From assembly GCA_003140075.1 (NCBI GenBank), contig PLIO01000088.1:647-41553 (forward strand): a stretch of 40,907 nucleotides of DNA. Direction: 5' to 3'. The notes below the pieces were generated by a model that saw nothing but the letters and a program-made list of their open reading frames with translations, was not told the DNA's origin and did no database searches. Source of the stretch: Acidobacteriaceae bacterium. Its GTDB lineage: Bacteria; Acidobacteriota; Terriglobia; Terriglobales; Acidobacteriaceae. This document shows, in pieces, positions 1 to 40,907 of this stretch (within the stretch, counting starts at the first letter, position 1; each line of letters begins with the position of its first letter). The position numbers were made by a program, and so were the translations under genes.

Positions 1-854
1 CGCGCCGCCGTCTGTCCCGCTTCCACCAGCAAAAAGCGCAGAAACGAACTGCCCTGTTTGCTGATCTTGCCCAGCCGCTGTTTTCCGCCGCTGGATTCCT
101 CGCTCGGAATCAGCCCAAAATAACTGCCCAATTTTTTCGCCGATCCGAATCTCTCCGCCGGCCCCAACGTCAGCACCATGGCCAACGCCGTCACCGACCC
201 CACTCCCGGATGCGTCATCAGCCGCACCGCCTCCGGCCTCTGCCGCGCTTCTTCCGCCACGCGCCGGTCCAGTTCGACGATCTCTACTTCCAGTGCGTCC
301 AGCGCTTCCAGCAAGCACTTTCGCCGCTGGGCTGCGTACGGCAGCAAAGGCAACTGCTCCAACTCCGCGCGCCCTGCTTTCGTCCACAGCTTGCGTTTTT
401 TCTGTACTCCGCAACTCAGCGCCATCGCCTGCAGCTGATTCTTGGTCCGCGTCCGCGCCTGCACCTGCTTGTGCCGATGCACCAGCAACTGCCGCACATC
501 CCGCACCTCCAGGCTCGGCACCCAGATCCGCGGAAACCGATCCTCGCGCAACAACTCCAGCAAGTGCTCCGCGTCCCGCCGGTCCGTCTTCTGCTTGCGC
601 ACCACCGACGCCCGCACCCGCGCCGCATCCCCAAACCACAGCTCGATCCCCAACTCTTGCAATAGTCGCTCGAACCACGGATAGTGCCCGCAAGCCTCCA
701 TGCCCACCCGCACTTCCTGACCCGCCAGAGCACGGTAAAACTGCTCCGCTTCCGCGCGGTGCTGCAACCGCTTTTCTTCGATCTCTCCCGTTCGATTGTC
801 AAAGATCGCGACCTGCTGAAACCCAGGATGAAAATCACAGCCTATAATCAGCAT
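1..854 (-). CDS. IS110-family transposase, partial (C-terminus beyond window)
   Basis: The minus strand reads from an ATG at 854 off the left edge, giving about 284 residues of a family usually 320-420 long. The N-terminal RuvC-like domain keeps the DEDD set: Asp7 in GCDFH, Glu53 in GMEACG, and Asp91 and Asp94 in KTDRRDA. The C-terminal Tnp_20 part shows THPGVG at about 200 and the ISKQGSSFLR segment where the family's catalytic serine lies. Enzymes of this group excise and insert their element through RNA-guided, site-specific recombination. No frameshift or stop is seen in the visible part, so the copy may be intact. The element's far end is outside the window. Confidence 0.9.
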   Translation of the reverse strand, partial: MLIIGCDFHPGFQQVAIFDNRTGEIEEKRLQHRAEAEQFYRALAGQEVRVGMEACGHYPWFERLLQELGIELWFGDAARVRASVVRKQKTDRRDAEHLLELLREDRFPRIWVPSLEVRDVRQLLVHRHKQVQARTRTKNQLQAMALSCGVQKKRKLWTKAGRAELEQLPLLPYAAQRRKCLLEALDALEVEIVELDRRVAEEARQRPEAVRLMTHPGVGSVTALAMVLTLGPAERFGSAKKLGSYFGLIPSEESSGGKQRLGKISKQGSSFLRFLLVEAGQTAA

Positions 855-1075
855 GACGTTGGCTCCTCTCACGAGCCTTGGTCTTGTTTCATCGCATACC
901 AATCTACTCGCGACGGGCCAACGTCGTTATGCAATCAAGCGAGGATTGAGCTTCGCGAACGCGAAGCACAGCCGCAGTCGAAGGATCCCTTGCGCGACCA
1001 GACCACTCGCACCCTCGCAAGGAGTTTCTACCCCTGCGACCAAAACCCTCACCACGCCTCTCGCGCAGGTTAGAA
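855..1075 (-). ncRNA. IS110 upstream noncoding region, candidate bridge-RNA locus
   Basis: No convincing gene lies here. It is the region directly 5' of the IS110 transposase start. In IS110-group elements such as IS621, the noncoding end preceding the recombinase encodes a structured bridge RNA that pairs with target and donor DNA. A perfect 9-bp inverted repeat, GACGTTGGC (855-863) and GCCAACGTC (917-925), would form a long hairpin. The IS boundary and RNA ends cannot be fixed from one copy. The ncRNA call is inference from family knowledge plus position. Confidence 0.25.
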
Positions 1076-1082
1076 TCCCTCC

Positions 1083-1547
1083 ATGCCTCCCAAGCCCCAA
1101 GGCCACGACACCCGCTACGTCAAAATGCAGAAGAATAACTGCTTCGTCTGCGGCATGAACAATCCCGACGGCATGCGCCTCAAGTTCATCCTCGATGAAT
1201 CCCGCCAGACCTTCGTCTGCCGCTTCCGCCTCGGCAAGCGCTACACCGGACCTCCCGGCCACTGCCATGGCGGCATCATCGCCTGCATCCTCGACGACGC
1301 CATGGGCAAAGTCAACAAGCTCCATCAAGTGGTTGCACTCACCCGAGAGATGACCGTCGAGTACCTGAAGCCTGTCCCTCTGCACACGCCCCTGCGCGTC
1401 GAAGGCCGCGAAATACAAAAACTCGGACGCACCCACATCAACTCCGCCGAAATCGTCAACGAAAATAACGAAGTCCTGGCCCGCAGCAAGGGAATTTTCA
1501 TCGCCATCGATCCCGAGAAAATGTTCACCAAATACGTGGAACGATAA
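1083..1547 (+). CDS. PaaI-like hotdog-fold thioesterase
   Basis: This 154-residue protein has the single hotdog (4HBT) layout. A cysteine-containing lead (NCFVCGMNNPDGM) is followed by PGHCHGGIIACILDDAMG, where the HGG-x(n)-D pattern matches the acyl-CoA thioesterase active-site helix, and then by beta strands (MTVEYLKPVPL, GRTHINSAEIVNENNEVLARSKGIF). It probably hydrolyses an acyl-CoA in the cytoplasm; the substrate is unknown. ATG 1083 is used. A second in-frame ATG at 1125 is possible because the first 14 residues are low complexity. It stands alone, followed by repeats. Confidence 0.8.
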   Translation: MPPKPQGHDTRYVKMQKNNCFVCGMNNPDGMRLKFILDESRQTFVCRFRLGKRYTGPPGHCHGGIIACILDDAMGKVNKLHQVVALTREMTVEYLKPVPLHTPLRVEGREIQKLGRTHINSAEIVNENNEVLARSKGIFIAIDPEKMFTKYVER

Positions 1548-1565
1548 CTCGTGTGGTTTGCTCGT

Positions 1566-1630
1566 GCGGGTCGGACACTCCCTTCGGCAAGCTCAGGGCA
1601 GGCTCTGGCCGACGCCTTTGACTTTGATCT
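1566..1630 (+). repeat. REP copy 1, long-loop form, forward
   Basis: The stem starts GTCGGACA (1570-1577) and closes with TGGCCGAC (1606-1613). The loop carries the CCCTTCGGCAAGCTCAGGG insert, itself a small hairpin. A CCTTTGACTTTGATC tail follows. One stem base differs from the family consensus TGTCCGAC. Confidence 0.85.
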
Positions 1631-1661
1631 TCGATGTGCTCCTGATGGTGCTTTTCGAAAC

Positions 1662-1699
1662 GCTCTACCCTGTGCAACCCCTGTGCCCTCTGTGTTAAA
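1662..1699 (-). repeat. CACAGAGG-type short tandem-word repeat
   Basis: The pieces CTGTGCAACCC, CTGTGCCCTCTGTGTT are reverse-oriented versions of the CACAGAGG words also seen at 15608-15640 and 19015-19050. It is a dispersed intergenic repeat, not a gene. Its function is unknown. Confidence 0.6.
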
Positions 1700-1826
1700 G
1701 AATTTCGCTGATCTCCGATCTCTATAGCGGATACCCTCCCAGGGGTACCGCGAATTGTGAACGCACTGTAAAATAGGACTTAGGTTCGCAGACAGCAGAA
1801 AGCCGCTTCCAGAAAAGAGTCAACCC

Positions 1827-2747
1827 ATGTCGCAAAACAGCGGTAGCTCTACCAGTCTCCGCCTGAAAACCGGCCTCGCCGAAATGCTCAAAGGCGGCGT
1901 GATCATGGACGTGACCAACGCCGAGCAGGCTTCCATCGCCGAAAAAGCCGGAGCCGTCGCCGTGATGGCCCTCGAGCGCGTCCCCGCGCAGATCCGCGCG
2001 GAAGGCGGCGTTGCGCGCATGGCTTCGCCGAAAAAGATTCGCGAGATCATGGCCACCGTGTCCATTCCGGTCATGGCCAAGTGCCGCATCGGACATTTTG
2101 CCGAAGCCCAAATCCTGCAGGAACTCGGCGTCGACTACATCGACGAATCCGAAGTGCTCACGCCCGCCGACGAAGCTCACCACGTCGATAAGCACGCCTT
2201 CAAGGTCCCATTCGTCTGCGGCGCGCGCAATCTCGGCGAAGCCCTGCGCCGCATCGCCGAAGGCGCAGCCATGATCCGCACCAAAGGCGAGGCCGGCACC
2301 GGCGACGTTGTCCACGCCGTCAAGCACATCCGCCAGATTGTGCAGGAGATGAAAATCCTCACCGTCCTCGGCGAAGAAGAACTCTACGCCAAAGCCAAAG
2401 AACACGGCGCGCCCTACGAACTGGTAAGGATGGTCGCCAAAACAGGGAAGCTCCCCGTCCCCAATTTCTCCGCCGGAGGCATTGCCACCCCCGCCGACGC
2501 CAGCCTGGTCATGCAGCTAGGAGCCGAAGCCGTCTTCGTCGGCAGCGGCATCTTCATGCAGGATTCCACTACCTTCGCCGACCCCGCCGAAGCCGAAAAG
2601 CGCGCCCGCGCCATCGTCAAAGCCGCCACCCACTTCAACGACCCTAAAGTGTTACTTGAAGTCAGCGAAGATCTGCAAGGAGCGATGAAAGGGCTGGCTG
2701 TGGCCGGGATGGATGAGGCGCAGATGCTGCAAACTAGGGGTTGGTAG
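1827..2747 (+). CDS. pdxS: Pyridoxal 5'-phosphate synthase lyase subunit PdxS
   Basis: PdxS condenses ribose 5-phosphate, glyceraldehyde 3-phosphate and ammonia into PLP in the DXP-independent vitamin B6 pathway, forming a dodecamer fed with ammonia by PdxT. The 306-residue product is normal length plus a short N-terminal extension. Visible landmarks are VIMDVTN (Asp28), [12 protein letters not shown] with the Schiff-base lysine Lys85, [10 protein letters not shown] with Lys153, and the [15 protein letters not shown] phosphate-binding segment. A start at 1827 precedes the conserved [15 protein letters not shown] block. The partner pdxT is not adjacent but begins about 3.4 kb downstream on the same strand, with accessory genes in between. 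Confidence in identity is very high. Confidence 0.97.
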
Positions 2748-2776
2748 ACTGACGTCGGATTCAACTGAGCGCTCTG

Positions 2777-3304
2777 ATGATCGCTGGCGCCAATGAACTA
2801 ACCGCCTTCCTCGCCGTCTGGGGTGCGATACTTTCCAGTATCACCTTCGGGTGGACCCTCTATCGGGACTTGCGGGATAGGGCAAAGATCAAGCTGACGG
2901 CAGAGGTGAGGCGAATAGGCCGACGGGATGCCGACGGCAAACTGTTTTCAATTGAGCCCGGCCAGGATATACCAGGAGCAAGCGAGGGACTCTTCATCGT
3001 GGTTTCGGTGGTCAATGTCGGACGCCGCCCCATGCGCTGGTATGGAGTCGGCGGGCACTATAGGGAGCCGGTGAACGGAAAGAGCGCATTCGTTATCAAC
3101 GCCCGCTTCCTGCCACGAACACTAGAGGAGCAACAAGGGCACGACGAGTTCGCTGAGATGGACGAGCAGTTCCTAAAGGACAACGTCAGGACACCCACAG
3201 TCTGGGACGTCGCTGGCAGAAAATGGAACGTGTCCCGTCGCGACATGAAGCGACTCATTGCCGACGCGCGAAAGTACTCAGGCTGGGGGGCAGCCCAGAT
3301 CTAA
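2777..3304 (+). CDS. Hypothetical single-pass membrane protein
   Basis: The product is 175 residues. Residues about 8-27 (LTAFLAVWGAILSSITFGWT) form one hydrophobic segment, followed by YRDLRDRAK, which by charge is likely cytoplasmic. The remainder is a beta-rich soluble domain (KIKLTAEVRRIGRR, GLFIVVSVVNVGRRPMRW) with a basic C-terminus. The strand pattern resembles small membrane-anchored proteins found in mobile regions, but no family is recognised. It starts 29 bp after pdxS and lies at the left border of the accessory segment separating pdxS from pdxT. No clear ribosome-binding site precedes the ATG. Confidence 0.55.
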   Translation: MIAGANELTAFLAVWGAILSSITFGWTLYRDLRDRAKIKLTAEVRRIGRRDADGKLFSIEPGQDIPGASEGLFIVVSVVNVGRRPMRWYGVGGHYREPVNGKSAFVINARFLPRTLEEQQGHDEFAEMDEQFLKDNVRTPTVWDVAGRKWNVSRRDMKRLIADARKYSGWGAAQI

Positions 3305-3405
3305 GGATCCTACTCCCGTGCCTGCGGAAGAGGCGAGACTGGCCACCCCGCCGTTCCGAGACAAGCCGGGTTCAGGATCGCGAGTACAAATGCGGAAATA
3401 TGTGT

Positions 3406-3434
3406 TTGACAATGCAGTAACAATGCAGTATATT
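3406..3434 (+). promoter_or_regulatory. Consensus promoter with tandem 11-bp operator
   Basis: TTGACA (3406-3411) and TATATT (3429-3434) are separated by exactly 17 bp, a near-perfect sigma-70 promoter. Two perfect head-to-tail copies of ACAATGCAGTA (3409-3419 and 3420-3430) fill the -35 to -10 interval, and a partial third, TTTGCAGT, follows at 3433-3440. An 11-bp period places both copies on one face of the helix, as expected for a ribbon-helix-helix repressor. The next gene encodes such a protein, so autoregulation is inferred. Confidence 0.75.
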
Positions 3435-3455
3435 TGCAGTCATGGAGGTGCTTCC

Positions 3456-3656
3456 ATGCCCCGCTATACGATTGACTACGACAACACTTTCGACAAAACT
3501 CTGACCGATTTGATGAAAGACACCGGTGCCACGACCAAGGCGGACGTCATCCGGCGCGCGGTTGCTGCGTACAAGTACTTTAAGAGCCAAGGTTCCGACG
3601 CCAAAATATCTGTTACGAAGGACGGTAAAGTTGTAAATGACGTAGTGCTGCCCTGA
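3456..3656 (+). CDS. Small ribbon-helix-helix-like protein
   Basis: The protein has 66 residues, MPRYTIDYDNTFDKTLTDLM onward. It shows a short N-terminal beta strand and two helices (TLTDLMKDTGATTKADVIRRAVAAYKYF), the usual RHH layout, with TTKADVIRRAV typical of helix B. The C-terminus GKVVNDVVLP is beta-like. The ATG at 3456 is preceded by GGAGGT at 3444-3449, which fixes the start. The longer upstream reading frame lacks a site and spans the promoter. The protein probably represses its own promoter through the tandem operator. No toxin or partner gene follows on the same strand, so an antitoxin role is not supported. Confidence 0.75.
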   Translation: MPRYTIDYDNTFDKTLTDLMKDTGATTKADVIRRAVAAYKYFKSQGSDAKISVTKDGKVVNDVVLP

Positions 3657-3668
3657 GGGCGGGCGTGC

Positions 3669-3971
3669 TCAAATCGCCTTGTCCTCCGCTCTGCCCTCGG
3701 ACTGGCTGCGTGCGCCGAAGATGTATCCAAGAATGCTTGTGAAGATCGGCAATAGGGCCTTCACAACGACGGCGTCAAACATCTCCCTGCCCGACTGTAG
3801 CGCCTGTTCCTGTAGCGCTTTGTAGTTGCTGATGAGCGTGGTCGCCTGCTCCGCGGATATGGTCGCGGGAATATTTGGGCAGGAGATGCACCACGTCATC
3901 CACATCCACCGGCCAACGATCATCAGCGTCACCGCGGCGCCGAGCGCGCCCACCCATTTTGCGAGTTTCAT
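3669..3971 (-). CDS. Hypothetical small membrane protein (two TM segments)
   Basis: The product is 100 residues. The first hydrophobic segment covers about 7-27 (VGALGAAVTLMIVGRWMWM), a central helical part contains EQATTLISNYKALQEQALQ, and a second segment lies at about 71-87 (ALLPIFTSILGYIFGA). It ends with a charged, probably cytoplasmic tail. A GGCGGGA-like ribosome-binding site lies just upstream of the ATG at 3971. It follows a tiny minus-strand gene and seems to form a two-gene unit with it. No family is recognised; small phage-associated membrane proteins can look like this. Confidence 0.5.
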   Translation of the reverse strand: MKLAKWVGALGAAVTLMIVGRWMWMTWCISCPNIPATISAEQATTLISNYKALQEQALQSGREMFDAVVVKALLPIFTSILGYIFGARSQSEGRAEDKAI

Positions 3972-4016
3972 TCCCGCCTTCTGCGTGAACGTTCCTTCTG
4001 TCGCCTCGCCCGCATC

Positions 4017-4127
4017 CTAGAGGATATCGGCCGCGGGCGGCGGTGTTTCCTGGCTCAAATCAACTGTAGGAACATCATCGCCGGAGGGATTCGGCCCCGA
4101 CGAGACATCCTTAGGTTCGTCTGGCAT
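4017..4127 (-). CDS. Possible 36-residue acidic, proline-rich peptide gene
   Basis: An ATG at 4127 opens a 36-codon frame ending in TAG at 4017-4019. The peptide begins MPDEPKDVSSGPNPSGDD and is acidic and Pro/Ser rich. It sits 45 bp upstream of the two-TM membrane protein in the same direction. Codon choice looks coding, but with no recognisable family and such a short length the call is tentative. Confidence 0.3.
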   Translation of the reverse strand: MPDEPKDVSSGPNPSGDDVPTVDLSQETPPPAADIL

Positions 4128-4354
4128 GTGCAAATACCTGCGCTTTCTTGGGGGAAGCGAGGCACGGCACCATAATGCACGAATGCGGAACCGGTTTCAA
4201 GTTGGTGCGTCAAAAATCGGGGGACTGGCCCGCCTTTGATTTTTTATTGCGTGTGGGGTTAAAGGACACGAAGTGGTAGACAAGATTACGGCTATGCATG
4301 GAGGAGACGGATGATTGTGGGTGTGCCAAGCGTCGCGGCGTGCCGGTTCTTGGA

Positions 4355-4630
4355 TTAAGACAATCGATACAGATCGATGTTGGTCTTAGCACCGGAGATG
4401 TAAACTGTCGTTGAGAGAATCTTCGTACCTTGGCTCGCAGCACCAGCGGCACAAATTGAGAGCGCGCCCAGTTGTTGAGGCTGACTCACTGTAGTAACCA
4501 AATTGCGCGTCTGCGCAGGATCGATGGAAAGAGCAGTTACCTGCTCGAAGGCGAGTTGTTCACGCCTTGTAAGGGTCGCAGCCAGATTATCCATGGTGAG
4601 ATCACCTGATACTGGTACGGTTCCGGCCAT
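4355..4630 (-). CDS. Hypothetical protein, 91 residues
   Basis: The product starts MAGTVPVSGDLTMDNLAAT and ends TNIDLYRLS. A strong AGAAGGAGAA ribosome-binding site directly upstream of the ATG (4636-4645 on the plus strand) supports translation. It is a soluble, mixed alpha/beta small protein with no motif I recognise. It lies 21 bp after the stop of a truncated upstream gene in the same direction, so it is the second gene of an operon whose first gene has lost its 5' part. The 4131-4354 stretch after it holds no convincing gene. Confidence 0.55.
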   Translation of the reverse strand: MAGTVPVSGDLTMDNLAATLTRREQLAFEQVTALSIDPAQTRNLVTTVSQPQQLGALSICAAGAASQGTKILSTTVYISGAKTNIDLYRLS

Positions 4631-4651
4631 GGGATTCTCCTTCTATTTCAC

Positions 4652-4838
4652 TTACTGACTTGCTACGGATTTTACCGCGGCGTCGAGCGTCTGGAGCTTC
4701 GCATTGTCATCGGCTGTTGCGATGATGGTTTGCTTAAATACTTCAAGAAGACTAGATACTGAAGAACTCGAATCAAACTGTATCTTGGCGGCGGTAAGTA
4801 TCCTAACCAGCGTCTCACCAGCAGCCTTGACGGATGTC
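4652..4838 (-). pseudogene. 3' remnant of a hypothetical gene fused at a deletion junction
   Basis: In this frame the last ~60 codons read as a plausible C-terminus ([43 protein letters not shown]) ending at TAA 4652. Further upstream, the same frame runs antiphase through the VOC gene and stops looking like protein. The natural 5' part is missing, lost at a junction near 4835-4842. The remnant precedes an intact 91-residue gene. The family is unknown. Confidence 0.55.
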
Positions 4839-5090
4839 TTCCTGCGTTTCGCAATCCACAAAAAACGATATGGCTGGGGTGAACTTAAAATGCGGGCCGC
4901 CGTTGAGCGCCATGAATTCCTGCCCCTCGATCTCAAACCTCCCCGACATCACCGATCCTTTCGGTCCCGGCCCGGCGTCTCCATACCGCCTGACTTCTCC
5001 AATCTTCGAATTCTTGAAGATGGACGTATAAAACTTCATCGCCTCTTCCGCGTTGTCATCGAACCACAAGAACGGGGTTATCTTTTGCAT
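4815..5090 (-). pseudogene. Truncated VOC/PhnB-like glyoxalase-fold protein
   Basis: The frame begins [20 protein letters not shown], the standard opening of PhnB-like VOC proteins (about 150-160 residues in full), and continues through [32 protein letters not shown] and [12 protein letters not shown]. At residue ~86 it leaves the family pattern (IRQGCW, stop) where the second half should begin. The break coincides with the start of an unrelated gene remnant, so a deletion or recombination removed the 3' half. It is the last gene of an ArsR-SRPBCC-VOC operon, starting 21 bp after the SRPBCC gene. Confidence 0.8.
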
Positions 5091-5111
5091 AGGTCCTCCT
5101 ACCGTTATTTC

Positions 5112-5618
5112 TTACGCGCTTAGCGCCTCGCGCCCTCGCGAATCCAAGAGTCTCTCCAGCCGGTCATAGCTCACGGTCAAACCATCCTGCATCGGCGACT
5201 TAAGCACCGCGTCGCGCGTCTCGCGAGAGTTATACAGAATGGTCTGCGTAAGCGTGGTCCTGCCGTCATGCTCGACCAGGACAATCGTTCCCACAGCCTC
5301 ACCCGGATACCACGCCTCGTCGAATACCTCGGTGGACACAATCCGCTCTGGAGGCACCACTTCGCGATAGATGCCGCCCATCCCCATTTCTCGCCCGTCG
5401 CTGTCGTTCTTCCACACATAGCGATACTTGCCGCCCACCCTCAAGTCGATCTCGCACACTGGAAGGGACCAGCCGTCTGCTCCCAGCAACCACCTCTTCA
5501 CCAATTCCGGCTTGGTATAAGCCTCGAACACCATCTGGCGCGGCGCATCGAAGACCCGCGTGATCACAATCTCGCGGTCACCATGCGCTCGAAGGCTGAA
5601 GGTTCCGCTGTTTTTCAT
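5112..5618 (-). CDS. SRPBCC (AHSA1-type) domain protein
   Basis: The 168-residue START/Bet v1-like protein shows the typical AHSA1 sequence: ITRVFDAPRQMVFEAYTKPELVKRWL, DLRVGGKYRYVW, GGIYREVVPPERIVSTEVFD and TTLTQTILYNSRETRDAVL, ending in the long C-terminal helix. Such proteins bind hydrophobic ligands, and many sit in operons with ArsR-type regulators and VOC proteins. That arrangement is seen here: the ArsR gene ends 20 bp upstream and the VOC gene follows. The ligand is unknown. The ribosome-binding site AAGGAGAT lies just before the ATG. Confidence 0.9.
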   Translation of the reverse strand: MKNSGTFSLRAHGDREIVITRVFDAPRQMVFEAYTKPELVKRWLLGADGWSLPVCEIDLRVGGKYRYVWKNDSDGREMGMGGIYREVVPPERIVSTEVFDEAWYPGEAVGTIVLVEHDGRTTLTQTILYNSRETRDAVLKSPMQDGLTVSYDRLERLLDSRGREALSA

Positions 5619-5638
5619 TGCTGATCTCCTTGATTCGC

Positions 5639-6001
5639 TTAACGCATCCGTTTATTACTCTTGGTTTTGCGTCCTGCGGTTTGCATCTCGTGCAGCAGGG
5701 CATCGAGACGCCGGAAGTTGCCCTCCCAGAACTGGCGGTATTTCTCGAGCCACTCCGTGGCTTCGCGCAGCGGCCGCGCCTCCAGCCGACTGGGACGCCG
5801 CTGCGCGTCCTGCCCGCGCGAAATCAGCCCAGCCCGCTCCAGTACTTTAAGGTGTTTGGAAATCGCAGGCTGGCTCATCGCGAACGGCTCCGCCAACTCC
5901 TGCACGGACGCTTCCCCCTTAGCCAGCCGTGCCAGGATGGCGCGGCGAGTGGGATCCGAGAGCGCCGCGAACGTAGCATCAAGAAAATCGGAGGCGGTCA
6001 T
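5639..6001 (-). CDS. ArsR-family winged-helix repressor (copy 1)
   Basis: From ATG 6001 the protein is 120 residues: MTASDFLDATFAALSDPTRR, then the HTH (EASVQELAEPFAMSQPAISKHLKVLERAGLI) and wing. No metal-binding cysteine pair is visible, so it belongs to the ArsR/SmtB-fold group paired with SRPBCC proteins rather than the metal sensors. The longer frame to 6055 is rejected because it begins upstream of the likely -10 box. An ATG at 6022 or 6013 is also possible. A perfect palindrome just downstream of the promoter is the probable self-operator. Confidence 0.88.
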   Translation of the reverse strand: MTASDFLDATFAALSDPTRRAILARLAKGEASVQELAEPFAMSQPAISKHLKVLERAGLISRGQDAQRRPSRLEARPLREATEWLEKYRQFWEGNFRRLDALLHEMQTAGRKTKSNKRMR

Positions 6002-6010
6002 TGCATAACC

Positions 6011-6062
6011 CATCAGTTCCATAACTGATGAGTAATATATGGCGACAGTCGTCAACTGTCAA
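6011..6062 (-). promoter_or_regulatory. ArsR operon promoter and palindromic operator
   Basis: On the minus strand TTGACA (6062-6057) and TATATT (6039-6034) are separated by 17 bp. Immediately downstream lies CATCAGTTccatAACTGATG (6011-6030), a perfect 8-bp inverted repeat with a 4-bp spacer covering the expected transcription start. This is the classic position for repression by the ArsR protein encoded next. Direct sequence evidence is strong; the assignment to this ArsR is inference. Confidence 0.75.
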
Positions 6063-6169
6063 GCGCCGTCTTTGTCGCCGAATTGTTCGGCCGGTCAAAA
6101 GGCGGGGCTTTAGAGTTCGGGCGCTCGCCAGGCTGCTCTCCTCGTTCGCGGTAAAATCAATCAGCCAAC

Positions 6170-6778
6170 ATGAGAGTTGGAGTCCTGGCCCTGCAAGGCG
6201 ATTTCGACGCCCACCGCCGCCGGCTCGAAGAGCTGGGCGCCGAAGTTGTGCTCGTCAAAAAGCCCGAGCAACTCGACGCCATCGATGGCCTCGTCATCCC
6301 CGGTGGCGAATCCGGCACGTTCCTGAAGTTGTTGGGAGAAGACGGTTTCGAGAAGCTAAAGCAGTTTGTGCGCCTCAAACCAACCTTCGGCACCTGCGCC
6401 GGTGCAATCTTATTAGCCACCGAGGTGGAAAATCCGAAGCAGGCCGGCCTCGGGGCAATCGACATCCGCATTCGCCGCAACGCCTACGGACGCCAGCTCG
6501 ATAGCTCCATCCGCGAAGGCCGGCTGCTGCAAAGCTCCGTCAACAATAAGCCAGCTTCGCCGCTCGAAATGGTTTTCATCCGCGCGCCTAAGATTGAGCA
6601 CGTCGGCACAGGCGTGGAAGTAATCGCCACCGAAGGCGACGACAAGGTCGCCGTCCGGCAGGGAAGAACCATGGCTGCGACCTTCCACCCCGAACTCTCG
6701 GAGGATACGCGCGTCCATCAGGCATTCCTGGATCTGATCGGCACGTGTGGGCCGCACACTCTTGTCCGTCGCCTTTGA
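6170..6778 (+). CDS. pdxT: Pyridoxal 5'-phosphate synthase glutaminase subunit PdxT
   Basis: PdxT hydrolyses glutamine and channels ammonia to PdxS. The class I amidotransferase features are MRVGVLALQGDFDAH, PGGESGTFLKL, the nucleophile Cys76 in FGTCAGAI, and the His173/Glu175 pair in TFHPELSED. The expected C-terminus lies near residue 190 (HQAFLDLI). The last ~12 residues (GTCGPHTLVRRL) are encoded by a REP repeat starting at 6741, so the repeat supplied a new stop codon. The partner pdxS lies 3.4 kb upstream on the same strand. The 6063-6169 gap contains no recognisable strong promoter or ribosome-binding site. Confidence 0.95.
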   Translation: MRVGVLALQGDFDAHRRRLEELGAEVVLVKKPEQLDAIDGLVIPGGESGTFLKLLGEDGFEKLKQFVRLKPTFGTCAGAILLATEVENPKQAGLGAIDIRIRRNAYGRQLDSSIREGRLLQSSVNNKPASPLEMVFIRAPKIEHVGTGVEVIATEGDDKVAVRQGRTMAATFHPELSEDTRVHQAFLDLIGTCGPHTLVRRL

Positions 6779-6785
6779 CTTCAGC
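6741..6785 (+). repeat. REP copy 2a, forward, overlaps pdxT 3' end
   Basis: GCACGTGTGGGCCGCACAC begins a degenerate copy of the hairpin repeat, followed by TTGTCCGTCGCCTTTGACTT. The stem is imperfect here. It encodes the last dozen residues and the stop codon of pdxT. Confidence 0.75.
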
Positions 6786-6795
6786 TTTGGTTGTT

Positions 6796-6845
6796 GCACG
6801 TGTGGAGAGCGGACACTCCTGTCCGCTGCCTTTGACTTTGATCTT
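6796..6845 (+). repeat. REP copy 2b, forward, with compensatory stem changes
   Basis: The hairpin AGCGGACA/TGTCCGCT (6808-6827) replaces the usual GTCGGACA/TGTCCGAC. Both outer base pairs changed together, so pairing is kept. A TTTGACTTTGATC tail follows. It lies in direct tandem with copy 2a. Confidence 0.8.
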
Positions 6846-6885
6846 AGCGAGCTGCGGAAAAACTCGGTTCGCGGTGGTTCGAAAG

Positions 6886-6943
6886 GGCGCGACTTTCAGT
6901 CGCGCCGCAACATTTCAATAAAATGAACTGCGGCTTCAGCCGC
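6886..6943. repeat. Paired-hairpin repeat (CGCGACT/AGTCGCG type)
   Basis: GGCGCGACT-TTC-AGTCGCGCC (6886-6906) is a perfect 9-bp hairpin. A second one, GCGGCT-TC-AGCCGC (6930-6943), follows after about 23 bp. Similar paired hairpins with CTGAAG loops occur at 22828-22880. This is a second dispersed palindromic family, distinct from the GTGG-headed one. Confidence 0.65.
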
Positions 6944-7059
6944 CGCACCGAAGATTCCAACGACGAAGGAAGTTTTCTGCAGTTTGTTAGTTCCCCCTGT
7001 GTTCCCCCGTGCAACCCTGGGTTTAAGTCTTTCTCCTCGGCTCGGCCAACATCTTCTGC

Positions 7060-7093
7060 TTGACATCCCCATCGCGTAACTGTAAGGTTACGC
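7060..7093 (+). promoter_or_regulatory. Promoter and palindromic operator of ArsR copy 2
   Basis: TTGACA (7060-7065), a 17-bp spacer, then TAAGGT (7083-7088). The inverted repeat GCGTAACtgtaagGTTACGC (7074-7093) overlaps the -10 box and is perfect over 7 bp on each side. The ATG at 7097 lies only 9 bp after the -10 box, so the mRNA would be leaderless or nearly so. The sequence differs from the other ArsR operator in the window, so the two systems are probably insulated. Confidence 0.75.
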
Positions 7094-7096
7094 ATT

Positions 7097-7486
7097 ATGC
7101 GGAACCGTTCGGTTACATACTCACCCGAGGCCACCTTCCAGGCGCTCGCCGATCCCACCCGGCGCGCCGTTCTGGATTTGTTGCGGCGCGGCAGCCAGCC
7201 CGCCGGAGAAATCGCCGGAGCTTTTCCGGTTTCTCGCCCCGCCATTTCCAAGCACCTGCGCCTGCTCCGGCGCGCCCACCTGGTGCGGGAGCACCGTGAA
7301 GGCCGCAACCGCGTTTACCAGCTCAACCCCGAACCGCTCCGCGCCGTGGACACATGGCTCGACCAGTACCGCAGCTTCTGGAAGATGAACCTCGCCAATC
7401 TCAAAACATTCGTCGAAGCCGAGTACGCCAAAGAAACCGGGCAGCCCCATGTCGCAAAAACAAAAACTTCAAAAGGAGATCGCTAA
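7097..7486 (+). CDS. ArsR-family winged-helix repressor (copy 2)
   Basis: The 129-residue protein has SPEATFQALADPTRRAVLDLL, an HTH (QPAGEIAGAFPVSRPAISKHLRLL) and a wing with REHREGRNRVYQL. It ends with a basic tail. As in copy 1, no metal-site cysteines are seen. The start is the only ATG before the conserved domain and lies right after the operator, without a ribosome-binding site. The gene ends one base before the ATG of a secreted protein, so the two are coupled; two SRPBCC genes follow further on, the usual partners of this regulator type. Confidence 0.9.
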   Translation: MRNRSVTYSPEATFQALADPTRRAVLDLLRRGSQPAGEIAGAFPVSRPAISKHLRLLRRAHLVREHREGRNRVYQLNPEPLRAVDTWLDQYRSFWKMNLANLKTFVEAEYAKETGQPHVAKTKTSKGDR

Positions 7487-7487
7487 C

Positions 7488-7997
7488 ATGAAATCGCTTC
7501 GCCTCGCTCTTCCACTTCTGTTGCTCATCGCCGCAACCGCCCTGGCGCAATCCGCCGCCCAGAAATCTTTCGACCAACTCAAATCCCTCACCGGCTCCTG
7601 GGAAGGGAAGAACACTCAGGGCATGGCCGTGCAAGTTTCCTTTCGCGACACCGCCGGAGGTTCTGCCCTGATGAGCGAAATCCACGGCCACGGCCCCGAG
7701 AACATGGTCTCCATGTTCCACCTCGATGGTCCCAATCGCCTGATGCTCACTCATTACTGCGGCGCCGGCAACCAGCCCCGCATGACCGCCAGCACATCCC
7801 CTGACGGCAAAACCATCACCTTCGACTTCCTCGACGCCACCAATCTCGCCACTCCCGACGCCGGCCACATGCAACGCGTCGTATTCACCATCGTCGACGC
7901 CAACCATCACACCGAAGACTGGACTTTCGCCGCCGGCCAGGGCAAAGAGATGAAGGAGTTTTTCGACCTCCACCGCAGCGAACTCGCACAAAAGTAA
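7488..7997 (+). CDS. Secreted lipocalin-like protein (DUF1579-like)
   Basis: From ATG 7488 the protein is 169 residues. It begins with a signal peptide (MKSLRLALPLLLLIAATALA, likely cut at ALA-QS), then FDQLKSLTGSWEGKN, the opening seen in lipocalin-like DUF1579-type proteins, and further beta strands (GGSALMSEIHGHG, RLMLTHYCGAGNQPRMTA). The start is fixed by AAGGAGATC 9 bp upstream. The longer frame through the ArsR 3' end is rejected. The family is often found beside SRPBCC/ArsR modules. The ligand is unknown. Confidence 0.8.
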   Translation: MKSLRLALPLLLLIAATALAQSAAQKSFDQLKSLTGSWEGKNTQGMAVQVSFRDTAGGSALMSEIHGHGPENMVSMFHLDGPNRLMLTHYCGAGNQPRMTASTSPDGKTITFDFLDATNLATPDAGHMQRVVFTIVDANHHTEDWTFAAGQGKEMKEFFDLHRSELAQK

Positions 7998-8011
7998 GTG
8001 TGGGTCAGTGA

Positions 8012-8205
8012 GTGTGGGTCGGACACTCCCTTCGGCAAGCTCAGGGCAGGCTCTGTCCGACGCCTTTGATCTTGTCTTTGTTGTTGCTGTTGCCTTTGCT
8101 GTTGCTCTTGTTTTTGCTGTTGTTGTTGCTGTTGACTCTGTTCTCGCTTTTGCTTCTTATGTTGATCGCGGGCGTCCCAGTTCTCGCTTCTTAGCGAGAA
8201 GTGGG
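8012..8205 (+). repeat. Composite element: long REP copy 3 + TTTG tract + CCCAGTTCTCGC hairpin
   Basis: GTCGGACA (8018-8025) and TGTCCGAC (8054-8061) enclose the CCCTTCGGCAAGCTCAGGG loop. A ~90-bp pyrimidine-rich tract of TTTG/CTTTG/GTTG words runs to about 8155. Then CCCAGTTCTCGC (8176-8187) pairs with GCGAGAAGTGGG (8194-8205). The same order, reversed, occurs at 19217-19365, so these parts travel as a unit. Confidence 0.8.
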
Positions 8206-8247
8206 AACCTTTCGAATCCAGAATTCTAGAAACAAGGCAGGTTCACA

Positions 8248-8724
8248 ATGACTGATACCAAGTCGTCTATTACACCTGACAAGGACGCCGTCGTCACCGA
8301 AATCGCAATCGCCGCACCGCCCGAGCGTGTCTTTCAGGCTCTAACCGATCGCGCTCAGGCGCTGCAGTGGGGCAGCAACGACGCTTACGAGATGACGCAC
8401 TGGGAAATGGATGCGCGTCCGGGCGGCAAGTGGCGCTTCGTCTCAAGGGAACGCAAGGCAGGGGCCGCCGCTCCGGATCTCGTCCACCACGGCGAAGTTC
8501 TTGAGGTCGATCCGCCGCGCCTGCTTGCCTATTCCTGGTTTGCCAGTTGGCATGAGAATCCCGCGGTGCGCACGGTGGTTCGATGGGAGCTGACGCCAAC
8601 AAGTCTAGGAACACATTTGAAGGTTATTCATAGCGGATTGCTGCCGCTGCCCAGCGCGTGCCTCGGATACAGTCAAGGTTGGCCCGGCCTGGTGCAAGCG
8701 CTCAAGAACTTTGCCGAAAAATAA
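8248..8724 (+). CDS. SRPBCC (AHSA1-type) domain protein, tandem copy A
   Basis: This 158-residue protein has VTEIAIAAPPERVFQALTDRAQALQWG split across the first strand and helix, DARPGGKWRFVSR, HHGEVLEVDPPRLLAYSW and TVVRWELTP, the standard AHSA1 pattern. A short disordered N-terminus precedes the domain. It is followed after 14 bp by a close paralogue (copy B). Both keep the GGKW/GGRY beta turn and the DPPRLL strand. This is probably an old tandem duplication; the ligands are unknown. AAGGCAGGTTC precedes the ATG as a possible ribosome-binding site. Confidence 0.9.
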   Translation: MTDTKSSITPDKDAVVTEIAIAAPPERVFQALTDRAQALQWGSNDAYEMTHWEMDARPGGKWRFVSRERKAGAAAPDLVHHGEVLEVDPPRLLAYSWFASWHENPAVRTVVRWELTPTSLGTHLKVIHSGLLPLPSACLGYSQGWPGLVQALKNFAEK

Positions 8725-8738
8725 TTCAGGAGCACTTT

Positions 8739-9212
8739 ATGCCTAGCACACGAGTCGCCACAGATAACGATTCCATCGTCGCAGAGATCCATGTAGACGC
8801 TCCTCCAGACAGAGTATTCAAAGCACTCACCGACGATCGCGAACTCCTCCGCTGGTTCAACGATCCCGGCTGCCCTGTCAAGCTCTGGGAGATGGACGCA
8901 CGTCGAGGCGGCCGCTATCGGTACGTTACAGAGAAGGGAACGTACGTCGTCAACGAGGTCAGCGAGTTCGAGTGTCATGGCGAGATCCTCGAACTCGATC
9001 CACCGCGTCTGCTCGTCTACACTTGGATTTCCAACTGGCACCAGGACAAATCCCTCCGGACCATCGTCCGCTGGGAGCTAACTCCGGACGCCGCGGGAAC
9101 TCTCGTCAAGGTCACGCACCGCGGTCTCGCGCAGGAAGAAGTTGCGCGCAAGGGCTACAGCAGCGGCTGGCTCGGCGTACTCGAAAAACTGAAGCAGTTT
9201 ACAGACAAATAA
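8739..9212 (+). CDS. SRPBCC (AHSA1-type) domain protein, tandem copy B
   Basis: From ATG 8739 (preceded by AGGAGC) the protein is 157 residues. It shows VAEIHVDAPPDRVFKALTDD, DARRGGRYRYVTE, CHGEILELDPPRLLVYTW and TIVRWELTPDAAGTLVKVTHRG. It differs from copy A by an extra KGTYVVNEVSEFE strand. The longer frame starting at 8658 overlaps copy A and is rejected. The pair is co-directional with the ArsR gene at 7097 but separated from it by a secreted protein and a composite repeat. Confidence 0.9.
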   Translation: MPSTRVATDNDSIVAEIHVDAPPDRVFKALTDDRELLRWFNDPGCPVKLWEMDARRGGRYRYVTEKGTYVVNEVSEFECHGEILELDPPRLLVYTWISNWHQDKSLRTIVRWELTPDAAGTLVKVTHRGLAQEEVARKGYSSGWLGVLEKLKQFTDK

Positions 9213-9322
9213 CGGTTGATCATGGCTCCGCGTCCTCGGTTGGATGCAAGCTTTCATTGAGAAAGGAGCAACCATCGACACCCGCGATTGACGCATCGTG
9301 GCGGCACAGACGACAATGCTGC

Positions 9323-9871
9323 ATGCAGCAGCGATCTCGCGCCGCCCTCGGCCTCGCCGTTGTCCTCAATATCGCCCTCGTCGCCGCGCTGGTCTACCTC
9401 GGCGCGGCCTCTTCCGCGTGGGCGCAAACCGCTCCAGTTCAGAAGGGAACTACCATGCCGATTCACGCCAGCGGACCATTTGACGTCAAGCTCGTTCCTC
9501 AGCCCGCAGACGACAAAGTCGGCGACCCCTCCGTCGGCCGCATGTCCATCGACAAACAATTTCACGGAGATCTCGAAGCCACCAGCAAAGGCCAGATGCT
9601 GACCGCCATGACCGAGATCAAAGGCTCCGCCGGTTATGTCGCGATCGAACGCGTCACCGGAACTCTTCGCACTCCGGGCGGCGTGCGTAGCGGCAGCTTC
9701 GCCCTGCAGCACTCCGGCACACTCACCCGCGGTACTCCGCAATTAAGCGTCACCGTCGTCCCCGATTCCGGCACCGGCCAACTCGCAGGCCTCTCCGGAA
9801 AAATGACGATCAACATCACAGACGGAAAACACTCGTACGACTTCGAATACACTCTTCCCGATGTTCAATGA
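9323..9871 (+). CDS. DUF3224 family protein with N-terminal signal/anchor
   Basis: From ATG 9323 the protein is 182 residues. It starts MQQRSRAALGLAVVLNIALV, has a hydrophobic stretch to about residue 30 and an ASSAWAQ cleavage-like site, then the DUF3224 domain: PIHASGPFDVKLVPQP, GRMSIDKQFHGDLEATSKGQMLTA, SAGYVAIERVTGTL and GTPQLSVTVVPDSGTGQLAGLSGKM. The family is allene-oxide-cyclase-like in fold with unknown function. ATG 9455, directly before the domain, would give a cytoplasmic form. The frame upstream of 9323 overlaps copy B of the SRPBCC pair and is not credible. Confidence 0.8.
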   Translation: MQQRSRAALGLAVVLNIALVAALVYLGAASSAWAQTAPVQKGTTMPIHASGPFDVKLVPQPADDKVGDPSVGRMSIDKQFHGDLEATSKGQMLTAMTEIKGSAGYVAIERVTGTLRTPGGVRSGSFALQHSGTLTRGTPQLSVTVVPDSGTGQLAGLSGKMTINITDGKHSYDFEYTLPDVQ

Positions 9872-10049
9872 CGACGGCCCGCTCCGCAATCGGGCGACAA
9901 CCATTCCCCGGAAAAGAGATCAAACGCCAACAAGCGCCAAGGTCCGGAATCTTGTCAATACCCTGAAAATGACGTTTTCCGCCTAAGTCACCGATTCGCT
10001 GGGAGATAGAATCTTGGCAAACATGTCCCATTCGCTCTCTGCAAATTGC
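9872..10049. other. Gene-free stretch, nothing recognised
   Basis: About 180 bp after the DUF3224 gene with no plausible coding frame and no repeat I recognise. It ends at the extended -10 box of the leader described next. Together with that leader it forms the 314-bp gap. Confidence 0.4.
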
Positions 10050-10185
10050 TATAATTAACTTATAGAGTGAAGACAGCGGCGCAGACCCACCAGTCTGCGC
10101 CCTTCATCTTTTCACGGAATCTCACTCCATCATTTCTAACCAGGAGAATCTTTCAGGCGCAGCCCACCCGCTGCGCTTTTTTGTT
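10050..10185 (+). ncRNA. Structured leader or small RNA with mutually exclusive hairpins
   Basis: TATAAT at 10050-10055 is preceded by TG one base upstream (TTGCTATAAT), an extended -10 promoter; no good -35 is seen. A transcript from about 10062 would contain hairpin 1, GGCGCAGAC-CCACCA-GTCTGCGCC (10078-10101, 9 bp perfect), a linker with AGGAG (10142-10146), and hairpin 2, GCGCAGC-CCACCC-GCTGCGC (10157-10176), followed by six Ts. The 3' arm of hairpin 1 (CTGCGCC) can pair instead with the 5' arm of hairpin 2 (GGCGCAG), so terminator and antiterminator forms are possible. The ATG of the nuclease-like gene lies 3 bp after the T-run. Confidence 0.5.
10156..10182 (+). terminator. Rho-independent terminator between leader and nuclease-like gene
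   Basis: A 7-bp GC-rich perfect stem (GCGCAGC/GCTGCGC) with a 6-nt loop is followed directly by T6 (10177-10182). It ends 3 bp before the ATG at 10186, so it would control readthrough into that gene or end a short RNA. Confidence 0.7.
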
Positions 10186-10758
10186 ATGCACAAGCAACCC
10201 AACAATTCGCAGCAGAAGCCATTTGCCGAAAACCAAACCCCAGAACGAATCACCCTCCACGCCGTAACCGAGCCCACCCGCAAGCGTCGCGGAGAAGCCG
10301 CCGAAGCCGCCTTCCTCGCCCGCGCCACCCATCTCGGCTTCACCGTCCTCATCCCCTGGGGAGACAGCGACCGCTACGACTCCGTCGTCGAACTCAACCA
10401 CGGACTCCTCCGCGTCCAGGTCAAATCCGCCACCCTCTACGCCGAAAACCGCTACCGCGTCAAAACCACCGGAGCCAGCGGCCGCGTCTACACCAGCAGA
10501 GAAATCGACTTCTTCGTCGGCCACATCGTCCCCGAAAATATCTGGTACATCATTCCCATCCAGGCCATCGGACACCGCAAAGGCGTCCGCTTCTATCCCC
10601 ACACCCGCCGCCAATCTCGCGCCCTCTTCGAAAAATACCGCGAAGCCTGGTGCCTCTTAGACTCCTGCCTAAGCGTCCGCCTCCGCCGCGGCCACCCCGA
10701 ACGCTGCCGCAGCAAAAATCTAGGCCTCCGCTGCGCCCTCTGCCCCCAACGCGGCTAA
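10186..10758 (+). CDS. PD-(D/E)XK nuclease-like protein (group I intron-endonuclease type)
   Basis: The 190-residue product contains RRGEAAEAAFLARATHLGF (Glu37/Glu40), PWGDSDRYDSVVEL with Asp65, and LLRVQVKSATLY with Gln78-Val-Lys80. It therefore has the E...D...QxK arrangement of the PDDEXK_5 group that includes cyanobacterial group I intron homing enzymes and many stand-alone proteins. EIDFFVGHIVPENIWYIIP follows as the core strand. The C-terminal ~45 residues are Arg/Cys rich and unusual. The start at ATG 10186 follows a terminator-like hairpin; AGGAG lies 40 bp upstream on the other side of that hairpin. No intron is visible nearby. Confidence 0.7.
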   Translation: MHKQPNNSQQKPFAENQTPERITLHAVTEPTRKRRGEAAEAAFLARATHLGFTVLIPWGDSDRYDSVVELNHGLLRVQVKSATLYAENRYRVKTTGASGRVYTSREIDFFVGHIVPENIWYIIPIQAIGHRKGVRFYPHTRRQSRALFEKYREAWCLLDSCLSVRLRRGHPERCRSKNLGLRCALCPQRG

Positions 10759-10834
10759 GTTCATTCGTCACAGACAAAGGCCAAAGCCCCTGCAATGCTC
10801 GTGGAGGAAGGCAATGCCCCTGTGGGAGGCAATG

Positions 10835-10923
10835 CACGTGTGGGTCGGACACTCTTGTCCGACGCTCTTGAATTTGCTCTTTGCTTTGCCTTTGATTTTG
10901 CTTTTGCTTTGATTCTGCTCCTG
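10835..10923 (+). repeat. REP copy 4, forward, with TTTG tract, left of RAYT
   Basis: GTGTGG leads into GTCGGACACTCTTGTCCGAC (10844-10863), a perfect 8-bp stem with CTCT loop. A pyrimidine-rich TTTGC/TTTGA tract runs to about 10920. It ends about 15 bp before the RAYT start. Confidence 0.9.
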
Positions 10924-10937
10924 CCTGTGACCCTGCA

Positions 10938-11420
10938 ATGCCCAAACAAACTCTCGAAAGAAAATACGAATACCACCGCATGCTCCCCCACTACCAGAAA
11001 GCAGGACGAACCGTATTCATTACATTCTGCAAAGCCAATCGCATCGCTTTCACTCCAGAAGCCCGAGACGCCATCCTCCACCGCTGCCTGCATGACCATA
11101 CCAAACGCTACGACCTTCATGCCGCCGTGGTAATGCCCGATCATGTGCACCTTCTGCTAACGCCGCTGCGAGACGAAAAGGGCTGGCCGTACTCTCGGCC
11201 CATAATCTTGAAGACACTAAAAGGCATGTCAGCCCGAAGCGTCAACAAGCTCGAAGGCTCCAGCGGCCCAATCTGGCAGGAGGAATCCTTCGACCACGTC
11301 CTGCGATCGCAAGAGAGCTTCGAGGAAAAGCTGGAATACCTCCGCCAGAATCCCGTGCGCCGAGGATTGGTGAGAAGACCTGAGGACTATAAGTGGCTAT
11401 GGGTCGAGCAAACGAAGTGA
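10938..11420 (+). CDS. REP-associated tyrosine transposase (RAYT, Y1 HUH superfamily)
   Basis: The 160-residue protein carries the HUH motif in VVMPDHVHLLLTPL (His69, His71) and the nucleophile Tyr134 in KLEYLRQNPVRRGL. It also has the IWQEESFDHVLRS block characteristic of RAYT (TnpA_REP) rather than IS200/IS605 TnpA. It starts MPKQTLERKYEYHRML, with no separate C-terminal extension. RAYTs bind and nick GTRG-headed REP hairpins and are thought to mobilise them. Here the gene is bracketed by two same-direction GTGG-headed REP copies (10844-10863 and 11439-11458), the arrangement expected of a self-mobilising unit. The frame is intact. Confidence 0.9.
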   Translation: MPKQTLERKYEYHRMLPHYQKAGRTVFITFCKANRIAFTPEARDAILHRCLHDHTKRYDLHAAVVMPDHVHLLLTPLRDEKGWPYSRPIILKTLKGMSARSVNKLEGSSGPIWQEESFDHVLRSQESFEEKLEYLRQNPVRRGLVRRPEDYKWLWVEQTK

Positions 11421-11430
11421 AGTGAGACGC

Positions 11431-11466
11431 CCGTGTGGGTCGGACACTCTTGTCCGACGCTTTTGA
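11431..11466 (+). repeat. REP copy 5, forward, right of RAYT
   Basis: CCCGTGTGG precedes the perfect hairpin GTCGGACACTCTTGTCCGAC (11439-11458), then GCTTTTGAG. It starts 10 bp after the RAYT stop codon. The core is identical to copy 4. Confidence 0.9.
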
Positions 11467-11569
11467 GGCGGCTGTTGGTGTTATGAACCGAATGCGGTTG
11501 TGCTAGGTGCCCTCGTGGGGTAGGATTCATATCTTCCCCACAAAGGCCCGAGCTTCGGCAGTGCATACA

Positions 11570-12742
11570 ATGCCTGGCAACATCAAAGATCACAATGTGT
11601 ATATCTTGGGTGCCGGATTCTCAAAGGATGCCGGTGCTCCGCTGATCCACGATTTCTTGGACAGAGCGCGTGGGTTCTTTGACGATCCGGATTCAGAGCT
11701 TGATCTGCATGAAAGATCGCAATTTGAGGAGGTATTCAGATTCAAGAGGGAACTCGCGAGGGCACGAGAGAAATTCCGAATTGACCTCGACAATATCGAA
11801 GAGCTTTTTGGACTTGTCGAGATGTCGCAGCGCCTAGGGTCTGCGCCCCCTGCGACGCGTGACGCGACGGTTTATCTCATTGCCAAGACACTCCAGTTGG
11901 CAATCAAGGACACCGGCAATCGACCGCAGGTGAGAATTGGGTTAGCGACTGGTTACGCTTCGCAAGCCTCTTTTATTAACTATGTGCGTCGAGGCCCGTC
12001 TGGTGGGGACGTTTTTGACACCGACGTTTACACGCATTTCGCGGTGTTATTGTCCGGCAAATACGATGACCAAAGCAAACTGGCCTCCCGTTCCAACGCA
12101 GTAATTACCTTCAACTACGACCTCATTCTTGACGACGCGCTCGCACGAGTAGGAATAAAGCCCGGCTACGAACTCACCGACGCGGTATTTGACGAGCCAA
12201 GCGTGGAGCGCACCGTGCCCCTGCTTAAGCTCCACGGCTCGACTAATTGGGCCATTTGCGAAAAATGCAATCAGATTCACATTCTCGGTCAAAAGGCCAC
12301 GACGGATCCTGAAATGTTCAGATCTAGACAATGTGCGAAATGCCAGAAGCCGGGGCTTCGATTGCTCCTGGTTCCACCTTCCTGGGATAAGAGTGAGTAC
12401 AGCGAGATTATGCGGCCAGTGTGGAGGAAGGCCGTTGAAGCACTTAAGACCGCTACGCGAATATGTGTAATCGGCTATTCGATGCCAGAATCGGACGCAT
12501 TCTTCAAGTTCTTGCTGGCCTTAGGGCTGGCTGAAAATGACCGGCTTTACAAGCTCATTGTCGTCGACTGGGTCCCCGGCGGAACGCCCCCAGGTCAAGA
12601 AAATACCATCGAGGCTCGATGGAGAGAGATGCTAGAAGGTGTCTTCGTCGGACGACGCTTTGAGTTCGTCCCTCGCGGATTCGCCGAGTTTATCCGAAGC
12701 TCAATTCAGTATCTGCTTCATCGTGGAGAACAAATTACCTAA
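11570..12742 (+). CDS. Stand-alone SIR2-family protein with zinc ribbon
   Basis: From ATG 11570 the protein is 390 residues. The Rossmann-type SIR2 features are VYILGAGFSKDAG (14-18), ITFNYDLILDDAL with Asn182-Tyr-Asp184, LKLHGSTNW with the catalytic-type His222, and VIGYSMPESD near 302. Two CxxC pairs (Cys230/233 and Cys255/258) form a zinc ribbon as in sirtuins. SIR2 domains of this group act as NAD-consuming effectors in several anti-phage systems, but no second module (TIR, STALD, nuclease or NTPase) is fused here. A GTG at 11507 gives a longer frame with a poor N-terminus. The gene has lower GC than its neighbours and is bracketed by REP copies in opposite orientation. Confidence 0.8.
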   Translation: MPGNIKDHNVYILGAGFSKDAGAPLIHDFLDRARGFFDDPDSELDLHERSQFEEVFRFKRELARAREKFRIDLDNIEELFGLVEMSQRLGSAPPATRDATVYLIAKTLQLAIKDTGNRPQVRIGLATGYASQASFINYVRRGPSGGDVFDTDVYTHFAVLLSGKYDDQSKLASRSNAVITFNYDLILDDALARVGIKPGYELTDAVFDEPSVERTVPLLKLHGSTNWAICEKCNQIHILGQKATTDPEMFRSRQCAKCQKPGLRLLLVPPSWDKSEYSEIMRPVWRKAVEALKTATRICVIGYSMPESDAFFKFLLALGLAENDRLYKLIVVDWVPGGTPPGQENTIEARWREMLEGVFVGRRFEFVPRGFAEFIRSSIQYLLHRGEQIT

Positions 12743-12792
12743 GCACGGTTAGGCTAGGACTGGTTCCAGAACTTAAGCAACTTCACCCCCAA

Positions 12793-12830
12793 CGTCAAAA
12801 GCGTCGGACAAGAGTGTCCGACCCACACAA
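12793..12830 (-). repeat. REP copy 6, reverse
   Basis: The reverse complement of the consensus: hairpin 12803-12822 (perfect), preceded by CGTCAAAAGC and followed by CCACAC. It is the first copy in reverse orientation. If translated, it would give the unlikely N-terminal extension of miaB. Confidence 0.9.
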
Positions 12831-12867
12831 GCATCCCACGCGGGCATCGCTTATACTGGCTTCATCC

Positions 12868-14229
12868 ATGTCCGCCGATTCTCACAAGACCTTTTACCTC
12901 GAAACCTTCGGCTGCCAGATGAACGTGCATGACTCCGAAAAGGTCATTGGCACGCTGGTGCACGAGGGATACAAACAGGTAGAGACGGTCGAGCAGGCCG
13001 ACTTGATTCTGTACAACACCTGCTCCATTCGCGACAAGGCGGAGCAAAAGGTCTTCCATCGGCTGGCGGACTACAAGAAGCTGCTGGCCCAGGGCAAGAA
13101 GTTTGGCGTGCTGGGATGCGTGGCGCAGCAGGAAGGCGAAAAGATTTTTGAGCGCGCGCCTCATGTCTCGCTCGTATGCGGATCGGCCAGCTACCGCAAC
13201 CTGCCGGAAATGCTGACGCAACTTGAAGTAGGGAAGCGGGAAGCCCCGAAGCCCGAAGCCCGAAGCCTGATTCGCATCACCGGACTCGACGACCGCGAAA
13301 CCGACAAGTGCTTCGAAACCGAATTCACCGCCCGCACCAATCCGCATCGCGGATACATCACCATCATTGAAGGCTGCGACAAGTTTTGCGCCTACTGTGT
13401 GGTGCCGTACACCCGCGGCAAGGAGCGCAGTCGCACTTACGAGTCGGTACTCGCCGAAGCCCGCCAGATGGCCGATCTCGGCTACACGGAAATTCAACTG
13501 CTGGGCCAGAACGTAAATTCCTACAAAGACCCGGCAGGGAAGCGGTCTTTCGCCGAATTGTTGGCCGCCGTGGGCGAAGTTCCCGGCATTCGCCGAGTTC
13601 GATTTACAACTTCCCACCCCCGCGACTTCGGACGCGACATCGTCGATGCCATCGATGCCGTCCCCACGCTTTGCGATCACGTTCATCTGCCCGTGCAGAG
13701 CGGATCGGACCGCGTGCTGAACGCCATGCAGCGCCTCTACACCCGCGAGCAATATCTCGAACGCATCGCTTGGATGAGGTCCGCAAAACGCCAGATCAGC
13801 ATCACCAGCGATATAATCGTGGGCTTTCCGGGAGAGACAGAAGAAGATTTTGCGGAGACTCTATCGCTGTTAGATGAAGTCGGCTACGACGCCGTATTCA
13901 CCTTCAAATACTCCCCCCGCCCAAACACCCCTTCGCTCGCACTCGAGGACGCGATCCCAGACGAGGAGAAAGCGCGCCGGCTGGACGTGCTAATGGCCAC
14001 ACAGAGAGAGATTCAGATTGCACGCTACAAGAAATACATAGGAACAATTATAGAAGTAATGGTTGAAGGCAGGAACGAAGCCCGCGGGCAATGGATTGGC
14101 CGCACCTCGCAGAACAAGACCCTGAACTTTACCGCCCCGGAGCTGGCGACTCCCAAGCTGGGAAGCTATGTGCCAGTTAAAGCGACCGCGAGCTTTCCCA
14201 ACTCTCTCGTAGGCGAAATGGTGGTATAA
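12868..14229 (+). CDS. miaB: tRNA-2-methylthio-N6-dimethylallyladenosine synthase MiaB
   Basis: MiaB methylthiolates i6A37 of tRNAs reading UNN codons, using two [4Fe-4S] clusters and SAM. The 453-residue protein has the N-terminal UPF0004 cysteines (Cys16 in FGCQMN, Cys52 in YNTCSIR, Cys84 in LGCVAQ), the radical SAM CxxxCxxC (Cys170, Cys174, Cys177 in EGCDKFCAYC) with PYTRGKERSR, and a C-terminal TRAM domain (ARGQWIGRTSQNKTLNF). ATG 12868 directly precedes the conserved KTFYLETFGCQMN. The longer frame from 12814 is encoded by a REP copy and rejected. A bifunctional-nuclease gene follows 70 bp later. Confidence 0.97.
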   Translation: MSADSHKTFYLETFGCQMNVHDSEKVIGTLVHEGYKQVETVEQADLILYNTCSIRDKAEQKVFHRLADYKKLLAQGKKFGVLGCVAQQEGEKIFERAPHVSLVCGSASYRNLPEMLTQLEVGKREAPKPEARSLIRITGLDDRETDKCFETEFTARTNPHRGYITIIEGCDKFCAYCVVPYTRGKERSRTYESVLAEARQMADLGYTEIQLLGQNVNSYKDPAGKRSFAELLAAVGEVPGIRRVRFTTSHPRDFGRDIVDAIDAVPTLCDHVHLPVQSGSDRVLNAMQRLYTREQYLERIAWMRSAKRQISITSDIIVGFPGETEEDFAETLSLLDEVGYDAVFTFKYSPRPNTPSLALEDAIPDEEKARRLDVLMATQREIQIARYKKYIGTIIEVMVEGRNEARGQWIGRTSQNKTLNFTAPELATPKLGSYVPVKATASFPNSLVGEMVV

Positions 14230-14299
14230 GAAGCGAAGAACGCTCGCCCCACCTGAGCCGCAGCGGTTGGATGAGGAAGAGCAGCCGGAGGAGGTCAGC

Positions 14300-14785
14300 A
14301 TGGAAGTAGAGATGACGATCCGTGGACTTTTGATGGATCCGGTGACGAATACGCCGATTGTGATCCTCAAGGATGTGGCGGGGGAGAGTGTGCTGCCGAT
14401 CTGGGTTGGAGTTTACGAAGCGAATGCGATTGCGCTGGAGATGGAGAAGGTGAACACACCGCGGCCGATGACGCACGATCTGATTAAGAACGTGCTCACT
14501 GGGCTGGAGACGCAGGTGCACAAGGTTGTGGTGACGGAGCTGCGCGAGGACACTTTTTATGCGGTGATCTGGCTGGAGCGCGGGGGCGAGGTGGTGAGCA
14601 TCGACTCGCGGCCGTCGGATGCGCTGGCGCTGGCGTTGCGGGTGGATTGTCCGATCTACGTGGATGAGATTGTGCTGAAGAATTCGAAGCAGGCGGCGAA
14701 CATGTCGGATCGTGTGACTGCGGAAGAATTGCGCAAGTATCTGGAAGGGCTGAACGACGAGGATTTGGGCAAGTACAAGATGTAG
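14300..14785 (+). CDS. Bifunctional nuclease (BFN/DUF151) family protein
   Basis: From ATG 14300, preceded by GGAGGAGGT, the product is 161 residues. The BFN pattern is clear: IRGLLMDPVTNTPIVILKD, LPIWVGVYEANAIALEME, RPMTHDLIKNVLTGL, VVVTELREDTFYAVIWL and DSRPSDALALALRVDCPIYV. A short UVR-like helical tail, VTAEELRKYLEGLNDEDLGK, ends the protein. Plant and bacterial members are reported to have DNase/RNase activity; a physiological role here is unknown. It follows miaB closely and may share its transcript. Confidence 0.93.
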   Translation: MEVEMTIRGLLMDPVTNTPIVILKDVAGESVLPIWVGVYEANAIALEMEKVNTPRPMTHDLIKNVLTGLETQVHKVVVTELREDTFYAVIWLERGGEVVSIDSRPSDALALALRVDCPIYVDEIVLKNSKQAANMSDRVTAEELRKYLEGLNDEDLGKYKM

Positions 14786-14786
14786 G

Positions 14787-14826
14787 GGAATTGAGTGATC
14801 GGGTGATCGGGTGATTTTGTGATTTG
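14787..14826 (+). repeat. TGATCGGG tandem-word repeat
   Basis: GAGTGATCGGGTGATCGGGTGATTTTG: the unit GTGATCGG(G) is repeated with drift. Related stretches occur at 17308-17405 and 19976-20008, always between genes. Function unknown. Confidence 0.6.
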
Positions 14827-14899
14827 AGCGTTCTACGCTGCTTGGCAGTTGCGAGGCGACGGGCATCTGTCCTTCTTCTGTGATGCCGAATATCCATTC

Positions 14900-14937
14900 T
14901 TGACATCAAGTTGTCCACAATGACATCATAGTGTCAT
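14900..14937 (+). promoter_or_regulatory. vapBC promoter and operator
   Basis: TTGACA (14900-14905) is followed after 18 bp by CATCAT (14924-14929), a weak -10. The inverted repeat ATGACA-tcatag-TGTCAT (14920-14937) overlaps the -10 and start, and TTGT-CC-ACAA (14911-14920) lies in the spacer. The ATG at 14939 follows directly, so the transcript is nearly leaderless. Autorepression by the VapBC complex is the likely use. Confidence 0.6.
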
Positions 14938-14938
14938 C

Positions 14939-15169
14939 ATGCGCACCACATTGAACCTGGATGATGACGCTCTGAAAATCCTGCGGGAGTATTCTGAGAC
15001 ACGGTCACTGGCGCTGGGGAAGGCGGCCTCAGAACTGGTACGCAAAGGCGCCAAAGCGGCAGTGCCTACTCGCTTGGTGGACGGGTTCGTTGTCTTTGAT
15101 ATTCCTTCGGGAGGGCCCAAGATCAGCAGTGAGCGAGTAAAGGAACTCCTTGAATCGGAATTGGAATGA
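14939..15169 (+). CDS. vapB: VapB-type antitoxin
   Basis: The 76-residue protein begins MRTTLNLDDDALKILREYSE, a ribbon-helix-helix DNA-binding head, followed by RSLALGKAASELVRKGAKA. Its C-terminal half (VFDIPSGGPKISSERVKELL) would wrap the toxin. It overlaps the toxin gene by 4 bp (ATGA), the usual coupling. A palindromic operator abuts the start codon. No ribosome-binding site is visible because the leader is too short. Confidence 0.88.
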   Translation: MRTTLNLDDDALKILREYSETRSLALGKAASELVRKGAKAAVPTRLVDGFVVFDIPSGGPKISSERVKELLESELE

Positions 15170-15588
15170 GGGCCTTGCTGGATGTAAACGTTCTGGTTTC
15201 GCTGGCCTGGCCGGAGCATCGCCAGTACTCGGTGGCGAGGGCGTGGTTTGCGAAGAATCGCGCGAAAGGGTGGGCGACCTGCCCATTGGTGCAAGCTGGA
15301 TTCGTGCGCATCGTGTCGAACCCAGCTTTCTCAGCGCGTGCGGTTTCGGTGCAGGAAGCCGTGGAAGCTCTTCGAACCAGTCTGCGGGATGATGCCCATC
15401 AATTCTGGCCCGACTCGATGTCCTTTCCTGATGCGATGCAGTTCCTAGAGCATCCGCTCAGAGGCCACCAGCAGATCACCGATGCGTACCTAATCGCGCT
15501 GGCGATCAAGAATCGGGGGAAGGTGGCGACGCTGGATCGGGGGATTGTGCAGTTTGCGCCAGCGGGGACGGTGGAGTTGGTTGCGTAG
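15166..15588 (+). CDS. vapC: VapC-type PIN-domain toxin
   Basis: The 140-residue PIN ribonuclease has MRALLDVNVLVSLAWPEH with Asp6 and Glu17, ITDAYLIALAI with Asp106, and ATLDRGI with Asp124, a full set of acidic residues for Mg-dependent RNA cleavage. The TTS/HxxTDAYL subgroup usually cleaves tRNA or rRNA, but the target cannot be told from sequence. It is translationally coupled to vapB. Both genes appear intact. Confidence 0.92.
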   Translation: MRALLDVNVLVSLAWPEHRQYSVARAWFAKNRAKGWATCPLVQAGFVRIVSNPAFSARAVSVQEAVEALRTSLRDDAHQFWPDSMSFPDAMQFLEHPLRGHQQITDAYLIALAIKNRGKVATLDRGIVQFAPAGTVELVA

Positions 15589-15607
15589 GGGCGAAGGTCA
15601 AGAGCGT

Positions 15608-15640
15608 TAAACACAGAGGACACAGAGGTCCACAGGGTAA
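15608..15640 (+). repeat. CACAGAGG-type word repeat
   Basis: TAAACACAGAGGACACAGAGG followed by TCCACAGGG; the CACAGAGG word occurs twice with a 9-bp period. It belongs to the same dispersed family as 1662-1699 and 19015-19050. Confidence 0.65.
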
Positions 15641-15693
15641 GGCGACGCTGGTTTACATAATACCCGTTATCGGACATTGCATCGCGATGCGGC

Positions 15694-16029
15694 TCAGTCA
15701 GGCTTGCTTGAAACTGCAGTTTCCCTCGCCGGGATATCTGGCGTCTGCGGACCTTTCACGCCTAGCACCCTAAGATCCTTTGCGAATCGCTCTTTCAACG
15801 CAGATTGGAACTCCCTGCATCTGTCGATGTCTGTGCGATCAAAAAGCAGTGCGCCCCGCCCTGATCCCAGCTCCTCCAAACCAGCGTCGTCCAGTAGCTC
15901 GTATGCAGCAGTATCCAGAACGTCGTCGATTGCTCGAATACGCTTGACGATGACCGTCGGCGGTGTGCCAGGTGCGACGCCCCAAAACGCACCTGCATCC
16001 CGAAATCGGTTCGGCTTAGAAGGGTCCAT
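15694..16029 (-). CDS. Hypothetical protein, probably 5'-truncated
   Basis: From ATG 16029 the product is 111 residues, MDPSKPNRFRDAGAFWGVAP onward, with a well-formed helical centre (RIRAIDDVLDTAAYELLDDAGLEELGSGRGALLFDRTDIDR). The frame upstream of the ATG still reads like protein (HHEHPTFRQWL) for about 12 codons until it meets the tail of REP copy 7, where a stop appears. The native N-terminus was therefore probably cut off by repeat insertion. The family is not recognised. It may still be translated from the internal ATG. Confidence 0.5.
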   Translation of the reverse strand: MDPSKPNRFRDAGAFWGVAPGTPPTVIVKRIRAIDDVLDTAAYELLDDAGLEELGSGRGALLFDRTDIDRCREFQSALKERFAKDLRVLGVKGPQTPDIPARETAVSSKPD

Positions 16030-16060
16030 CAGCCACTGTCGGAACGTCGGGTGCTCATGA

Positions 16061-16112
16061 TGACAAAATCAAAGTCAAAAACGTCGGACAGGAGTGTCCG
16101 ACCCACACGGGC
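16061..16112 (-). repeat. REP copy 7, reverse
   Basis: The hairpin at 16083-16102 uses the CTCC loop variant (CAGGAG in plus sense), with a TCAAAGTCAAAA tail on the left and CCACACGGG on the right. It abuts the truncated hypothetical gene. Confidence 0.88.
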
Positions 16113-16120
16113 AACAGCAG

Positions 16121-16163
16121 ATTCCTCACCGGGCTATCGCCCGATTCGGAATGACAAGGTTTT
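16121..16163 (+). repeat. CAGATTCCTC...CGGAATGACA repeat, copy A
   Basis: CAGATTCCTC, a short hairpin (CGGGCTA-TCGCCCG) and CGGAATGACAAG. The same flanks (CAGGTTCCTC... CGGAATGACAAG) enclose a different hairpin at 16467-16533, inside truB. The two copies are about 340 bp apart. Confidence 0.7.
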
Positions 16164-16179
16164 GTCCCCGACTCGCGAG

Positions 16180-17298
16180 TTATTCATTCGGGAAGACGAT
16201 TTTGGGATGGAACAAGGTGCCGGCTACGCGGGTGGCGATGGCGATGAGATCGCGCTGTCCGTGGAAGACTTTGACTTGGCGGGCGCGGGAGAGTTCAGGG
16301 AGGTTAACGGGGCGGCCATTGCGGATGCGGGCGGCGGTGGCGTCGTCGGCGGTGACGGAGGGGAGTTGGGGCAGGAGCTGGCGGGGGTGGATGAAGAGGT
16401 CCTGCATGCCGTCGCTTCCGCCTGCCTGAATGCGCGATTTCAGAGCGTGAAGTTGAGGGTCCAGAACAGCAGGTTCCTCCACTCCGCTTCCCTTTCCCTT
16501 CGGGAAAGCGAAGCTCCGGTCGGAATGACAAGCTCTTGCCTGAACTTCCAACTGCTCCTTATTCCCCGCGATAGTCTCAACTTCCTCGATGGTGTGGGCA
16601 TGCGCGATGTCGAATTCGGCGACGGCGGTGCGGCGGAGGGATTCGAGATGGGCTCCGCAGCCGAGGAGTTGGCCCATTTCGTGGGCGATGGAGCGCATGT
16701 AGGTTCCGGAGGCGACGCGGGCGCGGAAGCGGGCGCGGTCGGCGTCGACGGAAAGGATGACGAATTCTTTGATCTCGACTTGGACCGGCTTGAGGATTAC
16801 CTCTTTATCTTTTCTTGCCAGCTTGTAGGCGGGGACGCCGTGGATTTTCTTGGCGGAGAATGGCGGTGGAGTTTGCTCAATGAGGCCGTGGAATTTGGCG
16901 GCGAGTTGTTGGAGAGTGTCCAGGTTAAGATCGGGCCTTCGGCCCGATGGACAGCCGGGGGCGGCTGTTCCCACATCGCCTCGGGAGGCCGTCTCTGCAG
17001 TCCCCATATGATTTGAGGAGGCTAGTTCTACATGTGGCTCCAAGGGGTCGCCGTCGGCGTCGTAGGTGTTGGTGGCGAAGCCGAAGCGGATCACGCCTTC
17101 GTAGGTCTTCTCAGACGTGGTGTAGAACTGGGCGAGACGGGTGAGACTGCCGGTGACGAGGGGGAGAACGCCGGTGGCGAGTGGGTCGAGGGTGCCGAGA
17201 TGGCCGACGGAGCGCTGCTGCAGAATGCGGCGCACGCGGTTGACTACGTCGTGGGAGGTCCAGCCAGCGGGCTTGTCGATGATGATGACGCCATTCAT
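16180..17298 (-). CDS. truB: tRNA pseudouridine(55) synthase TruB with two repeat-derived insertions
   Basis: TruB makes pseudouridine 55 in the T-loop of tRNAs. Conserved parts are MNGVIIIDKPAGWTSHDVV, GHLGTLDPLATGVLPL with catalytic Asp38, TPPPFSAKKIHG, RARVASGTYMRSIAHEMG and a PUA-like end. The protein is 372 residues, about 60 longer than usual. Extra residues ~94-123 (16930-17019) and ~247-299 (16402-16560) sit between conserved blocks and are encoded by palindromic repeats that keep the frame. The catalytic core is undisturbed, so the enzyme is probably active. The usual rbfA/infB neighbours are absent. Confidence 0.95.
   Translation of the reverse strand: MNGVIIIDKPAGWTSHDVVNRVRRILQQRSVGHLGTLDPLATGVLPLVTGSLTRLAQFYTTSEKTYEGVIRFGFATNTYDADGDPLEPHVELASSNHMGTAETASRGDVGTAAPGCPSGRRPDLNLDTLQQLAAKFHGLIEQTPPPFSAKKIHGVPAYKLARKDKEVILKPVQVEIKEFVILSVDADRARFRARVASGTYMRSIAHEMGQLLGCGAHLESLRRTAVAEFDIAHAHTIEEVETIAGNKEQLEVQARACHSDRSFAFPKGKGSGVEEPAVLDPQLHALKSRIQAGGSDGMQDLFIHPRQLLPQLPSVTADDATAARIRNGRPVNLPELSRARQVKVFHGQRDLIAIATRVAGTLFHPKIVFPNE
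16460..16540 (+). repeat. CAGGTTCCTC...CGGAATGACA repeat, copy B, inside truB
   Basis: The hairpin CTTTCCC-TTC-GGGAAAG is flanked by CAGGTTCCTC on the left and CGGAATGACAAG on the right, matching copy A at 16121-16163. It is read in frame as part of truB insertion 2 (CHSDRSFAFPKGKGSGVEEP). Confidence 0.75.
16930..17019. repeat. Palindromic insertion 1 inside truB
   Basis: TCGGGCC-TTC-GGCCCGA forms a perfect hairpin at the left edge, followed by a GACAGCC...GGCTGTT imperfect hairpin. It corresponds to residues ~94-123 of TruB (GDVGTAAPGCPSGRRPD), which have no place in the family alignment as I know it. Confidence 0.65.
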
Positions 17299-17307
17299 GG
17301 GGAACCG

Positions 17308-17405
17308 GGTGATTGTGCGATTGGGTGATCGGGTGATTGGAAATCGAATCGAGTAAGATTACCCGTTATTGAGTCATTGAGCGACCGGTAATCGGGCGAT
17401 TGAAA
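17308..17405 (+). repeat. GTGATCGGG tandem-word repeat
   Basis: GTGATTGTGCGATTGGGTGA is followed by TCGGGTGATTGG and later ACCGGTAATCGGGCGATTG. It is the same word family as at 14787. It fills most of the divergent gap between truB and the rhomboid gene. Confidence 0.6.
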
Positions 17406-17468
17406 AACAATTTGGATTTTCGGCGGCTCAATCACTTAATTGCTCATTACTAAACTACCAGACTTCTT

Positions 17469-18164
17469 ATGCTTCCTCTTCGCGATGACCAGCCTCGGTA
17501 TAGCACGCCTTGGGTGAACTATTTTCTGATTGGGCTGAACCTGGTGATTTTTTTCTTCGAGGCTGCGCTGGATCCGCAGAGCCTGGAGATGGTGATTCGT
17601 CAATTTGGGGTGGTGCCGGCGCATCTGGCGGCGTTTCTGGCGGGGTCGCCAAAGTATCCGCTGGTGGCGATCGTGCTTCCCTTCTTTACATCTCTGTTCT
17701 TGCACGGATCGTGGATGCACGTGATTGGCAATATGTGGTTTCTCTACATTTTTGGCGACAACGTGGAGGACTACATCGGGCACTTTAAGTATCTGGTGTT
17801 TTACTTACTTACCGGCCTGCTGGCCATGGGCACGCATATGGCAATGAATCTGCACTCTACAGCGCCCGCCCTGGGAGCTAGCGGAGCGATTGCGGGGGTG
17901 CTGGGAGCGTATTTCATTCTGTATCCACGGGCGCGGGTGCTGACGTGGTTTTTCGTGTTTGTGCTGTGGGTGCCGGCGTGGGTCATCCTGGGATATTGGT
18001 TTGTGCTCAATTTCTTGAGCGGGACGGCGACTTCGCTCGCGGTGCAAGGCCGGAACATGGGCGGGGTGGCGTTTTGGGCGCATGTGGGAGGGTTCGTGGC
18101 GGGAGCGTTGCTGGTGAAGCTTTTCGGGGAGCGGCAGCGGCGGTATCCGTATGCGTATCAGTAG
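17469..18164 (+). CDS. Rhomboid-family intramembrane serine protease
   Basis: The 231-residue polytopic protein has the rhomboid core: HGSWMHVIGNMWFLYIFGDN (79-98), the nucleophile Ser138 in LGASGAIAG, and the dyad His205 in FWAHVGGFVAG. Six or seven TM segments are visible, including an N-terminal one (FLIGLNLVIFFF) and an extra-long segment before the His helix (VLTWFFVFVLWVPAWVILGYWF). It cleaves TM segments of unknown substrates in the inner membrane. The start ATG 17469 directly precedes LPLRDDQPR, a common rhomboid opening. It stands alone between repeats. Confidence 0.93.
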   Translation: MLPLRDDQPRYSTPWVNYFLIGLNLVIFFFEAALDPQSLEMVIRQFGVVPAHLAAFLAGSPKYPLVAIVLPFFTSLFLHGSWMHVIGNMWFLYIFGDNVEDYIGHFKYLVFYLLTGLLAMGTHMAMNLHSTAPALGASGAIAGVLGAYFILYPRARVLTWFFVFVLWVPAWVILGYWFVLNFLSGTATSLAVQGRNMGGVAFWAHVGGFVAGALLVKLFGERQRRYPYAYQ

Positions 18165-18220
18165 GGCTGCGCGAAAAAATCAAAGTCTAGATCGGGCAAC
18201 AGCCAGAGCGACACCAACTG

Positions 18221-18265
18221 CAAAAGTCAAAGGCGTCGGACAAGAGTGTCCGACCCACACGGGCA
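18221..18265 (-). repeat. REP copy 8, reverse
   Basis: Perfect hairpin at 18234-18253 with the CTCT loop, a TCAAAGGC tail on the left and CCACACGGG on the right. Confidence 0.9.
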
Positions 18266-18318
18266 CCAGCAAGATCAACTGCAAAGTCAAAGGGCGACGA
18301 GCGAGGACGCGCCCGACG

Positions 18319-18340
18319 GCCGCCGAGACGGCGGCGCTAC
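18319..18340 (-). repeat. GTAG-headed REP (second REP family), single copy
   Basis: On the minus strand it reads GTAGC followed by GCCGCC-GTCTC-GGCGGC, a 6-bp stem. It is the same family as the paired element at 38431-38477. Confidence 0.7.
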
Positions 18341-18343
18341 GCA

Positions 18344-18913
18344 TTACTTCTTGGGGCGTGATTCTGGTGGGACGAGGCCTGACAAGCGGTAGTAGACGAC
18401 GAGTTGGCCGTAGTGTTCGCCGGAATGCTCGATGAAACCGTAGGCCGCATCTGAGATGCGGACCTGCTGGTTGGCGAAGGGGTCGACGATTAAGTCGGAC
18501 ATGCCTTTATCGCCTTTGGTTTTGATGGCGGCGGCGCCGTCGGCAAAGGCCTTTTTCACGAAGGCAACGACGTCGGCCTTGGTTTTGTATTGAGCGCGGC
18601 TGGGGTTCTCCTCAGCCGGTAGCTTCTGGCCCAACACCCCATTGGTAAAAAAATAATTCGCGTTGGCGGCATGGAGCAGTTGTTCGGCGAAGGTGCGCTG
18701 GGCGGGCGTGGGCTTGAAGTCGTACTTGTCGGGAAAATCTTCGGCCATGGCGATGAGCTTGCGGCCGATGTCGTTCCAGGAGTCGAGCACGACCTTGGAA
18801 GGGCTATCGGCGGGCTTTACGGCGGCTTCTTTCTTGGTGTCTTGCGCGTGGGCGGGAAGAGTAAGAATTGCTGCGGCGCACAGTACGGCTATGAGAACCA
18901 GTGACTTGCTCAT
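18344..18913 (-). CDS. Secreted DinB-like protein
   Basis: The 189-residue protein starts with a signal peptide (MSKSLVLIAVLCAAAILTLP, cleavage near AHA-QD). The mature part resembles the DinB four-helix fold: FAEQLLHAANANYFF with a first His and EHSGEHYGQLVVYYRLSGLVP with two more, the usual three-His metal site. The C-terminus PPESRPKK is typical of secreted acidobacterial members. A thiol-transferase-like role is known only for some relatives. It stands alone. Confidence 0.8.
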   Translation of the reverse strand: MSKSLVLIAVLCAAAILTLPAHAQDTKKEAAVKPADSPSKVVLDSWNDIGRKLIAMAEDFPDKYDFKPTPAQRTFAEQLLHAANANYFFTNGVLGQKLPAEENPSRAQYKTKADVVAFVKKAFADGAAAIKTKGDKGMSDLIVDPFANQQVRISDAAYGFIEHSGEHYGQLVVYYRLSGLVPPESRPKK

Positions 18914-19014
18914 GGGACAGTTCCTCCTCGAGAGCCCTCTTGGGCCGGCGTAATGTTAGTCCGAATTTTCGTCCGTGTAAACGCCGGATCGGAGGAGTCC
19001 TAGAAAAGATCTTT

Positions 19015-19050
19015 CAACCACAGGGGACACAGAGGGTGCACAGAGGTTAG
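19015..19050 (+). repeat. CACAGAGG-type word repeat
   Basis: CCACAGGGGACACAGAGGG followed by TGCACAGAGGTTAG. Same dispersed family as at 1662 and 15608. Confidence 0.65.
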
Positions 19051-19216
19051 ATGTTTTGTTGTGGCTTCGTTTTATTCGCGCTTCAGAGAAGTCCGGCGGT
19101 GCGGAGGATCTCCAGGTTTCGAGACTGCGTCGGCGACGGTGGAGGGAGACAGCATTTTCTGGCGCGGGGGCTTGGGGCCACAGCGTCCAAGCAACTGAGT
19201 GTCCACTGCACGCGAT

Positions 19217-19365
19217 CCCACTTCTCGCAAAAGAAGCGAGAAGTGGGGTACCCCTGATGTGGAATCCGACCCAAAGCAAAAGCAAAAGCAAAGTGAAAGG
19301 CGTCGGACAGAGCCTACCCTGAGCTTGCCGAAGGGAGTGTCCGACCCACATGGTCCGACCCACAC
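19217..19365 (-). repeat. Composite element: CCCACTTCTCGC hairpin + CAAAG tract + long REP copy 9
   Basis: CCCACTTCTCGC (19217-19228) pairs perfectly over 12 bp with GCGAGAAGTGGG (19236-19247). A CAAAAG/CAAAG tract follows (19271-19298), then GTCGGACA (19302-19309)...TGTCCGAC (19338-19345) with the long loop, and finally a duplicated GTCCGACCCACA. This is the mirror image of the 8012-8205 element. Confidence 0.8.
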
Positions 19366-19367
19366 GG

Positions 19368-19976
19368 TCAAACTCCGTTGGGGCGCTGGCGGATTAGGGA
19401 GAGGAACTCCTGGCGGGTTTCGTTTTCGTTGCGGAAGCAGCCCAGCATGGAGGACGTGACGGCGGTGGAATGCTGTTTCTCGACGCCGCGCATCATCATG
19501 CACAAGTGGCGGGCTTCGATGACCACGCCCACGCCTTGCGGTTCGATTACGTTCTGAATGGTCTCGGCAATCTGGGTGGTGAGGCGCTCCTGGATTTGCA
19601 GGCGGCGGGAGAAGAGTTCGACCAGGCGCGGAACTTTGCTGAGGCCGATGACCTTGCCGTTGGGGATGTAGGCGACGTGCACCTTGCCGAAGAACGGCAG
19701 CAGGTGGTGTTCGCAGAGGCTGAACATTTCGATGTCTTTGACGATGACCATTTCGTCGTAGGTAACGGTGAACAGCGCGCCTTTGAGCAGGGCCTCGGGG
19801 TCTTCGCTATAGCCGCGGGTGAGGGTTTGCAGCGATTTGCGAACGCGCTCGGGAGTGCGCTGGAGACCTTCGCGTTGCGGGTCTTCGCCGAGGCGGACGA
19901 GCATTTCCTGGACGAGATCTTCGAAGCTGGCGCTGGTGAGAGTGGAGGCGGGTTCGGTTGAGGGTTTCATGGTCAT
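19368..19976 (-). CDS. folE: GTP cyclohydrolase I
   Basis: FolE converts GTP to 7,8-dihydroneopterin triphosphate, the first step to folate and biopterin. The 202-residue type IA enzyme has Zn ligands Cys88 and His91 ([11 protein letters not shown]) and Cys159 ([14 protein letters not shown]), plus [23 protein letters not shown]. Its last residues (RQRPNGV) reach the edge of a repeat element, but the core is complete. The next two minus-strand genes upstream are PTPS-like, so the cluster can make 6-pyruvoyl-tetrahydropterin or carboxy-tetrahydropterin. A TGATCGGG word repeat separates it from the first of them. Confidence 0.96.
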
Positions 19977-20008
19977 CGGGTCATTGCGTGATCGGGTGAT
20001 TTTGCGAT
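19976..20008 (+). repeat. GTGATCGGG tandem-word repeat
   Basis: CATCGGGTCATTGCGTGATC followed by GGGTGATTTTGCGATT; same word family as at 14787 and 17308. It fills the gap between folE and the PTPS-like gene. Confidence 0.55.
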
Positions 20009-20428
20009 TTAAGACTGGACACCTTTGCCTGCGTATGCGAAGGAATTCATCATGGTTTCTTCCAGGCGCACTCTTTCAAGATGCGCGTGGGGGAAGCCGC
20101 GCTGCACTATTTCGTAGATCTGGATGCAGAGATTTTCGGTGGTGGGTACTTCCTGGGCAAATTCCTGCAGCATATTCAGATTCTCGTGATCGTAGCGGGC
20201 GAGCACTTCCCTTTCGATGAAGCCGTCGAGATCGACCAGGTTGCAGACCATGCCGGTTTGGCCGTCGACCGGGCCACTGACGGTTACTTCTACAGTGTAA
20301 TTGTGGCCATGTCCGTAGGGATTGTTGCATTTGCCGTAAGTCGATTGGTTTTCTTCCTGGGACATCGAGTCGCTATGGAGACGGTGCGAGGCGGAGAACA
20401 GGTAACGGCGGGAGAGATGGGCTTTCAT
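20009..20428 (-). CDS. 6-pyruvoyl-tetrahydropterin synthase/QueD-like, copy A
   Basis: From ATG 20428 the product is 139 residues. Zn-binding and catalytic residues are His15 (FSASHRL), Cys34 and His40/His42 ([17 protein letters not shown]), with YDHENLN and [13 protein letters not shown] following. The CNNPxGHGHNY form resembles animal PTPS more than E. coli QueD (CxxxHGH). The frame could extend to 20605, but that N-terminus is repeat-derived and rejected. It lies next to folE and to a second copy 345 bp upstream. Biopterin-type or preQ0 synthesis are both possible; no queC/queE is nearby. Confidence 0.88.
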
Positions 20429-20773
20429 GTCAGGAGGCTCGCTCGCGCGGGAAAGCGGTCGCGCAATACGCGGAGGCAGCCGAACGGGAGCGGGTGCTGG
20501 AACACGTGGCTTCCCTGCCGAGTCCGAGCCATTGGTTCTCTTTCGCCCCTTCGGGGCTTCTTCGCGTTCTGCTTCGCCACCCACGGCTTGCGCCGTGGGC
20601 TGCATTCTTGCGCCGCTTCGCGGCTGAACAGTCTGAAGTTTGGTACACCTTTCGCATTGTTATCCGACTATAGAACGTGCTCGGATTGGGCCCTCTTACG
20701 TCGCGGTTGAACACTCGCGCTTTCAATGGCCTTACCACGTGGCTTCTCGTATTTGTGAACCTCGCGATATCCA
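20429..20773. other. Gene-free 345-bp region between two PTPS genes
   Basis: Palindromic repeats dominate: GCCCC-TTC-GGGGC (20545-20557), CCCACGGC-TTGC-GCCGTGGG (20580-20599) and GCCGC-TTC-GCGGC (20612-20624), an acidobacterial-style chain of hairpins. The rest holds no plausible gene. Confidence 0.55.
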
Positions 20774-21184
20774 TTATGCTTCTCCGTAGAAGTCGACGAA
20801 TAGATCTGGGGTTTCGTAGACTCGCACCCGGTGGAGCGTAGCGCGCTCCAGTTTCGTGGCGAGACGCTGCCAGATGGCGATGGCGATGTTTTCCGTGGTC
20901 GGAATCTGGTGCAGGAATTCCGGAACTTCTTTGTTGAGGAAGCGGTGGTCCATGGCATCGAGGACCTCGCGGTGCATGATTTCCTTGAGTTGCTTGAGGT
21001 CGACGACGAAACCGGAGCGCGGGTCGACTTCACCTTTTACCGTGACTTCGAGCGTGTAGTTGTGGCCGTGGCCGTTCGGGTTGTTGCATTTGCCGAAGAC
21101 ACGGCGGTTTTCTTCCGGAGTGAAATCCGGATTGTGGTAGTAGTGCGAGGCGGAGAATTCGGCTTTGCGGGTTAGATAGAGCAT
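20774..21184 (-). CDS. 6-pyruvoyl-tetrahydropterin synthase/QueD-like, copy B
   Basis: The 136-residue paralogue has His14 (FSASHYYH), Cys33 and His39/His41 (GKCNNPNGHGHNYTLEV), MDHRFLN, IPTTENIAIAIWQRL and the C-terminal VYETPDLFVDFYGE with the usual glutamate. This matches animal-type PTPS very well. Copy A diverges mainly in the C-terminal third ([16 protein letters not shown]). Two PTPS genes flanking a repeat chain next to folE suggest either duplication with specialisation or a heteromeric enzyme; sequence alone does not decide. Confidence 0.92.
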   Translation of the reverse strand: MLYLTRKAEFSASHYYHNPDFTPEENRRVFGKCNNPNGHGHNYTLEVTVKGEVDPRSGFVVDLKQLKEIMHREVLDAMDHRFLNKEVPEFLHQIPTTENIAIAIWQRLATKLERATLHRVRVYETPDLFVDFYGEA

Positions 21185-21185
21185 G

Positions 21186-21225
21186 GGAATCAGTTCTCAG
21201 TTCTCAGTTCCCAGTTCTCAGTTGT
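21186..21225 (+). repeat. CAGTTCT heptamer repeat
   Basis: CAGTTCTCAGTTCTCAGTTC is followed by CCAGTTCTCAGTTGTC: five units of a 7-bp word. The glycosyltransferase reading frame ends inside it, so its last residues (TTENWELRTEN) are repeat-encoded. Confidence 0.85.
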
Positions 21226-22290
21226 CGGTGCTCCTGCTTCCTCGAAATACCTGCGGCCTTTCCAGGAGACGGCGCCGTTGGCGTGCGCTCTTTTTGAGCG
21301 TAGCAAGAGATAGGCGAATAGGGGAAGGCCGAGTAAGGCGAGGATGTTCGCATCCCAGGAAAAATGGGCGCGGCGGATGCGCGCGAGAAACGATAAGTAC
21401 AAGATCAGGCAAAGAATTCCGGTTAGGATGGCGGGCCTCGGGTGTCCCCGTAGGCTGCTGGCGACGGCGATGGCGAAGCTGGCAACGATCAGCACAAATT
21501 CGAGGGCCCGCAACGTAGCCAACCGAACGGGTGAGGGGAACAAGAGGGCGAGGTTCTTGGTCCAGCCTTCGCGGAGTTGCGCGAAGCTGCGGTACATGCG
21601 GGTGCGGACGGCGTCGGCGCCGTGGCGGAAGAATATTTTTCTGCCCGAGCGCTTTACGGCGCGAGCCAGAGCCACATCTTCGAGCAGGTTACCGGCAATG
21701 GCAGCGTGTCCGCCGACGGCATCGTAGGCTTCGCGGGTGATCAGGAGGTACTGGCCGTTGGCGGCCGCGGCGGGGGAGCGGGGATCGCTCACTTGCGATG
21801 GGCGAAAGCTGGCGGCGAGTTCGGCGAAGATCACGGGCATTACCGCTTTTTCGCAGAAGCCTTTTACGATCTGCTCGGGAGAGTACGAGAGCAAGGCCGC
21901 GCCGTGGCGCTTCGCTTCGTCGAGGCCGCGGGCGAGCGATCCGGGGAGATGGATGGTATCGGCATCGGTGAACAGGAGCCATTCGCCGAGCGCGGCTTTG
22001 GCCCCGGTGTTGACTGCGTTGTTCTTGCCGGTCCAGCCGGGTGGGAGCGGGGCGGCTTCAAGTACGCGCAGGCTGACTCCCGCGGGAATTGGCGTTTGCG
22101 GATTTGAAAATGAGGAGGCGACTTCGCGAGTGCGGTCGGTGGAGTGATCGTCGACTACGATGACTTCAAACGCTACGCTGCATTGGGATAGCAGGGACTG
22201 AAGACATGCGCCCAGGCAAATTTCTTCGTTGCGCGCCGGGACGATCACCGACACGGCGGGTGGCCCGGAGATTGGGACGGTCGCAGGCAT
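21190..22290 (-). CDS. Family 2 glycosyltransferase (HpnB/CrtQ-like) with C-terminal TM segments
   Basis: The 366-residue protein has a GT-A domain: SVIVPARNEEICLGACL, VIVVDDHSTDRT, PPGWTGKNNAVNTGA, LLFTDADT (the DxD) and NLLEDVALARAVKRSG. Three to four hydrophobic segments follow (LEFVLIVASFAIAVASSL; ILTGILCLILYLSFLA; ILALLGLPLFAYLLL). The PLPPGWTGKN motif is typical of the hopanoid/carotenoid-associated group. The last ~11 residues come from a heptamer repeat. It starts only 25 bp from a divergent lipoprotein gene, so the promoters must overlap coding sequence. Substrate unknown. Confidence 0.9.
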   Translation of the reverse strand: MPATVPISGPPAVSVIVPARNEEICLGACLQSLLSQCSVAFEVIVVDDHSTDRTREVASSFSNPQTPIPAGVSLRVLEAAPLPPGWTGKNNAVNTGAKAALGEWLLFTDADTIHLPGSLARGLDEAKRHGAALLSYSPEQIVKGFCEKAVMPVIFAELAASFRPSQVSDPRSPAAAANGQYLLITREAYDAVGGHAAIAGNLLEDVALARAVKRSGRKIFFRHGADAVRTRMYRSFAQLREGWTKNLALLFPSPVRLATLRALEFVLIVASFAIAVASSLRGHPRPAILTGILCLILYLSFLARIRRAHFSWDANILALLGLPLFAYLLLRSKRAHANGAVSWKGRRYFEEAGAPTTENWELRTEN

Positions 22291-22315
22291 ACGTCGAATC
22301 TATTATTATAGCGAG

Positions 22316-22819
22316 GTGCAACGCATCCTTCGTTTTTCCGGCTCTATTGTCACTGTTTTAATCCTCCTCGCGCTGTCCGCCTGCTACAGCGGGACCCGGC
22401 CGCCGCGGATTGGAACGGCGGCTCCGGATTTCACGGTACACGACTCCGATCGGTCGGTTACGCTGAGCCAGCTTAAGGGCCAGGTGGTGGTGCTGAACTT
22501 CTGGGCGACGTGGTGCCCTCCGTGCATCGAGGAGATGCCTTCGCTGGTGGAGATGCAGCAGCGCATGAAGGCGAAGGGCGTGACGGTGCTGGCGGTGAGC
22601 GTCGACGTGGACCAAAGTAGCTACCAGCGGTTCCTGAAAGACCACAATGTGAACCTGCTTTCGGTGCGGGATGGGGATCAGAAAAGCAATCAACTGTATG
22701 GGACATTCAAGTTCCCGGAGACCTACATCATCGACCGCAATGGCGTGGTGCGGCGCAAGTTCATTGGGGCGGTGGATTGGACGGAGCCGGAGGTTATTGA
22801 TTTTCTGAACAAGCTGTAG
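22316..22819 (+). CDS. TlpA/ResA-like thiol-disulfide oxidoreductase lipoprotein
   Basis: From GTG 22316 the product is 167 residues. A lipoprotein signal (FSGSIVTVLILLALSAC, lipobox LSAC with Cys23) is followed by APDFTVHDSDRSVTLSQLKG, the redox site WATWCPPC (Cys67/Cys70) and the cis-Pro region FPETYIIDRNG. It probably reduces periplasmic disulfides, for example in cytochrome c maturation. The longer frame from 22229 overlaps the divergent glycosyltransferase and is rejected. TATTAT at 22301 could be its -10, leaving almost no leader. Confidence 0.88.
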   Translation: MQRILRFSGSIVTVLILLALSACYSGTRPPRIGTAAPDFTVHDSDRSVTLSQLKGQVVVLNFWATWCPPCIEEMPSLVEMQQRMKAKGVTVLAVSVDVDQSSYQRFLKDHNVNLLSVRDGDQKSNQLYGTFKFPETYIIDRNGVVRRKFIGAVDWTEPEVIDFLNKL

Positions 22820-22827
22820 GGCAGGCT

Positions 22828-22880
22828 CGGGCTGAAGCCCGAATTCCTTATGGTAAGGGTACGCGGCGCTGAAGCGCCGC
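22828..22880. repeat. Paired hairpins with GA loops
   Basis: CGGGCT-GA-AGCCCG (22828-22841) and GCGGCGCT-GA-AGCGCCGC (22863-22880), both perfect. They resemble the pair at 6886-6943. The first may also help end the lipoprotein transcript, but no T-run follows. Confidence 0.65.
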
Positions 22881-22934
22881 TCTTCCACGATGCTGAAAGG
22901 GCACTGGGGATTGCTTGCTTTGCAACGGCCGGAA

Positions 22935-23029
22935 GGTCAGAGTCAAACTCAGGATCAAGTCAAAGTCAAGATCAAATCAAAATCAAACCAAAGTCAAAGG
23001 CGTCGGACAGGAGTGTCCGACCCACACGA
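22935..23029 (-). repeat. REP copy 10, reverse, with CAAAG tract
   Basis: A purine-rich TCAAA/TCAAG tract (22939-22999) precedes the perfect hairpin at 23002-23021 (CTCC loop), then CCACACGATC. It abuts the stop codon of copA. Confidence 0.9.
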
Positions 23030-25540
23030 TCACAACTTCACGTTGCGCAGGCGTAGGGCGTTGGCGATTACTGAGACGGAGCTGAAGCTCATGGCGGCGG
23101 CGGCGAAGATGGGGCTGAGCAACAAGCCAAAGAAGGGATAGAGAACTCCGGCGGCAATGGGCACGCCGATGGCGTTGTAGACGAAAGCGAAGAAAAGATT
23201 CTGGCGAATGTTGCGCATGGTGGCGCGGCTTAGGTTGCGGGCGCGCAGGATGCCGGCGAGGTCGCCTCTCACGAGCGTGACGCCTGCGCTCTCCATCGCG
23301 ACGTCGGTGCCGGTGCCCATGGCGATGCCGACGCTGGCTTGCGCGAGCGCGGGGGCGTCGTTGATGCCATCGCCGGCCATGGCGACGACTCTTCCCTGCC
23401 CTTGCAGCTTGCGGATGATTTCTAATTTTCCTTCGGGCAGGACTTCGGCTTCGAATTCGTCGATGGCGAGCTTCCTGGCGACGGAGGCGGCGACCATACG
23501 GCTGTCCCCGGTGAGCATTACGAGGCGAAAGCCTAGAGCTTTCAGATCGCGGATCGCATCTGGGGCGGAAGTCTTTAGTTGATCCGCTACGACGAAGTTT
23601 CCCACATATTTGCCGTCGATAGCCACGCAGAGAATCGCGGCGTCGGGCGGGCTGTCTGGTGGCAGGTCCGGTTTATTCGATTCGGGAATCCCGAGCTTGA
23701 TCATTAGAGCGGTACTGCCGACGGCTACTTTGCGTCCGTCGACGACGCCGGAAATTCCTTTTCCGGGGGTGGAATGGAACTCCTGGGGCGAGGAAAGAGG
23801 CATGCCGTATTTCGCGGCGGCGGCGAGAATTGCGGATGCGAGGGGATGTTCGCTGCCGCGCTCGAGACTGGCGGCTAGGCGAAAAAGCTCGGGATTGTCG
23901 CGTAGAGCCTGCGAGTAGCTTACGAGGCGCGGCTTGCCTTCGGTGAGCGTGCCGGTTTTGTCGACGACGAGCGTGTCGACTTTTTCGAGAATCTCCAGCG
24001 CTTCGGCGTTTTTGATGAGCACACCAGCGCGGGCGCCGCGGCCTACGCCGACCATGATGGCCATGGGTGTGGCGAGACCCAGCGCGCACGGGCAGGCGAT
24101 GATGAGCACAGCGACCGCGTTGACCAGCGCGTGCCCGAGGCGCGGTTGGGGACCGAAGAGGAACCACGCGAAGAAGGTGATGACCGCGGCTGCGACCACG
24201 ATGGGGACGAACCACTTGGCGACGCGGTCGGCGAGGCGCTGGATGGGAGCGCGGCTGCGCTGGGCCTGGCCGACGAGTTGCACGATGCGCGCCAGCAGGG
24301 TTTCGCTGCCGACACGCTCGGCGCGCATGACGAACGAACCGGTGCCGTTGATGGTTGCGCCGATGACTTTGCTGGCCGCCGATTTTTCGACCGGCATGGA
24401 TTCGCCGGTGATCATGGATTCGTCAATCGCGCTGCGGCCTTCGAGCAGGACGCCATCGACTGGGATTTTTTCTCCGGGGTGTACGCGTAGACGGTCGCCG
24501 GGCTTTACCTGTTCGAGCGGGACATCTTTTTCGCTGCCGTCGGGTTTAAGCAGGCGAGCGGTGCGGGGGCTGAGATCGAGCAGGGCGCGAATGGCGGCGC
24601 TAGTGCGGCTGCGGGCGCGCAATTCCATGACTTGGCCGAGCAAGACTAGAGTGGTAATTGCGGCGGCCGCTTCAAAGTAAACGGCCGGGTAGCCTGACAT
24701 GACGCGTAGCGATTCAGGAAAGCTCCGCGGCGCGAGCGTGGCGATCAGGCTGTATCCGTAGGCTACGCCGGTGCCCATGCCGATCAGGGTGAACATGTTG
24801 GGGCTGCGATTGGCGAGCGATGTCCAGAAGCGCCGGAAGAAGGGCCATCCGCCCCAGATGACCACGGGCGTGGCTAGGACGAGTTCGAGCCAAGGCAGCG
24901 CCGCGCCCGGCAGAATGCGGTGAAGCGGCATCTCCCAAAGCATTCCAGCCATGGCGATCGCCATGAGTGGCACCGTGAGCGCGAGGCTGGTCCAGAAGCG
25001 CCGGCTCATGTCGCGGAGTTCGGGATTTTCTTCCGCAGTGGCGGTGACTGTGCGCGGCTCGAGAGCCATGCCGCAGATGGGGCAGGAACCCGGCGCTGGA
25101 CGCACGATTTCGGGGTGCATGGGGCAGGTGTATTCGGTGCGCGTGGACGCGATGGGGACTTCCGGTTCAAGCGCCATGCCGCAGGATGGGCAAGCGCCCG
25201 GCTTGGGCTCACGGACTTCGGGGCACATGGGGCAGACGTAGGATGGGGTTGCGGTGGTTGCGGGAGCAGGTAGCCCAGTCTGAGGGGCGGGTTGCGAGGG
25301 CGAGGATTTGGCAGGGGTCGGGACGCCGAGCGTCACCAAAGCGGGCTGGGCCACAGGTATGGCGGTGTGCAGATATTTGGCCGGGTCGGCTTTGAACTTT
25401 TGCAGGCAGGGCGCGCAGCAAAAGTAGTAATTTTTTCCGCCATGGGTGTGGATATGTTTGGCGACCGTAGGATCCACATTCATTCCGCAGACGGGATCGC
25501 GTTCGAGCGTGGGGGTTAGGTTCGTTGGTTTCGAAGACAT
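23030..25540 (-). CDS. copA: Copper-type P1B-ATPase with N-terminal YHS and two heavy-metal-binding domains
   Basis: This 836-residue ATP-driven exporter (probably Cu+) has a YHS domain (14-58: [24 protein letters not shown]) and two HMBD zinc-finger-like modules (101-125 [20 protein letters not shown]; 138-163 [15 protein letters not shown]). Eight TM segments include the CPC motif at 483-485. Also seen are the phosphatase MITGES, phosphorylation site Asp527 (DKTGTLTEG), the HP motif (SEHPLASAI) and [10 protein letters not shown]. Classical CxxC HMA domains are absent. The end abuts REP copy 10. A small HMA-fold gene lies divergently upstream. Confidence 0.95.
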
Positions 25541-25664
25541 GCGGTCTGGGCCAAGTCAGCGGATGCAGAATACGCTACTACATGGTTCGATGGACAATGC
25601 TCTATATTAGATTCAGCCCGGCAGACGGGCGGGCAGCGGCATTCATCGGCAACAGAGGAACATC

Positions 25665-25892
25665 ATGACTTATCTGGATGTGGTTTTTCGTTATGGGGCG
25701 GCGCCCGGCGAGAACGAATTGCGGGCGATCGATGGCATGCGTGAGGTTTACGGAGTACGGCGGGTGCAGTTCGACGAGCGGGAGCGCACGGTGCGGGTGG
25801 AGTTTGACGCTTCGCGCTTAAAGGCGGATGCGGTGGCTGGGCTGCTGCGGCAGGCGGGAGTGGATGTGAGGGATCGGCTGGCGCTGGCCTAG
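25665..25892 (+). CDS. Small HMA-like protein without the CxxC motif
   Basis: The 75-residue protein predicts as beta-alpha-beta-beta-alpha-beta: MTYLDVVFRYG, ELRAIDGMREVYGVRRVQFDE, RTVRVEFDASRLKADAVAGLLRQAGVDV. This is the heavy-metal-associated ferredoxin-like fold with the typical GVxxVxFDexxxxVxVxFD pattern. There is no cysteine in it, so the metal-binding loop is replaced (GAAPGENE). It is divergent from the copper ATPase gene, which may indicate a regulatory or degenerate chaperone role. GGAACATC precedes the ATG as a weak ribosome-binding site. Confidence 0.65.
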   Translation: MTYLDVVFRYGAAPGENELRAIDGMREVYGVRRVQFDERERTVRVEFDASRLKADAVAGLLRQAGVDVRDRLALA

Positions 25893-26308
25893 GGCCGACA
25901 AGAAGATTAGGTTAGGGGAGGGCTGCCTTGCGCGAACTAAATGCAAGGGGCGCCCAAGAGAACCTCTGGCCGAAGTCATTCTTGGAACGCCCCGTTGCGC
26001 GCCACTTCGTCTGCACTTTACTAGAGCACCTATCGTGCCGTCTGTAACCCACTCAAAATGCTGGCTGCATCTTGTGGCTGCTTTGTAGGAATTGCTCTGC
26101 GCCGGGAAAGATTTACGTCGGGCGCGAGAAGCGAAGCCATGGATGGGCCGAATTAGTTGAGGAAAGGGCCAAACGTGGCGGGCTGCGGCGGATTTCGGGG
26201 TGAACCAGATGCGTCAGGGGACGAGCGACCGTGAACTCGACGAATGTTCCCAGCCGGCAAAGACTTCCGTTATAATTCTTGAGCGAGTTAACCTGCCGAA
26301 GCAAATTT
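25893..26308. other. Gene-free 416-bp region before tRNA-Arg
   Basis: A long hairpin repeat lies at 25947-25993: GGGGCG-C-CCAAGA pairs with TCTTGG-AA-CGCCCC. A related GGGCG...CGCCC element lies at 32730-32765. TATAAT at 26271-26276 fits the tRNA promoter -10. No plausible coding frame is seen in between. Confidence 0.55.
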
Positions 26309-26385
26309 GCGCCCTTAGCTCAGCTGGATAGAGCGTCTGGCTACGAACCAGAAGGTCGGGAGTTCGAATCTCTCAGGGCGCACCA
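26309..26385 (+). tRNA. tRNA-Arg (anticodon ACG)
   Basis: A complete cloverleaf: acceptor GCGCCCT/AGGGCGC, D-arm GCTC-AGCTGGATA-GAGC, anticodon stem TCTGG/CCAGA with loop CTACGAA (anticodon ACG, read as ICG after deamination), variable loop, T-arm with TTCGAAT, discriminator A and an encoded CCA (26383-26385). The TATAAT box 33 bp upstream is a plausible promoter. Confidence 0.97.
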
Positions 26386-26966
26386 TCTTTGCTGGCACTT
26401 GCAGATAGGCCACCACCCTTCACGGGCCCACCTTGCGCGGATGGCTGGGCGAAGGTCGAGCGGGTGATCTGATAGGCGAAACTGTTCCGGCCATTTGCAT
26501 CGGTTCTCGATCCGGCGCGGACTCCGCCTAGCTTTTCGATGGCCTTTTGCGAGCGCAGGTTCTGGGGCCCGATGAGGAAGACAACTGTGTCGACGAACCG
26601 GAAGGCGTGTTGCAACATCAGCCGTTTCATCTCTCCGTTGTAAACGCCGCCCCAGTGAGAGCGGGCCAGGAACGTCCAACCGATTTCTTTCTCGGCTTTC
26701 TTGTCTCCGGGCTTGTCTCCGTGGAAGCGGGACGAGCCGATGACCTGACCATCTTTGGCATCAATGGCGAGCAACGCTCCACCGGAATCGAGGGCCTCGC
26801 GGAAAAACAGGTTGAAGACCTCCTCCTTATATCGGTCGGGAGACGGATGCTGTTCCCAAATGAGGGGATCGGAAGCTACCGCATAGAGGCTGGGAAAATC
26901 TTCGCTGCGAAGCGGCCTCAGGCTGACAAACTCGCCTTGCAAGACCGGCTGGAGATCAAAGGACAA
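26373..26966 (-). CDS. GNAT acetyltransferase (RimJ/RimL type)
   Basis: The 197-residue protein has FVSLRPLRSEDFPSLYAVAS, LLAIDAKDGQVIGSSRFHG, EIGWTFLARSHWGGVYNGEMKRLMLQHAF and the C-terminal NLRSQKAIEKLGGVRAG, the usual acetyl-CoA-binding and last-strand blocks. The final ~35 residues (TFAQPSAQGGPVKGGGL onward) are low complexity and run into the tRNA: the stop codon lies in the tRNA-Arg acceptor stem on the opposite strand. The substrate may be a small molecule or protein N-terminus; unknown. Confidence 0.9.
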   Translation of the reverse strand: MSFDLQPVLQGEFVSLRPLRSEDFPSLYAVASDPLIWEQHPSPDRYKEEVFNLFFREALDSGGALLAIDAKDGQVIGSSRFHGDKPGDKKAEKEIGWTFLARSHWGGVYNGEMKRLMLQHAFRFVDTVVFLIGPQNLRSQKAIEKLGGVRAGSRTDANGRNSFAYQITRSTFAQPSAQGGPVKGGGLSASASKDGAP

Positions 26967-27056
26967 GGGAGACTCCCGGATGGGGATTCAGCCGGAGCAT
27001 GGGTTGCAATATTACGTAAGTTCGCGGAATCCTGCCGCAAGGAACTGGAACGAAAC

Positions 27057-28496
27057 CTACGGCGTGACCCGGAATTTCACGTTGCTTTTCAGCGTGCCCG
27101 ACTTGATGGTGACTGAGACCGTGCCGCTGGTTGCGCCGGCGGGGACGGTGGCGGTGAGGAAAGAGTTTGATCCTTTCGTAAACGCTGCCGTTGTTCCGTT
27201 AAAGCTAACGGCGGTCACGGTGGAGAGATTGCCTCCAAGAATGGTGATGGTGGCTCCCGCCTTGCCGGTAGCCGGGAGCAGCTTTACGAACGCGTGGAGG
27301 CCGTTGCTGAAGCTGAAGACGGTGCCGAGTTCGCCGGTGCCGCCGCCACTGGTGACGCCGTAGAACGCGCCGCTGGTGTATTGGAGCAAGCCTCCGAAGG
27401 GCGAGCCTCCATCGCCTTGATAACCGGTGAAGTTGTAGAGTGTGCTGAGAGTGCCGCCGGGGGTAAGTTCGAAGATGGTGCCGTCTTCGCTGGGGCTGCC
27501 GGTTCCCCCGCTGGTGGTTGTGCCGTAGAAGTTTCCATCGGTGGCCTGAACGAGTCCGTCATTCGGTTCGTATCCGTCGGTGACGTCGAAGCTATGAAGG
27601 ACGGTCAACGCACCTGCGGCAGTGATCTGGAAGACTTCACCGTCGCCGTTGGCGCCGCCTCGCAGAGTGGTGCCGTAGAAGTCTCCGTTGGCCGCCTGAA
27701 TGAGTTGGCCCTCGGGTTCCCAGCCGTCGGTGTTATCAAAGCTTTGCAAGGTCGTCAGGGCGCCGGCCGAGGTCATCTGGAAGACGAGGCCGAGATCGCT
27801 GGCGCCGCCGGTGGCGGTGGTGCCGTAGAAGTCTCCGTTCGTGCCCTGGACCATGCCGCCGATCGGCTCGTAGCCGTTTGTGTCGTCGAAGCTAACCAGG
27901 CTGGTAAACGTGCCGGTGGAGCTGATCTTGAAGGCGGTGCCGTAAATGCCGGGCACGCCGTATTCGGTCGTGCCGTAAAAATTCTTGTCGGTGCCCTGCA
28001 CCAGCGCGGAGGCGGGGAATGCGCCGTCGGTTTCGTCGAAGCTGTGGAGCGAGGTGAACGTGCCCGCGGGAGTGATTTTGTAAACGATGCCGAAATCGCC
28101 CGTGCCGCCCTGGCTGGCGGTGCCGTAGAAATTTCCATCGACTCCGAGCACGAGGCCGGACTCGGGAATCGAGCCGTCGGTGCCCACGCCGGTGAAGGTG
28201 TGGAGCGTGGTGATCGCGCCGGCGGGCGTCATTTTAAAGATAATGCCTTGGTTGCTGGAGCCGCCGTAAGTGGTGGTGCCATAAATATTTCCGTCTTTGC
28301 CCTGGACCAGGTTTTCGGTGAAGGGATCCTGGCCGTTGGTGCCGTCGAAGTTGACCAAGATGGTGGCGGTCGAGGGCGGGACGATGGCCGGCGCTGCGGT
28401 CTGGGCGGAGGCGACGGTTGCGCCCACGCATAGACCAATAATCATCGAAAGAACCACTGGCAGATGGCTGGCCGGCAAGGCTTTATGGAGTTTCAT
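27057..28496 (-). CDS. Secreted GloVer-repeat protein with C-terminal IPT/TIG-like domain
   Basis: From ATG 28496, preceded by AAGGAG, the product is 479 residues. The signal peptide (LPVVLSMIIGLCVGATVASA) is followed by about eight ~40-residue repeats of the form GLVQGTDGNFYGTT-x-GG-x(n)-G-x-VFKIT-PAG-x-LT-x-LHSF, the GloVer propeller-like repeat family common in Acidobacteriota. The C-terminal ~70 residues (GKAGATITILGGNLSTVTAV onward) are an IPT/TIG-like Ig fold. It probably is an extracellular adhesion or carbohydrate-related protein; no catalytic motif is seen. Three 15-bp iterons lie 48-92 bp upstream. Confidence 0.85.
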   Translation of the reverse strand: MKLHKALPASHLPVVLSMIIGLCVGATVASAQTAAPAIVPPSTATILVNFDGTNGQDPFTENLVQGKDGNIYGTTTYGGSSNQGIIFKMTPAGAITTLHTFTGVGTDGSIPESGLVLGVDGNFYGTASQGGTGDFGIVYKITPAGTFTSLHSFDETDGAFPASALVQGTDKNFYGTTEYGVPGIYGTAFKISSTGTFTSLVSFDDTNGYEPIGGMVQGTNGDFYGTTATGGASDLGLVFQMTSAGALTTLQSFDNTDGWEPEGQLIQAANGDFYGTTLRGGANGDGEVFQITAAGALTVLHSFDVTDGYEPNDGLVQATDGNFYGTTTSGGTGSPSEDGTIFELTPGGTLSTLYNFTGYQGDGGSPFGGLLQYTSGAFYGVTSGGGTGELGTVFSFSNGLHAFVKLLPATGKAGATITILGGNLSTVTAVSFNGTTAAFTKGSNSFLTATVPAGATSGTVSVTIKSGTLKSNVKFRVTP

Positions 28497-28544
28497 GTCC
28501 CGATATTCTCCTTGAATCAGGTCGGACGGTTGCTTTCCGTTCTG

Positions 28545-28589
28545 TGCAGTTCGAGCCTTTGCAATTCGAATCATTGCAATTCGAAGTCC
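28545..28589 (+). repeat. Three 15-bp iterons upstream of the GloVer gene
   Basis: Units start TGCAGTTCGA (28545), TGCAATTCGA (28560) and TGCAATTCGA (28575) at exact 15-bp intervals. The gene starts 49 bp away on the minus strand, so these may be regulator-binding sites. They could also be a simple tandem duplication. Confidence 0.6.
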
Positions 28590-28747
28590 TTTAACAATGA
28601 ATAGTGATGGAAGAACTGCCAGCGTTACAAGAGCAAATCGATTGGCTGGGCAATCCTACACCTCGGCTAGTGGCGCAATGTGCAGTTTTTTTCGAATTCT
28701 GTGCTGAATTTTGCGGGCTTGCATCGCGAACGCTGACCGGCATTCGG

Positions 28748-30952
28748 TCAGTGCTGGTTGAAGAGCTCGGTGCGGTCGATGCGTTCGCCCTTGAAAACGA
28801 CTAATGAGATTCGCTCGGTAGCGGTGATGTCCTCAAGAGGATTTCCGTCGACGACGAGGAGATCGGCATCGTTGCCGGGACGGATGGAGCCGGTGTGGTC
28901 GTCGACGCGAAGCAGACGAGCCGCGTTCCAGGTTGCGGCCTGCAAGGCTACAGCGGGCGGGATGCCGGCCTGCACCCAGAGTTGAACTTCATGCTGCACG
29001 GTCGGACCGTGGATTACGAGATAGTTCCCGGCGTCGCTGCCGGTGACGAGTAATACGCCGTGCTCGTGGGCGCGCTTGAGGTTGTCGATGGCGATCGACA
29101 TATTGATGGGATACTGCGCGAGACCTTTGCGCATGGGCTCGGTCTCGGCGGAGCCCAGGGCTTCTTCGGTGCCGCGCAAGAGGTCCGGTGGGCCGACTTG
29201 TTGCACCAGGGAGCGCTTGAGCAGATCGGTCTTGCCGGCAGCGAAGTCCTGGAACGCCTCGCCGACGCTCAGAGTTGGATCGTAGAAAGTTCCCTGCTTG
29301 GCCATCTGGTCGAAGAGCGCGTCGGGAATTTTTTCGCGAAAAGATCCGTGCTCGATCGAATTCGCTTGTTCTTGCACTGCGTCCGTGACGTCGCGGACGT
29401 CTCCGGTGTGAACGGCGAGGGGCAACGAATCGGCATGAGCTTCCTGAGCGACGGCGTCAAACAAAGCGGTATCGAGCCGGTTGAAGACCTGGCCTCCGGC
29501 GCCGGCTTCGAGAATGGCTTTGACGCAATCCACGCCGCGCTTTTTTAGTTCATCGACCTGAAGGCGGGCTTCGGCAGCGGTCGCGGGAAGACGCAGATTT
29601 TGTTTTTCGAGATTCGCGCGAACCGATGGCGGCAGATTCTTGAAGTATTCGGTACCGTGGCCGCCGGGCGTCGTGAACATCGGGCCGCAGGTGGATAACT
29701 CCGAGCCGAGATATTCGCCGCTGGCCACGGTTGAGCGAATCTTGAGAATTCCGTCCAGGTCGTCGCCGACGCTTCGCACAGTAGTTACGCCGCTGTAGAG
29801 ATAGGCGGCGAGATGGCGCAGCATACTTTTCTGCGGGTCTTCGTTATTGTCATTCGAGTCCGTGTAGAATCCGCCCGGCGCTTGCAGGTGAACGTGAACA
29901 TCGATGAGGCCGGGAAGGATGGTCTTGCCGGCGGCTTCCACGGTTTCGGCTTTCAGAGTCTTGGGGTCGGGGCCGTCGCCTTCGAAGATCTCGGCGATCT
30001 TGCCGCCGCGCACTAACACCGAGCCGTTCTCGATCACCTTGCCGTCGCCAATGAAAATGCGCGCGCCGCGAATCAGAAACGTGTCACTGCGGGCGAGTTG
30101 CCGGTTCAAGATTTTTGTTTTGACGATGCCGGTGCGGGCATGCACTTGCCACAACCCCAGCACCAGGAATGGGGTGAGCACGGCCGCGAGCCACAGCTTG
30201 GCCGAGGCTCGAATCTTCTCTTCTTTTTCCCAGCGGAACAGCTTGAAGCCGATAAAGAGTCCAACCAGGCCGGTTACCAACAGAGCGAGGGTGGGCTGAA
30301 GATTGGCGGCGATGCCTTCGTGCCGCAGCAGCATGCCCTGGATGCCGGTGACCATGTAGGTGGCGGGAACAAACTGCGTGATGACCAGCAGCCACGGCGG
30401 AAACATGGCGAGTGGGAAGGTCGCGCCGCTCAGAAACAGCATGGGAAGGTAAATCAACTGGACGACGAGCTGGCTTTCCTGCATCGAGTTGACGACGGAA
30501 GCGATGATCAGGCCGATGGCACGAAAGCCGACGATAGCGATGCTAATGAAGACCAGGATGGAAACCATCGACTGCGGCCAGGGCATGCCATATAAAAAAT
30601 GGGCCAGCGTGAAGATGAGAATCACGTTGGGCATATAGAGAATCCAGCCGGTGACGACGGAAGCGATGAGCAGAGGAGCCGGCGAGATCGGCGTGACTTT
30701 GTAGCGGCGCAGGATGTTGGCTTCGCGTTCCTGCACGGCGCGGATCCCGGCGCCGAAAAGTCCGTTGCCGAGGATGCCGATGATGAGGACCATGGCAATC
30801 ACCATGGTCATGGCGGCGCCGCGTTCGGCGTGCATCGCCTGCCCGAAGATGAAGAAGAAAACCAGCGGAAACAGGTAGTTGAAGAAAATTACAGACCGGT
30901 TGCGTAGAGCCAGCTTGAGATCGAGCGCGATGAGTGCTTTGTAGGGTTTCAT
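28748..30952 (-). CDS. ABC-2 type permease fused to a metal-dependent amidohydrolase
   Basis: One uninterrupted 734-residue frame. Residues 1-245 are an ABC-2 exporter permease with six TM segments (NYLFPLVFFFIFG; ILGNGLFGAGIRAVQERE; PMLFLSGATFP). Residues ~252-270 add a seventh hydrophobic segment (LWLAAVLTPFLVLGLW). Residues ~290-730 are an imidazolonepropionase-like amidohydrolase with the full metal set: HVH (353-355), Lys478, His515, His535 and Asp640. The ATPase gene lies 36 bp upstream in the same direction. With N-terminus inside and seven passes, the hydrolase would face the periplasm, but this topology is inference. No frameshift or internal ribosome-binding site is needed. Confidence 0.85.
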   Translation of the reverse strand: MKPYKALIALDLKLALRNRSVIFFNYLFPLVFFFIFGQAMHAERGAAMTMVIAMVLIIGILGNGLFGAGIRAVQEREANILRRYKVTPISPAPLLIASVVTGWILYMPNVILIFTLAHFLYGMPWPQSMVSILVFISIAIVGFRAIGLIIASVVNSMQESQLVVQLIYLPMLFLSGATFPLAMFPPWLLVITQFVPATYMVTGIQGMLLRHEGIAANLQPTLALLVTGLVGLFIGFKLFRWEKEEKIRASAKLWLAAVLTPFLVLGLWQVHARTGIVKTKILNRQLARSDTFLIRGARIFIGDGKVIENGSVLVRGGKIAEIFEGDGPDPKTLKAETVEAAGKTILPGLIDVHVHLQAPGGFYTDSNDNNEDPQKSMLRHLAAYLYSGVTTVRSVGDDLDGILKIRSTVASGEYLGSELSTCGPMFTTPGGHGTEYFKNLPPSVRANLEKQNLRLPATAAEARLQVDELKKRGVDCVKAILEAGAGGQVFNRLDTALFDAVAQEAHADSLPLAVHTGDVRDVTDAVQEQANSIEHGSFREKIPDALFDQMAKQGTFYDPTLSVGEAFQDFAAGKTDLLKRSLVQQVGPPDLLRGTEEALGSAETEPMRKGLAQYPINMSIAIDNLKRAHEHGVLLVTGSDAGNYLVIHGPTVQHEVQLWVQAGIPPAVALQAATWNAARLLRVDDHTGSIRPGNDADLLVVDGNPLEDITATERISLVVFKGERIDRTELFNQH

Positions 30953-30988
30953 TTCTCAGCGGTCATCTTGATGCAATCATCTATGCAA

Positions 30989-31918
30989 TCATTCGCGAAG
31001 GCTCTTTCCGGTGAGTTCGATAAAAACGTCTTCTAGGCTTGGCTGCTTGAGGCTGACGTCGGTTAGTTCCAGTCCGTGCTGGTCGATCCATTTCACAAGG
31101 TCGACGAGCGTGGCCGCGGGATGGCGCGAGTGCACGGTCAGGGTGCGGCCGCTGGGATCGAGCGCGCTCTGCGTGGCCTCCGCCCAAGCGGGACGGCTCT
31201 CGGGAAAAGGGGTTGCGCAAGTCACGACAATGCTTGATGCGTTGCGGCTCTGCTGCTGCAGACGGGCGGGTGTGTCGAGCGCGATGATGCGGCCTTCGTC
31301 GACGATGGCGACCCGGTCGCACAGACGCTCGGCTTCTTCGATGTAGTGCGTGGTCATCAGAATGGTGCGGTGTTCGCGCTTCAACTCCTCGAGCAGGTTG
31401 TGAATCTCGACCCGCACCTGGGGATCGAGGCCGGTGGTGGGCTCGTCGAGAAAGATGAGTTGCGGATCGTTGACCAGGGCCAGGGCCAGAGCCAGCCGCT
31501 GTTTCTGACCGCCGGAAAGCGTGTTGTAGAAGGCGTCCCGTTTTTCTTCCAGCTGCAGGCGTTGCAGCAGTTTATTCAAGTCCACGTTGCGGGTGTAGAA
31601 AGACGCGAACACCTGCATGGCTTCGCGGACGCGAATTCTCTCCGGCAGATTGGTGGCTTGCAGGCAAACCCCGATGCGATCCTTGAGTTGCTGGCGCTGC
31701 CGGTCTGGGTCGAAGCCGAGGACGGCAACTTGACCTCCGGTGCGCGGACGCAGGCCTTCGAGAATCTCGACCGTGGTTGTCTTGCCGGCGCCATTGGGAC
31801 CGAGCAGGCCGAAAACCTCGCCTGGCTGGATCTCGAAGTCAATTCCCTTCACGGCATGGACCTCGCCGTAGGACTTTTTGAGACCTTGCACGGAGATCGC
31901 TGGGGCAGAGGAATTCAT
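30989..31918 (-). CDS. ABC transporter ATP-binding protein
   Basis: From ATG 31918 the product is 309 residues. It has a Walker A (GLLGPNGAGKTTTVE), a Q-loop (VCLQATNL), signature LSGGQKQRLALALAL, Walker B LIFLDEPTTGLDP and switch His (MTTHYIEEAE). The C-terminal region (SLKQPSLEDVFIELTGKSL) is typical of multidrug/ABC-2 (DrrA-like) ATPases. It pairs with the permease-amidohydrolase fusion 36 bp downstream. The frame to 32170 upstream is rejected because it runs into the divergent gene's upstream region. No good ribosome-binding site is seen. Confidence 0.93.
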   Translation of the reverse strand: MNSSAPAISVQGLKKSYGEVHAVKGIDFEIQPGEVFGLLGPNGAGKTTTVEILEGLRPRTGGQVAVLGFDPDRQRQQLKDRIGVCLQATNLPERIRVREAMQVFASFYTRNVDLNKLLQRLQLEEKRDAFYNTLSGGQKQRLALALALVNDPQLIFLDEPTTGLDPQVRVEIHNLLEELKREHRTILMTTHYIEEAERLCDRVAIVDEGRIIALDTPARLQQQSRNASSIVVTCATPFPESRPAWAEATQSALDPSGRTLTVHSRHPAATLVDLVKWIDQHGLELTDVSLKQPSLEDVFIELTGKSLRE

Positions 31919-32156
31919 CGAAGAAGGAAAGATGAGGCTACCGAAGAACTCGGCGGGAGTCAAAGAGGCGTTCGGCCGACGAGAAAGGGTGCGGTTCGGG
32001 AAGGTTGACCGGCACAAGGGAGAGGCAAGTAACTTCCGTGTACCCGAGCGGCTGCGGGACGGCTCCATTTCGGCTTGTTTTCTGCTAGTCTGGGCGTGCC
32101 CTGTTGTTTCTGTCGTTCTGCCGGAGTGTGCCTCCGGTAAATCGGGCTGCTCGTAC

Positions 32157-32603
32157 ATGCCGATGCCCAAGGTTATCGAACAGGAAGTGTCTGTACTGAC
32201 CTCGTCGAAAGACGGCTTGGTTTATCTGACGCCCAACGATTGGGCGCTCATTGTCGACAAGGCTTGCCGGGTCGCTTTTCGGAAGGGCCAAGTTCTGGTC
32301 CATCGGGGCAAGAGAACCAACGGCGTCTATCTGCTGGTGAAAGGAACGGCTCGGGTACAAATCGCTGCCCAGGCCGGCTCACCGGAGATCGGGCCGGGTG
32401 AGATTTGCGGCGAAATGTCATTTCTGGAGGACGCTCCGGCCAGCGCCAATGTGGTTGCCGATAATGACGTGGAAGCCTATCACTTGGATCGGCCCACCCT
32501 GGAGAGCCTGTTCGAGCTTTTTCCTCACCTCGCCTCGCGTTTTTACAGGTCGCTGGCCATGAATTTATCCCGCCGACTCAGAGACTTGATCGAGCAGCCG
32601 TGA
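32157..32603 (+). CDS. Cyclic-nucleotide-binding-fold protein without HTH
   Basis: From ATG 32157 the product is 148 residues. It is a single cNMP-binding beta-roll: YLTPNDWALIVDKACRVAF, KGQVLVHRGKRTNGVYLLVKG and GEICGEMSFLEDAPASANVV, then helices to LSRRLRDLIEQP. The phosphate-binding cassette lacks the usual Arg-Ser (here APASA), so cAMP/cGMP binding is doubtful. No DNA-binding domain or effector is attached. It is divergent from the ABC operon, with 238 bp between the starts. Confidence 0.8.
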   Translation: MPMPKVIEQEVSVLTSSKDGLVYLTPNDWALIVDKACRVAFRKGQVLVHRGKRTNGVYLLVKGTARVQIAAQAGSPEIGPGEICGEMSFLEDAPASANVVADNDVEAYHLDRPTLESLFELFPHLASRFYRSLAMNLSRRLRDLIEQP

Positions 32604-32962
32604 TGGCCATCGGGCGAAGCGCCTGATTTCGATTGCGACCGCCTCCGCGAACCATCCACTCCCGAAAATCGAGGTAGCGGATTCATGGTAGACCGCCTTT
32701 CTAGGCAGCCCCGCTACCCCAAAAATTAAGGGCGTCCTAGGACCCTTTCGAATCTCGGAACGCCCGAACAGCCCTCCCCCAGAACTGCTCAACAGCGATC
32801 CTACAGTCCTACTTGCATCAAACACCAAAGTGAATTACACTTCGGTGCCGTAGGATGACACGAGCTGGCTTAATGATTCTGCAGCGTCCCAGAGGGTCGG
32901 TTTGTATGGGCGGGAGTGAGAAAACACCGGCCAGTCCGATGCAGCAGCCGCAAAGGGACAGC
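32604..32962. other. Gene-free region with two hairpins
   Basis: GGGCGTCC...GGAACGCCC (32730-32765) resembles the element at 25947-25993. ATCCTAC...GTAGGAT (32798-32856) encloses CACCAAAGTG-aatta-CACTTCGGTG. The rest of the 559-bp gap to the PEP-CTERM gene contains its upstream element and promoter. Confidence 0.5.
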
Positions 32963-32988
32963 ATTAGTGTGCAGTGGTTTGCAGCTTC
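32963..32988 (+). promoter_or_regulatory. Upstream activator-like element of PEP-CTERM gene 1
   Basis: ATTAGTGTGCA-GTGG-TTTGCA-GCTTC. The same 26-bp element, with four mismatches, occurs at 33858-33883 before the second PEP-CTERM gene. Two TGCA half sites lie 6 bp apart. The distance from its first base to the GG of the promoter is 96 bp, in the usual range for sigma-54 activator sites. Confidence 0.65.
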
Positions 32989-33057
32989 ATTTTGGTAAGT
33001 TTGCATCAACTTTCTATTAACATGCCTGTAATCAGTAACTTAGTAATTGTTCACGTT

Positions 33058-33073
33058 TGGCATCATGGGTGCA
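33058..33073 (+). promoter_or_regulatory. Sigma-54-like promoter of PEP-CTERM gene 1
   Basis: TTTGGCAT...GTGCA: GG at 33059-33060 and GC at 33071-33072 are exactly 10 bp apart (GG-N10-GC). TGGCAT matches 5 of 6 of the -24 consensus. The matching promoter at gene 2 strengthens the call. Confidence 0.65.
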
Positions 33074-33162
33074 TAAGACATAAGGACGGCGCAGGCGTAT
33101 TTGGTGCCCTCGACGAACGATAACAAAACAGGCTTTAGCTCAGGTTCAGGAGGAAGACAGTC

Positions 33163-33777
33163 ATGAAGCGCGTAATTTTGATGGCTCTACTTGCTATGGC
33201 TCTGCCTTTGGCTGCATTTGCCGACAATTCAACGGATTTCACAAACAGCGGTGGCACTCTGGCTGGGAGTTCCGCGGGTTTGAGCTTGTCGGGTTCTGAA
33301 CTCATCGCTGTCGATGGGCTCGGCGGAGGCGGTCTTATCACTGGCGGCCTCGGGAGCGTGAGCTTTTCTACTGGGGCGCTAGCCACAGGCAGCCTGCAGA
33401 TGGGCGGGACCTTCGATGGTGGCGGGAGCTTCCTCATCACCGGCAACGGCACGAACGGAGTTCCGACCGGAACGATCTTCACCGGCTCTTTTACCGGTCC
33501 GGTTACCTGGACTCTGGTTACGCTCGCCAACGGCACGCACAATTACACCCTGACGGGATCGATCACCGGCCAGTGGTATGGCACCGGGCCGTCGGTGTTT
33601 GGCGCAACCGTGCAGTTGACCATCAACACGGGCAAGGGCTTCTTTAACGGAAGCACGACGATCTCCAGCGGCGACACCAATATCGGCGGCACTGTTCCCG
33701 AACCTGGCACGCTGGGATTGCTCGGAACCGGGCTGGTTGGCCTGGCCGGAGCTCTGCACCGCAAGCTGAAAGCATAA
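33163..33777 (+). CDS. PEP-CTERM sorting-domain protein 1
   Basis: The 204-residue secreted protein starts MKRVILMALLAMALPLAAFA (signal peptide), followed by a Gly/Thr/Ser-rich beta domain (GGSFLITGNGTNGVPTGTIF, GPVTWTLVTLANGTHNY). It ends VPEPGTLGLLGTGLVGLAGA plus the basic tail HRKLKA, the exosortase recognition signal. Exosortase would cut it and the product is exported, often with exopolysaccharide. It is about 50% similar by eye to gene 2, which is 293 bp away. AGGAGG lies before the ATG. Confidence 0.92.
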   Translation: MKRVILMALLAMALPLAAFADNSTDFTNSGGTLAGSSAGLSLSGSELIAVDGLGGGGLITGGLGSVSFSTGALATGSLQMGGTFDGGGSFLITGNGTNGVPTGTIFTGSFTGPVTWTLVTLANGTHNYTLTGSITGQWYGTGPSVFGATVQLTINTGKGFFNGSTTISSGDTNIGGTVPEPGTLGLLGTGLVGLAGALHRKLKA

Positions 33778-33800
33778 TTCACTTAATCCCGTCTCCTGAA

Positions 33801-33826
33801 AGCCCCGCCTTGTGCGGGGCTTTTGC
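33801..33826 (+). terminator. Rho-independent terminator after PEP-CTERM gene 1
   Basis: AGCCCCGC-CTTGT-GCGGGGCT is followed by TTTG. It begins 24 bp after the stop codon. Confidence 0.85.
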
Positions 33827-33857
33827 TTTGCTGGTTCAAGCGCTGCCAATTTGCACA

Positions 33858-33883
33858 ATTAGTGTGCACCGCTTTGCAACTTC
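33858..33883 (+). promoter_or_regulatory. Upstream activator-like element of PEP-CTERM gene 2
   Basis: ATTAGTGTGCA-CCGC-TTTGCA-ACTTC, 22 of 26 positions shared with the element before gene 1 and lying 95 bp (versus 96) from the promoter GG. A further TTTGCAC sits at 33850. Confidence 0.65.
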
Positions 33884-33951
33884 CGATTCGTCATCTCCCC
33901 TGCTGTTGGTTTAACCACCAGTTAAATAGGCAACTTACATTTTCCATGGTT

Positions 33952-33967
33952 TGGCATGCCAGATGCT
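33952..33967 (+). promoter_or_regulatory. Sigma-54-like promoter of PEP-CTERM gene 2
   Basis: TTTGGCAT...ATGCT: GG at 33953-33954 and GC at 33965-33966, again exactly GG-N10-GC, with the same TTTGGCAT start as the promoter at 33058. It lies about 105 bp before the start codon, as in gene 1. Confidence 0.6.
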
Positions 33968-34070
33968 CTGAGCGCTGCAGCGCAGGTGTTTGGCCCCGCC
34001 AGAGGAACCCTCAAAGCACTTCAAATCTCTCCGAACCTTGGGTTTCTCAACATACGTTCAGGAGGTTGCC

Positions 34071-34652
34071 ATGAAGCGATTCGTTTTGCTGGCTTTACTG
34101 GCTCTGGCTTTACCGCTCTCAGCTTTTGCCAACACATGGGATTTCACTAACATTAACGGCGCCCTTGCGGGAAATGCTTTGGGCATGAGCCTTGTCGGCT
34201 CTAATGTCATCAATATCGACGGCCCCGGTCTGTTTGCTTGTCCTTGTACTGAGAGCTTTACAACAGGCCCGGGCCTGCCCCCCTTCCCCATAAATCTGAA
34301 TTTGCCTACCGTGTTCGCGGCCGGCATACTACCCTTCACGATCGTCGGCGGCAACTTTATTTTTGACGGCGTGTTCACCAGCCCAGTTATCTGGACTCCG
34401 GAGGGAGGGGACATTTACCAGCTCTCAGGTTATGTCTCCGGCACGTTGGCACTCCCAGGGGGGATACAGAAAGTAAACGGCTTCACTTCACAACTTTACT
34501 TCGGGACGGTTGGGCCGAACGGCTACACGTTTTCTGGCACACTCGGTAGCGGCGATACCATTCTCTCCACTCCCGAGCCCGGCACTCTTGGCTTGCTCGG
34601 GACCGGGCTGGTTGGATTGGCTGGAATTGTTCGCAAAAAGCTGAAAACCTGA
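34071..34652 (+). CDS. PEP-CTERM sorting-domain protein 2
   Basis: From ATG 34071, preceded by AGGAGG, the product is 193 residues. It has a signal peptide (MKRFVLLALLALALPLSAFA), a beta-rich middle domain with FACPCTESF (two cysteines, absent from protein 1), VGGNFIFDGVFTSPVIWTPEG and YTFSGTLGSGDTI, and the sorting signal TPEPGTLGLLGTGLVGLAGI with basic tail VRKKLKT. It is a diverged duplicate of protein 1, with the same GALAGNALGMSLVGSNVI-like opening. The exosortase itself is not in the window. Confidence 0.92.
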   Translation: MKRFVLLALLALALPLSAFANTWDFTNINGALAGNALGMSLVGSNVINIDGPGLFACPCTESFTTGPGLPPFPINLNLPTVFAAGILPFTIVGGNFIFDGVFTSPVIWTPEGGDIYQLSGYVSGTLALPGGIQKVNGFTSQLYFGTVGPNGYTFSGTLGSGDTILSTPEPGTLGLLGTGLVGLAGIVRKKLKT

Positions 34653-34674
34653 GTTCGCTCTACCGCCTCTCGAG

Positions 34675-34700
34675 AGCCCCGCTGTGCGCGGGGCTTTTTT
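34675..34700 (+). terminator. Rho-independent terminator after PEP-CTERM gene 2
   Basis: AGCCCCG-CTGTGCG-CGGGGCT followed by TTTTT. Nearly the same stem as the terminator at 33801, so it was probably duplicated with the gene. Confidence 0.88.
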
Positions 34701-34832
34701 GTTTCTCGGTTCGGCACGCCCTCAAATTCAAGTCATTCCCCGCGGGTCCGGCAATTACCGCAGTAACCAGTCGGCGGGGATTACCGTTGACGCCCCCCAC
34801 CCTGCGTCCATACATTCGCCACAGGGGGTCGT

Positions 34833-35096
34833 ATGAAAGATATTCATGAGGTGTTACGACAGAAACAGACCAAGTACGCCGCACTGGGCAAGCAGATCGA
34901 GATGCTGCAGCAGGCGGCGGAGAAGCTGCGTGAAGTGGCTCCCTTGCTCGCCGAAAATGACGACGAAGACAACGCCGTTTTGATGGAAGACGACGCTTCG
35001 CCGGTCGCTGACGCCATGGCCGCGAAAGCGGGTGCGGGTAGTTCGGGTGCAACCGCATCCAAGGCAGCCCGGCCCACGGCGCCGCGTTGGCCGTAG
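34833..35096 (+). CDS. Small coiled-coil hypothetical protein
   Basis: The 87-residue protein has an N-terminal heptad-like helix (IHEVLRQKQTKYAALGKQIEMLQQAAEKLREV) and an acidic, Ala/Gly-rich disordered tail (AENDDEDNAVLMEDD, ASKAARPTAPRWP). GGGGGTCGT precedes the ATG as a possible ribosome-binding site. It ends 31 bp before the PilZ gene start, so the two are probably co-transcribed. Family unknown; acidobacterial genomes often have such a gene before PilZ proteins, but I cannot confirm this here. Confidence 0.7.
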   Translation: MKDIHEVLRQKQTKYAALGKQIEMLQQAAEKLREVAPLLAENDDEDNAVLMEDDASPVADAMAAKAGAGSSGATASKAARPTAPRWP

Positions 35097-35127
35097 TCTT
35101 GCCGCTTTCTGGGCGGGGAATTTAGTT

Positions 35128-36279
35128 ATGACCCTACTGGCATTGCTGATTTCCACTGACGATTCCGCTTCCGAGATCCTGGGCCGGACTTTGCCGGCCG
35201 CCGGGATCGCGGTGGAGCGTTTCAGCGATCTCACTGCGGCGATCGATCGCCTTCAGCAGCAAAGGTTCGACGCGCTTATTCTCGATTACGAAGACGCGAA
35301 GGCCGCTGGCGAAGTCTTCGACGAGGCGCGAAGGTTGAACTCTGGGAGCGCACCCGTCACCGTGGCCTTGGTGGCGGAGCAGGCCAGAGTACGGGATATT
35401 CTGACCGGCGGGGTGCATTTCGTACTGTACAAGCCTCTTTCCGAAGAAAAAGCCAAAGCCGGCCTGCGCGCGGTGACCGCCTTGTTGAACCGCGAGCGTC
35501 GCCGCGCTTACCGCGTCCCCGTGCAGGCTCCAGTGGAACTCACCCTGCCAGATAGTCGCAAAGCCGAGGGAATTCTGCTTGACCTCAGCGAGACGGGCAT
35601 GGACGTTCTGACCGCCGAATCTCAGACCCCGGGATCGCTGCTGAATTTCCGTTTCCATTTGCCCGACGGAAGTCTTGAAATCCAGGCGCACGGCCAGGTG
35701 GCATGGGCGAACCCCAACGGGCAAACGGGAGTGCACTTTCTGGACTTGGACGACTCCGTCAAGGGTCATCTCCAAGTGTGGTTGCTCGCGGCCGCCTCGG
35801 TTCAACGTGCTGGCGAGGAGGAAATCGTTCCTCACTGCAAGCTTACCGATCTGAGTTTGGGCGGATGCTACGTGGAAACCGATTCGCCATTTCCCGAACA
35901 CGCCTTGGTCGACCTATGCCTGAAAACTGAAGAGATAGCAGTCCACACGGAAGGCATGGTGCGGGTTACGCACCCGGGTCGTGGCATGGGAGTGGAATTC
36001 CCTTCCCGCACGCCGGAGCAGCGCGCCCAGGTAGGCAATCTGATCAGCCTTCTGCGTAGTTTTCCCGCGTCCACGCCGGAACTGAGTGTTTCTCCGCGAT
36101 CCCTGACTGCGGACCTGAGCCAATTTGAATCCGCTCCAGAGGCTGCGAGCGCCACCGCGGAAGAGGGAGACCTGGAAGATCCTCTGCTCGACCTGCTGCG
36201 GCAGGCCGCTACAATGCAGCAGGACGCATTCCTCGAAGAACTTCGCCGCCAGCGATCCGGCGAGAGCGTCGCAACGTAG
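35128..36279 (+). CDS. Receiver-like domain protein with two PilZ domains
   Basis: From ATG 35128 the product is 383 residues. Residues 1-120 resemble a response-regulator fold (LLALLISTDDSASEILGRTL, LILDYEDA, FVLYKPLSEEKAKA), although the phosphoacceptor Asp is not certain. The first PilZ domain (~122-225) has RRRAYRVPV and DLSETGMDV, the RxxxR and DxSxxG motifs that bind c-di-GMP. A second PilZ-like domain (~230-325) has LTDLSLGGCYVET but a poor RxxxR, so it may not bind. The C-terminus is acidic and helical. A c-di-GMP-responsive switch is likely. Confidence 0.88.
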   Translation: MTLLALLISTDDSASEILGRTLPAAGIAVERFSDLTAAIDRLQQQRFDALILDYEDAKAAGEVFDEARRLNSGSAPVTVALVAEQARVRDILTGGVHFVLYKPLSEEKAKAGLRAVTALLNRERRRAYRVPVQAPVELTLPDSRKAEGILLDLSETGMDVLTAESQTPGSLLNFRFHLPDGSLEIQAHGQVAWANPNGQTGVHFLDLDDSVKGHLQVWLLAAASVQRAGEEEIVPHCKLTDLSLGGCYVETDSPFPEHALVDLCLKTEEIAVHTEGMVRVTHPGRGMGVEFPSRTPEQRAQVGNLISLLRSFPASTPELSVSPRSLTADLSQFESAPEAASATAEEGDLEDPLLDLLRQAATMQQDAFLEELRRQRSGESVAT

Positions 36280-36703
36280 TTTGCATACCTGACAGCCCGT
36301 CTTCCATTCCGAAATTCTCCTGCATTTCTGGCCGCCACGCTCTTGCGAACTTCGCTCGACGGAAAAGCCTCTCGCGGCAGGTGTGTGAGGGCTTTTGGAA
36401 CTGGGAGAAGACGGGAAAACACAGGCAGCGAAAAAAGCGGAGGGTGCGAGAGGCCTTGCGGTGGGCTGTTTCCGGAGGGTGAAGAACCCGCTGCCCCGTC
36501 TCTGTGGAAAGGATTCTTCAGCTCTCCGTGGTCTGTTCCACCCCAATGCGAGTAACGTTAGTCGATCCCTGTTGCGCCGTGGTTTCACGAATATGAAATC
36601 TAGATGAATTGAGTTGGCGCTAAAGCGGGCAGGTTTCGAGTATGCGCGGCATTCTTGTGGAAATGCGTGATTCTGGCCACCACCCCGTGCGCCGTTTTCT
36701 TCC
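36280..36703. other. Gene-free 424-bp region, nothing recognised
   Basis: No repeat family, hairpin terminator or plausible coding frame is recognised between the PilZ gene and the membrane-protein gene. The 5' part is GC-rich and could be gene debris. The promoter of the next gene presumably lies near the right end. Confidence 0.45.
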
Positions 36704-38434
36704 TTGTGCGAATATGTACCCCAACCTCCAGGCGGCGTTTCCATTCGGAGGCTGGTGGAAGCAAAACTGGCGGCAACTACAAAATCCGGTCGGGCTCGGG
36801 TCACACGGTTGCCCGCAGGTACCCACAATGCGCCGCGCAACAGCCTGGCCTGGGTTCCGTTCCTCTCGATCGCAGCAGCGGTATTTGGGTTTGAAATTCC
36901 TTTCTTCTTTCTCGGCTCACCCTCCGGCCATGATTTCGAATTCCATTTGTACGCGTGGCTCGACGTTCTCGGTCAGTGGAAGCAAGGCATCGTGTATCCG
37001 CGATGGGCATCGCTGGCGCAATTCGCTTATGGTGAACCGCGTTTCATCTTCTATCCTCCGGCGTCATGGACTCTGGGAGCGGCGTTAAGCACGATCTTTC
37101 CCTGGACCTTGGTCTCCAGTATTTACATTTGGCTCGCTCTCGTGGCAGCGGGGACAGCGATGTTTTTTCTGGCAAGGCAGTGGCTTGACCGGCGTGACGC
37201 AACTTTCGCTGCGGTGTTTTATGCCGTCAATCCTTATCACCTGATGATCGTCTACTGGCGGAGCGCGTTCGCCGAACTGTTGGCCAGTTCTTTATTGCCG
37301 CTGTTGTTGTTGCTGGTTCTGCGGACGGACGAAAAAGGCCGCCGCGTGACGGTTCCTCTGGCGCTGGTGCTGGCTTCCGCCTGGCTGGTGAACGCGCCGG
37401 CGGCGGTGATGATTCACTATTCTCTGGCCTCGCTGATCGTGGTGATCGCGTGGCAGCGGCGCTCGCTACGCGTTCTGCTGACCGGAGCCATTGCGGTTCT
37501 TCTGGGCGCCGCACTAGCCGCATTCTATTTGCTGCCGGCAATCTACGAACAGAAATGGGTCACGATTGCCGAGGCTGTAGGCACAGGCTTGCGGCCGGTG
37601 GACAACTTCCTCTTCGCCTACAGCACCGACCCGGATCATGTTGCCTTCAACCGCGTGGCGTCGTCTGTGGCGACGGGGGAGATCATCCTGACGATTGCGG
37701 CAGTGTGGGCCGCACGCCGTTGGCGCAGCCGCAATCGCGAGCTTTGGTATTCGCTTGCGGTCTGGGCAGCGGCATGCGCGCTGCTTATGCTGCCCATCAC
37801 CGGTTTCCTCTGGAACATCCTGCCGAAGCTGCGCTTCATTCAGTTCCCGTGGCGATGGCTGCTGTGTCTGGGCGTTCCCTTCGCTTTGCTCACTGTGATG
37901 GGATTCCGGAGATGGACGGCGCGCGTGGCAATCTACTTGGCTATGCTGTGTGTGCTGGGTCTTGTGTGGCAACACTTCCAGGTGCCCTGGTGGGATAAGG
38001 CCGCCGATCTGCGCGAGATGCAGGACAACGTGGCCACCGGCGCGGGATACGAGGGCACTGACGAATACACGCCCGTAGGAGCTGATGCGTACAACATCGA
38101 CAAAACCGCCCGACGCGTGACCGTCGATGGACCCGCGCACGCGGCCATAAGAGTTTCTAAGTGGAATCCGGAATTCAAGCTGTTCACAGCGGAGATGTCG
38201 GCACCGGACAATCTCGCTCTACGCCTGTTCAACTATCCGGCGTGGCGCGTGGAAGTGAACGGACATGTCGTACAGGCCGGGACGCGGGACGGCACGGGAC
38301 AGATGCTGGTCCCGGTAGAAGCGGGGGCGAATCGCGTGCAGATCACTTTTGTACGCACCTGGGATCGCACCGCCGGCGGATGGATCTCGATAGTTGCGAT
38401 TGCTCTTGTTTTGGTGTCGCGGAAACGATTGTAG
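36704..38434 (+). CDS. Multi-TM membrane protein (PTPS-related membrane family)
   Basis: The 576-residue polytopic protein has about 10-11 TM segments, among them FLSIAAAVFGFEIPFFFLG, LVSSIYIWLALVAAGTAMFFLA, ALAAFYLLPAIY and LLCLGVPFALLTVMGF. It shows the HDFEFHLYAWLDVLGQWKQG and YPRWA blocks of the PTPS-related/GT-C-like membrane protein family, and a C-terminal soluble beta domain (FNYPAWRVEVNG, VEAGANRVQITFVRTWDR). It likely handles a lipid-linked sugar or a surface polymer. The GTG start at 36704 gives an N-terminus of ~45 poor residues; a later start is possible. The stop codon is in a REP pair. Confidence 0.8.
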   Translation: MCEYVPQPPGGVSIRRLVEAKLAATTKSGRARVTRLPAGTHNAPRNSLAWVPFLSIAAAVFGFEIPFFFLGSPSGHDFEFHLYAWLDVLGQWKQGIVYPRWASLAQFAYGEPRFIFYPPASWTLGAALSTIFPWTLVSSIYIWLALVAAGTAMFFLARQWLDRRDATFAAVFYAVNPYHLMIVYWRSAFAELLASSLLPLLLLLVLRTDEKGRRVTVPLALVLASAWLVNAPAAVMIHYSLASLIVVIAWQRRSLRVLLTGAIAVLLGAALAAFYLLPAIYEQKWVTIAEAVGTGLRPVDNFLFAYSTDPDHVAFNRVASSVATGEIILTIAAVWAARRWRSRNRELWYSLAVWAAACALLMLPITGFLWNILPKLRFIQFPWRWLLCLGVPFALLTVMGFRRWTARVAIYLAMLCVLGLVWQHFQVPWWDKAADLREMQDNVATGAGYEGTDEYTPVGADAYNIDKTARRVTVDGPAHAAIRVSKWNPEFKLFTAEMSAPDNLALRLFNYPAWRVEVNGHVVQAGTRDGTGQMLVPVEAGANRVQITFVRTWDRTAGGWISIVAIALVLVSRKRL

Positions 38435-38477
38435 CGCCGGCATCTTGCCGGCACAGCCGCCGGGACGGCGGCGCTAC
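38431..38477. repeat. GTAG-headed inverted REP pair (BIME-like)
   Basis: GTAGC then GCCGGC-ATCTT-GCCGGC, a 3-bp spacer, then GCCGCC-GGGAC-GGCGGC and GCTAC (GTAGC reversed). The ends GTAGCGCC/GGCGCTAC also pair, giving a cloverleaf. This matches a BIME made of two inverted GTRG-type REPs. It contains the stop codon of the preceding gene (38432-38434). The related single REP is at 18319-18340. Confidence 0.8.
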
Positions 38478-38492
38478 GTTTTGAGAATCCCC

Positions 38493-39131
38493 ATGCGAAG
38501 AATCCTGATTGCAACTTCCAATCCCGGCAAGCTGCGCGACTTCGCCGGCGCCGCGCTGCGGCACGGAGTGGAAATCGCCGGCATTCCTGACTTCTCTTCC
38601 CTGCCCAGTGTTGTCGAGGACGGCTTCACGTTCGAGGCCAATGCGTGGAAGAAAGCCGAGGCATACAGCCGGTACGTTCCCGGAGAGATTGTCGTGGCTG
38701 ACGACTCCGGCCTGGAGATCGACGCTCTGAACGGCGCTCCGGGCGTGCACTCCGCCCGCTACGCCGCGCCTGATCTGCTGAATAAGGAGCCGCACGAGGC
38801 CGACGCGAATACGGATGACGAGGCCAACAACGCACGTGTTCTACGAGAACTGAAGGACATTCCGACCGCCCAACGGACCGGACGATTCGTTTGTGTGCTG
38901 GCTGCAGCCCGCGATGGCAAGACGCTGGCTACGTTTCGCGGCACGGCGGAAGGAATGGTTCTTAACGCTCCGCACGGGACCAATGGATTCGGCTATGACC
39001 CACTGTTTTATTTTCCGGAGATCGGAAAAACATTCGCGGAGCTAACCGCAGAAGAGAAGTCCAAGTACAGCCACCGTGGTGCGGCGTTTCGGCGTTTTCT
39101 CGAGTGGTGCGAGGGGCTTACTGGCAACTGA
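38493..39131 (+). CDS. rdgB: XTP/dITP pyrophosphatase (RdgB/HAM1)
   Basis: RdgB removes non-canonical purine nucleoside triphosphates (ITP, XTP). The 212-residue protein starts MRRILIATSNPGKLRDF and shows FEANAWKKAEAYS, VVADDSGLEIDALNGAPGVHSARYA, and GFGYDPLFYFPEIGKTFAEL with the usual SHRGAAF end, all family signatures. The longer frame from 38394 comes from the REP pair and is rejected. It starts 58 bp after the previous gene. Confidence 0.96.
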   Translation: MRRILIATSNPGKLRDFAGAALRHGVEIAGIPDFSSLPSVVEDGFTFEANAWKKAEAYSRYVPGEIVVADDSGLEIDALNGAPGVHSARYAAPDLLNKEPHEADANTDDEANNARVLRELKDIPTAQRTGRFVCVLAAARDGKTLATFRGTAEGMVLNAPHGTNGFGYDPLFYFPEIGKTFAELTAEEKSKYSHRGAAFRRFLEWCEGLTGN

Positions 39132-39238
39132 TCGCGGGCAAGCGGCAACGGTTTTCTTGACTTCGCTTCTCTCCCCGCCGGATAATGAAAAGTTCTTTTG
39201 CCATTTCTGATCGACCAAGAACTCATAAGGAGCGATAC

Positions 39239-40015
39239 GTGGCGTCAGTAGCCAGTTCTGCTGCTCCCGCAGTAACGAAAAGCACCGTGCATGGGGTCGC
39301 GCCCTTGCGCGCCGGGCAAGGCGTGTCATTTCTCTTGCGCCGCCTGCATTCGCTTTCGGGCATCGTGCCCGTGGGCGCGTTTTTGTTCGAACACATTCTG
39401 ATTTCCAACTCCACGGCGATCAGCGGTCCTGCGGCTTACGCGAAACAGGTAGCCTTTCTCGGCGGACTTCCGCTGGTGTTTTTTCTTGAACTGTTTGGAA
39501 TCTGGCTGCCCATCTTGTTTCATGCGCTCTACGGCTTCTACATCTGGTACCGCGGCGAGGGGAACGCGACGGAATATCCCTGGACCGGCAATTGGATGTA
39601 TACGGCGCAGCGCTGGACCGGCGGCGTCGCGTTCGTCTACATCCTTTGGCATACGTACACGATGCGCTTTACCGGGGTCGACCTGCACGCGTATCCCGAG
39701 ATGTCGTTCGGCAAGGTTCAGGCCGAGGTATTTCAGATTCCGTTCTTTTTGTTTTATGTGGTGGGGCTGATCGCGGCTTCGTGGCACTTCGCGTATGGCA
39801 TCTGGCTGTTCTCGGCAAAGTGGGGCATCGTTTCCGGAGAGAAGGCGCAGAAGCGGTTTCTGGGGGTGTGTCTGGCGCTCTTTGTTATTTTGACCGGTGC
39901 GGGACTCGCCAGCCTCACGTCCTTCCGGTCGCGCCCACAGCAGCCCACTGAGCCCGGCGCTTCGGTCATGGACTCGAGCCATGCAACTGCAACTTACGGA
40001 AAGCCGGTGGAGTGA
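39239..40015 (+). CDS. sdhC: Succinate dehydrogenase/fumarate reductase cytochrome b558 subunit
   Basis: From GTG 39239, with AAGGAG six bases upstream, the product is 258 residues of the single-subunit, di-haem cytochrome b558 type. About five TM segments carry candidate haem histidines: LLRRLHSLSGIVPVGAFLFEH, FHALYGFYI, VYILWHTYTMRF and SWHFAYGIW. It anchors the enzyme and passes electrons to (mena)quinone. The C-terminal ~30 residues are polar and disordered. The ATG at 39185 is rejected for lack of a ribosome-binding site. sdhA follows 2 bp after the stop, so they form an operon. Confidence 0.93.
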   Translation: MASVASSAAPAVTKSTVHGVAPLRAGQGVSFLLRRLHSLSGIVPVGAFLFEHILISNSTAISGPAAYAKQVAFLGGLPLVFFLELFGIWLPILFHALYGFYIWYRGEGNATEYPWTGNWMYTAQRWTGGVAFVYILWHTYTMRFTGVDLHAYPEMSFGKVQAEVFQIPFFLFYVVGLIAASWHFAYGIWLFSAKWGIVSGEKAQKRFLGVCLALFVILTGAGLASLTSFRSRPQQPTEPGASVMDSSHATATYGKPVE

Positions 40016-40017
40016 AG

Positions 40018-40907
40018 ATGGCAGCCCCGAAAATTATCGTGATAGGCGGCGGTTTGGCGGGACTTTCCGCCGTGATCAAGATTGCCGAGATGGGCGCGAA
40101 CGTCGATCTGTTCTCCATTGTGCCGGTGAAGCGTTCGCACTCGGTGTGCGCGCAGGGCGGCATCAACGCGGCCAAAAACCTGAAGGGCGAAGGCGATTCC
40201 ACGTGGATACATTTTGACGACACGGTTTACGGCGGAGACTTTCTGGCGAACCAGCCGCCGGTCAAAGACATGTGCGAGGCCGCGCCCGGCATCATCGATC
40301 TGCTCGATCGCATGGGCGTTCCCTTCAATCGAACGCCGGAGGGACTGCTCGATTTCCGCCGCTTCGGCGGCACTTTATACAACCGTACAGCATTCGCCGG
40401 GGCAACGACGGGCCAGCAACTTCTCTACGCGCTCGATGAGCAGGTGCGCCGGTATGAATCCGAAGGCAAGGTGAAGAAATACGAACACTGGGAGTTTCTC
40501 TCCGCCGTGCTCGATGGGAACCGCGTCTGCCGCGGCATCTGCGCCATGGATTTGCGCTCGATGGAAGTGCGCACTTTTCCTGCCGACGCCGTCATCATCG
40601 CGACCGGCGGCAATGGAGCAATCTTTGGCAAGTCGACCAACTCGGTGGTCTGTACGGGTTCGGCGCAGTCGGCGCTTTACCAGCAAGGCTGCTATTACGC
40701 GAACGGCGAATTCATTCAGGTGCATCCCACCTGCATTCCGGGCGAAGACAAGCTGCGCCTGATGTCGGAATCGGCGCGCGGTGAGGGCGGACGCGTGTGG
40801 GTGCCTAAAACTCCGGGCGACAAGCGCGATCCGAAATCCATTCCGCAGAGTGAGCGCTGGTACTTTCTGGAAGAGTGGTACCCGAAGTACGGCAACCTGG
40901 TTCCGCG
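40018..40907 (+). CDS. sdhA: Succinate dehydrogenase flavoprotein subunit, partial (C-terminus beyond window)
   Basis: About 296 residues of a ~640-residue protein are visible. It has the FAD Rossmann motif (IIVIGGGLAGLSA), the covalent-FAD histidine His41 in KRSHSVCAQGGINAA, ATGGNGAIFGKSTNS, and the active-site region QVHPTCIPGEDKLRLMSESARGEGG. The form matches the b558/epsilon-type (Bacillus/Wolinella-like) enzymes, consistent with sdhC. It oxidises succinate in the TCA cycle, or the reverse. sdhB presumably follows outside the window. Confidence 0.96.
   Translation, partial: MAAPKIIVIGGGLAGLSAVIKIAEMGANVDLFSIVPVKRSHSVCAQGGINAAKNLKGEGDSTWIHFDDTVYGGDFLANQPPVKDMCEAAPGIIDLLDRMGVPFNRTPEGLLDFRRFGGTLYNRTAFAGATTGQQLLYALDEQVRRYESEGKVKKYEHWEFLSAVLDGNRVCRGICAMDLRSMEVRTFPADAVIIATGGNGAIFGKSTNSVVCTGSAQSALYQQGCYYANGEFIQVHPTCIPGEDKLRLMSESARGEGGRVWVPKTPGDKRDPKSIPQSERWYFLEEWYPKYGNLVP

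Follow-up and report, generated by a model that had tools for sequence, protein, structure and literature searches.

Sigma-54-type promoters with a conserved upstream dyad at PEP-CTERM genes of an uncultured acidobacterium, and candidate activators other than PrsR

Two neighbouring PEP-CTERM genes of an uncultured acidobacterium, probably of the genus Ca. Sulfotelmatobacter, are each preceded by an exact -24/-12 box of the sigma-54 type and by the dyad TGTGCA-N4-TTTGCA, which begins 89-90 bp 5' of that box. The likeness of element and box between the two genes is far beyond chance, and the same arrangement recurs at PEP-CTERM genes of relatives. The explanation preferred here, with a probability of about 0.6, is that these are sigma-54 promoters whose dyad would be bound by an enhancer-binding protein (bEBP), and that the activator is most likely encoded at the prsT locus and is not PrsR.

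The two genes and the anatomy of their promoters

The window, that is, the whole stretch of 40,907 nucleotides that was analysed, lies on contig C257 of a draft genome of 5.77 Mb. PEP-CTERM gene 1 (33163..33777, + strand) encodes a protein of 204 aa with a signal-peptide-like N-terminus and the tail VPEPGTLGLLGTGLVGLAG (PF07589, 29 bits against a cut-off of 20.7), and gene 2 (34071..34652, + strand) encodes one of 193 aa (26.1 bits against the same cut-off of 20.7). The proteins are 49% identical (alignment A1) and the genes are adjacent tandem paralogues. Each has its own upstream region and a terminator-like hairpin behind it, at 33807..33820 (+) between the genes and at 34672..34698 (+) 3' of gene 2, although the three terminator-like sites of the region, compared with a mean of 2.6 in shuffled sequence, are weak evidence alone. 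A short PEP-CTERM tail gave no match when it was compared with plasmids. Other features of the window are a stand-alone cyclic-nucleotide-binding domain protein just 5' of the pair (32160-32603), a PilZ protein with a weak receiver match 3' of it (35032-36279), an Acido-Lenti-1 RNA at 20580-20625 (+; 51.4 bits, gathering score 37), and one ORF at 28748-30952 (-) that joins an ABC-2 transporter membrane domain and an amidohydrolase domain.

Upstream of gene 1, the 26-mer ATTAGTGTGCAGTGGTTTGCAGCTTC has its first base at 32963 and the box TTTGGCATCATGGGTGCA carries GG at 33059-33060 and GC at 33071-33072; upstream of gene 2, the 26-mer ATTAGTGTGCACCGCTTTGCAACTTC starts at 33858 and the box TTTGGCATGCCAGATGCT has GG at 33953-33954 and GC at 33965-33966. 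Direct reading of the letters confirmed what a preliminary description of this DNA had stated: the 26-bp elements are identical at 22 of 26 positions, GG-N10-GC is exact at both genes, and the distances from the start of the 26-mer to the GG are 96 and 95 bp. The enhancer-like elements were delimited as TTAGTGTGCAGTGGTTTGCA (32964..32983, +; dyad core TGTGCA-N4-TTTGCA at 32968-32983) for gene 1 and TTAGTGTGCACCGCTTTGCA (33859..33878, +; core at 33863-33878) for gene 2, and the GG-N10-GC boxes as TGGCATCATGGGTGCA (33058..33073, +) and TGGCATGCCAGATGCT (33952..33967, +), respectively. Scores for element and box were built from the window's own sequence and from the sigma-54 consensus. At both genes GG-N10-GC stands in a TGGCAY...TGC context, which is kept in the relatives, and the boxes are very likely sigma-54 promoters; the transcription starts would then be located near 33084 and near 33978. 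Gene 1 also has an IHF-like site, AATCAGTAACTTA (33030..33042, +), placed 28 bp 5' of the box and matching 8 of the 9 positions of the IHF consensus, WATCAANNNNTTR. The IHF-like site of gene 2 is poor.

In the mechanism proposed, genes 1 and 2 would form single-gene units, and sigma-54 RNA polymerase would transcribe each from its own -24/-12 box (33058 and 33952, respectively). A bEBP of the NtrC superfamily would bind TGTGCA-N4-TTTGCA, whose centre lies some 108 bp 5' of the transcription start; IHF or HU may bend the DNA of gene 1 at its IHF-like site, by which the bEBP would meet the polymerase and open it with its GAFTGA loop. Judged from the sequence, the dyad is very probably a bEBP site. 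The activator would not be PrsR, the most likely candidates being C38_5019, the response regulator C38_7889, or both, all from the prsT locus on contig C38.

Recurrence of the arrangement in the genome and the genus

In the 5.77 Mb genome, the pattern TTAGTGTGCANNNNTTTGCA has exactly two matches at 0 mismatches and none at 1 or 2; when up to 3 mismatches are allowed, 32 matches are found in the whole genome versus 21 for the reversed pattern. GTGTGCA followed 70-115 bp on by a GG-N10-GC box occurs at three places in about 163 kb (the window and seven other stretches of its genome). Two of these are the elements of genes 1 and 2, and the third precedes an unrelated PEP-CTERM gene of contig C148, with 90 bp from the start of the element to the box. 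The arrangement is thus present in three of the five PEP-CTERM genes of the genome that are over the cut-off and missing in two. A paralogue on contig C4 (locus L003), much like gene 1, has neither element nor box, and the divergent PEP-CTERM partner gene on C148 is without the element-plus-box arrangement. L143 and L159 have upstream sequences that are alike and of their own, different type.

When 45 genomes of the genus were searched with GTGTGCANNNNTTTGCA, 50 matches were obtained versus 8 with reversed controls. A downstream PEP-CTERM ORF is present in 22 of the 49 distinct contexts (21 by regular expression, L101 by inspection), and in 21 of these 22 the distance from the first letter of GTGTGCA to the box is 90-92 bp; the remaining one (L092) is broken by N. 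The other 27 contexts, with no PEP-CTERM ORF, show a box in two cases alone, at 86 and 88 bp. Because the reversed control (8) is smaller than the number of non-PEP-CTERM contexts (27), the short pattern alone is unspecific; adding the box confers specificity on it. The dyad at 11/12 or better was found only in the window and at an UpxY/bEBP-like locus on contig C95 within 302 kb of this genome's DNA near bEBPs, exosortases and PEP-CTERM genes. Across the phylum, the exact composite pattern is present in 3 of 396 genomes, namely the window's genome, G014 and G238; the former two are the only members of the genus in the sample, and the G238 match is taken as chance because there is no GC at -12. 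The pattern is so strict that this search says little on distant relatives.

The recurrence was further analysed in 115 PEP-CTERM-like ORFs, taken from the matches listed (61 genomes, 49 with a match) and not comprising all PEP-CTERM genes; the listed matches of G000-G036 were used, and those of other genomes only where the match came with its locus. Most of these ORFs are from Ca. Sulfotelmatobacter relatives, some ten belong to other genera, and a small number (e.g. the plus-strand ORF of L164) probably do not encode PEP-CTERM proteins at all. Element and box at 86-97 bp were found in 31 of the 55 ORFs of cluster 0, the window's family (family 1), one of which (L134) looks like chance, while 24 lack the arrangement by the strict test; in 10 of the 11 ORFs of cluster 2 (family 2), an unrelated PEP-CTERM family with an Arg/His-rich N-terminus; and in 1 of the remaining 49. 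Shuffled upstream regions gave means of 0.1 (cluster 0) and 0.05 (cluster 2), with a maximum of 1 over 20 rounds, in a shuffle that preserves dinucleotides only approximately. This recurrence in relatives, far above shuffles, supports the earlier reading that PEP-CTERM genes have promoters of the sigma-54 type and, 5' of these, an enhancer-like site under selection. On the opposite strand, matches number 1/55 in cluster 0, 0/11 in cluster 2, 11/26 in cluster 1 and 2/23 in the rest; a family-2 ORF stands opposite each of the 11 in cluster 1 and opposite one of the other three, which makes these matches family-2 promoters read from the reverse side. Within cluster 1, a subfamily chosen by eye (L145, L157, L161, L163, L166 and L175; 6 of 26) has a GG-N10-GC box and another dyad closer to it, e.g. 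GTGTGAAAACAGTTTCAT, with TGAAA-N4-TTTCA in four of the six.

In 29 non-redundant promoters of the window's family, the 12 core columns of the element carry 1.1-1.9 bits each and the box columns 1.22 bits on average, compared with 0.29 in the spacer, and the element starts 93-95 bp from the box in 28 of them. Element and box are 71-72% identical and the spacer 35%, which bears out the suggestion that these two parts are selected beyond the rest of the intergenic DNA. The profile of ten non-redundant family-2 promoters is as in family 1 (box columns about 1.2 bits each, spacer 0.29). The consensus of the element is TGTGCA-N4-TTTGCA in family 1 and TGTGCAAA-N4-TTGCAC, with a looser second half, in family 2. 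Since the flanks differ between the families, descent from one promoter is a poor account of the parts in common. An IHF-like site matching at least 8/9 of WATCAANNNNTTR is found in 16 of 31 window-family promoters, always 28 bp before the box, whereas 3.5% of base-shuffled spacers reach this score anywhere; it is found in 0/10 promoters of cluster 2. The IHF-like site, the second PEP-CTERM family, the two PEP-CTERM genes of this genome that lack the element and the absence of PrsR (below) go beyond the preliminary description.

PrsR, PrsK and the regulators of the prsT locus

The preliminary description had presented the element as a candidate PrsR-type site and had named rpoN, prsR, prsK and exosortase genes as those to be looked for. 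Two of these expectations hold: rpoN is encoded on contig C66 (TIGR02395, 312.8 bits against 277.35), and exosortase genes (PF09721) are found on C220 and C95. The C220 exosortase passes the XrtA cut-off (215.3 versus 208), and the neighbouring EPS proteins score on XrtA-system models without reaching the cut-offs of those models. PrsT is also encoded (TIGR02917, 327.2 bits versus 312.2), by a small margin and in a protein on which other TPR models score too; PrsT of the relative L227 reaches 353 bits. The claim of a PrsR-type site does not stand. No protein of the draft genome is over the TIGR02915 cut-off for PrsR (best 423.4 bits, cut-off 502.6), and the best TIGR02916 score for PrsK is 111 bits against 300. 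The 423-bit score is best read as background, at the level of ordinary NtrC-type regulators. PrsR over the cut-off was found in 0/5 genus relatives. Among 149 Acidobacteriota genomes, each scored for its ten best candidates, seven encode true PrsR (529-641 bits, the next best score being 461).

The PEP-CTERM genes of PrsR-bearing Acidobacteriota carry a different motif. In five such genomes (G105, G130, G180, G189 and G192), of the same phylum and with many PEP-CTERM genes having sigma-54-like boxes, 31 PEP-CTERM ORFs were parsed, of which 29 had the minimum of 150 upstream bases required for the count. The pattern TGTAAA-N5-TTTACA, derived from the upstream regions of PrsR-bearing genomes themselves, is present at 10/12 or better in 8 of the 29 (shuffled 0), and other regions have variants such as TGTCGG-N5-TTTACA; the Sulfotelmatobacter dyad at the same threshold was found in 0/29. 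In clusters 0 and 2 the counts are reversed, with TGTAAA-N5-TTTACA in 0/66 (0/55 and 0/11) and the dyad in 40/66, both at 10/12 or better. At 9/12, the former is found in 9/55 of family 1 (shuffled 11.8%), 0/11 of family 2 and 15/29 of the PrsR-bearing set (shuffled 17.2%). The PrsR site was rejected on the grounds of this other motif and of the absence, by cut-off, of PrsR and PrsK.

On contig C38, prsT adjoins regulators other than PrsK and PrsR, namely the bEBP C38_5019 and a pair formed by a kinase and the response-regulator bEBP C38_7889. C38_5019 has an AAA+ domain with GAFTGA and a Fis-type helix-turn-helix, like enhancer-binding proteins of the PspF/NifA/NtrC type, and is unlike that group, as compared, in having no receiver; it stays under the cut-off of each of the 23 NCBIfam families that it was listed with and therefore belongs to a lineage unnamed there. 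In the window's genome prsT and C38_5019 are 28 bp apart and no PEP-CTERM gene is present at that spot; in L218, L227, L228 and L229 the bEBP, a PEP-CTERM gene and then prsT are found within 5.6 kb. By tblastn, a C38_5019 orthologue lies directly upstream, on the same strand, of 9 of the 115 PEP-CTERM ORFs, 252-514 bp before the start. This is a lower bound, as the orthologue can be missed where the locus ends early, and L229 is a tenth such place. In eight of the nine ORFs, a sigma-54 box precedes the start by 109-122 bp. When the 23 bEBP-like proteins of the window's genome were compared with 151 PEP-CTERM loci, orthologues were found for C38_5019 alone (76-89% identity, 13 loci, three of which cover the same place a second time). 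A bEBP 43-44% like C44_4109 was observed near PEP-CTERM genes in L073 and L075, both without the arrangement.

Forms of the operator are found at the PEP-CTERM genes, at the kinase operon and at the UpxY locus. In L218 and L227, TGCGCAAACATTTTCAC stands before the C38_5019 orthologue and is nearly the element of the adjoining PEP-CTERM gene; the element variant beside C38_5019 is TGCGCA-N4-TTTTCA, which differs from the window's element. Between the bEBP and the kinase, the block AGTGCAAN2TTTTGCNACACTTGGGTAAT is conserved in all five aligned loci (the window's genome and four relatives). It matches 10/12 of the dyad with the same spacing and two core mismatches, and is placed just 5' of the conserved sigma-70-like promoter TTGACAA...CATACGAT of the kinase operon. 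As 10/12 matches are common (26 in 302 kb of this genome's sequence), the weight of this dyad rests on its conservation and its place. In their DNA-reading helices, C38_5019 and C38_7889 show 68% identity over 28 residues, for which reason the activator is taken to be one of them or both. From the sequence evidence, it is somewhat better than an even bet that a PrsT-linked bEBP activates the PEP-CTERM genes. Both proteins also have orthologues in G001 and G006, two genomes in which a search at E 0.001 revealed no PEP-CTERM motif; their occurrence therefore extends beyond PEP-CTERM genomes.

The helix WNR(K/R)xxAAxxLx(I/V)SY(K/R)(A/T)LLYK is common to C38_5019, C38_7889, C95_54740 and C220_26855, the last two of which are without the GAFTGA loop. 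Identity among the four is 46-68% over 28 residues, compared with a mean of 30% and a maximum of 54% to other bEBPs of the genome. Proteins of the C220_26855 type (NtrC-like AAA+, neither receiver nor GAFTGA) head an exosortase-linked EPS operon in two genomes (L047:8820-9857 (-); L397:6731-7717 (+)), in both of which the operon has a conserved sigma-54 box; of operator and box, only the box was seen there. C220_26855 was rejected as activator since the loop, missing in both genomes seen, is such that it can hardly open sigma-54 polymerase without it. C95_54740, a bEBP-like response regulator (L267 = contig C95), is encoded directly 3' of an UpxY-type antiterminator gene. Upstream of this locus the dyad GTGTGCAAGANTTTGCAC (GTGCGCAAGAGTTTGCAC in the window's genome) is conserved in three genomes (L267:885-3809, L085 and L194), as is a TTTTGGCA-N5-CCTGC box 474-496 bp beyond it. 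A small secreted protein with a PEP-CTERM-like tail, VPEGGTALLYVLLAGLCCAGAIVVRSRRKASLSETN, is encoded at L267:286-687 and has no Pfam or NCBIfam match at the limits used. A doubtful extension of the scheme is that another circuit replaces PrsK/PrsR around prsT, in which C38_5019 and C38_7889 would activate the PEP-CTERM genes and C220_26855 and C95_54740 would act as internal brakes through competition for the same operators.

Alternative explanations and known systems

The closest alternative keeps the sigma-54 promoters and assigns them to some other bEBP, for instance C44_4109 or C251_18852, which are response regulators with adjacent kinases, the PrsT-linked bEBPs then serving other genes. 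It is unlikely, at roughly one chance in four or five. About 20 bEBP-like proteins are encoded, and the presence or absence of bEBPs over five relatives (G001, G006, G011, G014 and G036) picks out no single activator, most response-regulator bEBPs being common to them; in this comparison 6 of the 20 listed matches of G036 were fetched and 3 of the 21 of G014 omitted, so that blanks there mean little. Against it stand the orthologues beside PEP-CTERM genes, found for C38_5019 alone, the dyad with the element's spacing at the kinase operon, and the restriction of the dyad at 11/12 or better to the window and the C95 UpxY/bEBP-like locus. A quite improbable reading is that the dyad is a repressor or CRP/FNR-type site that modulates the sigma-54 promoter, with the true enhancer elsewhere. 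Its half sites (TGTG...) resemble sites of the CRP type, and a cyclic-nucleotide-binding domain protein is encoded nearby; however, Pfam shows no DNA-binding domain in that ORF, bEBP-linked loci carry related dyads, and the position, the length and the fixed distance to IHF-like site and box suit a bEBP.

Hardly any weight is left for the dyad being a PrsR site, with a PrsR/PrsK pair working as in Proteobacteria: the layout described in Haft et al. 2006 (PMC1569441, portion drawn on here) and the presence of PrsT speak for it, but the window's genome and its five relatives lack the regulators by the cut-offs given above, and the clearly separated true PrsR elsewhere in Acidobacteriota goes with another motif. 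The possibility that the likeness is a functionless remnant of gene duplication is close to negligible. Genes 1 and 2 are indeed adjacent paralogues, but such a relic is refuted by the conservation pattern, in which element and box are kept while the spacers diverge, and by the same parts being present in an unrelated gene family. The sigma-54 promoters with a dyad bound by a bEBP of the prsT locus are thus preferred.

In the portion of Haft et al. 2006 used here (PMC1569441), a PEP-CTERM cis-regulatory motif is described from Proteobacteria only, and further PEP-CTERM regulators and DNA motifs, also beyond Proteobacteria, are said to be still to find. The window resembles that system in its single-gene PEP-CTERM units, in the upstream motif followed by the -24/-12 box, and in the PrsT encoded; the spacer of 72-74 nt, which depends on the assumed start of motif 2, is inside the published 32-92 nt, and the box-to-start distances of 89 and 103 nt are inside the ranges published there. 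It differs in that the motif is TGTGCA-N4-TTTGCA, whereas motif 1 of Haft has 17 nt and ends in TTTACA, in that no PrsR or PrsK is over the cut-off and regulators other than those of the Proteobacterial PrsK-PrsR-PrsT set are beside prsT, and in that the host is an acidobacterium with a fixed IHF-like site in half of the window's family. Because PrsR and PrsK are absent and the motif counts are reversed, the layout is the same but the operator is another and the activator of that system is missing. The RpoN1-dependent pepA of Aquincola tertiaricarbonis (PMC9850573, in the part consulted) is likewise a PEP-CTERM gene with a -24/-12 promoter, whose start was mapped in Aquincola; prsT is near pepA there and required for flocculation. 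That organism has PrsK/PrsR, unlike the window's genome; an enhancer sequence predicted earlier is mentioned in the same part, and the activator is likewise unproven there.

No report of the present motif was found in the published literature, in a search that covered few subscription journals. It adds one PEP-CTERM motif outside Proteobacteria, as foreseen in the portion of Haft et al. (PMC1569441) used here. With the motif, its spacing, its genus-wide footprint and two named candidate activators, the question becomes testable by one binding assay, and the results suggest that sigma-54 control of PEP-CTERM genes can pair with different activators.
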